Source: Burkholderiales bacterium PBB1
GTDB taxonomy: Bacteria; Pseudomonadota; Gammaproteobacteria; Burkholderiales; Burkholderiaceae_C
Direction: 5' to 3'
Assembly (NCBI GenBank): GCA_002255905.1
Contig: NKIN01000002.1
Span: forward strand, 248,001-312,000
DNA: 64,000 bases
The first letter of the stretch is position 1; each line of letters begins with the position of its first letter. This document shows positions 1 through 64,000 of the stretch, one piece after another. The position numbers were made by a program, and so were the translations under genes. The notes beneath the pieces were generated by a model. That model made no database searches. It was not told the origin of the DNA and saw nothing but the letters and a program-made list of their open reading frames with translations.

Positions 1-596
1 TGGGCACGGGCTCGACGGTCAACTGCTTCATCGATGCGCTGGCTGCAATGCGCGACCAGATCGTCGGCGCGGTCTCGAGCAGCGAGAAAAGCAGCGAGCG
101 GCTGCGCGCCCATGGCATCGCGGTGCTCGACAGCAATGCAATCGAACGCATACCGGTCTACATCGACGGCGCTGACGAGATCGACCCGCGCGGGCACATG
201 ATCAAGGGCGGCGGTGCGGCACTGACGCGCGAAAAGATCGTCGCCGATCTGGCCGATCGCTTCGTGTGCATCGCCGACGTGTCGAAGCGCGTCGCCGTGC
301 TCGGCCGCTTCCCGTTGCCAGTGGAGGTGATTCCGATGGCCGCAGCGCAGATTTCACGGCGCTTCGTGGCCTTGGGTGGTCGTCCGGTGCTGCGTGCGGG
401 TGTGGTGACCGACAACGGTGGCCACCTGGTCGATGTGCATGGCCTGCACATCACCGACCCGTTGGCGATGGAGACCGAGATCAACCAATGGCCCGGTGTG
501 GTCAGCGTGGGCATCTTCGCGCGGCACCGCGCGAGCCTGTGTCTGTTCGGTGGCCCCGATGGGGTCGAGCCGGTGACGTACTCAGCGGCGTCCTGA
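1..596 (+). CDS. rpiA: Ribose-5-phosphate isomerase A, C-terminal part (5' end outside window)
   Basis: Interconverts ribose 5-phosphate and ribulose 5-phosphate in the pentose phosphate pathway, in the cytoplasm. The reading frame is open from base 3 with GTGSTVN then FIDAL, the phosphate-binding start of RpiA, so only about 20-25 N-terminal residues are missing. IDGADEID carries the two catalytic-site aspartates and [12 protein letters not shown] the conserved lysine. The C-terminal half ends in the usual [17 protein letters not shown]-type segment. The family is about 220 residues and about 197 are visible. It ends 66 bases before the next small gene on the same strand. Confidence 0.95.
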
Positions 597-662
597 CACG
601 ACCAGATCGCGCCGAAAACAGCGTAATCTCGCTGCCTTATTCATTGAAGTGGATGCATGCCC

Positions 663-848
663 ATGGCCAAGCCCAACTACTCGTTCGAAAAACGTCAGCG
701 TGAGCTGGCCAAGAAGAAGAAGAAGGAAGAGAAAGTGAAGGAAAAGGCGGGGCGCAAAGCCGGTGCCGACGGCGAGCCGGACGCGGCGGCCGAAGAGGGA
801 GAAGGCGTGGTCCCTGCAGCCGATTCGACAGGCCAGGCGCCGAGCTGA
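663..848 (+). CDS. Small Lys-rich hypothetical protein
   Basis: A short protein of 61 residues. It opens with MAKPNYSFEKRQRELAKKKK, followed by a Lys/Glu-rich stretch and a low-complexity acidic Ala/Gly/Glu tail. The opening is one I recall in short unnamed proteins of many betaproteobacteria; no function is known to me. An in-frame ATG lies two codons upstream at 657, but the one at 663 starts the conserved MAKPNYSF segment. The charged N-terminus suggests an RNA- or ribosome-associated or disordered protein, which is inference only. It lies between rpiA (same strand) and mnmC (opposite strand, converging). Confidence 0.6.
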   Translation: MAKPNYSFEKRQRELAKKKKKEEKVKEKAGRKAGADGEPDAAAEEGEGVVPAADSTGQAPS

Positions 849-867
849 GACAGCCCCTTGGGCGCGA

Positions 868-2703
868 CTAGGCGTTGCGACGCGCGCGTCTAGCGGCCTC
901 GCGCACCACGAAGCGGGCAGCGTCGACGCTGTTCAACAAGCTGGACTCGATGGGCATCGGTGCCCCCGTGATCGAAGCGGCCGTGATCTGCGCGGCCAGC
1001 GCCGCCCAGGTGATCCCCCGAGACCCGAACCCCGTGCAGGCGTGGAGCCCTGGTGCCCTCGGCACCTGGGCAGGCTGCTCCAGTCGCGTCAAGCCGAGCG
1101 CCGCGTTGACGTCGGGCACGGCACCAAGCACTGGCAAGCGATCGTCGGTGGTCCAGCGCCAGCCGGTGCGGCCGGTGAGCCGGGCGGCATTGATCTGCGG
1201 CGTCTGGCCGGTCAGGCGCGACAACTGGGCCAGGTTGTGGCGGTGGTCGCTGTCGCGCACCGTAGGATCGTCGTCGCCCGCCTGCGACGTGGCGCCAAAG
1301 AGGATCATCCCGTCGATCGGCGGCAGCAAGTAACCCGCTCCCGTGATCGGAACGCGCGGCAGGTCGAGCGCACCGGACTCGCCCGTCAGCGCCATGCTGA
1401 TCTGCCCGCGCAGCTTCTGCAGCGGCCAGGCCTCTGGCGATGCGGCGGGCATCAGGGGTCGCAGCAGCCGCAGCGCGTCGCCTGCGTTGGCCAGCACCAC
1501 CGTGTCCGATACGGCCAGCAGGCGGCCCGAGGCATCGCGCAGCGCCCATCCGTTGGGTTCGCGCGTCAGCGATTCGACGGCGCAACCCGTCCGCAGCACG
1601 GTCCGCCGCCCCGCGCGTTCGATGAACGAGCGCGCCAGCCCCGCCGGTTGCACCCATCCGCCACCGGGATACCACCAGACCGGATGGTGCACCGCGATGC
1701 CGCAGCGCGCCGAGGCCTGCTGCGCCGTCAGCGCCTGGACGTAGCCGGGTGGCAGACCCAGGCGCTGCAAGGTGTCGTGCATCGCGGGCCAGCCGTTGTC
1801 TTGGTCTTCCAGGCGTAACAGGCCCTGCACGCTGCCTTGAACGCCATGCCCTGCCAGCGCGATCGCGACGGCGCGCTGCGCCTCGAGCGCCGCGGCCCGA
1901 TTGAAGCGTGCATGGGCGCCATCCTGCGGGTTCACGGTGCCGTGGAACAGGCCAGCCGGGTTGCCTGAAGTCTCCATCGCCAGCGCTTGGTGGCGCTCGA
2001 CCACCACGCTGTCGCGCCCTTGTTCGGCCAGTGCCCAGGCGACCGCGCAGCCGGCCAGGCCGCCCCCGATCACCAGCACCGGGGCGCTGTCCGGCGACTG
2101 CGCAGCGCGGCGCGATGGCCCGTGCCTGGGTACGAAGGATGGGGCGTGGCGCCAGCGACCGGCGTGGTCATGTGCCTGCACGAACCCGGCTGAGCGCATG
2201 GCGCTGGCATCAGGGCCCGAGGCCGCGCTGCACCACACCAGGCTGTCTGCGCGGGCCAATCGCGCCAGGGCCTTGGCCTCGCGTCGCGAGGCTGAGGCAT
2301 CGCCCGCGGCACGGTGGCTCAGCACAAAGGCGTCGACCGTGGTCGCCAGTTCGCGCAGTGCATCCCGCCATGCCATCGGCATCAGCAGCCACTGCACTTG
2401 CCCACCTTCGAAGCTCAACCGATGCGGGTTGGGGGTGATCGGTGGCCAGGTGCTGCCGATCTCTTGGGCCAACGCAGGCGCTGTGCAGCCGCTGGCGACA
2501 TCGGTGGAGACCGTGATCACATGCAGTTGCGTGCAGCGGTGCGGGTCAGCGCGCCAGGCCTGCAGGCACTGCAGGAAGCGGCTGCCACCGTCGAAGCAGT
2601 CGTCCAGCACGACGAAGCGCGGGCGGCCCGTCCATGCGGACGACAGTTCGGCGACGAATGCGCCGGGGCTGCCGGTCGCATCGCTTGCGACAGCGTCGGT
2701 CAT
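868..2703 (-). CDS. mnmC: MnmC-like bifunctional tRNA wobble-uridine modification protein with an eroded methyltransferase half
   Basis: In the family the C-terminal FAD domain removes the carboxymethyl group from cmnm5(s2)U34 of tRNA and the N-terminal domain methylates the product. Here, 611 residues, the oxidoreductase half is well preserved: the dinucleotide motif VIGGGLAGCAVAWALAEQG at about residue 210, then DAO-family blocks to the C-terminus. The N-terminal half keeps only the general pattern. Where E. coli has GFGTGLNFL this protein has CFDGGSRFL, and the DGFAP motif is not seen. About 50 N-terminal residues of the E. coli protein are also absent. The start at 2703 overlaps the stop of the upstream gene by 4 bases, so translation is probably coupled. 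An ATG further upstream in this frame falls inside that gene and was not used. Confidence 0.85.
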   Translation of the reverse strand: MTDAVASDATGSPGAFVAELSSAWTGRPRFVVLDDCFDGGSRFLQCLQAWRADPHRCTQLHVITVSTDVASGCTAPALAQEIGSTWPPITPNPHRLSFEGGQVQWLLMPMAWRDALRELATTVDAFVLSHRAAGDASASRREAKALARLARADSLVWCSAASGPDASAMRSAGFVQAHDHAGRWRHAPSFVPRHGPSRRAAQSPDSAPVLVIGGGLAGCAVAWALAEQGRDSVVVERHQALAMETSGNPAGLFHGTVNPQDGAHARFNRAAALEAQRAVAIALAGHGVQGSVQGLLRLEDQDNGWPAMHDTLQRLGLPPGYVQALTAQQASARCGIAVHHPVWWYPGGGWVQPAGLARSFIERAGRRTVLRTGCAVESLTREPNGWALRDASGRLLAVSDTVVLANAGDALRLLRPLMPAASPEAWPLQKLRGQISMALTGESGALDLPRVPITGAGYLLPPIDGMILFGATSQAGDDDPTVRDSDHRHNLAQLSRLTGQTPQINAARLTGRTGWRWTTDDRLPVLGAVPDVNAALGLTRLEQPAQVPRAPGLHACTGFGSRGITWAALAAQITAASITGAPMPIESSLLNSVDAARFVVREAARRARRNA

Positions 2704-3650
2704 CCGATGTCTCCGGCGCCGCGGGCACTCAGCCATGACAACAGGCGATCGCGTGCATCGGTCAGACCGCGGTAGGCGAGCACCGCCGCGCTCATGCTGT
2801 GCAAGGCATCGTGCAGGCATTGCGCATGTGCCGGGTCGTTGATGGCTGCGACCAATGGTTGCGACTCGACGTGGATGGTGAACACCGCCTGCCGGTGGTC
2901 AGCCAGCGGGATGAAGGTCTGCCGCTCGGTGCGCAGGAAGGCCAGCGCGGCGAGTGACCCGGCCTCGGCGTCGGCGGGCCAGCCTTGGGGAACATGCCGC
3001 GTCGGGTGAGCGTCGAGGTGGGGGTGGCTCGTGATGTTCCACACCCAGCGTTCCCAGCGGTCGCGGCCCGTGACAAGCCGGGCCAGGTGATCGCTGGCAG
3101 CGATCAGCAGCTGGTTGTCGGCCACCGGCGCATGCACTTCGGCGAAGTGCCTGCCGATCTTGCGCTCCGGCGCCCAGTGCGAGGGCAGGCAGACCGCGAG
3201 CCAGGGGATGTGCGCGTTGCTGCCGTCGATGACGGCCAGGTCTTCGGCGAAGGCGAGGCACCACAGCGCGGTGCTGCGCCAATCCGGTGTCAGCGCAGCC
3301 AGGCAGTGGCCGATCTCGATGAGTGCATCCGAGTCATTCGGGAGGGGCACGCCGTCTTTCACAGCCCAGCCGAGGTGCAGCGCCCGTACCGTGCCGTCGG
3401 ACTCGCAGCGCCAGGCGTCGGGGTGCTCGGCGGCCGCGTGGTCGAACAACGCACGCGTCGCGGGGTATGGATCGAAGCCGGGGCTGATCAGCAGTGCCTG
3501 GTCAGGGTGCGATGTGAGCACTGCCAGCTTCTCAAGCAGCACCGGTTCGCCAGGCCGGGTCGGCGTGAGTTGATGCGCGCCGGATGCCAGCCGCCGCAGT
3601 CCCGGCTGCATGCGGAACGGTGTGCTGATGGCGTCGAAGTTGAAAGGCAT
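2700..3650 (-). CDS. DUF3445 protein (heme-dependent oxidative N-demethylase alpha-subunit-like)
   Basis: A protein of 316 residues resembling the DUF3445 family, whose characterised members are heme-containing subunits of an oxidative N-demethylase acting on dimethylamine. Family-like blocks are MPFNFDAISTPFRMQPGLRRL at the start, RWERWVWNITSHPHLDAHP near residue 205, and LRTERQTFIPL followed by FTIHVESQPL near residues 245-270. No partner reductase or other demethylase subunits are adjacent. The gene overlaps mnmC by ATGA, and the two look like one transcription unit. Its substrate here cannot be told from sequence. Confidence 0.75.
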   Translation of the reverse strand: MPFNFDAISTPFRMQPGLRRLASGAHQLTPTRPGEPVLLEKLAVLTSHPDQALLISPGFDPYPATRALFDHAAAEHPDAWRCESDGTVRALHLGWAVKDGVPLPNDSDALIEIGHCLAALTPDWRSTALWCLAFAEDLAVIDGSNAHIPWLAVCLPSHWAPERKIGRHFAEVHAPVADNQLLIAASDHLARLVTGRDRWERWVWNITSHPHLDAHPTRHVPQGWPADAEAGSLAALAFLRTERQTFIPLADHRQAVFTIHVESQPLVAAINDPAHAQCLHDALHSMSAAVLAYRGLTDARDRLLSWLSARGAGDIG

Positions 3651-3689
3651 CGACCGATCATGCCGAAGAAGTCAACCCACCAAACAAAA

Positions 3690-3710
3690 GGGCGCCACAG
3701 GCGCCCTCTT
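3690..3710 (-). terminator. Rho-independent terminator after efp
   Basis: Perfect 7-bp inverted repeat: GGGCGCC at 3690-3696 and GGCGCCC at 3700-3706, with a 3-base loop. Read on the minus strand it is followed by TTTTGTTT (3689-3682). It lies about 24 bases after the efp stop codon and before the DUF3445 start codon. Confidence 0.85.
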
Positions 3711-3729
3711 TCCGTCCTGCCGACAGGCG

Positions 3730-4284
3730 TCAGACGCGCTTGCGGTACTCGTGCGTGCGGGTGTCGATTTCGACCTTGTCGCCGGTCTGCACGAACAGTG
3801 GGACGGCAATCTCGAAGCCGGTGGCGATCTTCGCCGGCTTCAGCACCTTGCCCGAGGTGTCACCCTTGACGGCAGGTTCGGTCCAGGTGATCTCGCGCAC
3901 CAGGCTGGTGGGCAGTTCAACCGAGATCGCCTTGCCCTCGTAGAAGACCACCTCCACCGGCATGCCGTCTTCAAGGTACTGGACGGCGTCGCCCATGTTC
4001 TCGTTCTCGACTTCGAACTGGTTGTATTCGGCGTCCATGAACGCATACATCGGGTCGGCGAAGTAGGAGTAGGTGCACTCCTTCTTGTCGAGGATGATCT
4101 GGTCCATCTTGTCATCGGCCTTGAAGACGACTTCGGTGCCGGAGTTGCTCAGCAGGCTCTTGAGCTTCATGCGCACGGTGGCCGAATTGCGGCCGCCGCG
4201 GCTGTATTCGGTCTTCAGCACGACCATCGGGTCCTTGCCGTGCATGATGACGTTGCCGGCGCGAATTTCCTGTGCGATTTTCAT
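3730..4284 (-). CDS. efp: Elongation factor P (Arg32 type)
   Basis: EF-P binds ribosomes stalled at polyproline and promotes peptide-bond formation. The 184-residue length and three-domain pattern are typical. The tip of the first domain reads SRGGRN, placing arginine at residue 32; this is the residue rhamnosylated by EarP in beta- and some gammaproteobacteria, in place of the modified lysine of E. coli. The domain-2 block [21 protein letters not shown] and the C-terminal [18 protein letters not shown] are canonical. The earP gene lies 65 bases upstream on the same strand, so protein and modifying enzyme are probably co-expressed. Confidence 0.98.
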
Positions 4285-4312
4285 GACGCTGTCCGTTCAG
4301 ATCCGTGGAGTT

Positions 4313-4349
4313 GGCTTTTCGAGTTTCGGCGGTCGCGAAACGAAAAGCC
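4313..4349 (-). other. Long hairpin between earP and efp
   Basis: Starts at the base next to the earP stop codon. GGCTTTTCG at 4313-4321 pairs with CGAAAAGCC at 4341-4349 (9 bp). A further TTTCG/CGAAA inner stem can form beyond a 2-base bulge, leaving a loop of about 7 bases. There is no T-run after it on the minus strand, so it does not look like an ordinary terminator. It may act as an mRNA-stability, processing or attenuation element in the efp leader; this is inference. Confidence 0.55.
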
Positions 4350-5528
4350 TCAGATTTTAGCCTGCGCCGAGCCAGATTTGGCACTGGCGAACGCCATCAG
4401 CTGGGTGACGAGGTCGGGCTGTGCCGTCAGCTCGCTGCGCCAGGCGCAGCACAGGTTTTCCCAGGCGGACATCGATGCTGTGGCATCGAGCAGCGCCCAG
4501 GGTGCTTCGTCAGCAGGCGTGGACAGGCTGTTCCAGCGCGCCGCTGCGCGCCAGATCGCTTCGGTCAACGCTGGGTCGCCGGTCCGTGTAGCCCGGGCCA
4601 GAAACGCCGAGAGCTTGGACGCATGCGCGCCGTCTTGCTGCGGATAGATCTGCCACAGGAATGGGTGCCCCGACCAGATCGCGCGCACCAGCGAATCTTC
4701 GCCGCGCACCAGGTTCAGCTCGCAAGACCAGAGCAGGTGGTCGTAGTCCAGTTGCGTCAGCCAGGGCAGGGCCTGCACGCGCAGGTTGGGCGGCCCGCCG
4801 CTCTGAGCCAGCGCTTGCGCCACCTGATCGGTGGCGTGGCCGGGTGTGGTCAGCAGCAGCGTCGGGCTGGCGGCCAGGGCCCGCAGCAGTTCCGGCAGAT
4901 GCGGATTTGGGTAGCAGAACAGGCTGACCAGACGCTCCCCGGGCTGCGGCGTGATGCCATGGTCGGCCAGCCAGGCCCGGCGGTCGAAACGGGTTTGCCG
5001 TTGCGGCAGATCGGCCTCGCGCAGCAGACCACCGGTGCCCGTGGTGAACCCTGGATAGAAAAACCAGCTCGTCAGACCCTGGGCGATGCCGCTGCCTTGC
5101 AACGACGGCAAACCGTGGTTGCGCTCGACATACGGCTCTGCACTCAGATACTCCAGGTTGATCCAGACTGGTGCCGTTGATGATGCGTGCGCGGACGATG
5201 CATGCGCGCGTGCCATGTGGCGCAGGCAAGGCTCAGGCAAACCGCAGCCAAAGGCCTCGATGACCACCGCGGCCGGCTCGGCTGCTGCCACAGCGTAGGC
5301 GTCGTCCGTCGTGGGCCATGCCCGCACTGCGATGCCATCTTGGCCGTGCGGCGCCATCCAGGTGAGCGCCCGCGCATCGTCGATCCACAGGCGCACCGCG
5401 ACGCCGCGCGAGGCCAGATCGGCCGCCAGCCGCCAGCACAGACCGGCATCGCCGTGGTTGTCGACGACGCGGCAGAACACGTCCCAGGTGGCGCGCGGGC
5501 GGGTGGGGCGTGGCGCGTTCACGAGCAT
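4350..5528 (-). CDS. earP: EF-P arginine-32 rhamnosyltransferase EarP
   Basis: Transfers rhamnose from dTDP-L-rhamnose to Arg32 of EF-P, which EF-P needs for activity in these bacteria. The protein is 392 residues, near the usual 375-390. The N-terminal block WDVFCRVVDNHGDAGLCWRLA contains the two conserved aspartates (D23, D27). The C-terminal nucleotide-sugar-binding block holds RGEDSLVRAIWSGHPFLWQIY. The start at 5528 is the methionine just before the conserved block; upstream sequence in this frame overlaps the divergent uvrC gene. Only 36 bases separate the earP and uvrC start codons. Confidence 0.95.
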   Translation of the reverse strand: MLVNAPRPTRPRATWDVFCRVVDNHGDAGLCWRLAADLASRGVAVRLWIDDARALTWMAPHGQDGIAVRAWPTTDDAYAVAAAEPAAVVIEAFGCGLPEPCLRHMARAHASSAHASSTAPVWINLEYLSAEPYVERNHGLPSLQGSGIAQGLTSWFFYPGFTTGTGGLLREADLPQRQTRFDRRAWLADHGITPQPGERLVSLFCYPNPHLPELLRALAASPTLLLTTPGHATDQVAQALAQSGGPPNLRVQALPWLTQLDYDHLLWSCELNLVRGEDSLVRAIWSGHPFLWQIYPQQDGAHASKLSAFLARATRTGDPALTEAIWRAAARWNSLSTPADEAPWALLDATASMSAWENLCCAWRSELTAQPDLVTQLMAFASAKSGSAQAKI

Positions 5529-5564
5529 CGGTGAATTATCCGAGCCTCGGCACAATCGCTGGTG

Positions 5565-7571
5565 ATGTCTGACACCCCTGAAACCGCAGACCCCACCCAC
5601 GCGCAGCGCGAACGCCTGCTGGCGGATGTGGCCGCGCTGCCTGGCCTCCCCGGCGTGTACCGCTATTTCGACGCGCAGGGCGGCGTGCTCTATGTGGGCA
5701 AGGCACGCGACCTGAAGAAGCGGGTCTCCAGCTATTTCCAGAAGCAGCACGGCGGCACGCGCATCGGCCACATGATCACGAAGATCGTGCGAATGGAGAC
5801 CACGGTGGTGCGCTCCGAAGCCGAGGCGCTGTTGCTCGAGAACAACCTGATCAAGACGCTGAACCCGCGCTACAACATCCTGTTTCGCGACGACAAGAGC
5901 TACCCGTACCTGAAGATCACGGGCACCTCCAGCGCACCGTCGGCATCGAGTGCCTCACGCTACCCGCGCATGGCCTACTACCGCGGGCCGGTCGATCAGC
6001 GACACCGTTACTTCGGTCCGTACCCCAGTGCCTGGGCGGTCAAGGAATCGATCCAGCTGCTGCAGAAGGTATTCCGCCTGCGCACCTGCGAGGACACGGT
6101 GTTCAACAACCGCAGCCGGCCCTGCCTGCTGCACCAGATCAAGCGGTGCTCCGGGCCGTGTGTCGCGCTGGTCTCGCCCGACGACTACGCGCGCGACGTG
6201 GACAACGCCGAACGCTTTCTGCAAGGCGAGCAGCAGCAGGTGATGGACACGCTGCAGGCTCAGATGATGGCGCACGCCGATGCGCTGCAGTTCGAGCAGG
6301 CGGCCGAGATCCGTAACCAGCTCAGCGCGCTGTCCAGGGTGCTGCACCAGCAGTCGGTCGAGGACAACACCGGTGCGGCAACGCGTGACGCCGACATCCT
6401 CGCGGTCAAGGTGCAGGGTGGGCGCGCCTGTGTCAACCTGGCCATGGTGCGTGGCGGTCGCCATCTTGGCGATCGCCCGTACTTTCCAGTTCATGTGGAC
6501 GATGCGACCACGCTGGGTGCGGAATCGGCGAACGACGACTCCGGCAAGGCGACGGCCTCGCCCGAAGCACTGGTGCTCGAAGCCTTCATTGCGCAGCACT
6601 ACCTCGATGGCGGTGTGCCGCCGCTGCTGGTGCTGAGCCATCCGGTGGACAAGGCGCTGATCGAGGCCTTGTCACTGCAATGCGGCGTCAAGGTGACCGC
6701 GCAGCATCAGCCGCGCGACACCCGCCGCGCCTGGCTGGACATGTGCATCAAGGGTGCCGACCTTCGACTTGCGCAATTGCTGGCCGAAGAGGGGTCGCAG
6801 CAGGCACGAACGCGAGCGCTGGTCGACGTGCTGGAGATCGACGCCGATGCGCTGGATACGTTTCGCATCGAGTGTTTCGACATCAGCCACACCGCTGGTG
6901 AAGCCACACAGGCATCCTGTGTCGTTTTCCAGAACCACAAGATGCAGAGCGCTCAGTACCGCCGTTACAACATCGAGGGCATCACGGGTGGCGACGATTA
7001 CGCTGCCATGCGCCAGGTGCTGATGCGCCGTTACGGCAAGCTGGCCGCGCAGGTGGCCAAGCGCGTCGAGGAGCCGGCCGACCCGTCGGATGAGGACGCG
7101 ATGATCGCCAAGCCCGAGCTGCGCCTGCCCGATCTGGTGCTCGTCGACGGCGGTCGGGGTCAGGTCAGCATGGCGCGTGAGGTGTTCGAGGAACTGGGGC
7201 TCGATCTCGGGCTGATCGTCGGGGTCGAGAAGGGCGAGGGCCGCAAGGTGGGTCTGGAGGAACTGGTCTTCGCCGACGGCCGTGCCAAGGTCACGCTGGC
7301 GAGGGATTCAGCGGCGTTGATGCTGGTGGCGCAGATCCGCGACGAAGCGCACCGATTCGCCATCACCGGCATGCGCGCCAAGCGCGCCAGCGTGCGCACC
7401 GGGGGCAGCAAGCTCGAGGACATCGAAGGGGTCGGCCCGAAGAAGCGTGCGCGGCTGCTGCAGCGGTTCGGGGGCGTGCGCGGTGTGGCGAGTGCCAGCG
7501 TCGACGATCTGCAGGCCGTGGACGGCATCTCGAAAGACCTGGCCGAGGCCATTTACCGTGCGCTGCATTGA
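5565..7571 (+). CDS. uvrC: Excinuclease ABC subunit C
   Basis: UvrC makes both incisions around a lesion in nucleotide excision repair, acting with UvrA and UvrB. Visible in order over 668 residues: GIY-YIG nuclease domain (PGVYRYF then [12 protein letters not shown], about 20-100), the Cys-containing block [18 protein letters not shown] (about 180), a UVR UvrB-binding helix pair (about 215-250), the RNase H-like nuclease ([11 protein letters not shown], later LVDGGRGQ), and C-terminal helix-hairpin-helix motifs ([13 protein letters not shown]). Compared with E. coli there is a Ser/Ala-rich insertion of about 10 residues after [15 protein letters not shown] at 5562 immediately precedes the ATG chosen here. 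Confidence 0.98.
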
Positions 7572-7581
7572 ACGGATTTCC

Positions 7582-8133
7582 ATGACGACGTGGTGTACCG
7601 GAAGGCGGGCGGCTGCCTCGCTGTTCAATCGTTGGCTTCCGTGCTGGGGTTTGGCCGTCCTTGCTGGCTGCGCAGCCCCACCCAGCCATGCCCCGGGACC
7701 TGTCACGCGATCCGCCGCGCCCCAATCGGCCGCTGTCCCTGCGGCTGAACCGGTGGTGGCCGGTGCGACGAAGGGTGCGACCCGCCTGTCGCCACCCGGG
7801 CCGGTGCGAAGCGCGAGCGAACTCCATCAGCAGGCGGCCCGCCGCATCGTGGCAGCCAATCCGCAGCTGACCTACATGGATCGACCGCCGGACGTGCTGC
7901 TGGCCATCCCGGTGCTGGCCATCGATCTGAACGCCGATGGATCCATACACCGCATCGATGTGTTGCGCCCGCCTCGCCAGGCCAAGGACACGATCCAGAT
8001 CGCCATCGACGCGGTGTACCGGGCGGCGCCCTTCGGCGATGTCTCCCGGCTGCCGCGGCCGTGGCGAATCACAGAAACGTTTCTATTCAACGACGATCGC
8101 CGCTTCAAGCCCCGCACCCTCAACAGTGAATGA
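7582..8133 (+). CDS. Putative lipoprotein of unknown function
   Basis: 183 residues. The N-terminus is a lipoprotein signal: a basic and hydrophobic segment ending in LAVLAGC, with Cys30 as the likely lipidation site. A Pro/Ala-rich linker (about 35-70) follows, then a compact domain. In the second half, IPVLAIDLNADGSIHRIDVLRPP followed by AIDAVYRAAPFGDVSRLP resembles the short C-terminal TonB-like fold, but I cannot assign it firmly. It starts 10 bases after uvrC and is followed 35 bases later by pgsA, so it probably belongs to the uvrC-pgsA transcription unit. It is likely anchored to an envelope membrane. Confidence 0.75.
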   Translation: MTTWCTGRRAAASLFNRWLPCWGLAVLAGCAAPPSHAPGPVTRSAAPQSAAVPAAEPVVAGATKGATRLSPPGPVRSASELHQQAARRIVAANPQLTYMDRPPDVLLAIPVLAIDLNADGSIHRIDVLRPPRQAKDTIQIAIDAVYRAAPFGDVSRLPRPWRITETFLFNDDRRFKPRTLNSE

Positions 8134-8168
8134 CCGTCGGCCCTGGGCAACACGGCACAATCGTTTGC

Positions 8169-8735
8169 ATGTTTTTCAATTTGCCGACTCTCCTCACCTG
8201 GGCACGCATCGTCGCGATTCCATTGGTGGTCGGCGTGTTCTATCTGGATCTGCAAGCCGGCACCCAGAACACGGTTGCCACGGTGCTGTTCATCGTCGTG
8301 GCCCTGACCGACTGGGCCGATGGCTACCTCGCGCGCAAGCTGAAGCAGACGTCCTCCTTCGGTGCGTTTCTCGACCCGGTGGCCGACAAATTCCTGGTCT
8401 GCGCGGCCCTGCTGGTGCTGGTGCACCTGAACCGGCTGCACGCGCTGGTGGCACTGGTCATCATCGGGCGGGAGATTGCCATCTCGGCGCTGCGGGAGTG
8501 GATGGCGCAGATCGGCGCGTCGCGCAGCGTGGCGGTGCACATGATCGGCAAGGTGAAAACCGTGGTGCAGATGATCGCGATCCCGTTCCTGCTGTTCGAC
8601 GGACTGCTGTTCGGCCTGATCGACACCCACGCCTGGGGCACGGTGCTGATCGGCGTGTCCGCGGTGCTGACCGTCTGGTCGATGGTGTACTACCTGCAAA
8701 AAGCGCTGCCGGAGATCCGCGCCAAGGCGCGTTAG
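8169..8735 (+). CDS. pgsA: CDP-diacylglycerol-glycerol-3-phosphate 3-phosphatidyltransferase
   Basis: Makes phosphatidylglycerol phosphate from CDP-diacylglycerol and glycerol 3-phosphate, the committed step to phosphatidylglycerol and cardiolipin, in the inner membrane. The CDP-alcohol phosphotransferase signature is complete: DG at the start of DGYLARKLKQTSSFGAF, then LDPVADK, giving DGx2ARx8Gx3Dx3D. At 188 residues with several membrane segments it matches the family. The start at 8169 gives MFFNLPTLLTWAR, a normal PgsA opening; a GTG/ATG further upstream adds a tail without homology. uvrC and pgsA are neighbours in many proteobacteria. Confidence 0.95.
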   Translation: MFFNLPTLLTWARIVAIPLVVGVFYLDLQAGTQNTVATVLFIVVALTDWADGYLARKLKQTSSFGAFLDPVADKFLVCAALLVLVHLNRLHALVALVIIGREIAISALREWMAQIGASRSVAVHMIGKVKTVVQMIAIPFLLFDGLLFGLIDTHAWGTVLIGVSAVLTVWSMVYYLQKALPEIRAKAR

Positions 8736-8745
8736 CGAGCCGGTG

Positions 8746-9660
8746 ATGACCCTTGCGGATTCGCGCAGCCATGCGGCTCTGCGCGCGATGCCGGCGGTGT
8801 TCGTGCTGATCTGGAGCACCGGCTTCATCGTGGCGCGCTTTGCCATGCCCCATGCGCCGCCGTTGACCTTCCTCTGCTGGCGGTACGGGTTGTCGGTCGC
8901 GTGCTTCGGTGCCTGGATCTTCTGGGCGCGCGCACCGTGGCCGGTCGGCCGGACGCAATGGCTACACCTCGGCTTGACGGGAGTGCTGATGCATGCCGCG
9001 TATCTGGGCGGTGTCTGGGCCGCGGTGAAAGCAGGCATCGGCGCGGGCACGGTGGCGTTGCTCGTGGGCTTGCAGCCGGTGCTGACGGCACTGTGGCTTT
9101 CAGCGCGCACCTCGTCGTCGCATCGCACGCCGGCTGTCACTGCGCGCCAGTGGGTCGGGCTGGGGCTGGGCCTGGCGGGCTTGATCCTGGTGGTCTGGCG
9201 CAAGCTGGGGGTGGGCGAGATCACGCCCTGGAACCTGTGTCTTGCGCTGCTTGCGCTGATCGGCATCACTGCAGGGACGCTGTACCAGAAGCGTTTCGTG
9301 ACGCGCTGCGATGTGCGCACGGCCAACACGGTCCAGCTGCTCGCAGCGCTGCTGGTCAGTCTGCCGTTCGCCTGGATCGAGTCGGAGCCGATGCGCTGGA
9401 ATGGGTCGACGGTGGCGGCGTTGTTCTGGTCCGTGTTCGGACTCACCCTTGGCGGCAGCTCGCTGTTGTACCTGCTGATCCAGCGTGGCGCAGCGACCCG
9501 CGTCACCAGCCTGCTGTACCTGGTGCCGCCCACCACGGCGCTGATGGCCTGGGTGATCTTCGGCGAGGTTCTCACGGCGCCGATGCTGCTGGGCATGGCA
9601 TTGACCGCCATCGGTGTCGCCTTGGTCGTCGCGTCACCTGCGCGGCGCACTCCTGTCTGA
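8746..9660 (+). CDS. EamA/DMT-superfamily membrane transporter
   Basis: A 304-residue inner-membrane protein with about ten hydrophobic segments arranged as two EamA repeats. The first begins at VFVLIWSTGFIVARFAMPHAPPLTFLCWRY and the second at LCLALLALIGITAGTLYQKRF. Members export metabolites or amino acids, but the substrate cannot be inferred here. It starts 10 bases after pgsA, apparently in the same operon. A GTG sits immediately before the ATG used. Confidence 0.88.
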   Translation: MTLADSRSHAALRAMPAVFVLIWSTGFIVARFAMPHAPPLTFLCWRYGLSVACFGAWIFWARAPWPVGRTQWLHLGLTGVLMHAAYLGGVWAAVKAGIGAGTVALLVGLQPVLTALWLSARTSSSHRTPAVTARQWVGLGLGLAGLILVVWRKLGVGEITPWNLCLALLALIGITAGTLYQKRFVTRCDVRTANTVQLLAALLVSLPFAWIESEPMRWNGSTVAALFWSVFGLTLGGSSLLYLLIQRGAATRVTSLLYLVPPTTALMAWVIFGEVLTAPMLLGMALTAIGVALVVASPARRTPV

Positions 9661-9708
9661 TCGTGCTTCGGCACTGCTGATTCGTCTCGATAGAATCCAG
9701 TGGCGCGC

Positions 9709-9737
9709 TTGACACCCACCAACGGCACGGCTGTAAT
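9709..9737 (+). promoter_or_regulatory. Sigma-70-type promoter for hupB
   Basis: TTGACA at 9709-9714 and TGTAAT at 9732-9737 are separated by exactly 17 bases. The -35 is a full consensus match and the -10 differs at one position. It lies in the intergenic region upstream of hupB, leaving a leader of about 70 bases. Confidence 0.8.
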
Positions 9738-9816
9738 GCCTTGAGGTCCGTGGCTTGTGAGGCGCACGGTCACTGCCGACTCCAACCATACGCATCCATT
9801 CCGAGGGGGACACTTT

Positions 9817-10089
9817 GTGAACAAGTCAGAACTGATCGAACACATCGCCAAGCAAGCGGACATTTCCAAGGCGGCTGCGGGTCGCGCTCTCGAGGCGCTC
9901 ATTGGCGGCGTGAAGTCGACGCTCAAGAAGAACAACAGCGTGACTCTCGTCGGTTTCGGCACATTCAGCGTGACCAAGCGCGCGGCACGCAGCGGCCGCA
10001 ATCCGCGCACCGGCGCGGCGATCAAGATCAAGGCCGCGAAGGTGCCCAAGTTCCGGCCAGGCAAGGCTTTGAAGGACGCGCTGAAGTAA
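9817..10089 (+). CDS. hupB: DNA-binding protein HU
   Basis: Nucleoid protein of 90 residues that binds and bends DNA as a dimer. The sequence [24 protein letters not shown], then the [11 protein letters not shown] beta strands, the DNA-binding arm [17 protein letters not shown] and a Lys-rich end are canonical. The start is GTG at 9817, preceded by a strong GAGGGGGA ribosome-binding site; an ATG 60 bases upstream would add a non-homologous tail. A tRNA-Val gene follows 19 bases later, and the two are probably co-transcribed up to the terminator at 10254. Confidence 0.95.
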
Positions 10090-10108
10090 GGCGTTCACCA
10101 GGCACTGT

Positions 10109-10184
10109 GGGTGCTTAGCTCAGTTGGTAGAGCGGCGCCCTTACAAGGCGTAGGTCGGGGGTTCGAGCCCCTCAGCACCCACCA
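10109..10184 (+). tRNA. tRNA-Val (anticodon TAC)
   Basis: 76 nt including an encoded CCA. The acceptor stem GGGTGCT pairs with AGCACCC, the D arm is GCTCAGTTGGTAGAGC, and the anticodon loop CTTACAA has TAC at 10142-10144. The T arm carries GGTTCGAGCC. Encoded between hupB and ppiD. Confidence 0.97.
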
Positions 10185-10253
10185 GACGCAGTGCACGCAC
10201 CCTCGGACACCGGTCCGGGGCTGCACATAAAATCTCGGTCAGTCACCAAGCAA

Positions 10254-10277
10254 AGGCGAACCCTGGTTCGCCTTTTT
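10254..10277 (+). terminator. Rho-independent terminator after tRNA-Val
   Basis: AGGCGAAC (10254-10261) and GTTCGCCT (10266-10273) form an 8-bp stem with a CCTG loop, followed by a T-run at 10273-10277. It probably ends the hupB-tRNA-Val transcript. Confidence 0.88.
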
Positions 10278-10357
10278 CGCGTTCGGGAAGCCAGCTTTCC
10301 CGCCGCCTGATTTCTCGACGCACCGCGGTTCGTTCGTGCGTCCATACGAGGTTGTCG

Positions 10358-12286
10358 ATGTTCGATTTTTTCCGCAAGCACATGCGCCTGTTCCAGTTTG
10401 CGCTGGTTGTGCTGATCGTGCCCTCGTTCGTGTTCCTGGGCGTACAGGGCTATCACGGCATGGGCGAGGGTGCGCGGCTCTCAGTGGCCAAGGTGGCCGG
10501 TCATTCGATCACGCAGGCCGAATGGGATGAGTCGCATCGCGAGCAGGTCGAGCGCGTGCGCAGGCAGAACCCCGAGGTCGACCCCAAGCTGTTCGACAGC
10601 CCGCAAGCGCGGCAGCAGACGCTGGATCTCCTGATTCGTCAGCGGGTGATGTTGGCAACCGCCGAGCAGCTGCATCTCACGACGACCGATGATCGCTTGC
10701 AGCGTCTCTTTGCCACCGATCCGCAGTTCGCGTCGATCCGCAACCCGGACGGCAGCGTCAACAAGGACTTGCTCGCCGCCCAGGGTATGTCCAGCGACAT
10801 GTTTGCCCGCAGGCTGCGCCAGGACCTGTCGGTCAACCAGGTGCTGCTCGGTGTGTCGGCAACCGGCTTTCCCTCGGCCGCAGCGGCTGACCAGACGCTC
10901 GATGCGTTCTTCCAGCAGCGCGAGGTGGTCTTGCAGCGTTTCGAGGCGTCCAGTTATGCATCCCGCCTTCAGCCGACCGAGGCCGATCTGGAGGCCTATT
11001 ACAAGGACCCGGTGCACGCACCGCAATTTCAGGCGCCAGAGCAGGCGAGCATCGAATACGTGGTGCTCGATCTCGATGCGATGGGTCAGCAAATCACGAT
11101 CAGTGAAGAAGATCTCTCGCGCTACTACACCGAGAACGCGGCGCGCTACACCACACCAGAAGAGCGCCGCGCCAGCCACATCCTGATCGCAGCCGACAAG
11201 TCGTTGCCTGCGGCAGAACGCGAGAAAGCCAAGGCCAAGGCCGAGGCTCTGCTTGCCGAGTTGGCGAAGAACCCTGACGGCTTTGCCGAACTGGCCAGGA
11301 AGAACTCGCAGGACCCGGGTTCCGCGGTGAAAGGCGGCGACCTGGACTTCTTCGGACGCGGGGCGATGGTCAAGCCGTTCGAGGACGTGGCCTACGGCTT
11401 GAAGGTCGGTGAAACCAGCGGCGTCGTTGAAACTGATTTCGGTTACCACATCATCCGCTTGACGGACAAACGTGGTGGCGACAAGCGCAGCTTCGACAGC
11501 GTGCGTTCAGAAATCGAGACGGAAGTGCGCCGCCAACTGGCGCAGCAGAAATTCTCTGAAGCCGCGGCGGACTTCACCAACATGGTCTACGAGCAGTCGG
11601 ACAGCCTCAAGCCGGTGCTCGACAAGTACAAGCTGGTGCTGAAAACCGCGCAGGGAGTGACGCGGCTGCCGGCACCCGGGGCGGCAGGCCCGCTCGCTTC
11701 GACGAAGTTTCTCGATGCGCTGTTCTCCAACGACGTCCTGCGCAACAAGCGCAACACCGATGCGGTGGAGACAGCCGCCAATCAGCTGGTCTCCGGACGG
11801 GTCGTCCAGTACGAAGCGGCCCACGCCCGACCGCTGGCCGAGGTACGGGATCAGGTCCGCGCACGTGTTGTCGGCACACAGGCTGCCGCGCTGGCACAAG
11901 CCGAAGGCAAGGCACGCCTTGCCGCCCTGCAGCAGACGCCGCAAACCGACATGGGCATCGAGCCTCGGCGTATCTCGCGGCTGCAGACCCAGGAACTCGG
12001 CAAGGCCATCACGTCGGCAGTGCTGGGTGTCGATCCAAAAACGCTGCCGGCATTGGTCGGCATTGATCTGGGCCCCGAAGGCTACGCCGTGGCCAAGGTG
12101 CAGAAGGTCATCGGGCGCGATCCTGTGGTGGCAGACGCCGCGGAAGCCAGGGCTCAGTACCAGCAAGCCTGGGCGGACGCCGAGACCCAGGCCTACTACA
12201 GCGCGCTGAAGGTGCGACTCAAGGTCCAGATCGACGCCAAGGCAGTCGCAAAGTCCGCAGCGCCCGAGCCTGCCGCCGGCCCTTGA
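10358..12286 (+). CDS. ppiD: Periplasmic folding chaperone PpiD (SurA-N plus parvulin domain)
   Basis: Membrane-anchored periplasmic chaperone near the Sec translocon that helps secreted proteins fold. The 642-residue protein starts [20 protein letters not shown], giving a short cytoplasmic end and one membrane anchor (about 12-32). A SurA-like N-terminal region follows. A parvulin domain is recognisable at about 265-370, with the blocks [29 protein letters not shown] and [15 protein letters not shown]-terminal chaperone region completes it. A GAGG ribosome-binding site lies 6-7 bases before the ATG; a TTG two codons upstream is less likely. Confidence 0.93.
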
Positions 12287-12336
12287 ACCAAGTGTTCTGC
12301 GGTGATGCGCAGTGCCTCAAGGCGCGGGGCATCGCC

Positions 12337-12342
12337 TATAAT
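12337..12342 (+). promoter_or_regulatory. -10 element of the tRNA-His promoter
   Basis: A perfect TATAAT lies 10 bases before the tRNA-His gene. I see no good -35 match at the expected distance, so only the -10 is reported. Confidence 0.6.
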
Positions 12343-12352
12343 CTTGGTCTGC

Positions 12353-12429
12353 GGTGGCTGTAGCTCAGTTGGTAGAGTCCAGGATTGTGATTCCTGTTGT
12401 CGTGGGTTCGAGCCCCATCAGCCACCCCA
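12353..12429 (+). tRNA. tRNA-His (anticodon GTG)
   Basis: 77 nt, including the extra 5' G (position -1) opposite discriminator C73 that identifies tRNA-His, and an encoded CCA. The anticodon GTG is at 12387-12389 in the loop ATTGTGATT. D arm GCTCAGTTGGTAGAG and T arm GGTTCGAGCC are normal. Confidence 0.97.
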
Positions 12430-12446
12430 AGAAATGCCAGTCAACA

Positions 12447-12469
12447 CAAGGACCTTCGGGTCCTTGTTT
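12447..12469 (+). terminator. Terminator after tRNA-His
   Basis: CAAGGACC (12447-12454) and GGTCCTTG (12459-12466) form an 8-bp stem closed by a TTCG tetraloop, followed by TTTC. It sits between tRNA-His and the convergent histidine kinase gene. The T-run is short, so efficiency is uncertain. Confidence 0.75.
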
Positions 12470-12499
12470 CGTTGTGGGTGCTCGAAGCGGTGCGTTGCA

Positions 12500-14266
12500 T
12501 CAACGCGATGCAGACAGGCGCTCGACGCTAACCCGGCAGCAAATGCCTTGTGGCGAGCGTTCCTGCCAAGACACTACGCCCGCCAGTTGCCTCACGCGCT
12601 TGCGCACGCCGCCAACGCCGAGACCGGGCGCCCACTGGGCAGGGGTGTGCCCCGTGCCGTCGTCAGCGACGGTGAGGACCAACCGGTCGCTGATCAGGCT
12701 CAATTCGATCTCGACCGTGTGCGCCTGCGCATGGGCGATGACATTGGTGACCAGTTCGCGCAGCACGCGCGTCAGCGCGGACCACTGAACCACCGACAGC
12801 TCCACATCTGCATCCTGTACGGCGGTCCATTTCAATGCGAGGTGCGCCGCTGAGAGTCGTTGCGCAATGTCGGCCTTCCATTCGGCCAGAGCGTGGGCCA
12901 GCGGTTGATGGGGGGCGGCCAGCCCGCGTGTCAGCGTTTTCAGGTCTTGAAGCGTGTGTCGCGCGTAGTCTTCCATTTCGGGCGACTGCGCCTTGTACAT
13001 CAGCGTCAGCAGTCGTGCGCCGATGTCGTCGTGCAGGTCTTGCGCAAGGCGTCGTCGCTCTTCGCTGCGACCTTGTTCGACCGCCAGATCGAATGCGACG
13101 CTGCGCCTGAGCTGTTCGCAGACCCGTTCGGCCAGTCGAGCATCGTCGCTGGTGAACAGGCGTTTGCCTTGATGGGCGTGCCGCAGCAGTATGGACATTG
13201 ATGTGCCTCGCATCGGGGCACCGGCGATCATGGGTACCGGCACCTGCATCGCCGAGCCGTCGCTGAGCGTGTGCGCATTGGCCGAAGCCTCGTCCAGCAA
13301 CGCCACTTCGAGGGGATCGAACAACTCCTTGAGCAGGCGCGACAGTGCCGGCCCCGTCTGGTCCGGATGCTGTTCAACTTCGCGCGTGGTGCGAAACAGG
13401 TGTTCGAACAACTGCTCCGGGCTGGCGACCGGGGTGCCCAGCATGCGGTTGACGAGCCAACGTCGTCCGGCGGTGTACACCGCGATCGACACAAACAGCG
13501 CCACGGTCAATGCGGCGAAGCGCTGCAGGTCAAACACGCTGACCAGCAGCAAGTCGAGCACGATGGCGAGCGTGACGATGATGGCAAACAACGACAGCTC
13601 ACGCAGCGCGCTGTGCGTGGTCGACAGGAACGGCACGCTGGCCAGCACCAGTGCAAACAGTACCTGCCATACGCATGCGGCCAGAGGCAGGCTCATCGAC
13701 GACAGCGGCGTTGACCCCGTGGGCATCGCCGTTGCGATGACCGCAGCCTGCAGCAGCACCCACGTGCCACCCACCACCATGCTGAAGCGCGTCATGACCA
13801 GCGCAAACGGGTGGGGATGCGACCTGAAGGAGAAGTGCATCAATGCCACCGCCAGGCAGCCCATGACCAGCAGCGCACCCTGGGTCATCCACCATGCGCT
13901 GACCTCTCCACCCTCGGCGTACGCCCCCAGCCAGGTCAGCAAGCCCAACAGCCACGCGGCAGCTGGCAGCCAGTTCGCGGCCTGCAGGCGCCTCGGGTGG
14001 GTGCACGACAGATGGACCGCTGCGGCGAGCGTGGCCAGGTCGAAGCCCCGCCGCAGCGGCATATTCAGTGGCGACAGCCCCCAGGTCGATGTCGTTGAGC
14101 CGGATTCGATGGCCATGCATGCCAGGTTGCCGGCCTGACACATCGCCATCACGGCGTACAAGGCAGCGGGAGCGTGAAACCGCGCCCGCAATACGGCGGC
14201 GGCCGAAGCCAAAAGCATCAGGGCGAGCGCTGCGAATCCCCAGACCTCAGCGCCGATGCCTCCCAT
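12500..14266 (-). CDS. Membrane sensor histidine kinase (NarX/HisKA_3 type)
   Basis: 588 residues. The N-terminal half holds about seven or eight hydrophobic segments (about 5-280), forming a membrane sensor without an obvious periplasmic ligand domain. A GAF-like region (about 300-390) and the HisKA_3 dimerisation helix follow, with ERRRLAQDLHDDIGARLL; His412 is the expected phosphorylation site. The ATPase domain shows the N-box ELVTNVIAHA, then ADDGTG and GLGVGGVRKRV. It lies 13 bases after the response regulator gene on the same strand, its evident partner. The signal is unknown. Confidence 0.9.
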   Translation of the reverse strand: MGGIGAEVWGFAALALMLLASAAAVLRARFHAPAALYAVMAMCQAGNLACMAIESGSTTSTWGLSPLNMPLRRGFDLATLAAAVHLSCTHPRRLQAANWLPAAAWLLGLLTWLGAYAEGGEVSAWWMTQGALLVMGCLAVALMHFSFRSHPHPFALVMTRFSMVVGGTWVLLQAAVIATAMPTGSTPLSSMSLPLAACVWQVLFALVLASVPFLSTTHSALRELSLFAIIVTLAIVLDLLLVSVFDLQRFAALTVALFVSIAVYTAGRRWLVNRMLGTPVASPEQLFEHLFRTTREVEQHPDQTGPALSRLLKELFDPLEVALLDEASANAHTLSDGSAMQVPVPMIAGAPMRGTSMSILLRHAHQGKRLFTSDDARLAERVCEQLRRSVAFDLAVEQGRSEERRRLAQDLHDDIGARLLTLMYKAQSPEMEDYARHTLQDLKTLTRGLAAPHQPLAHALAEWKADIAQRLSAAHLALKWTAVQDADVELSVVQWSALTRVLRELVTNVIAHAQAHTVEIELSLISDRLVLTVADDGTGHTPAQWAPGLGVGGVRKRVRQLAGVVSWQERSPQGICCRVSVERLSASR

Positions 14267-14279
14267 GGCACAGGCGGAC

Positions 14280-15032
14280 CTAGACCAACCCCTGCTTGCT
14301 CGCCAGCACCGCAGCTTCAGCGCGGCTGGACACGTTGAGCTTCTTGTAGATCGACTTGATGTGATCGTTCACCGTGAACCACTTGATGCCCATCAGGTTG
14401 GCGATTTCCTTGATGGTGAAACCTTTGCTGAGGTAGGTCAGCACCTCGCTCTCGCGCGGTGTCAGCCGATCCTGATCTGCAGGCAGTGCACGTTCCTGCG
14501 CTGATACACGGCTGCTCTGGAATGCAGAGGGGCCGCTCAGGGCCGTGGGCGCGCCTGCGATGCCCCCCGGCCGGAAGTGCGTCAGCAAGCGCCTGGCGAT
14601 GGCTGGCGACAGTGGTGGCTGCCCGCGTACGATTTTCTGCAACTCCTCGACCAGTACTTCGAACCGGTCTTCCTTCAGCAGATAGCCATCCGCGCCACAT
14701 TGCAGTGCCGGAAACAGGTGCTCGTCATCGGAATACAACGTGGTGACGATCTTTGTCGCTGGGTAGCTGGACAACTCGGCGAGCAATTCCATGCCGTTGC
14801 CATCCGGCAGCTCCAAGTCGACCATCATCAGCTTGAACAGATTCGATTCAGACCCGTCCTCTGGATCAGCGTCGTAGCTGCGTACTCTGGATTCACTGAC
14901 GCGTCGTCGGGCAGTTTCCAGGTCGCTTGCTTCATTGATGATCAACTGGTCGCTGAAGCTCTCGCGAACCACCTTGGTCAGGAAGCTGCGTGCCACCGGG
15001 TTGTCTTCGACGATCAATACTTTGACGGGCAT
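14280..15032 (-). CDS. NarL/LuxR-family response regulator
   Basis: 250 residues, a cytoplasmic DNA-binding regulator. The receiver domain has the acidic pair E9-D10, phosphoacceptor D72 in MMVDLELPDG, and K120. Relative to the common receiver there is an acidic insertion at about residues 52-65. The C-terminal LuxR helix-turn-helix reads LTPRESEVLTYLSKGFTIKEIANLMGI then VNDHIKSIYKKLNVSSRAEA. It is the first gene of a two-gene operon with the histidine kinase. The target genes cannot be named from this window. Confidence 0.92.
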   Translation of the reverse strand: MPVKVLIVEDNPVARSFLTKVVRESFSDQLIINEASDLETARRRVSESRVRSYDADPEDGSESNLFKLMMVDLELPDGNGMELLAELSSYPATKIVTTLYSDDEHLFPALQCGADGYLLKEDRFEVLVEELQKIVRGQPPLSPAIARRLLTHFRPGGIAGAPTALSGPSAFQSSRVSAQERALPADQDRLTPRESEVLTYLSKGFTIKEIANLMGIKWFTVNDHIKSIYKKLNVSSRAEAAVLASKQGLV

Positions 15033-15159
15033 GGTGGTGGCCTGATCCGCGGCGTTTGAAGAATGCTAGCAGGCCGCTTTCGCGCCAGCAGCACGGCCCG
15101 GTCTCGCTCCGGCAGTCGCGCACCACGACGTGGCCGAACGCACTCCTACAATCGTCGCG

Positions 15160-15918
15160 ATGCGCCTCCTGATTGCGAACGACGATGGGTATCTGGCCCC
15201 CGGGCTTGCTGCGTTGGTGCGGGCCTGCGAGGGGCTGGGGCAGATCGATGTGATTGCGCCGGAGCAGAACGCGAGCGGTACTTCCAACTCGCTGACCCTG
15301 AACCGGCCGTTGTCGGCATACACCGCGGTCAATGGTTTCCACTATCTGAACGGTACGCCGTCGGACTGCGTGCATGTCGCGCTGACCGGCCTGTTCGATC
15401 ACCGGCCAGATCTGGTGCTGTCAGGGATCAACCAGGGCGCCAACATGGGTGACGACACGCTGTACTCAGGCACTGTTGCCGCGGCCATGGAAGGTTTTCT
15501 GTTTGGCATACCGGCAATTGCGTTTTCGCAGGTCGACAAGGGATGGACACATCTCGATGCTGCCGCGAAGGTGGCCCGCAAGGTCATCGAGCACGTGCTG
15601 GCACGTCCACCGTCGCGCCGTCCGTTCCTGCTCAATGTGAACATCCCGAACCGCCCCGATGCTGCGGACCTGCCGGTGAGCATCACGCGCCTGGGGCGTC
15701 GGCATGCCAGCGAACCCGTGATCCGTCAGCTGAACCCGCGTGGCGAGACGATGTACTGGATCGGTCCGGCGGGCGACGCGCGCGAGGCCGGCGCGGGCAC
15801 CGACTTCCATGCGACAACCCATGGGCGCGTCTCGGTCACGCCCTTGCAAGTCGATCTGACCGACCACGAGGCCGTGCCAGACTGGCAGTCGTGGCTGGCG
15901 GGAACCATCGCACCGTGA
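15160..15918 (+). CDS. surE: 5'-nucleotidase SurE
   Basis: Metal-dependent phosphatase acting on nucleoside 5'- and 3'-monophosphates; cytoplasmic. 252 residues. The N-terminal [11 protein letters not shown] has the metal-binding ND-D motif. [15 protein letters not shown] and the second metal-site region [24 protein letters not shown] are family signatures. The start at 15160 places [10 protein letters not shown] at the N-terminus as in homologues. It is the first gene of a compact operon; its stop overlaps the pcm start by 4 bases (GTGA). Confidence 0.97.
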
Positions 15919-16712
15919 TCGACGATCGCGCCGACGACAAGCCCTCGGGCTCCGCCCGCTCGCCCAAGTTCCCGCTGCGACTCGAGAGCATGGTGCGCGC
16001 GCCCAAGACGCTGGTGACAGCCCACCATGGTGAACGCGCCCCCGCCGCAGGTCTCGGGCTCGACTCTGCAGATGTTCGACGCCGCATGGTCGAGCGTTTG
16101 CGTCAGGCCAATCCACACGATGCGCGGGTGCTGCAGGCGTTGGCTGTCGTGCCGCGTCATCTGTTCGTCGACGCAGCGCTGGTCACCCAGGCCTACGAAG
16201 ACACCAGTCTGCCGATCGGGCATGGCCAGACCATCTCGAAGCCCTCGGTGGTTGCGCGCATGCTCGATGCCTTGATGCAAGGTGCGAATGCGCGCCGCAC
16301 AAGCCACCTCGGGCGCGTGCTCGAAATCGGTACCGGCTGCGGTTACCAGGCCGCGGTCTTGTGCGGTCTGGGGAGGCAGGTGGTCTCGATCGAGCGCATC
16401 CGCGGTCTCTATGACAAGGCCACCACCAATCTGGCCGCCTTGGGGCTGCAACACCTCCGGCTGGTGTACGGCGATGGGATGCTGGGGCATGCGCCGAATG
16501 CGCCCTACGACAGCATCATCGCGGCCGCGTGTGGTGCCGAGGTGCCCGCTTGCTGGCTTGATCAACTGGCCATCGGCGGCCGGCTGATCTCGCCGGTGGT
16601 TGGTGCCGGCAAGCGGCAGACGCTGATCGTGGTGGATCGAACCGAGGCCGGCTACCAGCGAACCGAGCACGAGGCTGTGCAGTTCGTCCCTCTAAAATCG
16701 GGTTCGGTATGA
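15915..16712 (+). CDS. pcm: Protein-L-isoaspartate O-methyltransferase
   Basis: Repairs isoaspartyl residues in aged proteins using S-adenosylmethionine; cytoplasmic. 265 residues from the GTG that overlaps surE, about 50 longer than E. coli Pcm owing to an N-terminal extension common in betaproteobacteria. An ATG at 15990 would shorten it by 25 residues. The active-site segment is [19 protein letters not shown], the SAM-binding loop [15 protein letters not shown], then VVSIERI. It overlaps nlpD by ATGA. Confidence 0.93.
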
Positions 16713-17665
16713 ATGAGGTGTCGCTGCGGATGAGAACGAAGTACGAAGCGGGGCGACAACGCATGTCAGGCTGGTTGGCCATCATGATGGTGAGTCTGCT
16801 GACGGCCTGTGCGTCATCGCGCAACCACGCGCCCGTCGAAGTGCGCTCCGCGTCGTCCAAGGCGTCGGTGGCTGCCTCCAATGGTGGCGCCTCGGTGGGG
16901 GACGCCGCTGGCACGCAGTCTGCACCGGACAAGCCCGGCTACTACACCGTCAAGCCCGCTGACACGTTGGTGCGCATCGCGCTCGACAACGGGCAGAACT
17001 GGAAAGACCTGGCCCGCTGGAACGGGCTCGACAACCCGAACCTGATCGAGGTGGGCCAGGTGCTGCGAGTGGCGCCGCCTGGGACCGATCCCGTGCCGGC
17101 CGGTGCACGTCCGGTCGTGACTGCCAAGGCAGAGCCCAAACCACTGGAAACACGCGCTGCGTCGGCGCCGGTTGCCGCCGGCTCTGGGGCTGCCGCCTCA
17201 GCAGCCGGTGCCTCCGCGCCCAACGGCGCGGCGAGTGCGGCGCCTGCGGTGGTCGCACCTGCTGCTCCGGCAGCCCCGGCTGTGACGCAGGGCGATGACG
17301 CGATGGCGTGGATGTGGCCTGCCAGCGGCCCGGTGACCACGGTGTTTGATGAGGTCAAGAGCAAGGGGCTTGCGATCGCCGGCAAGGCGGGTGACCCGGT
17401 GATGGCTGCAGCCGATGGCCGTGTGGTGTATGCCGGCTCGGGCCTGCGGGGCTACGGCAACCTGGTGATCGTCAAGCACAACGCCACTTACCTGACCGCC
17501 TACGCGCACAACCAGACCCTGCTGGTCAAGGAAGACCAGGCAGTGCGCCGCGGTCAAAAGATCGCCGAGATGGGTTCCACCGATGCCGAGCGGGTGCAAC
17601 TGCACTTCGAGATCCGCAAGCTGGGCAAACCCATCGATCCGGCGAAGCTGCTGCCTCCACGCTGA
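16709..17665 (+). CDS. nlpD: NlpD-like lipoprotein (LysM plus degenerate M23/LytM)
   Basis: Outer-membrane-anchored activator of cell-wall amidases during division in well-studied relatives. 318 residues: signal peptide with lipobox LLTAC, a LysM peptidoglycan-binding domain ([21 protein letters not shown], about 75-120), an Ala/Pro-rich linker (about 130-195), then an M23 fold (about 210-318). As in E. coli NlpD, the metallopeptidase ligands are not conserved: the HxxxD position reads KGLAIAG and HxH becomes QLHFE, so it is probably not a peptidase. It is followed after only 2 bases by rlmD; the usual next gene, rpoS, is absent. Confidence 0.93.
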
Positions 17666-17667
17666 TC

Positions 17668-19017
17668 GTGGTGACGGAGAGCACCGAATGGTTGAGTGTC
17701 GAGTCGCTCGACCTCGACGGCCAAGGTGTAGCCCACAACGCTGAAGGCAAGGTGGTGTTCATCGAGGGTGCGTTGCCCGGTGAACAGGTGCAAGTGAGCG
17801 TGTCCCGGCGCAAGAACAACTGGGAGCAGGCCACCCTGGTTGCGCTGCGCCGCGAGAGCCCCCAGCGTGTCGTGCCGCAATGTCGCCATTTCGGCACCTG
17901 CGGGGGCTGCAAGATGCAGCACTTCCAGGCCGGTTCGCAACTCGCCACCAAGCAGCGCGCGCTCGAGGATGGGCTGTGGCATCTGGCCAAGGTCAAGGCT
18001 GAGCAACTCTTGCGCCCCATCGAAGGACCGGCCTGGGGCTATCGATACCGCGCCCGGCTGTCGGTGCGCCATGTGGTGAAAAAGGGCAAGGTGCTGGTCG
18101 GCTTTCATGAGCGCAAATCGAGCTACGTGGCCGACATGGACAGCTGTGAGGTGCTGCCCCGGCATCTGAGCGATCTGCTGAAACCCTTGGCCATGCTGAT
18201 CGAGGGCATGGACCAGCGCGATCGGCTGCCGCAGATCGAGGTGGCCGTCGGCGACGACAGCACTGCGCTGGTGCTGCGGCATCTGCAACCGCTCACGGAC
18301 GCCGACCTGCAGCGGCTGCGTGATTTCGCCGCGCTTCACAACGTGCAGTGGTGGCTGCAGCCGCAGGGCCCGGCAACGGTGCACCCGCTCGATCCGGCCA
18401 CGTCTGATCTGTCGTACCGCCTTCCCGAGTTCGGCATCACGATGCGGTTCAAGCCGACCGATTTCACCCAGGTCAACCACCAGATCAACCGCGCATTGGT
18501 CGCGCGTGCGTTGAGGCTGCTCGACGCGCGATCCGATGAACGCGTCATCGACTGGTTCTGCGGCCTGGGCAACTTCACCTTGCCAATCGCGACGCGTGCG
18601 CGCGAGGTGCTCGGCATCGAAGGCAGCGAGGCGTTGGTCGAGCGCTCCCGCGAGAACGCGGCGTTCAATGGCCTGGCTGCGAAGGTGCATTTCAAGGCAA
18701 GCAATCTGTTCGAGATCGACGCTCGCGCGCTGGCCGACCTGGGCCACGCCGACAAGTGGCTGGTCGACCCACCGCGCGAAGGCGCTTTCGCGCTGGCCAA
18801 GGCCTTGGCGGACGTGGCTGCCGACCCCGCTGCGGCGCCCGGCCACACACCACCGAAGCGCATCGTCTATGTCAGCTGCAACCCGGCGACACTGGCGCGC
18901 GATGCGGGCCTGCTGGTGCATCAGGCCGGCTATGTGCTCTCAGCGGCCAGCGCGGTCAACATGTTTCCGCACACCGCGCATGTGGAGAGCATCGCCGTCT
19001 TCGACCGAACAAGCTGA
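17668..19017 (+). CDS. rlmD: 23S rRNA (uracil-1939-C5)-methyltransferase
   Basis: Methylates U1939 of 23S rRNA using SAM. 449 residues: an N-terminal TRAM domain (about 1-65), the Fe-S cysteines C72, C78 and C81 in [11 protein letters not shown] with a fourth in DSCEVL, then the methyltransferase domain with [12 protein letters not shown]. The nucleophile motif [12 protein letters not shown] is near the C-terminus. The start is GTG at 17668, with a second GTG right after it. Last gene of the surE operon, ending before the terminator at 19031. Confidence 0.96.
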
Positions 19018-19030
19018 AACACCCAACAAA

Positions 19031-19053
19031 ACGGGGCCCGAAGGCCCCGTTTT
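19031..19053. terminator. Bidirectional terminator between rlmD and a BI-1 family gene
   Basis: ACGGGGCC (19031-19038) and GGCCCCGT (19043-19050) form an 8-bp stem. It has a T-run on the plus strand (TTTT from 19050) and, because AAAA precedes it, a T-run on the minus strand too. On the minus strand the loop is TTCG. It serves both convergent genes. Confidence 0.88.
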
Positions 19054-19079
19054 CCCGTCACGCCAACAGGCGTTCAGCG

Positions 19080-19769
19080 TCAATCGCTGCTGCCGCCTGC
19101 CATGCCGAAGATGGCCAGCAGTGACTGGAACACGTTGTACAGGCTGAGGTAGACACCCAGCGTGGCGGTGATGTAGTTGGTCTCCTCGCCGTCCTTGACC
19201 CGCTTGAGGTCGTACAGGATGAAGGCCGAGAAGATGCCGATGGCGATCACGGACAACGTGATCATCAGCGCGCTCGACTGGATGAAGAAGTTCGCGATGC
19301 CTGCCACCAGCAGCATGATCGTGCCGATGAAGAGGAACTTGCCCATGGAGCTCAGATCGCGCTTGATGATGCTGGAGAGGGTCGCCATGCCCAGGAAGAT
19401 GGCGCCGGTACCGGCAAAGGCCATCATGATCAGGCTGGCACCGTTGGACAGGCCCAGCACCGCGCCGACCATGCGCGAGAGCATCAGGCCCATGAAGAAG
19501 GTGAAGCCCAGCAGCACGGGCACGCCCGAGGCCGAGTTCTTGGTCTTCTCGATGGCGTACATGAAGCCGAAGGCGCCGGCCAGGAAGACGACCAGGCTGA
19601 TGCCAGGGGACATGGCGCGTGCGATGCCGGTGGTCACGCCGATCCAGGCGCCCAGCACCGTGGGCACCATCGACAGCGCCAGCAGCCAGTAGGTGTTGCG
19701 CAGCACGCGGTTGCGCTGGTCGACCGACGTGCTGGATGCGGCGTAGCCGTTGTACAGGACTTGACTCAT
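19080..19769 (-). CDS. Bax inhibitor-1/YccA family membrane protein
   Basis: 229 residues with about seven membrane segments, in the inner membrane. Related YccA binds and restrains FtsH; other members are pH-sensitive calcium leak channels. The start MSQVLYNGYAASS and following QRNRVLRNTYWLLALSMVPT are typical of the betaproteobacterial group. The C-terminal SAFILYDLKRVKDGEETNYITATL block is the family signature with its paired acidic residues. It stands alone, convergent with rlmD. Confidence 0.92.
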   Translation of the reverse strand: MSQVLYNGYAASSTSVDQRNRVLRNTYWLLALSMVPTVLGAWIGVTTGIARAMSPGISLVVFLAGAFGFMYAIEKTKNSASGVPVLLGFTFFMGLMLSRMVGAVLGLSNGASLIMMAFAGTGAIFLGMATLSSIIKRDLSSMGKFLFIGTIMLLVAGIANFFIQSSALMITLSVIAIGIFSAFILYDLKRVKDGEETNYITATLGVYLSLYNVFQSLLAIFGMAGGSSD

Positions 19770-19940
19770 GGAACCTCCGAAAGAAAACACAGCCCCCATG
19801 GGACCATCGCGGTCGATTCTAGTTCCGCACCCCCTGCGCGAGGCCTGTCTGCTCTGGGGCGCAGCGCGTGCCATCGGTCCTGGCTCATGGCGGACAGGCA
19901 CCGTAAAGTGAGGGCTTTTGCAACCACTGGGTGCCAGCAC

Positions 19941-20348
19941 ATGATTTCCAAACCGTCATTGACCTTGATCGACGTGAAACGCATTGCGGCTGCGGCCGAG
20001 CAGGAGGCGCTGGCGAACCAGTGGGCAGTGTCGATCGCCATCGTCGACGACGGCGGTCACCTGCTGTGGTTCCAGCGGCTCGACGGCGCGGCGCCAAGTT
20101 CGGCATACATCGCGCCCGCCAAGGCCCGCACTGCAGCACTGGGTCGCCGTGAGAGCCGTGTTTTTGAGGAAATGATCAACGGCGGGCGCACGTCATTCCT
20201 GAGCGTGCCTCTGTTGGACGGCATGCTCGAAGGTGGCGTGCCACTGATGGCCGACGGGCATTGCCTCGGTGCGGTGGGCGTCAGCGGCGTCAAGAGCAGC
20301 GAGGATGCGCAGATTGCCAAGGCAGGGGCGTCGGCGCTCGGGTCCTGA
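19941..20348 (+). CDS. GlcG/HbpS-type protein
   Basis: 135 residues, one HbpS/GlcG domain over its whole length: LTLIDVKRIAAAAEQEALANQW, IAIVDDGGHLLWFQRLDGA, AKARTAALGRRES, then GGVPLMADGHCLGAVGVSGV. Members include a heme-binding extracellular sensor protein and proteins of the glycolate operon, but many are uncharacterised; no signal peptide is seen here. It sits between the BI-1 gene (divergent) and carA. Confidence 0.85.
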   Translation: MISKPSLTLIDVKRIAAAAEQEALANQWAVSIAIVDDGGHLLWFQRLDGAAPSSAYIAPAKARTAALGRRESRVFEEMINGGRTSFLSVPLLDGMLEGGVPLMADGHCLGAVGVSGVKSSEDAQIAKAGASALGS

Positions 20349-20510
20349 CTCGCTGGCGGAGGGTTCAAGCCTCGGTGGCTTCCCACCGCTTACAATCCCG
20401 AGGTTTACCCGAACACACCCGCCCCCAGCGAAACCCTCACAGTTTCCCACCGGATTCCGACTCGCAGCCCGCGCTGCGGGGCAGAGCTGGGTGCACCAAC
20501 GGAGATTTCC

Positions 20511-21690
20511 TTGCTGCCCGTCCTGCCCCCCGCAATCCTCGTTCTCGCAGACGGCTCCCGTTTCACTGGCATTTCCATCGGATCCCCCGGGCAGACGTGC
20601 GGCGAGGTGGTCTTCAACACCGCGCTCACCGGCTACCAGGAGATCCTGACCGACCCCAGTTACTGCCGTCAGATCGTCACGCTGACCTATCCGCACATCG
20701 GCAGCTACGGCGTCAATGACGAGGACGTTGAATCTGATCGCATTCACGCCGCTGGGCTGATCGTCAAGGACCTGCCCGTCGTGCCGTCCAACTTCCGGAT
20801 GACAGAGACGCTGCCACAGTACCTGCAACGTGAAGGCACGGTGGCGATTGCCAACATCGACACCCGCCGCCTGACCCGGCTGCTGCGCACGACGGGTGCG
20901 CAAAACGGCTGCATCCTGACCCTGGCGGTCGGTACGACCTTGACCGAGGAGCACTACGTACAGGCACTGACGGCTGCGCGTGCTGCGCCCAGCATGGCCG
21001 GGCTGGATCTGGCCCAGGTCGTCAGCAGCACCGAGCGCAGTGTGTGGGGCGAAACCGAATGGGCGCTGGGGACCGGTTATGGCCAACTCGCCGAACCGCG
21101 CTTTCACGTTGTTGCGCTGGACTTCGGCGTCAAGCGCAACATCCTGCGCATGCTGGCCAGTCGTGGCTGCAAGGTCACCGTCATGCCGGCGAAGACGACC
21201 GCTGCCGAGGTGCTGGCGTTGAATCCTGATGGCATCTTCCTCAGCAACGGCCCCGGTGATCCGCAACCCTGCGACTACGCCATCGAGGCCACGCGCACGC
21301 TGATCGAGAGTGGCATCCCGACCTTCGGCATCTGCCTCGGCCACCAGATCCTCGCCTTGGCCTCTGGCGCCAAGACCTTCAAGATGAAATTCGGGCACCA
21401 CGGCGCCAACCACCCAGTGAAAGACCTGGACAGCGGGCGCGTGAGCATCACCAGCCAGAACCACGGCTTCGCCGTCGACGAGACCACCTTGCCGAACAAC
21501 CTGAGACCGACCCACGTGAGCCTGTTCGATGGCACCTTGCAAGGCCTGGCGCGCACCGATCGCCCGGCGTTCTGTTTCCAGGGGCATCCTGAAGCGTCCC
21601 CAGGGCCCCATGACATCGGCTACCTGTTCGACCGCTTCACCGCACTGATGGAAGCCCACGCACCGCACGCTGCGGCGATCGGAGGTCAGC

Positions 21691-21698
<8 letters not shown>
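20511..21698 (+). CDS. carA: Carbamoyl-phosphate synthase small subunit
   Basis: Glutaminase subunit: hydrolyses glutamine and passes ammonia to CarB for carbamoyl phosphate, the precursor of arginine and pyrimidines. 395 residues. The N-terminal CarA domain starts [17 protein letters not shown]. The class I glutamine amidotransferase domain has the nucleophile in [13 protein letters not shown] and the His-Glu pair in [10 protein letters not shown]. The start is TTG at 20511 with a GGAGA ribosome-binding site 6 bases upstream. It overlaps carB by 8 bases. The 162-base upstream region contains a TACAAT at 20391 as a possible -10. Confidence 0.97.
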
Positions 21699-24957
<3,259 letters not shown>

Positions 24958-24986
24958 ACTCGAAAAAACAAATTTTCAAGTTCATG

Positions 24987-25021
24987 GCCGCCGCTGGATT
25001 TTCTGGCGGCGGCTTCATTTT
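24987..25021 (+). terminator. Terminator between carB and greA
   Basis: GCCGCCGC (24987-24994) pairs with GCGGCGGC (25006-25013), an 8-bp GC-only stem with an 11-base loop, followed by TTCATTTTT. It begins about 30 bases after the carB stop. Confidence 0.75.
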
Positions 25022-25038
25022 TGCCCGGGATTCATCAC

Positions 25039-25515
25039 ATGCAGACCATTCCTCTCACCCAACGCGGTGCTGACAAACTGAAGGACGAACTGCAGCGTCT
25101 GAAGACGGTCGAGCGCCATGCGGTGATCCAGGCGATCGCAGAAGCCCGCGCGCAGGGTGACCTGTCCGAGAACGCCGAATACGAGGCGGCGAAGGACAAG
25201 CAGGGCTTCATCGAAGGCCGCATCCTCGACATCGAAGGCAAGCTCGCAGCAGCCAAGATCATCGATCCATCGGCGCTGGACGCCGAAGGCAAGATCGTGT
25301 TCGGCTCCACGGTCGACCTCGAAGACGAGGCCAGTGGTGCCGCGGTGACCTACCAGATCGTCGGCGACGACGAGGCTGATTTGAAGCTGGGCCTGATCTC
25401 GATCAGTTCGCCGATTGCACGCGCGCTGATCGGCAAGGAGGTCGGTGACATCGCCGAAGTGCAGGCGCCCGGTGGCGTGAAGAGCTACGAAGTGATGGCG
25501 GTGCGCTACGAGTGA
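25039..25515 (+). CDS. greA: Transcription elongation factor GreA
   Basis: Binds the RNA polymerase secondary channel and stimulates transcript cleavage to rescue backtracked complexes. 158 residues: the N-terminal coiled-coil hairpin bears [16 protein letters not shown] with the acidic tip, and the C-terminal FKBP-like domain includes [18 protein letters not shown]. The start at 25039 gives [18 protein letters not shown] as in homologues. carB-greA adjacency is common in betaproteobacteria. Its stop overlaps the next gene by GTGA. Confidence 0.97.
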
Positions 25516-25964
25516 TTGAGCGCTTCGTGGTGATGCAACGCCTTGCCAGGTTGTTGGCTGGCCTCTGGGCCGGGCTGCTGGTGGGGCTCGGCGCGATTGG
25601 TGCACCGGCCGGGTTTGCTGTCGCAACGGTGGAGGTCGCCGGGCGCACGGCCGGGCGCATGTTCGCGATCGAAGCGTACGTCAGCCTGGCGGTGGCGGTG
25701 CTTCTGCTGCTGTTGACTCGCCAGACCGTTCCGACCGAGCCCGATCAGCTGCCAGCTCCCGCGCTGAATACCCATCTGTTGCTGCTGCTCGGAACGCTGT
25801 TTTGCACGATCGTGGGTTACTTCGTACTGCAACCGATGATGGCGGCTGCGCGCGCTGGCGAGGGCAGTCTCTCGTTTGGAGCCCTGCACGGGCTGTCAGC
25901 CGGATTTTTTGCTTTGAAGGGGCTGCTGGTGCTGATGCTCGCTTGGCGGTTCACCGCGCGTTGA
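25512..25964 (+). CDS. DUF4149-like small membrane protein
   Basis: 150 residues from the GTG overlapping the greA stop (an ATG at 25533 is an alternative that gives [16 protein letters not shown]). Four hydrophobic segments: about 10-30, 50-70, 90-110 and 125-148. It resembles the DUF4149/TMEM205-like family, which often follows greA in betaproteobacteria. No function is established to my knowledge. It converges on the YhbY-like gene with 38 bases between them. Confidence 0.8.
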
Positions 25965-26002
25965 TCAAGCCACGGCTGCGCTGAAACAGCAGCTCGCTCA
26001 GG

Positions 26003-26476
26003 TCACTCGACCACCTTGCGCTTGATGCTGGTGACTCGCTTGCGGGCGCGCTTGATCTCACCACCGGCGGCCACCCGCTCATTGCCCAGCACCTTGATCT
26101 TTTTGACCTGCGGCCGGTGGTTGCCGCTTTTCGAGAATTTCAGCAGCTTGACCACCCGCGGGCCGGGCATCCGGTCTTCTCGCTCTGGCTGCTCTTTGGG
26201 CGGAATTGGCCGCCACAGCACCAGCAGCTTGCCGATGTGCTGAACCGGCGCGGCATTGAGCTGATCGGTCAGGGTCGCCAGGATGCTTTCGCGGGATGTG
26301 CGGTCATCGGAGAAGACGCGGACCTTGATCAGGCCGTGCGCGTTCAGTGCAGCGTCGGTTTCCTTGACGACGGCGGGCGTCAGTCCGTCCCCGCCGATCA
26401 GGACCACCGGGGTCAGGTGATGGGCGTCTGCGCGTTTTTCCCGGCGCTCGTGGGTGGTGAGGGTGATGGCTGGCAT
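26003..26476 (-). CDS. YhbY-like CRM-domain RNA-binding protein with a basic C-terminal extension
   Basis: The N-terminal about 95 residues form a CRM/YhbY domain, a KH-like fold associated with pre-50S ribosomes in E. coli: LTTHERREKRADAHHLTPVVLIGGDGLT is followed by ALNAHGLIKVRVFSDDR and HIGKLLVLWRP. E. coli YhbY is about 97 residues, whereas this protein has 157. The extra 60 are rich in Lys and Arg (KIKVLGNERVAAGGEIKRAR). The start at 26476 is MPAITLTTHERR. It is divergent from rlmE, an arrangement common near ftsH. Confidence 0.85.
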   Translation of the reverse strand: MPAITLTTHERREKRADAHHLTPVVLIGGDGLTPAVVKETDAALNAHGLIKVRVFSDDRTSRESILATLTDQLNAAPVQHIGKLLVLWRPIPPKEQPEREDRMPGPRVVKLLKFSKSGNHRPQVKKIKVLGNERVAAGGEIKRARKRVTSIKRKVVE

Positions 26477-26502
26477 CGGCCTATTATCGATGGACATGAC
26501 CT

Positions 26503-26575
26503 CCCCCAAGCTCACTTCGTTCGCTGCCCCCCGTGGGGGCTTCGGCAGCCTTCGGGCGGCCGTGCGCCTGCCGAC
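26503..26575. repeat. Dispersed GC-rich intergenic repeat, copy next to rlmE
   Basis: CCCCC and GGGGG blocks flank CTCACTTCGTTCGCTG, and are followed by GCTTCGGCAGCCTTCGGGCGGCC. The same layout (C-block, TTCG-containing spacer, G-block, then CTCGGCCGCC and GCGGCCCGGCG) occurs before recR at 58451-58557, with a shorter relative at 54855-54921. It resembles an intergenic repeat I recall from Burkholderiales genomes. This copy fills the yhbY-rlmE gap right up to the rlmE start codon. Confidence 0.6.
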
Positions 26576-27292
26576 ATGAAAGTCAAATCCAAAAGCAAGA
26601 AGATCGACAAGGCGTGGTTGCTGGATCACCTCAACGACACCTACGTGAAGTTGTCGAAAAAAGAGGGCTACCGGGCGCGCGCCGCCTACAAGCTGAAGGA
26701 AATCGACGAAACGCTCGGCCTGCTGAAGCCGGGGCAGGTGGTGGTCGATCTGGGCGCCGCACCAGGCGCCTGGAGTCAGTATGTGCGGCGCAAGCTCTCT
26801 CACAAGGTGCCCGACACCGTAGGCGGCGGGCTGGGTCCGCTGAACGGCACCATCATCGCGCTGGACATCCTGGACTTCGAGCCGATCGACGGCGTGGTGT
26901 TCATCCAGGGCGACTTTCGAGACGAGCCGGTGTTGCAGCAACTGGAGACCGCGGTCGGTGGTCGGCCCGTCGATGTGGTTGTGTCCGATCTCGCGCCCAA
27001 CCTCTCGGGTATCACCAGTTCGGACGACGCCCGGATCTCACACCTGGTCGAACTGGCGGTGGATTTCGCCGCACGGCACCTGGTCGCGGGAGGGGCTCTG
27101 GTGTGCAAGGTGTTTCATGGCAGCAACTACAACGAATTGGTCGCGTTGCTGAAATCGAACTTTCGGACGGTGAAAGCGATCAAGCCCAAAGCGTCCCGGG
27201 ATCGATCGTCCGAGACCTTTCTCGTGGGCATCGGGCTCAAGACGGTACAGAAAGCGGTCGAAACCACGGCGAAGGCTGTCATGCCGGGCTAG
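26576..27292 (+). CDS. rlmE: 23S rRNA (uridine-2552-2'-O)-methyltransferase
   Basis: FtsJ/RrmJ methylates the ribose of U2552 in the A-loop of 23S rRNA, late in 50S assembly. 238 residues: LNDTYVKLSKKEGYRARAAYKLKEID, the SAM-binding loop VVDLGAAPGAWSQYV, and the catalytic K-D-K-E set, with DVVVSDLAPNLSG, LVCKVFHG and SSETFLVG visible. A lineage-specific stretch, KVPDTVGGGLGPLNG, precedes IIALDILDFEPIDG. The region before the ATG at 26576 has no clear ribosome-binding site because repeat DNA reaches the start. ftsH follows after 131 bases. Confidence 0.95.
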   Translation: MKVKSKSKKIDKAWLLDHLNDTYVKLSKKEGYRARAAYKLKEIDETLGLLKPGQVVVDLGAAPGAWSQYVRRKLSHKVPDTVGGGLGPLNGTIIALDILDFEPIDGVVFIQGDFRDEPVLQQLETAVGGRPVDVVVSDLAPNLSGITSSDDARISHLVELAVDFAARHLVAGGALVCKVFHGSNYNELVALLKSNFRTVKAIKPKASRDRSSETFLVGIGLKTVQKAVETTAKAVMPG

Positions 27293-27423
27293 CGGTCTTG
27301 GGCTCGATTCCTGGTGACCTCATTACGCACATGGCACTTGAGTCGCATAAACTAGGCACTACATATGCTAGACGTCGCGCCTGTTGTGCACGCCGACCCC
27401 GCAGTTGAAGAATTGGAGTGGCA

Positions 27424-29328
27424 GTGAACAATCAATGGTTCTCGAAAATCGCCGTGTGGCTGGTCATCGCCCTCGTGCTGTTCACTGTGTTCAAGCAGTT
27501 TGATCGCAGCACGGCCGCAGGGACGCAGATCGGCTACTCTGATTTCCTTGAAGAAGTTCGCAACAAGCGGATCAAGGAAGTCACGCTGCAGGAGGGCCCT
27601 GCCGGCACCGAGATCATCGCGAAGACGACCGACGACAAGCGGCTGCGTAGCACCGCTACCTACCTGGACCGTGGCCTGGTAGGCGACCTGATCAACAGTG
27701 GCGTCAAATTCGACGTCAAGCCTCGCGAAGAGCCCTCGCTGCTGATGAACATCCTGGTCTCGTGGGGACCGATGTTGTTGCTGATCGGCGTCTGGATCTA
27801 CTTCATGCGGCAGATGCAAGGCGGCGGCAAGGGCGGGGCATTCAGCTTCGGTAAGTCCAAGGCGCGCATGCTGGATGAGGCCAACAACACCACCACCTTC
27901 GCCGACGTCGCGGGCTGCGACGAAGCGAAAGAGGAGGTGAAGGAACTGGTCGACTTCCTGAAAGACCCGCAGCGATTCCAAAAGCTGGGCGGTCGCATCC
28001 CGCGTGGTGTGTTGCTGGTCGGGCCTCCCGGAACCGGCAAGACGCTGCTGGCCAAGGCCATCGCCGGCGAAGCGAAAGTGCCGTTCTTCAGTATCTCGGG
28101 CTCTGACTTTGTCGAAATGTTCGTCGGTGTCGGTGCGGCTCGTGTTCGCGACATGTTCGAGCAGGCCAAGAAGAGCGCTCCTTGCATCATCTTCGTGGAT
28201 GAAATCGACGCGGTGGGTCGGCATCGCGGCGCCGGCCTGGGCGGCGGCAACGACGAGCGCGAACAGACTCTCAACCAGATGCTGGTCGAGATGGACGGTT
28301 TCGAGACCAACCTTGGCGTCATCGTGATGGCGGCGACCAACCGGCCCGACATCCTCGACCCGGCACTGTTGCGCCCCGGCCGTTTCGACCGGCAGGTGTA
28401 TGTCACGCTGCCGGACGTGCGCGGACGCGAGCAAATCCTGAACGTGCACATGCGCAAGGTGCCGGTGGGGCAGGACATCCGTGCCGATATCCTCGCGCGC
28501 GGTACGCCAGGCTTCTCGGGGGCCGATCTGGCCAATCTGGTCAATGAAGCGGCTTTGTTTGCTGCGCGTCGTGCGGGACGGGTCGTCGAGATGATGGATT
28601 TCGAGAAGGCCAAGGACAAGATCATGATGGGCCCCGAGCGGAAGTCCATGATCATGCCGGAGGAAGAGCGCAGGAACACGGCCTACCACGAGGCGGGTCA
28701 CGCATTGGTGGCACGTCTCATGCCGAAGACCGACCCGGTGCACAAGGTGACCGTGATCCCTCGAGGCCGCGCACTTGGCGTGACCATGCAACTGCCCGAA
28801 GGGGACCGCTACAGCCTCGACAAGGAGCGAATGCTGTCGACGATCTCGGTGCTGTTCGGTGGTCGCATTGCCGAAGAGGTGTTCATGCACCAGATGACCA
28901 CCGGCGCCAGCAACGACTTCGAGCGTGCCACCCAGATCGCCCGCGACATGGTCACCCGGTATGGCATGACCGATGAATTGGGTCCGATGGTCTATGCCGA
29001 AAACGAAGGCGAGGTGTTCCTGGGCCGCTCGGTGACCAAGACCACCACAATGTCTGAGGAAACCATGCGCAAGGTCGACGGCGTGATTCGCCGCATCATC
29101 GACGAGCAGTACCTGATTGCGCGCAAGCACATCGAAGACAACCAGGACAAGATGCACGCGATGGCCAAGGCACTGCTCGAGTGGGAAACCATCGACAGCG
29201 ACCAGATCGACGACATCATGAATGGCAAGCCGCCGCGGGCACCCAAGGATTGGTCTCCATCCTCCAGCCGTCCAAACGGGGGGCCGCAGGCGCCGCTGTC
29301 GTCCGACAGTGCACCTGCTGCGGCCTGA
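27424..29328 (+). CDS. ftsH: ATP-dependent zinc metalloprotease FtsH
   Basis: Hexameric inner-membrane AAA+ protease that degrades membrane and regulatory proteins. 634 residues: membrane segments at about 8-24 and 108-127 flank a periplasmic domain. The AAA module has Walker A GPPGTGKT (200-207), Walker [10 protein letters not shown] and the arginine-finger region RPGRFDRQ. The zinc site HEAGH is near residue 420. The start is GTG at 27424 with GGAG five bases upstream; another GTG two codons earlier overlaps that site. The BI-1 protein encoded at 19080-19769 belongs to a family that interacts with FtsH. Confidence 0.98.
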
Positions 29329-29348
29329 GCGCCGCGGATCACTCGCAC

Positions 29349-29369
29349 ACGGGGCTTCGGCCCCGTTTT
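29349..29369 (+). terminator. Terminator after ftsH
   Basis: ACGGGGC (29349-29355) and GCCCCGT (29360-29366) form a 7-bp stem with a TTCG tetraloop, followed by TTTTC. It lies 20 bases after the ftsH stop and 50 before folP. Confidence 0.82.
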
Positions 29370-29418
29370 CACTGGTGCGCTCTCTTCCAGCGACTGATGG
29401 CATCGATCTTGGCCTGAC

Positions 29419-30276
29419 ATGCTCTGGCAAACCACTCACCACCGCATCGATCTGACCGTTCCCAAGGTCATGGGCATCGTGAACACGACGCCCGATTCCT
29501 TTTCGGATGGTGGGCAATTCGCCGATGCGAAAGCCGCCATCGACCATTGCAGGCGGCTCATCGATGCGGGCGCTGACATCCTGGACATCGGCGGCGAGTC
29601 GAGCCGGCCAGGCGCTGTTTCAGTGCCTCTGGACGAGGAGCGTCGGCGGGTGCTGCCGGTGCTCGAAGCCGTGCTTTCGATGGGACATCCCGTGTCGATC
29701 GACACCGTCAAGCCCGATCTGATGGCCGAAGCGGTTTCGCTCGGTGTCGACATCGTCAACGACATCAACGCACTGCGTCTGCCGGGTGCGCTCGACGTGG
29801 TTGCGGCCCATCCCACCTGCGGTGTGTGTCTGATGCACATGCAGGGCGAACCGTCATCGATGCAGTCTCAGGCACGCTACGCTGACGTGGTGGCCGATGT
29901 CCGCTTCATGCTTGAGGAGCGCCTGGCAGCTCTGACGGCACGGGGTGTTGCCGCTGAGCGCATCGTGCTCGATCCGGGCATCGGCTTCGGCAAGACAGTA
30001 GAACACAACGTCGAATTGCTGCGTCGCCAGCAGGAATTGCTGGCCTTGGGCCGCCCATTGCTGGTTGGATGGTCGCGCAAGTCGACACTCGGTGCGCTGA
30101 CCGGGCGTGCCGTTGGCGATCGCCTGGCTGCCAGCCTGGCTGCAGCGCTGGCCGCACTGGCGCAGGGGGCCAGCGTCCTTCGCGTGCACGATGTCGCTGC
30201 CACGGTCGATGCATTGAAGGTGTGGCGCGCGGCGGGATTGCCGATAACCCCGGCTACCGTTGACGAATTGCAATGA
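29419..30276 (+). CDS. folP: Dihydropteroate synthase
   Basis: Condenses p-aminobenzoate with dihydropterin pyrophosphate in folate synthesis; the sulfonamide target. 285 residues, TIM-barrel. [18 protein letters not shown] (loop 1), [11 protein letters not shown] (loop 2), [19 protein letters not shown] and [10 protein letters not shown] are the family signatures, and [11 protein letters not shown] is near the end. It is followed by glmM after 13 bases, the widespread ftsH-folP-glmM order. Confidence 0.97.
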
Positions 30277-30289
30277 AAGCCCAGCAACC

Positions 30290-31621
30290 ATGACCAGAGT
30301 TCATTTCGGCACCGATGGCATACGCGGCACGGTGGGTCAGTCCCCGATCACGCCGGATTTCATGCTGCGTCTTGGCCATTCGGTCGGGCGCGTGCTGAAG
30401 GGCGCCGATCCGAAGCCGACGGTGCTGATCGGCAAGGACACACGCATTTCGGGCTACATGATCGAGTCGGCGCTGGAGGCGGGTTTCGCCTCGGCCGGGG
30501 TCGATGTGCTGCTCACCGGGCCACTGCCCACACCGGGCATTGCCTATCTGACGCGGGCGTTGCGGCTCAGCCTGGGCGTGGTCATCAGCGCTTCGCACAA
30601 TCCGTTTCCCGACAACGGCATCAAGTTCTTCTCTGCACGGGGTGAAAAGCTGCCCGATGAATGGGAGGCCCGAGTCGAGGCTTCGCTGGAGCAACCGCCG
30701 CAGTGGGTGGCCTCGGCGAGCCTGGGCAAGGCCCGCAAGCTCGAAGATGCCCGAGGCCGCTACATCGAGTTCTGCAAGAGCACCTTCGGCAGCGAGTTGT
30801 CGCTCAAGGGCTTGAAGATCGTCGTCGATGCGGCCCACGGTGCGGCGTATCACGTGGCGCCGGAGGTGTTTCATGAACTGGGCGCCGAGGTCGTGGCCAT
30901 CGGTTGCAGTCCGGATGGCACCAACATCAATGCCGGCTTTGGCGCCACCGCGCCAGCGGCCTTGGTTCAGGCGGTAAAGGACCACCGCGCCGACTACGGC
31001 ATCGCGCTCGACGGGGATGCCGACCGGTTGCAACTGGTCGATGCGTCAGGGCGTCTGTACAACGGCGACGAATTGCTCTATGTCATGGTCGCCGACCGCC
31101 TGGCTCAAGGCCAGTCCGTGCCCGGCGTGGTGGGCACCTTGATGACCAACTTGGCGGTGGAGTCCGCGCTGCGCCAGCGCGGGGTTGAGTTCGTGCGCGC
31201 GCGCGTGGGCGATCGATACGTCCTGGAAGGTCTGTTGGCAAGGGGTTGGAACCTCGGTGGAGAAGGGTCGGGCCACTTGCTGGCACTGGATCGGCACACG
31301 ACCGGGGACGGGATCATCAGTGCGCTCCAGGTGCTGCAGGCCGTGTGCCGAAGCGGGGTGACGCTGGCCGATCAATTGCGCCCGGTCACGTTGCTGCCGC
31401 AGGTAATGATCAACGTTCGCTTGCGAGAGGGCCTCGACTGGAAGTCTCACGACCCGCTGCACCGCGTTCAGCGCGAGATCGAAGCCGAGTTGGGCACCTC
31501 GGGGCGGATCCTGATCCGCCCGTCGGGGACCGAGCCGTTGCTGCGGGTGATGGTCGAAGCCCGAGATTCACAGATGGCCACCCGCTGCGCGCAGCGACTT
31601 GCCCAGGCACTGGAGATCTGA
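30290..31621 (+). CDS. glmM: Phosphoglucosamine mutase
   Basis: Converts glucosamine 6-phosphate to glucosamine 1-phosphate for UDP-GlcNAc, feeding peptidoglycan and lipid A. 443 residues with the four alpha-phosphohexomutase domains: start [11 protein letters not shown], phosphoserine loop [17 protein letters not shown] (about residue 102), Mg-binding DGDADR, sugar loop GGEGSGH and phosphate loop [14 protein letters not shown]. The ATG at 30290 fits homologues; an ATG-like start upstream overlaps folP. It converges on the fasciclin gene with 15 bases between. Confidence 0.98.
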
Positions 31622-31636
31622 GCCAGCGTCAAAACG

Positions 31637-32125
31637 TCATTTTTTGACCGGCGGGATCAGCACCTGGTCAACGATGTGAACCACGCCGTTCGAGGCATCG
31701 ACATCGGCGGTGGTGACCACGGCGTTCTCGACCGTGACAAATGCACCTGAGCGGTACAACGACACCGGCGCCCCCTGTACCGTCGTGATCGGGCCGTTCT
31801 TGATCTCGCCAGAGCTCAGTTTTCCTGGTGCGACGTGGTAGGTCAGCACCGAGATCAGCAAGGCCTTGTCCTTGGACAGCGCGTCCAGCGTTTTGGCAGG
31901 CACCGCCTTGAAGGCATCGTCTGTCGGTGCGAACACCGTGTAGGGGCCAGGCGCTTTCAGTGTTTCTGTCAGCCCCGCGTCGTTGATCAACTTCGTGAGG
32001 GTGGACAACTGCGGTGTCGCCGCGGCCGTGTCGCTGATGGTCATCGGTGCGGGTGGGGTCGCGCAGCCGCTCAAAGCGACTGCCATCAACGCGCTGCTCA
32101 GCAGCAACTTGCTCTTCTTCATCAT
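31637..32125 (-). CDS. Fasciclin (FAS1) domain lipoprotein
   Basis: 162 residues: a Lys-rich N-terminus, hydrophobic segment and lipobox LSGC (Cys at about 20), then a single FAS1 domain (about 35-160). Its signatures are STLTKLINDAGLTETLKAPGP, YTVFAPTDDAFKAVP, LTYHVAPGKLSS, and the ending NGVVHIVDQVLIPP. FAS1 domains mediate adhesion or surface binding, but the function here is unknown. AGGAG lies about 4 bases before the ATG at 32125. It sits between glmM and the pst operon, which is divergent from it. Confidence 0.9.
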   Translation of the reverse strand: MMKKSKLLLSSALMAVALSGCATPPAPMTISDTAAATPQLSTLTKLINDAGLTETLKAPGPYTVFAPTDDAFKAVPAKTLDALSKDKALLISVLTYHVAPGKLSSGEIKNGPITTVQGAPVSLYRSGAFVTVENAVVTTADVDASNGVVHIVDQVLIPPVKK

Positions 32126-32306
32126 GAACTCCTGCGTGCGTACGGGATGGGCAGCGTGACCGTGCACGCTGCCAGCTGGATACCGCCGTGCAAGGTATGG
32201 GAGTTTTGTGACGCGTCGATGAATTCAATGTGACATCGCCGCCAGCGAAGATGCCGTGTCGGGACGATGAAAGATCGCAGTTCAAGGCCGAGAGATCGTC
32301 ACGTGA

Positions 32307-32324
32307 CTGTCACACAAGGCTCAT
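32307..32324 (+). promoter_or_regulatory. Candidate Pho box upstream of pstS
   Basis: CTGTCAC (32307-32313), four bases ACAA, then GGCTCAT (32318-32324), followed by AAAG. The first half matches the PhoB 7-mer CTGTCAT at 6 of 7 positions and the second at 4 of 7, with the standard 4-base spacer. It lies 55 bases before the pstS start, where PhoB would be expected to act. Confidence 0.5.
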
Positions 32325-32379
32325 AAAGTCGTGCCAACTTTTGTTCACAGCCCTCGATGGGCACAGAAAGGCTCTGACC

Positions 32380-33417
32380 ATGACTTTCGCGCTGAAACGT
32401 GTCGCACTTCTCTCCGTGGCCTTGGTGACCGCCGCGAGCACCTCCTACGCCCAGGACATCACCGGTGCCGGAGCCAGCTTCCCCGCGCCGCTCTATGCCA
32501 AATGGGCCGACGCCTACAACAAGGCCACCGGCGCGCGTGTCAATTACCAATCGGTCGGGTCGGGCGCAGGCATCAAGCAGATACGCGCCAAGACGGTCGA
32601 TTTCGGTGCATCGGACATGCCGCTGAAGGACGAGGAACTGGCCAAGGACGGCATGGTGCAGTTCCCCACGGTCATCGGCGGTGTGGTTCCGGTGGTCAAC
32701 ATCAAGGGCATCGCCCCCGGACAGATCAAGCTCACTGGCGAAGTGCTCGGCGACATCTACCTCGGCAAGATCACAAAGTGGAATGATCCTGCGCTGACGG
32801 CGCTGAATCCGGGTGTTCCGTTGCCTGATGACGCCATCTCCGTGGTGCGTCGCGCCGATGGTTCCGGCACCAGCTTCATCTTCACCAACTACCTGTCGAA
32901 GGCCAATGCCGAGTGGAAGGCCAAGGTCGGTGAGGGCACTGCTGTGAACTGGCCCACGGGTGCGGGCGGCAAGGGCAATGAAGGCGTCGCTGCGTTCATT
33001 TCCCGCCTGCCGAATTCGATCGGCTATGTCGAGTACGCCTACGTCAAGCAGAACAAGATGACGTACACCCAGTTGAAGAACCAGACCGGTGCCTTCGTCA
33101 GCCCCGACGATGTCAACTTCAAGGCCGCTGCGGCGGGCGCCGACTGGACGAAGAGCTTCTACCAGATCCTGACCGATCAGCCGGGCAAAGAGGCCTGGCC
33201 GCTGACGGGCGCCACCTTCATCATCATGCACAAGGCGCAGGACAAGCCGGTCCAGGCGGCCAATTCACTGAAGTTCTTCGAGTGGGCCTACAGCGGTGGC
33301 GACAAGATGGCTGCCGATCTGGAATACGTGCCGTTGCCTGAAGCAGTCAAGGCGCTGGTTCGCAACCAGTGGGCAGAGATCAAGGATCCGTCCGGCAAGG
33401 CCATCGCCTACAAGTGA
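32380..33417 (+). CDS. pstS: Phosphate-binding periplasmic protein PstS
   Basis: Captures inorganic phosphate in the periplasm for the PstCAB transporter. 345 residues with a signal peptide cleaved near TSYAQ-DITG (about residue 24). The mature start ITGAGASFPAPLYAKWADAY and phosphate-binding loops VGSGAGIKQI, VDFGASDMPL and RRADGSGTSFIFTNYLS are canonical. The ATG at 32380 is the one directly before the signal peptide. First gene of pstSCAB-phoU-phoBR, probably PhoB-controlled through the Pho box at 32307. Confidence 0.97.
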   Translation: MTFALKRVALLSVALVTAASTSYAQDITGAGASFPAPLYAKWADAYNKATGARVNYQSVGSGAGIKQIRAKTVDFGASDMPLKDEELAKDGMVQFPTVIGGVVPVVNIKGIAPGQIKLTGEVLGDIYLGKITKWNDPALTALNPGVPLPDDAISVVRRADGSGTSFIFTNYLSKANAEWKAKVGEGTAVNWPTGAGGKGNEGVAAFISRLPNSIGYVEYAYVKQNKMTYTQLKNQTGAFVSPDDVNFKAAAAGADWTKSFYQILTDQPGKEAWPLTGATFIIMHKAQDKPVQAANSLKFFEWAYSGGDKMAADLEYVPLPEAVKALVRNQWAEIKDPSGKAIAYK

Positions 33418-33491
33418 TCGATCCAGGCCGACGGCGCTCGCCGTCGGCCGGTCCGCCTGTTCAGCGCGTGGTTCCGTAACCTGGAGAAATC

Positions 33492-34511
33492 GTGGCCGCT
33501 ACACTTCCCGCGTCTCCCTACGACAACAAAAACATGGAACGGTCCGACCCCATGGACAGGCCGCCTGAAGAGCGCCGATCGTCCCCGTGGATCGACAAGG
33601 TGTTCTCGGCGGCCGCGCACGGCGCTGCGCTGCTAACCCTGGCGTTATTGGTGGGCATCATCGGCTCGCTGGTCGTGGGCGCTTGGCCTGCCATCTCGAA
33701 GTACGGCCTGGGTTTCCTGTGGAACAGCGAGTGGGACCCAGTCCAGGAAAACTTCGGCGGCCTGGTGATGATCTACGGCACGCTGATGACCTCGTTCATC
33801 GCGTTGCTGATCGCGGTGCCAGTGAGTTTCGGCATTGCGTTGTTCCTGACCGAACTGGCGCCGAGCTGGTTGCGTCGGCCGCTGGGCGTCGCGGTCGAAC
33901 TGCTGGCGGCTGTGCCGTCGATCGTCTACGGCATGTGGGGCTTGCTGGTGTTCAGCCCGGTGCTGTCGACTTACGTCCAGCAGCCGCTGCAAAAGCTGTT
34001 TGCCGATGTTCCGGTGTTGCGCGACCTCGTGTCCGGCGCCCCAGTGGGCATCGGCATCCTGTCGGCGGGCATCATCCTGGCGATCATGATCATCCCGTTC
34101 ATCGCCTCGGTGATGCGCGACGTGTTCGAGGTCACGCCTGCGATGCTCAAGGAATCGGCCTATGCGCTTGGCTCGACGACCTGGGAGGTGGTTTTCAAGA
34201 TCGTGCTGCCGTACACCAAGACCGGTGTCATCGGCGGCATCATGCTGGGCCTCGGTCGTGCCATCGGCGAGACGATGGCGGTCACTTTCGTGATCGGTAA
34301 TTTCAACCAGTTGAACAGCCTGTCGCTGTTCGAAGCGGCCAACAGCATCACCTCGGCGCTGGCGAATGAATTTGCCGAGGCTGGCGAGGGCTTGCACCAA
34401 GCCTCGCTGATCTACCTCGGGCTGGTGCTCTTCTTCATCACCTTTGTCATCCTGTCGCTGTCCAAGCTGCTGCTGGCACGATTGCGCAAGAACGAGGGCA
34501 GCCGCTCATGA
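33492..34511 (+). CDS. pstC: Phosphate ABC transporter permease PstC
   Basis: Inner-membrane channel subunit. 339 residues with a hydrophilic N-terminal extension of about 35 residues and then six membrane segments. The EAA loop interacting with PstB reads [20 protein letters not shown], followed by [16 protein letters not shown]. The start is GTG at 33492 with GGAG five bases upstream; ATGs at 33534 and 33552 are alternatives that would shorten the extension. It overlaps pstA by ATGA. Confidence 0.95.
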
Positions 34512-35377
34512 GCATCGACACCACTTTGCAGGCCTCGCGGTTGGCCAGGCACCGCAGCCGCAAGACCGTCAATGCGGTTGCGATGGTGCTGTGCATGAGC
34601 GCGATGGCGTTCGGCCTGTTCTGGCTGGCGTGGATCCTGTTCGAGACCGTTCGCCTGGGCATCGGCGGATTGACGCTGTCGATCTTCACCGAGATGACGC
34701 CACCGCCGCAGGCTGAGACCGGTGGTTTGCTCAACGCCATCTTCGGCTCGCTGGTGATGGTGTCGCTCGCCACCTTGCTCGGCACGCCGATCGGTGTGAT
34801 GGCGGGGGTGTACCTGGCCGAGTACGGCCAGAAGACCTGGTTGGGCAACACCACCCGGTTCATCAACGACATCCTGCTGTCGGCACCGTCGATCGTCATC
34901 GGCCTGTTCATCTACACCGTGGTGGTGGCGCCGATGAAGTCGTTTTCAGGTTTTGCCGGCGTGCTGGCGCTGGCCCTGATCGTCATTCCTGTGGTCATCC
35001 GCACGACCGAGAACATGCTGTCGCTGATCCCCGGGGCCCTGCGCGAAGCCGCCTACGCGCTGGGGACACCGAAGTGGAAGGTGATCCTGGCCATCACACT
35101 GAAGTCCGCGCGAGCGGGGGTGATCACGGGCGTGCTGCTAGCCGTGGCGCGGATTGCGGGCGAGACCGCGCCGCTGTTGTTCACGGCCTTGTCGAACCAG
35201 TTCTGGTCTTCAAGCCTGGGGCAGCCGATGGCGAGCCTGCCTGTCACGATTTTCAAATTTGCACTCAGCCCCTACGAGAACTGGCAGAAGCTGGCCTGGG
35301 CCGGGGTGTTCCTGATCACGCTGGGAGTGCTTGCACTGAACATCCTGGCGCGTGTGCTGTTCCGCAACAAGAGCTGA
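34508..35377 (+). CDS. pstA: Phosphate ABC transporter permease PstA
   Basis: Second channel subunit, 289 residues with six membrane segments. The loop [20 protein letters not shown] and [21 protein letters not shown] are the family signatures. The ATG overlaps the pstC stop by 4 bases. pstB follows after 18 bases. Confidence 0.96.
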
Positions 35378-35395
35378 CGAACGGAGTCCTGACAC

Positions 35396-36181
35396 ATGGA
35401 CAAGAAAGTCGACGTTCCGGTGAACGAGAAGATCAAGATTTCGGTGCGTAACCTGAACTTCTATTACGGGAAGTTCCATGCACTGAAGAACATCAACCTC
35501 GACCTGCCGGAGAAAAAGGTCACCGCCTTCATCGGCCCGTCGGGGTGTGGCAAATCAACCCTGCTGCGCACCTTCAACCGGATGTTCGAGCTGTACCCGG
35601 AGCAGCGTGCCGAGGGTGAGATCCTGCTCGATGGAGAAAACATCCTCACGTCGAAGAAGGACGTGTCGCTGATGCGCGCCAATGTCGGCATGGTCTTTCA
35701 GAAGCCGACGCCGTTCCCGATGTCGATCTACGACAACATCGCTTTCGGCGTCCGCTTGTTCGAGACCTTGCCGCGCGCCGAGATGGACGAGCGTGTCGAG
35801 TGGGCGCTCAAGAAGGCAGCCTTGTGGAACGAGGTCAAGGACAAGATCAACCAGAGCGGCTCGGGCTTGTCTGGCGGTCAGCAGCAGCGCCTGTGCATCG
35901 CGCGTGGCATTGCCATCAAGCCCGAGGTGTTGTTGCTCGACGAGCCGTGCTCCGCACTCGACCCGATCTCCACCGGCAAGATCGAGGAACTGATCCACGA
36001 ACTGAAGTCGGACTACACCGTGTTGATCGTCACCCACAACATGCAGCAGGCAGCGCGCAGCTCGGACTACACCGCCTACATGTACCTCGGCGACCTGATC
36101 GAATTCGGCCCGACCTCGGAGCTGTTCATGAAGCCGAAGAAGAAGGACACCGAGGATTACATCACCGGCCGTTTCGGTTGA
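35396..36181 (+). CDS. pstB: Phosphate ABC transporter ATP-binding protein PstB
   Basis: Cytoplasmic ATPase driving phosphate import. 261 residues: Walker [10 protein letters not shown] (47-55), Q-loop [20 protein letters not shown] signature [14 protein letters not shown], Walker [14 protein letters not shown] and the H-loop [14 protein letters not shown]. The PstB-type ending [10 protein letters not shown] is present. A GGAG ribosome-binding site lies about 10 bases before the ATG. Confidence 0.98.
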
Positions 36182-36212
36182 TGCGGCGCACGGCATACAC
36201 AGGGAGTCAGCC

Positions 36213-36920
36213 ATGAGTGAAAAACACCTCTCGACCCAGTTCGACACCGAGCTCAGCGGCATTTCGACGCGGGTGCTCGAGATGGGCGGCCTGGTCGAGT
36301 CACAGGTCGCGCAGGCGGTTTACGCGCTGACCCATTTCAGCGCCGAGACGGCGTCCCAAGTGCTGGTCCTGGAAGAGACCGTCAACACGATGGAAGTCGA
36401 GATCGATCGTGACTTGTCGAGCATCATCGCCAGGCGCCAACCGACCGCGCGCGATCTGCGCCTGCTGATCGCCATCAGCAAGACCATCGCGAACCTCGAG
36501 CGCGTGGGCGACGAGGCTGCCCGCGTGGCCCGAACGGTGCAACGACTGATCAACACTGGCGTTTCGAGCAGGCTGCGCCTGCCGGTGGCGGATCTGAAAT
36601 TCGAATCCGAGCTCGCCGTTGCCCAGTTGCGCAAGGCGCTCGACGCCTTTGCACGACTCGACGTCGAGAAGGCGCTGGAAGTGCTCAAGCAAGACGATCA
36701 GATCGATCAAGAGTTTGAGGGCCTGATGCGCAAGCTCATCACCTTCATGATGGAAGACCCGCGGACGATCTCCTCGAGCATCGATCTGGTGTTCGTGGCC
36801 AAGGCGATCGAGCGGGTCGGTGACCACGCCAAGAACCTCGCGGAGCAGATCATCTACATCGTCAAGGGGACGGATGTGAGGCACAACACCGTCGAGGAAG
36901 TCGAGACCATGGTGCGATGA
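36213..36920 (+). CDS. phoU: Phosphate transport system regulator PhoU
   Basis: Links PstSCAB to the PhoR kinase and represses the Pho response when phosphate is plentiful. 235 residues, two three-helix PhoU repeats: the first has TEVNTME-like acid clusters (EETVNTMEVEIDRDLSSIIARRQPTARDLRLL), the second RKLITFMMEDPRTISSSIDLVFVAKAIERVGDHAKN. The metal-binding E-D motifs are intact in both. It lies between pstB and phoB in the usual order. Confidence 0.97.
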   Translation: MSEKHLSTQFDTELSGISTRVLEMGGLVESQVAQAVYALTHFSAETASQVLVLEETVNTMEVEIDRDLSSIIARRQPTARDLRLLIAISKTIANLERVGDEAARVARTVQRLINTGVSSRLRLPVADLKFESELAVAQLRKALDAFARLDVEKALEVLKQDDQIDQEFEGLMRKLITFMMEDPRTISSSIDLVFVAKAIERVGDHAKNLAEQIIYIVKGTDVRHNTVEEVETMVR

Positions 36921-36942
36921 GACACCGATCGAGGAGCCCAAG

Positions 36943-37644
<702 letters not shown>

Positions 37645-37663
37645 GCGCCTCGGGCCTCATCGA

Positions 37664-39058
37664 ATGGGCTGGCTTTTCCCGCGGCTGCTGGCCGCATCGA
37701 CGAGCGTGCTGGTCACTGGTCTGTTGGGCTGGCTGGTCGGTCGCGCCTCACATGTCCCGGTGCTGGGCGCACTGCTGGGTGCGTCGCTGGGCGCGCTGGG
37801 CTACGCGTCGCTCGACGCGTTGCGCGGGCAGCGCTTTCTCAAGTGGCTGCAGTCCTGGAACGGTGCATCGGCGCCGCGGGACTCGGGCTTCTGGGGTGAG
37901 GTTGGCTACCGTGTCGAACGATCCACGCGATCGCTGGAACAACAGATCGAGCGAGAGAAAGTTCGCCTCGAGCAATTCCTGTCTGCGATCGAAGCCTCAC
38001 CCAATGGCGTGATGTTGCTGGACGTCAACGACCAGATCGAATGGTGCAATTCGGTCGCGGCCGATCACTTCGGCCTCGATCCGCAACGCGATCGCCTTCA
38101 GCCCATCACCAACCTGATACGCGCGCCGATCTTCGTGGCCTACCTGCAGGCGGGGCAGTTCGACGAAGCGGTCAGCTTCCCGGGCCCGGGTTCTCGCGGC
38201 ACGGTGTCGGTGTTGATCAAACCCTACGGCGAGTCGATGAAACTGGTGCTGTCGCAAGACATCACCGAGCGCGAGCGCAACGACAGCATGCGGCGAGGTT
38301 TCGTCGCCAATGTGTCCCACGAGATCCGCACGCCGTTGACGGTGCTCTCCGGCTTCATCGAGACGATGTCCAGCCTGCAGTTGACCGACGTGGAGCGGCG
38401 CCGCGTCATTGAGCTGATGGCGCAGCAGGCGCAGCGCATGCAACTGCTGGTCGGCGATCTGCTGACGCTGGCGCAGCTCGAAGGCAGTCCGCGGCCACCC
38501 GCGGATCGCTGGGTTCCGGTGCAGCAGTTGCTGACACAGGTGCGTGCGGCTGCCGAGGCCCTGTCAGCCGGGCGGCACACGCTGGTCTGCGGCAGTGCCG
38601 CGATGCCAGAAGGGGGAGGCGACCTGATCGCCGGTGCGGAGCAGGAACTGCACAGCGCGATCGCGAACCTCGTCAACAACGCGATCCGCTACACGCCCAG
38701 TGGCGGTGCGGTCCATGTGTCGTGGGTGGTGCGCGCGGACGGTGTGGGTGAACTCGAAGTGCGCGACACCGGCATTGGGATCGAGAAGGAGCATCTGCCG
38801 CGACTCACCGAACGTTTCTACCGCGTCGATGGCAGTCGGTCGCGGGACACCGGAGGCACGGGGTTAGGGCTGTCCATCGTCAAGCACGTGGTTCAACGCC
38901 ATGGTGGTGAGCTCGAGATCCGCAGCGAACTCGGCAAGGGGTCCAGCTTCAAGCTCGTGTTTCCGGCCGCACGTGTGCGTGTGGCCTCTGCTGCGTCAGA
39001 GCCTGAGGCGACCGTTGCGCAACCGGGTACCGAGGCCGCGCTCGGGATCGCAGACTGA
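37664..39058 (+). CDS. phoR: Phosphate regulon sensor kinase PhoR
   Basis: Inner-membrane kinase that phosphorylates PhoB when phosphate is scarce. 464 residues: two membrane segments (about 5-27 and 31-52), a PAS domain (about 105-200), HisKA with NVSHEIRTPLTVL (His219), and an ATPase domain with NLVNNAIRYTP, VRDTGIGIEKEHL and GGTGLGLSIVKH. There is no large periplasmic loop, as in E. coli PhoR. It ends 5 bases before the convergent GT39-like gene; no terminator is seen there. Confidence 0.96.
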   Translation: MGWLFPRLLAASTSVLVTGLLGWLVGRASHVPVLGALLGASLGALGYASLDALRGQRFLKWLQSWNGASAPRDSGFWGEVGYRVERSTRSLEQQIEREKVRLEQFLSAIEASPNGVMLLDVNDQIEWCNSVAADHFGLDPQRDRLQPITNLIRAPIFVAYLQAGQFDEAVSFPGPGSRGTVSVLIKPYGESMKLVLSQDITERERNDSMRRGFVANVSHEIRTPLTVLSGFIETMSSLQLTDVERRRVIELMAQQAQRMQLLVGDLLTLAQLEGSPRPPADRWVPVQQLLTQVRAAAEALSAGRHTLVCGSAAMPEGGGDLIAGAEQELHSAIANLVNNAIRYTPSGGAVHVSWVVRADGVGELEVRDTGIGIEKEHLPRLTERFYRVDGSRSRDTGGTGLGLSIVKHVVQRHGGELEIRSELGKGSSFKLVFPAARVRVASAASEPEATVAQPGTEAALGIAD

Positions 39059-39063
39059 TCTGA

Positions 39064-40770
39064 TCATCGCGTGGCGGGTCGGCCTGCAGCCGATCGAGCG
39101 GTGCTGCTCGGCAGGCGTTGGTAGATCGCCACCCACTCGGTGCGGTCGGTGGGCCGGTTGACGCGCGCGACCAGCGTCCAGCCCGGCGGTGCGGGATGCT
39201 TGCCGGCCTTTGCCTCCGGTTGCAGCAGGTAGGTGCAGCGGGTGTCTGTCGCCCCGTTCGTGCCATCCACGCGGAATCCGCCGAAGTACTCAAGTGAAGC
39301 CCATACGCTGCGGGGCAGCCGAGACGCCGCGATGCACGCATCAGGCGGCACATGCTGGGCCACGCGGGTGACCAGTGGCCGCAGGCTGCGCGCGTAGTCC
39401 AGCACTGGCAGCATCAGCGTCATCAACAGCAACCAGCACAGCGCCACACCACTGGCCGGCAACACCAGACTCTTCCACAGCGCATGCTGGTTGCGACCGG
39501 TTCGCCAGCGCACCAGCCACACCCAGGCGAGGCTGCCGGCAGCTGCCAGCAGCAGCGCGAGCAAAGAGAACTGCGAGACGAAGCCGGGAGCGAGTTTCAC
39601 GACGTTCTGCGCCGGGCGCACCGGGAAGCCGATCTGCAGCGAGGAGTAGATGATCCAGAACGCGATCGCGCAGAGACTGAAAAAGAACACCGAGAACCAG
39701 TCGACCGCCGCAGCCGTGCTGCGCTTGAGTGTTGGCAAGGCAAAAGCGGCCAGCAGCGCAAAGCCCGGCAGCGACAGCATCAACACGCGATCCTGGCCGC
39801 CCATCACGACGCTGGCTGCGGCGGTCACGGCCGCGCAGCTCAAGGGCACTGCAATGTGGCGGTTCGGGATATGGCGGCGCCAACGCCACAGTGTCCACAG
39901 CGCCAAGGGCCACACCGGCCACAGAAACCACAACCATTGACGGACCACGGCCGTCACGCTGTCCAGGGTGCTGTAGCTGCCGACCTGCGAAGTCCACAAA
40001 TCGAAAACCGTGGCCATCGCAGCGGTCAATGCCGTGGCACTCGCCACCCATGGCGTGAACCGCCGAACGACCGGGTAGTCAGACCTTGCGCACACCAGGC
40101 TGCCCGACAGACCGAGCGCGAGCGCGATGCTCGGCGCGCCACTGCCAGCCAGCGCTGGCAGGCCCAGCATGATGGCGAGCTTGGCGCCTATGCCACGGGA
40201 AGGGCTGGCGGCCATCGCATACGTGTAGAGCGCCACACAGGCCAGTTGGGTCAGCTCCGGTGTCGTCTCGTGGCCCAGCTGCAGCAGCCCCAGCGTCGCA
40301 ATCAGGGCCAGCAGCGCACCGTCGGCCATGGCCCGGGCGTAATCGACCGGGTCGGCCTCACCGCCGAAGGCGAAGGGCAATGGTTGGGCTGCTTCGGTGC
40401 GTGCCAGGTGGTAGGCCGCATACCAGGTCAGCGCCAGCACCGCCACCAGCAACATGGCAAACGGCAGCCTCGCGGCCAGTGCTGGATCGATCCAGGGGCT
40501 GAGCAATCGAATGAAGATTGCACCCAGCCAGTAGGGCACGGGTGCAGGGTCGGCCGTGACGCCGCCCACGGTGGGCATCCACCACGGCGAGTGCCCATCG
40601 GCCATGCTGAACATGTAGCCGAATGCCGTCACATCGGCGTTGCGCCAGGGGTCTCGCCCGAACAGCCCCGGCAGCACATAGGCCGCGCAGAACAGCAGCA
40701 AGGCCCAGCGCGGCAGCCGTTGCGCGGCGCGCTGCGAGACCAGGGCGGGATTCAGTGTGGAATGGACCAT
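39064..40770 (-). CDS. GT39/ArnT-like membrane glycosyltransferase
   Basis: 568 residues, with about 12 membrane segments and a soluble C-terminal domain. Near the N-terminus LPGLFGRDPWRNADVTAFGYMFSMADG resembles the first extracytoplasmic loop of the ArnT/PMT class, whose acidic residue is catalytic. Members move a sugar from a lipid-linked donor to lipid A, protein or another acceptor; donor and acceptor here are unknown. The start lies just downstream of the rpmE2 terminator, so it is probably transcribed separately. Confidence 0.75.
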   Translation of the reverse strand: MVHSTLNPALVSQRAAQRLPRWALLLFCAAYVLPGLFGRDPWRNADVTAFGYMFSMADGHSPWWMPTVGGVTADPAPVPYWLGAIFIRLLSPWIDPALAARLPFAMLLVAVLALTWYAAYHLARTEAAQPLPFAFGGEADPVDYARAMADGALLALIATLGLLQLGHETTPELTQLACVALYTYAMAASPSRGIGAKLAIMLGLPALAGSGAPSIALALGLSGSLVCARSDYPVVRRFTPWVASATALTAAMATVFDLWTSQVGSYSTLDSVTAVVRQWLWFLWPVWPLALWTLWRWRRHIPNRHIAVPLSCAAVTAAASVVMGGQDRVLMLSLPGFALLAAFALPTLKRSTAAAVDWFSVFFFSLCAIAFWIIYSSLQIGFPVRPAQNVVKLAPGFVSQFSLLALLLAAAGSLAWVWLVRWRTGRNQHALWKSLVLPASGVALCWLLLMTLMLPVLDYARSLRPLVTRVAQHVPPDACIAASRLPRSVWASLEYFGGFRVDGTNGATDTRCTYLLQPEAKAGKHPAPPGWTLVARVNRPTDRTEWVAIYQRLPSSTARSAAGRPATR

Positions 40771-40772
40771 GC

Positions 40773-40796
40773 AAAAAAAGGCAGCCGAGGCTGCCT
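40773..40796 (-). terminator. Terminator after rpmE2
   Basis: Inverted repeat AGGCAGCC (40779-40786) and GGCTGCCT (40789-40796). On the minus strand it is followed by a run of seven T (40779-40773). It lies 28 bases after the rpmE2 stop. Confidence 0.9.
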
Positions 40797-40824
40797 TTCT
40801 GAACGTGCGGGTGTGTGAACCGGC

Positions 40825-41079
40825 TTACTTCTTGAGGTGCGCAAACTTGTTGCGGAACTTCTCGACACGGCCGCCCAGCGAGTCGACGCTCTTTTGCGTG
40901 CCCGTATAGAACGGATGCGATTCGCTGGTGGTTTCGAGCTTGAACAGCGGCACTTCGCGGCCATCGTCGAGCTTGATGGTTTCCTTGGCCGTGGCGCACG
41001 AGCGCGTGACGAACTTGAAACCGTTGGACAGATCGACGAAGCAGACGTCGCGGTAGTTGGGATGGATGCCGTCTTTCAT
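40825..41079 (-). CDS. rpmE2: 50S ribosomal protein L31, type B
   Basis: 84 residues. [20 protein letters not shown] and [26 protein letters not shown] are the L31 signatures. The CxxC zinc-binding cysteines are absent, which defines the zinc-independent type B form that in several bacteria replaces the zinc form under zinc limitation. It lies 173 bases after rho on the same strand. That gap holds a TACAAT on the minus strand near 41153-41158, a possible -10. Confidence 0.95.
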
Positions 41080-41252
41080 GGGAGCCTCAGTGCAGTGTTT
41101 CGGGAGCCACGTCGAACCGTTCGACGCACTTGCCGTTGGAGGAAAACCAAAGATTGTAGCTTGTGATGATCTCTAAAGCCGGTCAACTTGCGAGTCGATC
41201 GGCGTTCGCCGGGCAGACGAAACACCCCGCAGGGGCTGTCCGATGTCCGGCC

Positions 41253-42515
41253 TCACCCACCGCGACGCATCATGTCGAAGAAGTCATGATTGGTCTTGGT
41301 GGACTTCATCTTGTCGAGAATGAATTCCATCGCCTCGATCTCGTCCATCGGATAGAGCAACTTGCGCAGTATCCAGGTCTTTTGCAGGATCTCGGGTTTC
41401 AGCAGCAGTTCTTCGCGGCGAGTGCCCGACTTGTTCAGCAGGATCGATGGGTAAACGCGCTTCTCGGCCATGCGCCGATCCAGGTGGATCTCGCAGTTGC
41501 CGGTACCCTTGAACTCTTCGTAGATCACCTCGTCCATCCGGCTGCCGGTGTCGACCAGCGCGGTACCGATGATGGTCAGTGAGCCGCCTTCCTCGATGTT
41601 GCGTGCTGCGCCGAAGAAGCGCTTCGGGCGTTGCAGCGCATTCGCATCGACGCCACCAGTCAATACCTTGCCAGACGACGGCAGCACATTGTTGTAAGCG
41701 CGTGCCAGGCGGGTGATCGAGTCGAGCAGGATCACCACGTCCTTCTTCATCTCGACCAGGCGCTTGGCGCGCTCGATCACCATTTCGGCGACCTGCACGT
41801 GGCGCTGTGCCGGCTCGTCGAAGGTGGAGCTGATGACCTCGCCGCGCACGGTGCGCTGCATCTCCGTCACTTCTTCCGGCCGTTCGTCGACCAGCAGAAC
41901 GATCAGGTGTGCTTCGGGGTAGTTGGCAACGATGGCGTGCGCGAGCTGCTGCATCATCACCGTCTTGCCGCTCTTCGGGGCCGACACCAGCAACGCGCGC
42001 TGGCCTTTGCCGATCGGCGCGATCAGATCGACGATGCGGGCGGTGATGTTCTCATCGGACTTGATGTCACGTTCCAGCTTGAACTGCTCTTTCGGGAAGA
42101 GCGGCGTCAAGTTCTCGAACATGATCTTGTTCTTGCTCTGCTCGGGGGTCAGGCCATTGACCTTGTCGACCTTGACCAGCGCGAAATAGCGCTCGCCGTC
42201 CTTCGGCACCCGCACCTCGCCTTCGACATCGTCCCCGGTGTGCAGATTGAAACGCCGGATCTGGCTGGGGCTCAGGTAGATGTCGTCGGTCGATGCCATG
42301 TAGCTGGCGTCCGGCGCGCGCAGAAAACCGAATCCGTCGGGCAGCACCTCCAGCACGCCATCACCAAAGACCTGCTCGCCGCCCTTGGCGCGCTTCTTCA
42401 TGATGGCAAACATCAGCTCCTGCTTGCGCAGGCGCGTGACGTTCTCGATCTCCAGTGCCTCGCCCATCGTGATGAGTTCGGAAACGTGGAGCGCTTTCAG
42501 TTCAGACAGGTGCAT
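41253..42515 (-). CDS. rho: Transcription termination factor Rho
   Basis: Hexameric RNA helicase that ends transcription at untranslated RNA. 420 residues, the usual length. N-terminal [32 protein letters not shown], cold-shock-like RNA-binding domain with [12 protein letters not shown], Walker [11 protein letters not shown], Walker [18 protein letters not shown], and the Q/R-loop region [22 protein letters not shown]. The ATG at 42515 starts the conserved N-terminus. It is downstream of trxA, as in E. coli and relatives, and has a leader of about 220 bases. Confidence 0.98.
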
Positions 42516-42736
42516 GGAGGCATAACCAGGAAGGAGGGCGAAGTCTGGAGTGGTGCTATGGCGCCCTTGGTCCGGGGGCCGATGCAAGGCGCCATCGATG
42601 ATGATGCGCTGTGGAACCGGGGTCTTGCGGCAAGCCCGCCAGCTTCGAATGGCGGTATCGCTGGTGCGCCTTGACCTGAGCGTCAGGTGGACGGCGACTG
42701 AAGGGGTGAGGTGGAGAACCTCACCCAAGCCCAAAC

Positions 42737-42767
42737 ATTATAGGTTGCCGTCTATGAAGGCTGTCAA
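42737..42767 (-). promoter_or_regulatory. Probable rho promoter within the end of trxA
   Basis: On the minus strand TTGACA (42767-42762) and TATAAT (42742-42737) both match consensus perfectly, with a 19-base spacer, longer than the optimal 17. The TATAAT overlaps the trxA stop codon. Transcription from here would give rho an untranslated leader of about 215 bases. Confidence 0.65.
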
Positions 42768-43067
42768 CTGTGCCTTCGTGAGCGCGCCGACCTTGGTCGC
42801 GGCAAGCGCGCCGTCCTTGAAGAGCATCAGTGTCGGGATGCCACGGATGCCGTACTTCGCGGGGATGTCACGGTTCTCGTCCACGTTCATCTTCGTGATC
42901 TGCAGCCGGCCGTCATAGGCCTTCGAGACCTCGTCGAGGATCGGTGCGATGGCCTTGCAAGGGCCGCACCATTCGGCCCAGTAGTCCACCAGAACGGGTT
43001 TGCTGGATTGGATGACATCGCTCTGGAACGACGCGTCGGAGGTGTGTTTGATCAGTTCGCTGCTCAT
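42738..43067 (-). CDS. trxA: Thioredoxin 1
   Basis: Cytoplasmic disulfide reductase, 109 residues. Active site WCGPC with Cys34 and Cys37 in VLVDYWAEWCGPCKAIAPIL. The cis-proline loop GIRGIPTLMLFKDG and ending TKAQLTAFIDGNL are normal. It starts at 43067 and is followed by rho on the same strand. Confidence 0.98.
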   Translation of the reverse strand: MSSELIKHTSDASFQSDVIQSSKPVLVDYWAEWCGPCKAIAPILDEVSKAYDGRLQITKMNVDENRDIPAKYGIRGIPTLMLFKDGALAATKVGALTKAQLTAFIDGNL

Positions 43068-43187
43068 GATGAGTCCTCGGTACGAGCGGGCCCGGAGTAG
43101 GGCGACAAGGCACAATGATTTTGACACATCGGGCTCATCGCCTCGCGGCACAAGCGCTTGCGTCGAGTGTGTTTTCCTATCGCCACG

Positions 43188-45827
43188 ATGATGAAAATCT
43201 TTCTCTGGGATGAGCGCGGCGATCCGTGGTCTGCGGCTGTGTCGGCGGCCTCGCGCTGGGCCGAGGCGCGCGGTGTGGCGCTGCGTGATGCGGTGTTCGT
43301 CGTGCCCTTTGCCCAACACTTGCCGCTCGCTCGCGCCGCTTGGGCGCAGACCGATCGGTGGATGCCGAGGGTCGAAACCACGCAGACACTGGCCTGCAGC
43401 ATCGCACCGTCGGAGCCACCATCGGGTGATGACCTTCTCTTCGATGCGGCGCTGGACAGCTTGACCGCGCGGCGCTTGCTGCACAGTCAGTCGGCTCTGG
43501 CCGCCTGGCATCGCCGCGATCCACGTGCCTTTGACCACGCGGTCCAGGCACTGGTGCAGACGGCGCACGCACTCTGCCGGGCACGCGATGCGGTGTCGCC
43601 GTCGCAACGTGAGCGGTATCGCGCCGAGGGCCGTGCAGCGCTCAGTGCCATCGGTGGTCTGGGCGGCACCGAGCGGCAACTCGCGCGCATCGCTTTTGAA
43701 TGGGCGCAGGCGGCGCCCAGTGCAGCCACCGACGTGCTGTTCTCATGGCGCCCTTCGGCATGGATCGTCGTGCAGACGGGCGGTGTCGATGCGTTGATGC
43801 AGCAGCTCGTCGAAGACACCGTCGTCCCGACGTTGTGGCTCGATGTGGACCCGCCCGGCGATGACGTGATTCAGGCGGTGGCGCCGCAGTCCCGCGTGCA
43901 ATGCCAGGTGTGCAGCGGATTCGAAGACGAAGCCCAGCGAGCAGCTGCTCAATTGCTGGCCGATGTGGCGGAACATGGGACACCGGTGGCCTTGATCGCC
44001 CAGGATCGGGTGCTGGCGCGTCGCGTGCGTGCGCTGCTCGCCCGGCAGGGCGTGCCGTTGCGCGATGAAACCGGCTGGACGCTCTCGACCACCCGCGCGG
44101 CAGCCGCTGTGATGGCCATGCTGCGGTCGGCCTCGCCGACTGCCAGCGTGGACGACGTGCTCGACGCGCTCAAGATGTGGCCAGCCGACACCTCCAGCGC
44201 AGGCGCATTGGCCACGCTCGAAGCCGGGCTGCGCCGTCAGCAGTGGGCGCGGCCGGTGTCGGTGAATCCGCAACGTCTCGCGGCGCCCGCAGCTGCCCTG
44301 TGGGAGCGTGTCGCGCAAGCCATCGAACCGCTGCGTGGAGGCGCACGCACCCTGGCGGCCTGGAATCAGTGTCTGCGCATGGCATTGCACATCAGCGGCG
44401 TGATGAGCGCGCTCGAAAGCGATGAGGCGGGTCAGCAGGTGTTGTCCGCCCTGCACCTGACCGATGCGCAGGTGGGGAACGCGTACACCGACGCGCTGAC
44501 GCTGGCCGACTACGCGCGCTGGGTCGACGCGGCGCTGGAACAGGCAAGCTATGTCCCATCTTCGCCCGAGTCGCCTGCCGTCGTACTGATCCCGGCGGCA
44601 CGCGCGATGCTGCGGCCGTTCGCCGCGGTCGTCTGGCCTGGCGCCGACGAGAAGCGACTCGGGGCGCTGTCGCCGCCGCATCCCTTGCTGCACGATGCCG
44701 ATGCGACCACGCTCGGCTTGCTGACGGCCGCGCAGCGCCGCGACCGCGACCTGCTCGCATTCGCGCACGTGTTGCGCGGCGCGCCGGTCACCCTGCTGCG
44801 CCGCACTGACGACGACGGAGAGCCGCTGTCGGCCAGCCCCTGGCTCGAACGTCTGTCGGCCGCCCGACAGACGGCGAGCCGTGCGCCTGCCAGCCCGGCG
44901 CCCGACGCGCGTCTTGAACGGTGGGTCGCGGCGCAGCCCATCGCCCGGCCCCTGCCTACGGCGCCGGCGCTGCTGCCCCATCGTCTGAGTGCCAGTGCCT
45001 GTGAGGCGCTGCGCGCGTGTCCGTACCGATTTTTCGCGCTGCGCATGCTGGGCTTGCAGGCCGCCGAAGAACTCGACGGCGAGCTGGAAAAGCGCGACTA
45101 CGGCACCTGGCTGCATGCGGTTCTGCACCGCTTTCATCAGGCACGTCCCGAACCGCGCACCACCAGCGACGACGCCCTCGCGCTGGACACCGCCGCGCGG
45201 CAGGTGCAGGCCGAGCTGGCACTCGACGACGGTGATTTCCTGCCGTTCAGCGCCACCTTCGAACGCTTTGCCCCGCGCTATGTCGTCTGGCTGCAGGGCC
45301 GCGACCGAGGCGGTGCGCAGTGGCTGGATGGTGAGCGGGAGTGGGCTGTGCAACCCGAGGCCTGGCACGGCATCGCCATGCATGGCGTGATCGACCGGAT
45401 CGACAGCGTGCCTGGGGCTGCAGCAGCGGGCGACGGGGGGCCGGTGACGCAGTTGATCGACTACAAGACGGGTTCCACCCAGGCCCTGCGCGACAAGGTC
45501 GCGCGGCCGCAGGAGGACACCCAGCTGCCGTTCTACGCGGCATTGGCGATCGAGCAGGGCCGCGCGGTCGGCGACATCGGCCCGCTGGATGCGATGTATC
45601 TGTCGCTCGACGATGCCAAGCAGATCGCCGAGGTGCGTCACCCCGATGTGGAGCACAGCGCGATCGCCTTGGTGGCTGGCCTGGGCCGCGATCTCGCGCG
45701 ATTGCGGGACGGTGCCGCATTGCCTGCGCTGGGCGACGGCGCAGCCTGCGACCACTGTGATGCACGCGGGTTGTGCCGACGCGACCAGTGGGCCGACCTG
45801 GCGCAGGCTGCCGAGGTACCACGTTGA
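43188..45827 (+). CDS. addB: AddB-like subunit of the AddAB recombination nuclease
   Basis: Partner of AddA in resection of double-strand breaks. 879 residues. The inactive helicase-like N-terminal part is divergent. The C-terminal nuclease domain has HAVLHRFHQARP, then VIDRIDS and LIDYKTGS, the D-x-K active site of PD-(D/E)XK nucleases. Four cysteines of the expected Fe-S cluster are visible: RACPYRFF before the nuclease and CDHCDARGLC at the end. Starts at 43188 or the adjacent ATG at 43191. It overlaps addA by TTGA. Confidence 0.88.
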   Translation: MMKIFLWDERGDPWSAAVSAASRWAEARGVALRDAVFVVPFAQHLPLARAAWAQTDRWMPRVETTQTLACSIAPSEPPSGDDLLFDAALDSLTARRLLHSQSALAAWHRRDPRAFDHAVQALVQTAHALCRARDAVSPSQRERYRAEGRAALSAIGGLGGTERQLARIAFEWAQAAPSAATDVLFSWRPSAWIVVQTGGVDALMQQLVEDTVVPTLWLDVDPPGDDVIQAVAPQSRVQCQVCSGFEDEAQRAAAQLLADVAEHGTPVALIAQDRVLARRVRALLARQGVPLRDETGWTLSTTRAAAAVMAMLRSASPTASVDDVLDALKMWPADTSSAGALATLEAGLRRQQWARPVSVNPQRLAAPAAALWERVAQAIEPLRGGARTLAAWNQCLRMALHISGVMSALESDEAGQQVLSALHLTDAQVGNAYTDALTLADYARWVDAALEQASYVPSSPESPAVVLIPAARAMLRPFAAVVWPGADEKRLGALSPPHPLLHDADATTLGLLTAAQRRDRDLLAFAHVLRGAPVTLLRRTDDDGEPLSASPWLERLSAARQTASRAPASPAPDARLERWVAAQPIARPLPTAPALLPHRLSASACEALRACPYRFFALRMLGLQAAEELDGELEKRDYGTWLHAVLHRFHQARPEPRTTSDDALALDTAARQVQAELALDDGDFLPFSATFERFAPRYVVWLQGRDRGGAQWLDGEREWAVQPEAWHGIAMHGVIDRIDSVPGAAAAGDGGPVTQLIDYKTGSTQALRDKVARPQEDTQLPFYAALAIEQGRAVGDIGPLDAMYLSLDDAKQIAEVRHPDVEHSAIALVAGLGRDLARLRDGAALPALGDGAACDHCDARGLCRRDQWADLAQAAEVPR

Positions 45828-48800
45828 GCGCGCCCACGTCTCTGGCGCAACCCGCCTACCGCATCGACGGGGCGCTGGTCAGCGCCGATGCGTTCTACGC
45901 TGCCGCGTGCGACCCGCGTCGACACGTGGTCGTCGAGGCCTGTGCCGGTGCGGGCAAGACCTGGATGCTGGTCTCGCGCATCCTGCGCGCACTGCTCGAC
46001 GGCGCCGAGCCGCAGGAGATCCTCGCCATCACCTTCACCCGCAAGGCGGCAGGCGAGATGCGCGCTCGCCTGAACGAGTGGCTGAAGGCTTTTTCGGCCG
46101 ATGTGGGCAGCGACGCCGATCGTGTGCTCGCCCTGCAGCAGCGGGGGCTGGACGCCGCTGCGGCGCAGGCGCTGGCCCCTGCGCTGGCCGGTCTGCAGCA
46201 GCGCTTGCAGAAGGCGGGCCGCGCCGTCGAGATACGCACCTTCCACGCCTGGTTTTCTCAGTTGTTGAAAGCCGCGCCGCTGGACCTGCTGATCGAGCTC
46301 GGCATCCAGCGCGATGCCCAGATCATCGACGACCTGGCCGACCATGAAAGCGAGGTGTATCGACGCTTCCACGCGGCGGTGCTTGCCAATGAAGGCTTGC
46401 GCGCGGATTTTCATCACCTGGTGCAGCAGCGCGGTCGCTCGCAATTGCGCAAGTGGCTGGATGCGGCCTGGGCCAAGCGTGTGGAGATCGAGCTCGCCGA
46501 CGCAGCCGGCACGCTCGAACCCAGTGTGGCTCAGCCCGCGGCGCCCTGGCCAGGCATCGACCCGACAGCGCACCCGGCACAGTGGATTCAATCGCCCGCA
46601 TGTCGCGCAACGCTGCGACGTTGCGCGTCGGTGCTGGGCACGGCAGGCGGCAAGAAGGCCGCAGATGCCGCACGTGCCATCGAAGGCGCCTGGACAGGTG
46701 CAGAGGTTTCGCCGGCCGAGGCGGTGTTCGAGGCGTTGTGGTCGGCGTTGTTCACCAAGGCCGACACCCCGCGCAAGGGCCTTGGGGACAGCCCGGAACA
46801 GCAGACCGCCATCGATGTGCTGACCACGGTGCGTGCCGCGGTGGCACAGCACGAGACGCGCGAGGAGCACCTGCGCATGGTGCGGCTTTCGCGCGCGTTG
46901 TTCGCGGAACTGGCGGCCTACAAGCGGACACGTGGCCTGGTCGAGATGTCCGATCTGGAGCGCTGCGCGGTCGCCTTGCTGGGCGATTCGGCGCTGTCGG
47001 GATGGGTCCAGGAGCGACTTGACGCACGCGTGCGGCATCTGCTGATCGACGAGTTCCAGGACACCAGCCCGCTGCAGTGGCATGCGCTGGGGGCCTGGCT
47101 GTCGGGTTATGCGGGCGCGGGCGGTGGCGCCAGCGGACATCGACCGCCCAGCGTGTTCATCGTGGGGGACCCGAAGCAGAGCATCTACCGCTTCCGCCGC
47201 GCCGAGCCCAAGGTGTTCGAGGCGGCACGCGACTTCGTGCAGCAAGGCCTGGAGGGCAGCGTGCTCAGTTGCGATCACACGCGGCGCAATGCACCCGAGG
47301 TACTGGCGGTGCTGAATCGGGTGTTCGCTCAGGCGCAGAGCGAAGGTCAGTTCTCCGGCTTCCGGCCGCATTCAACCGCGCTGGGCGCAGTCACCGGGGC
47401 AGGCGCCAGTCGGTTGCCTGTGGTGCTGCGCGAGCAGAACGGTCGCCGTGATGAGGTGGGTGATGACACCTGGCGAGACACGTTGAGCATGGCGCGTGTC
47501 GAGCCGGAGCAGCGGCTTCGGCAGCAGGAGGCCGATCGCGTCGCGACGGCCGTGCAGGCGGTGTTGGCTGGTGGCGTCCCCCCGGGCGAGGTGCAGGTGC
47601 TGTGTCGCAAGCGCGAATCGCTGCGTCTGGCAGCGGCTGCGCTGGCGGCCCTCGGCGTGCCGTGCGCGGCGGTCGAGGAGTCCTTGCTGCTCGACGCACC
47701 CGAAGTACGCGACCTCGTCGCGTTGCTCGACATGCTGGCCTCACCCGGCCATGCGCTGTCGCTGGCGCAGGCCCTCAAGAGCCCGGTCTTTGGCTGCAGC
47801 GACGCTGACCTGGTGCGCCTTGCCAGCGCCGTGGCGTGCGCCGACGCGTCCGCCGAAAGCGACACCACGTCTGCCGAGGCGGCCAGCGCAGTGGATGGCG
47901 AGCGCCTGCCCGCCGAGGGCTCTCCGCAGCGCCGCCGCGATCCACTGGCGTGGTGGCATGCACTGCAACGCCTGCCTGAACCGGGGGCTGCCTTGCAGCG
48001 TGCCCGTGACCTGCTGAATGACTGGCACGCGGCCGCTCGCGTGCTGCCACCCCACGACCTGCTCGACCGCATCGTGTCCGACGGTGACGTGATGGCGCGC
48101 ATGCTGGCTGCGGCGCCGCCGGTGCGCCGCGCCACGGCCCAGGCGGCGATCGAGGCCTTGCTCGCGCAGTCACTGAACCTTGATGGCGCGCGCGGCGCGA
48201 CACCGTACAACTTCGTGCGCGCCCTGCGCCGCCGGCGCCTGACGATCACCGTGCCGGCGCAGCCCGACGCGGTGCAGCTGTTGACGATCCACGGCGCCAA
48301 GGGATTGGAGGCCGAGGTCGTGTTCGTGATGGACACCCAGCCCGAGCCACCACGGGCCGAGAATGCCGCGCTGCTGGTGCAGTGGCCGGTGGCATCTGCG
48401 CATCCGCTCACCTGTGCCTTCGTCTACACCGAGTCCAGGTGCCCGCCATCGCTGGCCACGCTGTACGCCGAGGAACAGGCAGCGCGGCGTCGCGAGGAAC
48501 TCAATGGTCTGTACGTCGCCATGACCCGCGCCAAGCACCGCATCGTGTTCAGTGCCACCACGCCGCATCACGCGGCACCATTGCCGTCGTGGTGGCATCG
48601 GCTCGAGCCGCATGCCAGCGAGGCGTCGCCGTTCCCTGCTCCGCCGACGGTCGCCGACGTTGCACTGCCTCCTGCGAGATTGCTGGAATTGCCGCGCTGG
48701 GAGGTCGCACCGCCGGCCGCGCTCGCAGTCGGCAGCACACGCGCCACCCCCGACAGCGCCGTCGCCCGGCTCGGGCAGGCGGTGCACCGGGTGCTCGAAT

Positions 48801-49219
48801 GGGCGGTGCGGCAGGGTTTGCAGCAGGGGCTGTCGCTCGACACGCTCTGCAGCGCTGCAGCCCGCGAATTTGGCGCCGATGCGCCGGTCGTCCGGAAGGT
48901 GGCTGGTGCGATCCTGGACAGTCCGTCGTGCCGGCGCTTCTTCGACGCCCCAGGGCTGATCTGGGCCGCCAACGAGGTCAGCGTGGTCGATGCTGGCGAG
49001 TGGTTGCGCATTGACCGTCTCGTGCACCGCCGGGCGGTGGAGGACGACCCCGAGACCTGGTGGGTGCTCGACTACAAGCTCAGCCACGCCCCGCATCAAC
49101 TCGATGCCTATCGACGACAGCTTGCGCGGTACCGGCAGGCGGTGGCGCGCTGGCAGCCGGGGGCCGTGGTTCGAAGCGCGTTCATCACCGGCACGGGCGC
49201 GGTGATCGAAGCGGACTGA
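45824..49219 (+). CDS. addA: AddA-like helicase-nuclease (UvrD family)
   Basis: Motor and nuclease subunit of AddAB. 1131 residues from the TTG at 45824, which overlaps the addB stop by 4 bases and gives MSAPTSLAQPAYRIDGALVS; an ATG further upstream lies inside addB. Walker A is ACAGAGKTW (about 39-47), motif Ia ILAITFTRKAAGEMRARL, motif II LLIDEFQDTSPLQW, motif III VGDPKQSIYRFRRAEPKVF, motif V LLTIHGAKGLEAEVVF and motif VI LYVAMTRAKHRI. A C-terminal nuclease domain has WVLDYKLSH. Together with addB it likely replaces RecBCD. Confidence 0.93.
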   Translation: MSAPTSLAQPAYRIDGALVSADAFYAAACDPRRHVVVEACAGAGKTWMLVSRILRALLDGAEPQEILAITFTRKAAGEMRARLNEWLKAFSADVGSDADRVLALQQRGLDAAAAQALAPALAGLQQRLQKAGRAVEIRTFHAWFSQLLKAAPLDLLIELGIQRDAQIIDDLADHESEVYRRFHAAVLANEGLRADFHHLVQQRGRSQLRKWLDAAWAKRVEIELADAAGTLEPSVAQPAAPWPGIDPTAHPAQWIQSPACRATLRRCASVLGTAGGKKAADAARAIEGAWTGAEVSPAEAVFEALWSALFTKADTPRKGLGDSPEQQTAIDVLTTVRAAVAQHETREEHLRMVRLSRALFAELAAYKRTRGLVEMSDLERCAVALLGDSALSGWVQERLDARVRHLLIDEFQDTSPLQWHALGAWLSGYAGAGGGASGHRPPSVFIVGDPKQSIYRFRRAEPKVFEAARDFVQQGLEGSVLSCDHTRRNAPEVLAVLNRVFAQAQSEGQFSGFRPHSTALGAVTGAGASRLPVVLREQNGRRDEVGDDTWRDTLSMARVEPEQRLRQQEADRVATAVQAVLAGGVPPGEVQVLCRKRESLRLAAAALAALGVPCAAVEESLLLDAPEVRDLVALLDMLASPGHALSLAQALKSPVFGCSDADLVRLASAVACADASAESDTTSAEAASAVDGERLPAEGSPQRRRDPLAWWHALQRLPEPGAALQRARDLLNDWHAAARVLPPHDLLDRIVSDGDVMARMLAAAPPVRRATAQAAIEALLAQSLNLDGARGATPYNFVRALRRRRLTITVPAQPDAVQLLTIHGAKGLEAEVVFVMDTQPEPPRAENAALLVQWPVASAHPLTCAFVYTESRCPPSLATLYAEEQAARRREELNGLYVAMTRAKHRIVFSATTPHHAAPLPSWWHRLEPHASEASPFPAPPTVADVALPPARLLELPRWEVAPPAALAVGSTRATPDSAVARLGQAVHRVLEWAVRQGLQQGLSLDTLCSAAAREFGADAPVVRKVAGAILDSPSCRRFFDAPGLIWAANEVSVVDAGEWLRIDRLVHRRAVEDDPETWWVLDYKLSHAPHQLDAYRRQLARYRQAVARWQPGAVVRSAFITGTGAVIEAD

Positions 49220-49273
49220 ATTCACGAGCGCCGCACTGCCGGCGGCTCGCCAGGGCTTTTACGGGCGAATGCG

Positions 49274-49313
49274 GCGCAAACACTGCGCAAATTCAGCGCA
49301 AATGCACCGCAAA
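49274..49313 (+). repeat. Four direct 7-mers with exact 11-base period
   Basis: GCGCAAA at 49274, 49285 and 49296 and CCGCAAA at 49307, each separated by 4 variable bases. A weaker GGCGAAT precedes at 49264. The spacing is about one helical turn, so the repeats face the same side of DNA. They lie 70-110 bases before the pseudokinase start, so a cooperative regulator-binding array is plausible. This is inference. Confidence 0.7.
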
Positions 49314-49383
49314 CGCCCACGATTTCGCGCTTTGGCGCCGGCGGGTGCGCGTTTCCAATAGGGTACATCCGATCACCCTGAAC

Positions 49384-51255
49384 ATGACTGACGCGGCGTC
49401 CTCCCCAGCCAACACCCGACCGAGTTCTCTCGGCCGCAGTTTCGGCCGCTTCGAGTTGTTGAAGCTGCTGGGCAAGAGCGACGGCAGCATGGTCTGGCTG
49501 GTGCTCGACCCGCAGCTCCAGCAGCAGCTGGTGCTGACGCTGCCTCGGGTGCAACCCATCGATGCCGGTGCACTCGAGCGCTGGTCGACGCAGGTCAGGC
49601 AAGCGGCACGGCTCGATCATCCGAACCTGGTGCCCGGCGTCGAGGTCGGCGTGCAGGAGCAGTGGCCCTATCTGGCGGCCGACCGCAATCGCGGTGTCAC
49701 GCTCGGTGAGTGGCTGGTCGAACACCCGAACCCGGCGCCGATCGAAGCGGTGCGCTGGGTCTGCGAAGTGCTGGAAGGCCTCGCCTTCGCACATGAATCC
49801 GGCGTGGCGCACCATGATCTGCAACTGCACAGCCTGCAGATCGGTGAGGCAGGCCACGTGCAGGTGATGGCCTTGGGCACTGCCAGCGGGCAGGGAACGC
49901 CGGCCATCGAGCCTGCCCGACGCGGGCTCGATCAAGCCACCCTGGTCGAGGCCGACGCCCTGCGTGCCCACCGCGAAGCGGCCGAGCGCGACGTGCTGGC
50001 CTGCGGTCTGCTGTTGCATCAGTTGCTCAGCGGCACCGCGGTGCTCGATGAGCCCGACATCTCGAAAGCACTGCGCCGGCTGCCCCCTTACGGACGCGAA
50101 CTGGTGCGCCTGCCGTGGAACACGGTGCATCCGATTCCCGAGGCCCTGCGCGCCATTGCCAACCGCAGCACGGCCGGCCAGCCCCGGCAACGCTACCTCA
50201 GTGCCCGCACGTTCCTGCGGGCATTGCAAGGCTGGCTCGAAGCCGAGGCGCTGGGCCGGGATGGCCCGCTCGAGCTGATGCTGGACCGCCTGCGCACCGT
50301 CGGTGCCTTGCCGGCGCTGGCGGGCATGAGCGGCCGGGTCGAGCGGCTCGCGGCGATGGACGGCCACCACACCGAGGAAATCTCGCGCCACATCCTGCGC
50401 GACATGGCCTTGACCTTCGAACTGCTGCGCGAGGTCAACTCGGCGCAGGTGCAGGGCACGCAGGCGTCGGGATCGGCGCCGGTGCTGACGATCCGCCGCG
50501 CGATTGCACTGATCGGTCTGAACGGTGTACGGCAGGCCGCCAATGGGTTGCGGCAGTGGCCCGGACCATTGTCCGAAGCCGGTGCGCAGGCCTTGCGAGC
50601 CCTGATGGACCGGGTGCGGCTGGCCGGCTTCACCGCACAGGCCCTGCGGCCAGCCGGCTACGACGCCGAGGTGGTGTACCTGGTGACGGTGTTCCAGAAC
50701 CTGGGGCGGCTGCTGGCCCAGTACCACTTCCCTGAGGAATACGAACAGATCCGTGTGTTGATGCGCAGCGTGCCGCCGCCGGCCGATGCACCGAAGGGCA
50801 CCGCACCGACGCCGGGCTGGAGCGAATCGGACGCCTCGTTCGCCGTGCTGGGCATCGACATCGAGGCGCTCGGCGCCGCGGTGGCCCGCCACTGGGGTTT
50901 GGGCGACGAGATGCTGCACATGATCCGCCGTCTGCCGACCGATCTGCCGGTGCGCACGCCCGACACCGACATCGATGTGCTGCGCATCACTGCAAGTGCG
51001 GCCAACGAGGCCGTCGATGCGGCGTCGAACCCCGCTGCCGAACCTGCCGCGGCGGGCAAGGCGGTGCGTGCCGGTGCCTCGCGCCCATCGGTGGCGATGC
51101 GTTACGCGCGCAGCCTCGGATTGACGCCGAAGCTGGTGCAAGAGGCGCTGGCCGCCGCACGCGATGCCTTGCGCACCGGTGAACCCGTGCAGACGGCGAC
51201 GCCGCGCGAAGAAGCGCCTCCGGCGACAGAAACCCCCACGGTCGCGGCCGGCTGA
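49384..51255 (+). CDS. Pseudokinase-HDOD regulatory protein
   Basis: 623 residues. Residues about 20-280 follow the protein kinase fold (FGRFELLKLLG; HHDLQLHS in place of HRDLKPSN), but key residues are gone when aligned with the next gene: the ATP-binding lysine is T52, the helix-C glutamate is Q70, the catalytic-loop lysine and asparagine are Q147 and S150, and DFG reads ALG (163-165). Only D145 remains. Residues about 295-500 form an HDOD domain (EISRHILRDMALTFELLREVNSAQ; VTVFQNLGRLLAQYHFPEEYEQI). The kinase part is probably a non-catalytic binding module. Tandem with a related active-looking kinase. Confidence 0.8.
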   Translation: MTDAASSPANTRPSSLGRSFGRFELLKLLGKSDGSMVWLVLDPQLQQQLVLTLPRVQPIDAGALERWSTQVRQAARLDHPNLVPGVEVGVQEQWPYLAADRNRGVTLGEWLVEHPNPAPIEAVRWVCEVLEGLAFAHESGVAHHDLQLHSLQIGEAGHVQVMALGTASGQGTPAIEPARRGLDQATLVEADALRAHREAAERDVLACGLLLHQLLSGTAVLDEPDISKALRRLPPYGRELVRLPWNTVHPIPEALRAIANRSTAGQPRQRYLSARTFLRALQGWLEAEALGRDGPLELMLDRLRTVGALPALAGMSGRVERLAAMDGHHTEEISRHILRDMALTFELLREVNSAQVQGTQASGSAPVLTIRRAIALIGLNGVRQAANGLRQWPGPLSEAGAQALRALMDRVRLAGFTAQALRPAGYDAEVVYLVTVFQNLGRLLAQYHFPEEYEQIRVLMRSVPPPADAPKGTAPTPGWSESDASFAVLGIDIEALGAAVARHWGLGDEMLHMIRRLPTDLPVRTPDTDIDVLRITASAANEAVDAASNPAAEPAAAGKAVRAGASRPSVAMRYARSLGLTPKLVQEALAAARDALRTGEPVQTATPREEAPPATETPTVAAG

Positions 51256-51342
51256 CATGGCGACCCCTGCGCGCGTTGAGTGTGCGTGCGCTCCCATACG
51301 CGGGTGCGCTGCGAACCGACCGAAAGACCAAGCGGCGCGGCC

Positions 51343-53799
51343 ATGGGTGTGATGTCCGCCCCTGAGACCACGCCACAGCGACTCAGCCGGTTCGAACTGC
51401 GGCGGATGCTGGGGCAGGGCGCACAGGCCAGCGTCTGGTTGGCCTTCGACCCGCACCTGGAGCGCGAGGTCGCCGTCAAGATCCTGCGCCGCAATGGCCT
51501 GGGCACTACCGGCGACGATGCCCAGTGGTTGCACGAGGCGCGCAGCGTCAGCCGGCTGACCCACCCGCACATCGTTCCGGTATTCGAGGCGGACGTGCAC
51601 GACGATCAGCCGTTTCTGGTCTTCGAGTATGTGGCGGGCCACACGCTGACCGAGGTGCTGCGCGCGCAGGGCGCCTACGAGCCCCACAAGGCCGTGGCGA
51701 TCGCCTCCGACATCCTCAGTGCCCTGCAGGCTGCGCATGAGGCAGGTTTGGTGCACCGCGACCTGAAGCCGTCCAATGTGCTGATCGATGCCGCCGGCCG
51801 CGCGCGGGTGATGGATTTCGGCATTGCGGTGAAGGTGAACGACGCGTCGCACGCCAATCGCGTGGTCGGCACGCCGGGCTACCTGTCGCCCGAAGCGGCG
51901 CTGGGCCTGTCGCCCACGCCGGCGATGGACGTGTTCGCTGCCGGGCTGCTGCTGGCCGAGCTGTTGGCGGGCCGGCGCGTGATGGTCGAGAGCGATGCGA
52001 ATCGCGCGGTGCAGCGCGCCATCAACGAAGACCAGACGCTGCCTGAGTGCACCAGCACCGATGTCGACGACAAGCTGCGCGCCATCGTGCTGCGGGCGAT
52101 GGCACGCGACACGGCCACGCGCTATCCGAGCGCTGCGGCCTTTCGCGAGGCCCTGCAGGCGTGGGCACAACCGGCGGCTGCCCCTGGAACGACGTCGGCT
52201 GCCTCCAGCAGCGGCACGCTCGACTTCCTGCTGCGCCGCATGCGGCACAAGAGCGATTTCCCGGCGCTGTCCGATGCGGTCTCGCGCATCCAGCGCGTGG
52301 CCACCTCGGAAACCGAGAGCCTGAACAGCCTGGCCAACGAGATCCTGAAGGACGTGGCGTTGACCAACAAGCTGCTGCGCGTGGTCAACACCGCCAGCTA
52401 CCGGCACGCAGGCGGTGGCAGCATCAGCACCATCTCGCGGGCGGCGGCGCTGGTCGGCTTTGCCGGCATCCGCAACATGGCGCTCAGCCTGGTGCTGCTC
52501 GAACACATGCAGGACAAATCGCATGCGAACGTGCTGAAAGAGGAGTTCCTGCGCTCGCTGCTGGCGGGGACGCTGGCCAGTGAGCTGTCGGTCTCCGGGC
52601 GCGAGAGCGAGGAGGCTTTCATTGGGTCGATGTTCCAGAACCTGGGCCGACTGCTCAGCGAGTTCTATTTCCCCGACGAGGCACGGCAGGTTCGAAGTCT
52701 GCTGAGCCGTGGTCTGGCCCCGGGCGAAGCCCCCCGCGCCGGCGCTGAAGAGTCTGCGTCGGTCCAGGTGTTGGGGCTGAGTTACGAAGCGCTCGGGGTG
52801 GGGGTGGCGAAATCCTGGGGTTTCCCGGACAGCCTGCAACGCTGCATGCGCAAACCTGCCGGTGATCCGCCGACCCGTACGCCCGAAGCCTCTGCCGAGC
52901 GGCTGCGCTGGCTGGCGATGGCCGCCAACGACCTGACCGACACGCTGCTGCGGGCCGATCCAGCCGAGGCGTCAGCGGCGTTGGCGCACACGGCTGCGCG
53001 CTATGCCCGCGTGCTGGGCCTCACCCCCAAGCACATCGCCGACGTGACGGCGCAGGCCCGCGTGAAGCTGGCCGATTCGGCACGCGCCATGAACCTGTCG
53101 GTCAGCAGCACCTCGCGCGCTGCAAGACTGCTCGCGCCACTGCCCGGCCAGGGCCACACCCAGACGGTGGGCGAAGTGCAGATCGCCGGCACCGATTCAC
53201 TGTCGCCGCACGCGCTGCAGGCCATGCAGGCCGCGCCGACCGAGGCGTTCGACGCGACCATCGTGGTGCCGCCGCCCGCTGCCGGCCCGGCCTCCGACAT
53301 CCTGGCGGCGGGCATCCAGGACATCACCAATTCAATGGTCGAGGACTTCAAGCTCAACGAGGTGTTGCGGATGATCCTCGAGACCATGTACCGCGCGTTG
53401 GGCTTCCGCCGAGTGCTGTTCTGTCTGCGAGATCCGAAGACCGACACCCTGACCGGCCGCTTCGGCCTCGGCGACAGCGCCGAGGCGGCGGCCGCGCTGT
53501 TCAAGGTGCCGCTGAAGGGCTCGACCGACCTGTTCGCCGCGGTCTGCCTGAAGGGCGCCGACACGCTGATCCGAGACGCCAGCACCCCGGCGATGGCCTC
53601 ACGCCTGCCGGCCTGGTACACGAAGACATTGAACGCGCCGTCGTTCCTGCTGCTGCCGTTGCTGATGAAGGGCGCACCATTCGCGATGATCTACGCGGAT
53701 CAGGCCGAAGCCGGCGGCATCGAGCTCGCCGAGAAAGAGCTGTCGATGCTGCGCACGCTGCGCAACCAGGCGGTGATGGCGTTCAAGCAGGCGAGCTGA
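51343..53799 (+). CDS. Serine/threonine kinase-HDOD-GAF signalling protein
   Basis: 818 residues in three parts. Kinase (about 14-290): glycine loop LGQGAQASVW, K46 in VAVKILRR, E65, HRDLKPSN (D140, K142, N145), D158 of DFG, and SPE at 182-184; all catalytic residues are present. HDOD (about 310-500): LANEILKDVALTNKLLRVVNTASYR and SMFQNLGRLLSEFYFPDEA. A GAF-like C-terminus (about 655-815) follows: DFKLNEVLRMILETMYRALGF. It starts at 51343 (or an ATG at 51352) in the 87 bases after the pseudokinase gene, and the domain order of the two proteins is the same up to HDOD. The substrate is unknown; the partner may be the neighbouring pseudokinase. Confidence 0.85.
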   Translation: MGVMSAPETTPQRLSRFELRRMLGQGAQASVWLAFDPHLEREVAVKILRRNGLGTTGDDAQWLHEARSVSRLTHPHIVPVFEADVHDDQPFLVFEYVAGHTLTEVLRAQGAYEPHKAVAIASDILSALQAAHEAGLVHRDLKPSNVLIDAAGRARVMDFGIAVKVNDASHANRVVGTPGYLSPEAALGLSPTPAMDVFAAGLLLAELLAGRRVMVESDANRAVQRAINEDQTLPECTSTDVDDKLRAIVLRAMARDTATRYPSAAAFREALQAWAQPAAAPGTTSAASSSGTLDFLLRRMRHKSDFPALSDAVSRIQRVATSETESLNSLANEILKDVALTNKLLRVVNTASYRHAGGGSISTISRAAALVGFAGIRNMALSLVLLEHMQDKSHANVLKEEFLRSLLAGTLASELSVSGRESEEAFIGSMFQNLGRLLSEFYFPDEARQVRSLLSRGLAPGEAPRAGAEESASVQVLGLSYEALGVGVAKSWGFPDSLQRCMRKPAGDPPTRTPEASAERLRWLAMAANDLTDTLLRADPAEASAALAHTAARYARVLGLTPKHIADVTAQARVKLADSARAMNLSVSSTSRAARLLAPLPGQGHTQTVGEVQIAGTDSLSPHALQAMQAAPTEAFDATIVVPPPAAGPASDILAAGIQDITNSMVEDFKLNEVLRMILETMYRALGFRRVLFCLRDPKTDTLTGRFGLGDSAEAAAALFKVPLKGSTDLFAAVCLKGADTLIRDASTPAMASRLPAWYTKTLNAPSFLLLPLLMKGAPFAMIYADQAEAGGIELAEKELSMLRTLRNQAVMAFKQAS

Positions 53800-53871
53800 C
53801 ACAGCCGCCACGCCCTTGCGCACGGGTGACGGCGTCGACCTTTCGTCGATGCACGGTGAACCCGCGTTGCC

Positions 53872-54681
53872 TCACGAGCCGGGTAGCGCGAGCACCTGCG
53901 ACGAAGGCTCCCCGATGTGTGCCAGGAACGCGGCCAGTTCGTGCGGTGGGCCGGAGGTGAAGAACGTGGTGTCGCCCGCAAGAGGATGGCGCGCGCTGTC
54001 GGCTGGCGCCGCAATCACACGCGACAGCTGGCTCGCGATGGCTTCGGAGGGCTCGACGATCGTGACAGCGTTGCCTGCAATCCTCGCAATGGCATCAACG
54101 AGGAACGCATAGTGCGTGCAGCCCAGCACGATCGTGTCTGCGCCGGCGTCGAGTCCGGGCCGCAGGTAGGACGCCAGCAGCCCCTGTGTCTCGTCGTCAT
54201 GGAATCGGCCGCGCTCGACCTGGTCGGCCAGGCCAGGGCAGGCCTGCAGAATGATCCGTGTATCGGTGCCATACATGCTGCAAAGGCGTGCAACAGACGG
54301 GCTGCGGATCGTGTTGCTGGTGGCCAGCACCAGCACGACCTTCGAGCGGCTGATCTGGACGGCCGGCTTGATGGCGGGCTCCATCGCGACGATGGGCAGC
54401 GTGTACTGCTCGCGAAGGCGCTGCACTGCGACGACGCTGGCCGTGTTGCAGGCAACCACCAATGCCTTGGCGCCGTGCGCGGTCAGGAACTGGGCGACGT
54501 ATCGGGCCCGGCCTTCAACGAACGAAGCCGGTCGATCACCGTAGGGCGCGTGGCCGCAGTCGGCGACGTAAGTGAAGGATTCGCCCGGGAGTCTGAGCCT
54601 CAGCGCCCGCAGCACGGACAGGCCGCCGACACCGGAGTCGTACACGCCGATCGATGCGGCCACCCCGGGCAGGTTCAGCAT
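53872..54681 (-). CDS. murI: Glutamate racemase
   Basis: Makes D-glutamate for peptidoglycan. 269 residues. IGVYDSGVGGLSVLRAL near the N-terminus has the catalytic-site Asp-Ser, Cys78 is in VVACNTASV, and the second catalytic Cys is in VLGCTHYAFL. ADCGHAPYGDRP is a family signature. The start at 54681 is the methionine before the conserved N-terminus; the upstream frame runs into the 4.5S RNA gene. It is convergent with the kinase gene. Confidence 0.95.
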   Translation of the reverse strand: MLNLPGVAASIGVYDSGVGGLSVLRALRLRLPGESFTYVADCGHAPYGDRPASFVEGRARYVAQFLTAHGAKALVVACNTASVVAVQRLREQYTLPIVAMEPAIKPAVQISRSKVVLVLATSNTIRSPSVARLCSMYGTDTRIILQACPGLADQVERGRFHDDETQGLLASYLRPGLDAGADTIVLGCTHYAFLVDAIARIAGNAVTIVEPSEAIASQLSRVIAAPADSARHPLAGDTTFFTSGPPHELAAFLAHIGEPSSQVLALPGS

Positions 54682-54744
54682 GCAGTGGGAGCCATGGTCT
54701 GGCGCAGAAACTGAAGTCGGTGCGAGCAACTTCAGGCCGGTAAG

Positions 54745-54843
54745 GGGTGACGAGCCTGACCCCGGCACTGGTCACAACGGTTGGGGCTGCTTCGTTCCCG
54801 ACCTGACCCGGTTGGCCGCGCTTCCATGCGAGGAGGCCCGTCG
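54745..54843 (-). ncRNA. ffs: 4.5S RNA, signal recognition particle RNA
   Basis: Read on the minus strand, the core GGGTCAGGTCGGGAACGAAGCAGCC (bases around 54786-54810; the conserved part is GGTCAGGT, then GGAA, then AAGCAGCC) is the Ffh-binding SRP hairpin. The ends pair: GACGGGCCT near 54842-54834 with AGGCTCGTC near 54757-54749, with one G-T wobble. Length is about 99 nt, the small bacterial type. TAAAAT at 54855-54850 is a good -10. The ends are estimated from pairing. It lies upstream of murI on the same strand. Confidence 0.9.
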
Positions 54844-54849
54844 AGACAT

Positions 54850-54855
54850 ATTTTA
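54850..54855 (-). promoter_or_regulatory. -10 element of the 4.5S RNA promoter
   Basis: TAAAAT on the minus strand, ending about 6 bases before the inferred 5' end of the 4.5S RNA. The upstream -35 region overlaps GC-rich repeat sequence and has no clear consensus. Confidence 0.5.
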
Positions 54856-54921
54856 GCCCCCCAGTCGCTCACGCTCCTGCCCCCAAGGGGCGCTACCCAC
54901 CGGCCCGGGAGACCCGGGCCA
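54855..54921. repeat. GC-rich intergenic repeat between ffs and the PurM-like gene
   Basis: CCCCCC, then AGTCGCTCACGCTCCTG, then CCCCCAAGGGG, resembling the C-block/spacer/G-block layout of the copy at 26503. A perfect palindromic hairpin follows: GGCCCGGG (54902-54909) and CCCGGGCC (54913-54920) with a 3-base loop. No T-run follows in either direction. Confidence 0.5.
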
Positions 54922-54968
54922 CGGGTGTTGCTTGATCGCCTTGGTGCTTCGGTGAGGCTTGCGCTTCT

Positions 54969-56105
54969 TCAGCGCAGTTGCAGCGCGTCGTCGCCAAAGG
55001 TCAGGCCCAGCGGCTCGATCAGCAGGCGCTTCGGCCCGGCTTCGATGCGGCCAGCCAGCCAGGCGCGCACACCCTGGGCTTGTGCCACGGCCACCGTGTG
55101 CTCGGCCTGGTCAGCCGGCACGAACAGGGCAAATCCTGCGCCCATGTTCAGCGTGCTGTAGGCCTCGAGATCGTCCTGCTGGGCATGGTGCTGGATGAAC
55201 TTCAGCACCGCCGGCACTTCGGGCACGGTGTGGATGCGGTAGGTGTGCATGGCCGGGTGGCGCAGCAGCTTGCGCCAGCCGTGGCCGGTGATGTTGGCGC
55301 AGTAATGCGGTGTGATCCCGGCCTGGTGCAGCGCTTCGGTGACGGGTGAATACAGCATGGTCGGCGCCAGCAGCGCTTCGCCGTAGGTCAGGCTGGCACC
55401 GGGTTCGACCGGGGTCAGGTAGCCCTGCGGCAGCCGTTCGACCAGCTTGCGCGCCAGGCTCAGGCCGTTGGCGTGGATGCCGCTGGAGGCGAGCAGCACG
55501 ATGGCATCGCCCGGTGCGAGCTTGTCGCCGACCGACAGCCGTTCTTTCGGATTGATCAGCCCGGTGCAGGAGGCCGCGAGGTCGATGCGACCTGCTTCGA
55601 CGATGCCAGCCAGTGCCGGGGTTTCGCCGCCGCCCCAGGCCACGCCGCAGCGGTCGCAGGCAGCCTTCCAGCCGGCGACCAGGGCCTGTGCACGCTGCGC
55701 ATCGCCGAACCAGTCGGAGCCGCCAGCGGCCCAATAGGCCTGCACCACCAGAGGCGTGGCACCCACAGTGATCAGGTCGTTGATGGCCATCGCGATGGTG
55801 TCCTGCGCAATCGCGTCGTAGAAGCTGCGGCCGGTCAGGCGTTGCATCTCGTCAGCCACCAGCGACTTCGAACCCAGGCACTCGACGATGCTGGCCAGAT
55901 AGAACGGGCCGACATCGACCACATAGGCCGATTCGCCGCGCGATGCCGGCACTTCGCTGAAGCCATGTGCCGCAAGGTGAGCGCCGGTGGCGGCGGCAGC
56001 GCGCTGGGCTGCGATCTTCAGCGGGTCGATCAGGTCGTAGTTGACACCTGATTGCTCGTAGCTGAGCGTGCCATGGTCGGGCGAGGAAGGGGGTGTGGAA
56101 GTCAT
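54969..56105 (-). CDS. AIR-synthase-related (PurM-like) protein
   Basis: 378 residues with the PurM fold: LSYEQSGVNYDLID near the start, AINDLITVGATPLVVQAYWAAGG, WGGGETPALAG, ASSGIHANGLSLARK, LLAPTMLY and STLNMGAGFALFVP match purine-biosynthesis PurM block by block. However, the ATP-site GTDGVGTK motif is replaced by VECLGSKS, and HLTGGG becomes NITGHG. It is therefore probably a paralogue with another or reduced activity, and a true purM would be expected elsewhere. It starts at 56105, 121 bases from the divergent dnaX. Confidence 0.8.
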   Translation of the reverse strand: MTSTPPSSPDHGTLSYEQSGVNYDLIDPLKIAAQRAAAATGAHLAAHGFSEVPASRGESAYVVDVGPFYLASIVECLGSKSLVADEMQRLTGRSFYDAIAQDTIAMAINDLITVGATPLVVQAYWAAGGSDWFGDAQRAQALVAGWKAACDRCGVAWGGGETPALAGIVEAGRIDLAASCTGLINPKERLSVGDKLAPGDAIVLLASSGIHANGLSLARKLVERLPQGYLTPVEPGASLTYGEALLAPTMLYSPVTEALHQAGITPHYCANITGHGWRKLLRHPAMHTYRIHTVPEVPAVLKFIQHHAQQDDLEAYSTLNMGAGFALFVPADQAEHTVAVAQAQGVRAWLAGRIEAGPKRLLIEPLGLTFGDDALQLR

Positions 56106-56226
56106 GAGGCGAGGCAGGTGGGCCGCGGAGGTCGCAGCACGAAGCCGCAGCGGAGTAGGCCCGCGGATTATCCGGCAGCCCTGCATGCCGCCGTGGCATG
56201 GGCGATCGGCCTTCTAGAATCGTTCG

Positions 56227-58059
56227 ATGAGCTACTTGGTGCTGGCCCGCAAATACCGACCGCGCAATTTCGACACGCTGGTCGGTCAGGAGCACGTGGT
56301 GCAGGCGCTGTCGAATGCGCTGACCCAGGGGCGGCTGCACCATGCCTACCTGTTCACCGGCACGCGCGGTGTTGGCAAGACGACGGTGTCGCGCATTCTG
56401 GCCAAGGCCCTGAATTGCACCGGTGTCGACGGCCAGGGCGGTGTCACTGCACACCCCTGCGGTGTCTGCAATGCCTGCCGCGACATCGACGCCGATCGCT
56501 TCATCGACTACATGGAACTCGATGCAGCCAGCAACCGCGGCATCGACGAGATCCGCGACCTGATCGAACGCGCCGCTTACAAGCCGACCGTCGGCCGCTA
56601 CAAGGTCTTCATGATCGACGAGGCGCATCAGCTCACGCGCGACTCATTCAACGCGCTGCTGAAGACACTGGAAGAGCCGCCCGACTACCTGAAGTTCGTG
56701 CTGGCCACGACCGAGCCCGACAAGATGCTGCCGACAGTGCTGTCGCGCTGCCTGCAGTTCAACCTGCGACCGATGGGGCTGCAAACCCTGCAGGAGCACC
56801 TGGCGCGGGTGCTGGCCGACGAGGACATCGCCGCCGAGCCGGGTGCCCTGCGTCTGCTGGCGCGGGCGGCGCGCGGGTCGATGCGCGATGCGCTGTCCAT
56901 CACTGACCAGGCGGTGGCTTTCGGCGGTGGTGCGTTGCTCGAGGCTGGTGTGCGCGACATGCTCGGCGCGGTCGATCGCCGGCATGCCATCCGCCTGATC
57001 GACGCCTTGGCGGCCGGCGACGGGGCCGCGCTGCTGGCCGAGGCCGATGCACTGCGGGCGCTCGGACTGTCGGCGCGCGGCACGCTGGAAGAGATGGCCG
57101 AACTGCTGCAGCAGATGGCGGTGGCGCAGGCCGTGCCTGATGCGCTCGATGAGAGCGATGCCGAATCGGCGGCGGCCGTGCGCCTGGCAACAATGCTGGC
57201 GGCCGACCAGACGCAGCTGTTCTACAGCATGGCGTTGCACGGTCGTGCGGAGCTGGCGTTGGCGCCCGATGAACACAGCGGCCTGGTGATGGTGCTGTTG
57301 CGCATGCTGGCGTTCGGTCCACCGGCTGGCACGCGGACGGTCGCGCCGGCCTCGGTCAAGGTGGAGGCAGCGGCCAAGCCCATGGCCTCGGCCGCGCTGG
57401 CGCGGACGCCGGCACCCGCCCGTGCGGCAACGCCTCCCGTGGTGCCGTCGCCGCCCCCTCGGGCTGCCGAGCCACAACCCCCCCCCTGGGTCGATGCACC
57501 CTGGGACGACGAGGTGGGTTCCGTCTCGGCTGCCGTGACTGAGTCGCCGCCTGAGCCTGCGGCCAGCAGTGCCCATGCACCCGCGCCGCCTGATGTTGCA
57601 TCGGTGGCCGCACCCGTATCCGCACCTACCTCCGTTGACGCGCCGGACGCGGTTGCCACACCGCTTGGGAACCGCTGGACAGAGATCGTGCAAGCGTTGA
57701 TGCAGGCGGGCAGCATTTCGGCGTTGGTGCGCGAACTGGCGATCCAGTCGCAGTGCGTGCTCATCGATGAGACAGCCTCGCCACTGCGGTGGGTGCTGCA
57801 GGTCGAGCGTGAGACGCTGCGCTCCCCGGCACACCGCGACAAGCTGGAAGCCGCTCTGGCGCTGCACCTGGGCAGGCCCGTGAAACTCGAGGTGCAGGCC
57901 GGCCCGGTGCAGGACACGCCTGCCCTGCGCGCCAGTGCCGAGCGCTTGCGGCGGCAGCGCGAAGCGGAACAAATCATTGCCGACGACCCGGTGGTGCGCA
58001 CATTGATGTCGCAATTCAGCGGCGCACGCATCGTGCCGGGCTCGGTCAAGTACCAATGA
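56227..58059 (+). CDS. dnaX: DNA polymerase III subunit tau/gamma
   Basis: Clamp-loader ATPase and organiser of the replisome. 610 residues. [21 protein letters not shown] opens the AAA+ module; Walker A is GTRGVGKT (45-52), the zinc cysteines are 64, 78, 81 and 84, and Walker B is FMIDEAHQL. The clamp-loader collar ends near 370, followed by a Pro/Ala-rich linker (about 370-475) and the tau-specific C-terminal domains. Nine consecutive C lie in the linker at 57478-57486 (see that entry). It is followed by ybaB and recR, a conserved order. Confidence 0.97.
57478..57486 (+). other. Homopolymeric C9 tract in dnaX, candidate slippage site
   Basis: Codons 418-420 of dnaX are CCC CCC CCC. A -1 shift would end at TGA 57540-57542 (about 438 residues), and a +1 shift at TGA 57536-57538 (about 436). 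E. coli gamma is 431 residues, so either shift would give a gamma-like product lacking the tau domains. No A-rich slippery heptamer was seen. Slippage itself is inferred. Confidence 0.45.
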
Positions 58060-58114
58060 ACCGGCGCACAGACCTCAGCCCAACCCGTTTGATGTCCATG
58101 AAGGAGACGACACC

Positions 58115-58441
58115 ATGATGAAGAACCAGCTGGCCGGCTTGATGAAGCAGGCCCAGGCGATGCAGGACAACCTGAAGAAGGCACAGGACGAACTGGGCTC
58201 GATCGAGGTCGAGGGTCAATCCGGCGCCGGGCTGGTGAAGGTCACGATGACCTGCAAGCACGACGTCAAGCGCGTGACCATCGACCCCAGTTTGCTGGCC
58301 GACGACAAGGACATGCTCGAAGACCTGGTCGCCGCCGCCTTCAACGATGGCCTGCGCCGTGCCGAAGAGGTGTCGCAGGAAAAGATGGGCCGGCTGACGG
58401 CCGGGCTGCCGTTGCCGCCCGGCATGAAGTTCCCCTTCTAA
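58115..58441 (+). CDS. ybaB: Nucleoid-associated protein, YbaB/EbfC family
   Basis: 108 residues; small dimeric DNA-binding protein. [26 protein letters not shown] forms the N-terminal helix, [30 protein letters not shown] the sheet, and the C-terminal helix ends in [12 protein letters not shown]. Two ATGs are adjacent (58115 and 58118). It sits between dnaX and recR, the classical dnaX-ybaB-recR order. Confidence 0.96.
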
Positions 58442-58450
58442 GTGATGTTT

Positions 58451-58557
58451 GTCCCCAGGCTTGCGGCTTCGCCGCTTCTCCACCCCAAGGTCCGCGCAGG
58501 GGCCCCTTTGTGGCCCTTGGGGCTCGGCCGCCTTGGAGCGGCCCGGCGGCGGCCGTA
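58451..58557. repeat. Dispersed GC-rich intergenic repeat, copy next to recR
   Basis: CCCCAGGCTTGCGGCTTCGCCGCTT then a C-block, GGGGCCCC, a second G-block, then CTCGGCCGCCTTGGAGCGG and CCCGGCGGCGG, reaching to the recR start codon. It shares layout and the CTCGGCCGCC/GCGGCCCGGCG end with the copy at 26503. It fills almost all of the ybaB-recR gap, and no ribosome-binding site is seen for recR. Confidence 0.6.
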
Positions 58558-59145
58558 GTGTCGGAACCCGCACTCGAGGCCTTGGTCGACGCCTTGCGCC
58601 GGCTGCCCGGCGTCGGCGAGAAGTCGGCTCGGCGGATGGCCTTGCACCTGCTGCAGCACGACCGCCAGGGCGCGCAGCAGCTGGCGCTGTCGCTGCAAGC
58701 GGCCGTGGCCCAGGTGCGCCACTGCGCGCGCTGCCACACCTTCACCGAAAGCGAGCTCTGCGGCATCTGCGCCGACGATCAGCGCGATGCGCGGCTCTTG
58801 TGCGTGGTCGAGACGCCGGCCGATCAATCCGCCATGGAGCGCACCGGCAGCTACACGGGCTACTACTTCGTGCTGATGGGGAGACTGAGCCCGCTCGACG
58901 GCATCGGCGTGCACGACATCGGTTTGCAGGCGCTGCTCAGTCGAGCCAGTGAAGGCGGGGTCGAGGAGGTGATCGTGGCCACCAATTTCACCGCCGAGGG
59001 CGAAGCGACCGCGCACGCAGCCAGCGAGGCCTTGAAGGCGCGTGGACTGAGGGTGACACGGCTGTCGCGTGGTGTCCCCATCGGCAGCGAACTGGAATAC
59101 GTCGATCTGGGCACGATCGCGCATGCGCTGATCGATCGCCGCTGA
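58558..59145 (+). CDS. recR: Recombination protein RecR
   Basis: Works with RecF and RecO to load RecA at gaps. 195 residues: helix-hairpin-helix [20 protein letters not shown], four-cysteine zinc finger [16 protein letters not shown], Toprim domain with [17 protein letters not shown], and C-terminal [22 protein letters not shown]. The start is taken as GTG at 58558 ([13 protein letters not shown]). Upstream in-frame sequence is repeat DNA without homology. Confidence 0.95.
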
Positions 59146-59167
59146 ACATTGCTGAATCGAGAGCCTC

Positions 59168-59566
59168 ATGACGAACATCAGCACCTGGTGCATCCTGATC
59201 ACAGCTTTGATGCCGATCGTCTGTGCGGGTATCGCCAAGTGGGGCGCGTTGTCGGTGTCTGCCTCCGACGGTGGTTATGACAACAACCAGCCGCGGGAGT
59301 GGCTGGCGCGCCAGCAGGGCTGGCGCCTGCGTGCCAATGCGGCACAGGCCAATTGCTTCGAGGCGCTGCCGTTCTTCATTGGCGCACTGCTGTGGGCCCA
59401 ACTTGCCGGTGCACCCCAGCAGCGCGTGGAGTTGCTCGCGGTGGGCTTCGTGCTGCTGCGGTGCGCCTATGTGGCGCTGTATGTGCTGGACCGTGCCACC
59501 GCCCGCAGCATCGTGTGGATCAGCGCCATGGCTGTCAACATCGCGCTGCTGTTCGCTGCCGGCTGA
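59168..59566 (+). CDS. MAPEG-family membrane protein
   Basis: 132 residues with four membrane segments, in the inner membrane. RANAAQANCFEALPFFIGALLWA matches the MAPEG signature (membrane-associated proteins in eicosanoid and glutathione metabolism). The bacterial members are largely uncharacterised; some have glutathione transferase activity. It starts 22 bases after recR and is convergent with mltD. Confidence 0.85.
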   Translation: MTNISTWCILITALMPIVCAGIAKWGALSVSASDGGYDNNQPREWLARQQGWRLRANAAQANCFEALPFFIGALLWAQLAGAPQQRVELLAVGFVLLRCAYVALYVLDRATARSIVWISAMAVNIALLFAAG

Positions 59567-59602
59567 GGGCGCTGCGGTCGCCCGGGCCGGCGGCGCCGTG
59601 AT

Positions 59603-61231
59603 TCACTGAGCGGCGAGCTGCAGCGGCTTGCGCGTCTTGGCCACGAGCGTCTTCGATACGCGCTTCGGTGTGGCGCTTGGGGCTGGCGCAGCGCCTTGAG
59701 ATGCCACGCGCACCGGCTTCGCCGCGCGTGTCGCAGCGACGCGCGTCGGGGCCGCGCGACGTGCAGGTTGGTACACCACGATGGCCGCCCCGGGCTTGAA
59801 GCGAGCACTCGAAGAGACCGAGTTCCATTCGGCCACCTGGGCCGCACCCACCCGGTAGCGACGTGCGATGCTGGCGACCGTGTCGGCCTTGCCGGCCTTG
59901 AGCACCACCCGACGCCGCGGGGGCACATCGGGGGTCAGTTGCATCACCGCGTTCTCGGCCACGTGCTCGGCCACGTCGGTGCTGCGTTGTTCGCTGCGCG
60001 GCACCAGCAGGGTCGAGCCCGCCTTCACCAACATGCGCGGCGGGATGCGATTGACGCTGCACAGCGCGGCTTCGCTCATGCCGACTTGTCGTGCGGCGTC
60101 GCCGGGGCGCATGGTTTTCGGCGCGACCCAGGCGGTCCAGCTGGCCAGCGGTGCGCGATGCTCCGACAGATTGCGGATGAAGGCACTGGCGTTGTCGTAG
60201 GGCAGCAGCACCTGCGGCGTGCCGGCAGCGAGGATCACCGGCTTGTTCATCTGCGGGTTCAGCGTCTTGAATTCGTCCAGCGACACGCCCGCCAGCCGTG
60301 CCGCCAGATCCACATCGATGTCGCGCTGGATCGGAACGCCGAGGAAGTACGGGTGGTTGGCAACCGCTGGCAAGCTGAGTGAAAACGACTCCGGTGCACT
60401 GATGATGTTCTTGACAGCCTGCAGCTTGGGCACGTAGTTGCGGGTCTCGTCGGGCATCTTCAGACTGAGGTAGTCGGTGGGCAGCCCGGCCTTCTGGTTG
60501 CGCGCGATGGCACGCTGGACACTGCCTTCGCCCCAGTTGTAGGCCGCCAGCGCCAGATGCCAGTCGCCGAATTGCGCATACAGGCGCTGCAGGTAATCGA
60601 GCGCGGCGCGGGTCGATGCCAGCACATCGCGGCGGTCGTCACGGAAGATGTTCTGCGTCAGTGCGAAGTCGCGCCCGGTGGCTGGCATGAACTGCCACAT
60701 GCCCGAGGCCTTGGCCGACGAGATCGCCTGCGGGTTGAAGGCGCTTTCGATGAAGGGCAGCAGGGCCAACTCGGTGGGCATGCCCCGGGCTTCGAGTTCC
60801 TCGACGATGTGGAACAGGTAGCGGCTGCCACGCGTCGTCATGCGCTCGACGTAGTCAGGGCGGCTGGCGTACCAGCGCTCGCGCTCGTGGACCAGATCGG
60901 TATCGAGATCAGGCATCTTGAAACCTCGGCGCACGCGGGCCCAGAGATCGGTCTGTGCCCCCGCGTCGTCGAGATTCACGCTCACGCCAGGGCGCACCGG
61001 ATCGACCGGCGCCGCTGCAGCAGCCTGTGCGTTGGCGGCGTTCGCGCTGCGTCCGCCCGAGCCATCGGCCCGGGCCGAATCGGTGGCGGCCGCCGACGAC
61101 GTCGTGTTGCCAGAGCCCGAGGCGGCGATGTCTGCGCGGGTGGCGCAACCGCTGCCGACCCACCCGGTGGCTGATACCAGCAGGGCGATCAGGGCCGCCC
61201 TGCGCAACGGGTGTGTCGATCGATCGGTCAT
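59603..61231 (-). CDS. mltD: Membrane-bound lytic murein transglycosylase D-like protein
   Basis: Cleaves peptidoglycan glycan strands to form anhydro ends. 542 residues: a signal segment ending in the lipobox GSGC; an SLT domain (about 130-260) with the catalytic glutamate in LLPFIESAFNPQAIS and the SLT signature MWQFMPATGRDF, followed by AAYNWGEGSV; then a LysM-like region (about 355-400) and a clearer LysM domain (about 430-480) with ADTVASIARRYRV. A basic Ala/Lys-rich tail ends it. The ATG overlaps the gloB stop by 4 bases. Confidence 0.93.
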   Translation of the reverse strand: MTDRSTHPLRRAALIALLVSATGWVGSGCATRADIAASGSGNTTSSAAATDSARADGSGGRSANAANAQAAAAAPVDPVRPGVSVNLDDAGAQTDLWARVRRGFKMPDLDTDLVHERERWYASRPDYVERMTTRGSRYLFHIVEELEARGMPTELALLPFIESAFNPQAISSAKASGMWQFMPATGRDFALTQNIFRDDRRDVLASTRAALDYLQRLYAQFGDWHLALAAYNWGEGSVQRAIARNQKAGLPTDYLSLKMPDETRNYVPKLQAVKNIISAPESFSLSLPAVANHPYFLGVPIQRDIDVDLAARLAGVSLDEFKTLNPQMNKPVILAAGTPQVLLPYDNASAFIRNLSEHRAPLASWTAWVAPKTMRPGDAARQVGMSEAALCSVNRIPPRMLVKAGSTLLVPRSEQRSTDVAEHVAENAVMQLTPDVPPRRRVVLKAGKADTVASIARRYRVGAAQVAEWNSVSSSARFKPGAAIVVYQPARRAAPTRVAATRAAKPVRVASQGAAPAPSATPKRVSKTLVAKTRKPLQLAAQ

Positions 61232-62022
61232 CGGAAATCGTTCTTCCATAGGCGAAGCGCCGTGAACACCTCGACGGGCTGGTCACTGCGGGCGCCGTGT
61301 CGGCGGGCGGCTGCGATCACCGCCGGAGCGCTGCATCGCAGAAATGGGTTGGTGGCCAGTTCACTCGAGATGCGGCCGGGCACCGTGGGCTGGCCAGCGG
61401 CTCGCTGCTGCTCGCAACGAAGGGTGTGGCTGGCGAGCTCGGCATTGTCAGGTTCGACGGCACGGGCGAACTTCAAGTTCGACAACGTGTACTCATGGGC
61501 GCAGCACACGAGCGTCTCGCCCGGCAGCGCAGCGAGCGCCTCCAACGAATGGTGCATCTGCACCGGCGTGCCTTCGAACAGCCGGCCACAACCACCGACA
61601 AAAAGCGTGTCGCCGCAGAACAGCAGCGGCGCGTCGGTGTCGGTCCCGGCCGCAGCGCCGGGCTTCGGCTGGTGGAAGTAGGCAATGTGACCCGAGGTGT
61701 GCCCGGGCACGTCGATGACGCTGAAATCCAGACCCAGCGCCTGCACCGAATCGCCGCCTCGGACGCGAGTGCACGGTTCGGGGATGACCTCCAGAGCCGG
61801 CCCATAGACAGGGCCCTGCAGACGTGCCAGCAAGGCCGGCACCCCGCCAATGTGATCGTCGTGGTGGTGCGTCAATAGAATCGCCGCAAGCTTGAGTTGC
61901 AGGCGATCGAGTGCGGCCAGCACCGGCGCGCTGTCTCCCGGATCGATCACGACGGCATCGGCGCCGTTGTGCAGCATCCAGATGTAGTTGTCGGTGAACG
62001 CGGGCAGTGCGACTAAATTCAT
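61228..62022 (-). CDS. gloB: Hydroxyacylglutathione hydrolase (glyoxalase II)
   Basis: Hydrolyses S-lactoylglutathione, the second step of methylglyoxal detoxification. 264 residues of the metallo-beta-lactamase fold: THHHDDH (51-57) supplies the metal ligands, with further ligands in VPGHTSGHIAYF and FCGDTLF; the substrate-binding C-terminal part includes HEYTLSNLKFA. The start codon overlaps by 2 bases with that of the divergent methyltransferase gene. It is co-oriented with mltD, which overlaps its stop. Confidence 0.95.
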   Translation of the reverse strand: MNLVALPAFTDNYIWMLHNGADAVVIDPGDSAPVLAALDRLQLKLAAILLTHHHDDHIGGVPALLARLQGPVYGPALEVIPEPCTRVRGGDSVQALGLDFSVIDVPGHTSGHIAYFHQPKPGAAAGTDTDAPLLFCGDTLFVGGCGRLFEGTPVQMHHSLEALAALPGETLVCCAHEYTLSNLKFARAVEPDNAELASHTLRCEQQRAAGQPTVPGRISSELATNPFLRCSAPAVIAAARRHGARSDQPVEVFTALRLWKNDFR

Positions 62023-62878
62023 GACGGAAACCGCAACAAGTGAATCGGTGCCGAGTATAGGTTTGGGGGCGTGGCTGGAGACGCCACCCGGCGCCTATTT
62101 GCTGGACTGGGAGCAGCGGCACCTCGACGCGGCGGTGGCCGATGTGTTCGGCTTTCACGCCCTTCAGCTCGGCCTGCCTGCACTTGATGCCTTGCGCAAC
62201 AACCGCATGCCGCATCGCTGGCTGGCTGTCGATGTCGCACACCGGCTGGGCGGCAGTGCGCCGGGCCCTGCCGCAGCAGACCGTGCCGTGGCACTGAACT
62301 GCGATTTCGATGCGCTGCCGTTCGACAGCCAGAGCCTCGATCTCGTGGTCTTGCCGCATGCCCTGGAGCTTGCGCGTGACCCGCACCAGACCCTGCGCGA
62401 GGTCGAGCGGGTGCTGATGCCCGAAGGTCGTGTGGTCATCATCGGTTTCAACCCGACCAGCCTGTGGAGCATGCGCCAGCAGACGGGCCGCGCGCGCCGT
62501 CGTCTCGGGCTGGGTACCGGCACCTCTCTCTATCTGCCGCGCGAGGGCGATTTCATCGCCTACCGGCGCCTGCGCGACTGGTTGCGTTTGCTCAGTTTCG
62601 AGGTGGAGACGGGACGCTTTGGCTGCTACCGGCCGCCGCTGCATTCGGAGCCCTGGCTGGCCCGGTTCGGCTGGATGGAAACTGCCGGCGAGCGTTGGTG
62701 GCCCGTGCTCGGCGCGGTCTATGCGCTGACAGCCGTGAAGCGGGTGCGCGGCATGCGGCTGGTCGGCCTGGTGCGCGATCAGCGCCGTCAGGTGAGTGCA
62801 TCGCCGGCGGTGGTGTCGCAGCAGGTCTGTCATCGCGAAGCCGCGAGCCTGATGCTTGAACCGGCCGAGCACGAGTGA
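62021..62878 (+). CDS. Class I SAM-dependent methyltransferase
   Basis: 285 residues. Begins with LGAWLETPPGAYLLDWEQRHLDAAVADVFGFHALQLGLPAL, a conserved betaproteobacterial pattern next to gloB and rnhA. The core is a methyltransferase-11-like domain (about 75-160): FDALPFDSQSLDLVVLPHALELARDPHQTLREVERVLMPEGRVVIIGFNP. The SAM-binding glycine motif is not obvious. The target is unknown. ATG at 62021; downstream GTG/TTG starts near 62048-62063 are possible and would free it from the gloB start codon overlap. rnhA follows after 21 bases. Confidence 0.8.
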   Translation: MTETATSESVPSIGLGAWLETPPGAYLLDWEQRHLDAAVADVFGFHALQLGLPALDALRNNRMPHRWLAVDVAHRLGGSAPGPAAADRAVALNCDFDALPFDSQSLDLVVLPHALELARDPHQTLREVERVLMPEGRVVIIGFNPTSLWSMRQQTGRARRRLGLGTGTSLYLPREGDFIAYRRLRDWLRLLSFEVETGRFGCYRPPLHSEPWLARFGWMETAGERWWPVLGAVYALTAVKRVRGMRLVGLVRDQRRQVSASPAVVSQQVCHREAASLMLEPAEHE

Positions 62879-62899
62879 GCTGAATCCGAATGGAATCCC

Positions 62900-63358
62900 A
62901 TGAATGACACGTTGTCGATACAGCGCCCACGGGTGACGATCTACACCGACGGCGCCTGCAAGGGCAACCCGGGGCGAGGAGGTTGGGGCGCGTGGCTGAG
63001 CACCGAGGGCCACGAGAAAGAGCTGTTCGGTGGCGAACTGCTCACCACCAACAACCGGATGGAGCTGACCGCGGTGATCGAGTCACTGGCCTCGCTCAAG
63101 CGCACCTGCACCGTGGTGATCTACACCGACAGCGAATACGTGCGCAAGGGCATCACCGAGTGGATCCACGGCTGGAAACAGCGCGGCTGGAAAACAGCCG
63201 AGCGCAAGCCGGTGAAGAACGCCGAACTCTGGCAGCGGCTGGACGCACTGTGCGCGCTGCACGATGTCAGCTGGCGGTGGGTCAAGGGCCATTCGGGCGA
63301 TCCGGGCAACGAGCGCGCCGACGCGCTGGCCAATCGCGGGGCCGCTGCGGCGGTCTGA
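62900..63358 (+). CDS. rnhA: Ribonuclease HI
   Basis: Cleaves RNA in RNA-DNA hybrids. 152 residues. Catalytic residues are all present: D17 (YTDGAC), E55 (NNRMEL), D77 (YTDSEY), H131 and D141 (NERADAL). The basic handle [20 protein letters not shown] is present as in E. coli. It follows the methyltransferase gene by 21 bases; a transporter gene follows after 7. Confidence 0.97.
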
Positions 63359-63365
63359 GCTCGGC

Positions 63366-64000
63366 GTGGAGCAGTCGCCCGGCAGCGCGCCGTTCAGGCG
63401 CCGACTCGATCGCATCTACCTGGCCTACACCGTGGGCTTCATCGGGTTCGTGCTCGGGCTGGCTGCCCTGGAGCAGGTGGGTCTGCCCAAGCGCTGGATA
63501 GGCGTCATCTTCCTGCTCTCCACGGTGCTGCTGTATGCCGGCATCGGCGTCCTCAGCCGCACCACCGATCCCACCGAGTACTACGTGGCCGGCCGTCGCG
63601 TGCCGGCGTTCTACAATGGCATGGCGACTGCGGCCGACTGGATGTCAGCGGCATCGTTCATCGGCCTGGCTGGCACGCTCTACCTGCAGGGTTATGGCGG
63701 GCTCGCGTTCGTTCTGGGCTGGACGGGTGGCTATTGCCTCGTGGCGCTGCTGCTGGCCCCTTATCTGCGCAAGTTCGGCCAGTTCACGATCCCCGACTTC
63801 CTCGGTGCGCGCTACGGAGGGCAACTGCCGCGGGCCGTGGGCGTGCTGGCCGCCGTGCTGTGTTCGTTCGTCTATCTGGTCGCGCAGATCTATGGTGTCG
63901 GGCTGATCACCGCCCGACTGACGGGGGTCGACTTCGTCATCGGCATCTTTCTCGGCTTGGGCGGTGTGCTGGTGTGCTCATTCCTTGGTGGCATGCGGGC
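63366..64000 (+). CDS. Sodium:solute symporter family protein, N-terminal part (runs off window)
   Basis: Frame open from GTG at 63366 to the window end, 211 residues visible. FRRRLDRIYLAYTVGFIGFVLGLAALEQVGLPKRWIG is followed by DPTEYYVAGRRVPAFYNGMATAADWMSAASFIGLAGTLY, the characteristic core of the SSS family resembling acetate/pyruvate-type permeases (VC_2705-like group). At least five membrane segments are seen. The substrate is unknown. The start codon is inferred; there is no strong ribosome-binding site. Confidence 0.85.
   Translation, partial: MEQSPGSAPFRRRLDRIYLAYTVGFIGFVLGLAALEQVGLPKRWIGVIFLLSTVLLYAGIGVLSRTTDPTEYYVAGRRVPAFYNGMATAADWMSAASFIGLAGTLYLQGYGGLAFVLGWTGGYCLVALLLAPYLRKFGQFTIPDFLGARYGGQLPRAVGVLAAVLCSFVYLVAQIYGVGLITARLTGVDFVIGIFLGLGGVLVCSFLGGMR

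What the first reader, a model, noticed from the sequence alone, without database searches (positions are those of the whole stretch)
49384..53799. Tandem pseudokinase-HDOD and active kinase-HDOD-GAF pair
The two adjacent genes share the order kinase fold then HDOD. The second has all catalytic residues (K46, E65, D140, K142, N145, D158). The first has lost the ATP lysine (T52), helix-C Glu (Q70), catalytic-loop Lys and Asn (Q147, S150) and the DFG Asp (A163), keeping only D145. This looks like duplication followed by decay of one kinase into a binding or allosteric partner, as in other pseudokinase-kinase pairs. A regulatory circuit coupling phosphorylation to HDOD signalling is plausible and, to my knowledge, undescribed.
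Basis: partly seen in the sequence, partly recalled or inferred. Interest (0 to 1): 0.7.

Follow-up and report, generated by a model that had tools for sequence, protein, structure and literature searches.

The report
Old dead kinase beside its twin
Two neighbouring bacterial genes arose by duplication of one signalling protein; the first copy lost its kinase residues long ago, is still kept under selection in many related bacteria, and is often kept even where its active-looking twin is missing, so it seems to do a job of its own.

Summary
Gene A (49384-51255) is a kinase fold plus HDOD with the catalytic residues gone; gene B (51343 or 51352 to 53799) is an intact-looking kinase-HDOD-GAF protein. 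The losses are old and fixed: 0 of 74 A sequences keep the ATP lysine, catalytic-loop lysine or DFG aspartate. A is one clade in an HDOD-only tree, seen only in the window's family, while B-like proteins reach wider. A's pseudokinase domain is under purifying selection, and the position facing ATP's adenine is Ala in 0 of 72.

For: 52 of 52 pairs lie A-then-B on one strand, 50 with at most 113 bases from A's stop to B's first aligned residue. Against: 21 of 68 genomes with A lack B, needing at least 10 changes on A's tree; in 13 B is missing from a kept locus; A shows no general speed-up there.

Best reading: A is an ATP-independent pseudokinase-HDOD regulator that may work with B but does not need it.

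The parts
49384..51255 (+). gene A: pseudokinase-HDOD protein, 623 aa
   Evidence: ATG start, residues as stated; Pfam Pkinase and HDOD; A-class in at least 68 of 200 family genomes
49462..50193 (+). A, pseudokinase domain (residues 27-270): T52, Q70, D145, Q147, S150, A163
   Evidence: conservation
50308..50928 (+). A, HDOD domain (residues 309-515)
   Evidence: only solved relatives found are two MmoQ entries, best E 4.1e-5
51343..53799 (+). gene B: kinase-HDOD-GAF protein (start 51343 or 51352)
   Evidence: B-type protein in 65 of 200 family genomes
51394..52122 (+). B, kinase domain with all six catalytic residues checked
   Evidence: (155.5 bits); closest solved relatives PknB and StkP
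52261..52851 (+). B, HDOD domain
   Evidence: 96.4 bits
53353..53781 (+). B, GAF domain
   Evidence: 24.8 bits, cut-off 22.4

Best explanation
Shown by sequence: B-like kinase-HDOD-GAF proteins occur in many families of the order and in scattered members of the class; A is a separate clade seen only in the window's family, has no GAF, has lost the ATP lysine, the catalytic-loop lysine and the metal-binding aspartate in every copy read, and is under purifying selection. Where both exist side by side, A lies directly upstream of B; in many genomes A stands in the same locus without B. Inferred: one duplication early in the family, decay of the upstream copy before it spread, and later repeated loss of B. 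Inferred: A's adenine pocket is filled, so A neither phosphorylates nor binds ATP in the usual way; its kinase fold serves as a binding platform and its HDOD domain is the output. Inferred: when B is present, A and B are co-transcribed and probably touch (kinase fold to kinase fold or HDOD to HDOD), B acting as one input to A or sharing a target with it; when B is gone, A works alone or with another kinase. What the output controls is unknown. HDOD proteins elsewhere act in motility, attachment and c-di-GMP signalling, which is the first place to look.
For: Losses fixed: of 74 A sequences, K72 0, K168 0 (Gln in 63), DFG Asp 0; HxD Asp kept in 69, structural D220 in 71 and R280 in 73; B: K72 68 of 69, D166 67, K168 67, N171 68, D184 69 (PKA numbering, recalled). 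A is one clade on HDOD alone, 26 of the 74 rows used, SH-aLRT 99. No A-class protein recognised outside the window's family: 104 of 108 matching order genomes are of other families and match A at 27-33%; all 48 loci read from that search (L125-L172) score higher with B. Pocket: the adenine-facing Ala of the VAVK strand (recalled from kinase structure) is Ala in 0 of 72 A (M/L/V/I in 67) and in 66 of 66 B; hinge Tyr is Arg in 62 of 72. A pseudokinase dN/dS 0.045-0.215 in the 11 comparisons printed, B kinase 0.073-0.084 in 5. Mean pairwise identity in 50 paired loci: A kinase .53, HDOD .56; B kinase .62, HDOD .66. Independence: 21 of 68 A genomes lack B; 10 changes, 7 forced; A/purM tip-branch ratio median 2.24 (12 A-only) against 1.81 (23 paired), p = 0.50. 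Packing: 52 of 52 same strand and order, 50 within 113 bases.
Against: Nothing here shows what A binds. Tight packing and a strong association of A and B (odds ratio 14, Fisher p 5e-15, not corrected for kinship) speak for a closer tie than 'optional'. Branch rates of A and B correlate beyond purM (partial rank r 0.59, 43 branches, 23 genomes), though a shared role or locus could give that. The rate test used 12 of 21 A-only and 23 of 50 paired rows and has little power; single A-only copies look fast (L097 ratio 7.83, L051 4.84), and comparisons with G103, the A-only species of the window's genus, gave higher dN/dS (0.112-0.215) than most of those of the window with its paired relatives (0.045-0.086, and 0.174 with L035). 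A few A keep E91 (9 of 74) or N171 (6 of 74), and the HxD Asp is kept in 69 of 74, which a pure scaffold would not need. The tree cannot tell gain of B from loss.
Confidence: 0.55

Rival explanations
1. One reading: A is a dedicated allosteric or scaffolding partner of kinase B, as in eukaryotic pseudokinase-kinase pairs, and the two form one phosphorylation circuit.
For: A-then-B on the same strand in 52 of 52, 50 within 113 bases; A and B co-occur in 47 of 200, odds ratio 14; rates of A and B correlate beyond purM, partial r 0.59; PknB-type kinases, B's closest solved relatives, dimerise (recalled).
Against: A alone in 21 of 68 A genomes, at least 10 changes, 7 forced, 13 with B missing from the kept locus, no general rate increase of A. 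B without A in 18 of 65, with all six catalytic residues in 15 of the 17 read.
Confidence: 0.27
2. A is not inert: it binds nucleotide through substituted residues, or does other chemistry such as AMPylation, as SelO does.
For: HxD Asp kept in 69 of 74 with Gln two residues on in 63; A-conserved Arg at R55 (0.99) and R101 (0.89) near the pocket; DLHK pseudokinases are modelled with ATP held by arginines, and SelO and SidJ have other activities (PMC12599244, section 13 and part 1 of section 4 read).
Against: No Ala at the adenine-facing position in 72, bulky aliphatic in 67; no Asp at DFG in any of 72; helix-C Glu, loop Asn and APE Glu not conserved.
Confidence: 0.07
3. Recent decay: A is a kinase gene on its way to becoming a pseudogene.
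For: Two of 68 genomes carry A in two reading frames (G056, G104), and four of the tabulated A matches contain a stop (G066, G139, G052, G104).
Against: Same three losses in 74 of 74, open frame and purifying selection, one deep clade.
Confidence: 0.01
4. A's HDOD is the only part that matters; the pseudokinase fold is a tolerated leftover.
For: In B's line HDOD-GAF proteins without an aligned kinase region group with B of the family; A's HDOD is slightly better conserved than its kinase fold (.56 against .53).
Against: A's pseudokinase domain keeps near-invariant residues of its own (P54, R55, W94, G132, R242, R275) and dN/dS of 0.045-0.215. No A without its kinase part was recognised, but the search favoured full-length ones.
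Confidence: 0.1

Closest known systems
PknB/StkP-type bacterial Ser/Thr kinases
   Same: Closest solved relatives of both kinase folds by sequence: PknB 1mru E 5.6e-44 for B, StkP 9ruj E 1.5e-18 for A
   Different: A lacks the catalytic residues; no PASTA match by Pfam in either; both are fused to HDOD. NCBIfam PknB_PASTA model far under its cut-off (74 and 241.5 of 450 bits)
DLHK pseudokinase family (PMC12599244)
   Same: Proteobacterial, keeps the HRD Asp, has lost the ATP lysine and DFG Asp (section 13 read)
   Different: A has 0 of 72 Arg at the loop position where the listed DLHK example has it, Asn at the loop end in only 6 of 72, and HDOD instead of helicase domains
HDOD proteins SadB, GsmR, HdpA and I2285
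   Same: HDOD output domain; SadB binds c-di-GMP, HdpA acts in attachment, GsmR in flagellar gene expression (passages of PMC6543031); I2285 mutants swim less (passages of PMC9040570)
   Different: None is described in those passages as carrying a kinase fold. The two papers differ on HDOD chemistry: no activity in the first, 'metal-dependent hydrolases' in the second
B-like kinase-HDOD-GAF proteins of the same order
   Same: Same architecture as B; the group to which A is joined by sequence
   Different: All six catalytic residues present in 40 of 52 rows read (two genes counted twice, two rows of the window's family); A lost GAF and catalysis
EssB/YukC pseudokinase
   Same: Bacterial pseudokinase with all three motifs degraded and a scaffolding role (PMC12599244, part 1 of section 4 read)
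   Different: Membrane part of type VII secretion

Membership tests
pseudokinase (general) | protein kinase fold | tested here: met
   Pfam Pkinase 38.3 bits over cut-off 31.7; sequence match to solved StkP and PknB. By sequence only; no structure was computed
pseudokinase (general) | loss of ATP lysine, catalytic loop residues or DFG Asp | tested here: met
   0 of 74 keep K72, K168 or D184
pseudokinase (general) | no phosphotransfer activity | not testable with these tools
   needs an assay
DLHK pseudokinases | HRD Asp kept with ATP lysine and DFG Asp lost | tested here: met
   family description from PMC12599244
DLHK pseudokinases | conserved Asn at the end of the catalytic loop | tested here: not met
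   6 of 72
DLHK pseudokinases | conserved Arg in the catalytic loop | tested here: not met
   Q 61, G 5, A 4, E 1, S 1 of 72 at the K168 position; the DLHK position was read off one example motif in the paper's Table 1
HDOD proteins | HDOD domain over the curated cut-off | tested here: met
   A 62.9, B 96.4 bits, cut-off 22.9
dedicated pseudokinase-kinase pair | adjacent genes on one strand | tested here: met
   52 of 52 same strand, A first; 50 within 113 bases, the two others being broken A; transcription not tested
dedicated pseudokinase-kinase pair | the pseudokinase is kept and lost together with its kinase | tested here: not met
   21 of 68 A genomes lack B; 10 changes; no general relaxation
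dedicated pseudokinase-kinase pair | physical contact and change of kinase activity | not testable with these tools
   needs pull-down and kinase assay
PASTA kinases (PknB/StkP) | PASTA repeats | tested here: not met
   no PASTA match in Pfam listed at E 10 or less, within HMMER's filters
PASTA kinases (PknB/StkP) | membrane anchor | not tested
   membrane spans were not computed

The most novel reading that the evidence does not exclude
A founds a distinct family of bacterial pseudokinases, joined to HDOD and confined to one family of Burkholderiales. It works as an ATP-independent switch that can be tuned by its active twin where that twin exists, and that outlived it where the twin was lost, so that the dead copy became the part worth keeping and the live kinase the disposable one.
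Probability: 0.3. Interest if true: 0.65.

Novelty: new variant of a known kind. Interest (0 to 1): 0.5.

Why it matters
The review consulted here says bacterial pseudokinases are largely unexplored experimentally (abstract) and discusses seven families; the word HDOD does not occur in its main text. This one comes with a natural experiment: of 200 related genomes, 47 have the dead and the live copy, 21 the dead one alone and 18 the live one alone. That makes the question of what a pseudokinase does for, or without, its active relative directly testable by deletion and binding in environmental bacteria.

Tried and rejected
Recent decay: rejected. DLHK membership: rejected on two features. A link through neighbouring genes: in the window A follows addA, and murI, purM and dnaX lie beyond B, but in relatives A also lies near rho, and genes beside B where it stands alone are varied (10 proteins scanned, 10 more neighbours of several kinds, comparison), so no pathway was read from the neighbours. 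Promoter and terminator scan: 0 promoter-like, 1 terminator-like site on the other strand, no more than in shuffles. NCBIfam hits (PknB_PASTA, MADS6 and others) are all far below their cut-offs and reflect the kinase fold only. General relaxation of A without B: not seen. Mirror-tree signal: present but weak as evidence. Other paper searches gave nothing on a kinase-HDOD protein in what was seen: 62 papers, 20 listed; 8; 4; 24, 20 listed; 53, 40 listed.

Rows dropped and limits. One search's list of places was capped, so 68 A genomes is a lower bound; the 68 were picked from it by strength of match and class. One search left out six partial reading frames, printed there. The tree left out the two broken A (L096, L099), and L033 was unlabelled because its contig ends after A; searches also needed a purM match of 330 residues or more in the locus. 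One search used 91 of 213 aligned rows; the placing of A relative to B of the family and B-like proteins of other families depends on a root that is not inferred. G001's A lies deepest in A there but not, and both trees flag it as a long branch. B counts G129 and G186, whose kinase is decayed, and G140, which groups with other families, but not G003 and G039, whose B-like proteins have decayed kinase regions. G187's B was not fetched. In one search only three candidates per genome were scored. In one search dS is high and does not rise with distance, so dN/dS is rough; only comparisons with the window or G103 were printed.

Full report
What is there. The two genes exist as described. A (49384-51255, 623 aa) carries a kinase fold (38.3 bits) and an HDOD domain (62.9 bits). 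B (51343 or 51352 to 53799) carries a strong kinase domain (155.5), HDOD (96.4) and GAF (24.8). The genome (3.25 Mb, 19 contigs) holds seven places each for HDOD and for kinase folds. Six named contigs encode close relatives of A: a Rubrivivax, a Rhizobacter and four Burkholderiales metagenome assemblies.

Are the losses fixed? Of 200 genomes of the window's family, at least 68 have A. From 94 loci (L031-L124), 74 A-class and 69 B-class sequences were aligned. A: lysine of the ATP site 0 of 74, catalytic-loop lysine 0 (Gln in 63), DFG Asp 0; HxD Asp kept in 69, helix-C Glu in 9, loop Asn in 6; structural Asp and Arg of the C-lobe in 71 and 73. B: 67 to 69 of 69 at the same catalytic positions. 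Class was set by full-length score, which could favour dead kinases; the A group is however recovered as one clade from the HDOD domain alone, 26 rows, SH-aLRT 99, in a quick tree. Since every A copy read is dead, the loss most simply predates their common ancestor. One duplication and one decay, early in the family, is the simplest account; the root of that tree is not inferred, and the stem of A is long (0.63).

Where does the parent come from? In 399 genomes of the order, 108 matched A at E 1e-30 or better; 104 of these are of other families, where matches have 27-33% identity to A. All 48 loci read from that search score higher with B than with A. Of 52 rows from them, 40 have all six catalytic residues (two genes counted twice, two rows of the window's family). 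In 274 genomes of the class, 22 have a B-like match, two of them in the window's family. Tandem copies of the B type also occur in other families (L153, L154 and L155 with both copies intact; L156 with the second, cut by the contig end, partly changed). In B's own line the kinase part is decayed in L118, L119, L180 and L181, and no kinase region aligned in ten HDOD-GAF proteins (L182-L189, L191, L192) that group with B of the family. Loss of the kinase is thus a repeated theme in this protein group.

Is A under selection? Yes. dN/dS of the pseudokinase domain among close relatives was 0.045-0.215 in the 11 comparisons printed, of B's kinase 0.073-0.084 in 5 (dS is high, so rough). Mean pairwise identity over 50 paired loci: A kinase .53, B kinase .62. 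A has near-invariant residues of its own in the kinase fold, among them P54, R55, W94, G132, R242 and R275 (70 rows).

Could A bind ATP? Probably not in the usual way. The alanine that packs on adenine (recalled from kinase structure) is never Ala in 72 A (M 31, L 21, V 11, I 4, others 5) and Ala in 66 of 66 B (L118-L120 left out); the hinge tyrosine is Arg in 62 of 72; the activation segment varies from 18 to 61 residues, median 33. No structure could be computed.

Do A and B belong together? For: 52 of 52 pairs are on one strand with A first, 50 with at most 113 bases from A's stop to B's first aligned residue; the other two are the broken A of L096 and L099. Co-occurrence in 200 genomes: both 47, A only 21, B only 18, neither 114; odds ratio 14, not corrected for kinship. 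Rates of A and B correlate beyond purM (partial r 0.59). Against: on A's tree (71 labelled rows: 50 with B, 21 without) at least 10 changes are needed, 7 forced by well-supported branches. In 13 of the 21 A-only loci purM follows on the same contig with no B between, including G103 of the window's own genus; of the 15 genomes searched in that genus, 11 show both, G103 A alone, and three are not decidable (A at a contig end, a fragment, or no match). The tree cannot tell gain from loss; loss is inferred because B sits in the same slot wherever it is present beside A. Where B is missing, A is not generally faster relative to purM: median ratio 2.24 (12 of the 21) against 1.81 (23 of the 50), p = 0.50. 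Against this, single A-only copies are fast (L097 7.83, L051 4.84), and comparisons with G103 gave dN/dS of 0.112-0.215 for the pseudokinase domain, though its A/purM ratio (3.08) lies within that of its six paired near relatives (0.62-3.91).

How it most likely works. A is a dead-kinase platform whose HDOD is the output; B, when present, is an adjacent, probably co-expressed active relative that may feed into it. The dependency is not obligate in either direction: 15 of the 17 B-only copies read have all six catalytic residues. HDOD proteins elsewhere bind c-di-GMP (SadB) and act in motility (GsmR, I2285) (passages read), but no such role was tested here.

What is known. Searches of the open-access paper library: 'HDOD' with 'pseudokinase' 0 papers; 'HDOD domain' with 'protein kinase domain' 0; 'HDOD' with 'threonine kinase' 1, whose passages do not describe a kinase-HDOD protein; 'pseudokinase' with 'Burkholderiales' 1, on caspase homologues by its abstract; 'HDOD' alone 53 papers, of which 40 listings were seen. 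The review of bacterial pseudokinases (PMC12599244; outline, passages, part 1 of section 4 and section 13 read) discusses seven families and has no occurrence of HDOD in its main text. A resembles its DLHK family in keeping the HRD Asp but fails two of its stated features. Subscription literature and preprints were not searched.

Noticed in passing
L107:2045-3217, L112:1977-3149, L114:4977-6149; loci L121, L180, L184, L185, L186, L192: In one sub-lineage of the family, B or its form with decayed or missing kinase part lies in the same stretch as rodA: Pfam FTSW_RODA directly downstream of B in L107, L112 and L114, by sequence similarity in the other six.
   Followed up: partly
L118:2355-4754 (G129): A single kinase-HDOD-GAF gene with a decayed kinase lies right after addA, in the slot that A usually holds, and groups next to A in the HDOD tree.
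   Followed up: no
L153, L154, L155, L156; G753:C113:10835-15555: Tandem kinase-HDOD-GAF copies in other families of the order and class; in L156 the second copy is partly changed and cut by the contig end.
   Followed up: partly
L182-L189, L191, L192: HDOD-GAF proteins in which no kinase region aligned group with B of the window's family, so the kinase was probably lost.
   Followed up: partly
L157-L168: Kinase-HDOD proteins with no GAF matched, in other families (L166 and L167 cut by contig ends); 8 of 12 have Thr, Asn or Ser in place of the catalytic-loop lysine.
   Followed up: no
L096, L099: A lies in two reading frames in two genomes (G056, G104), beside B.
   Followed up: no
L043:6954-8504: A third gene with HDOD-GAF similarity to B (29% identity) just downstream of the A-B pair.
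   Followed up: no
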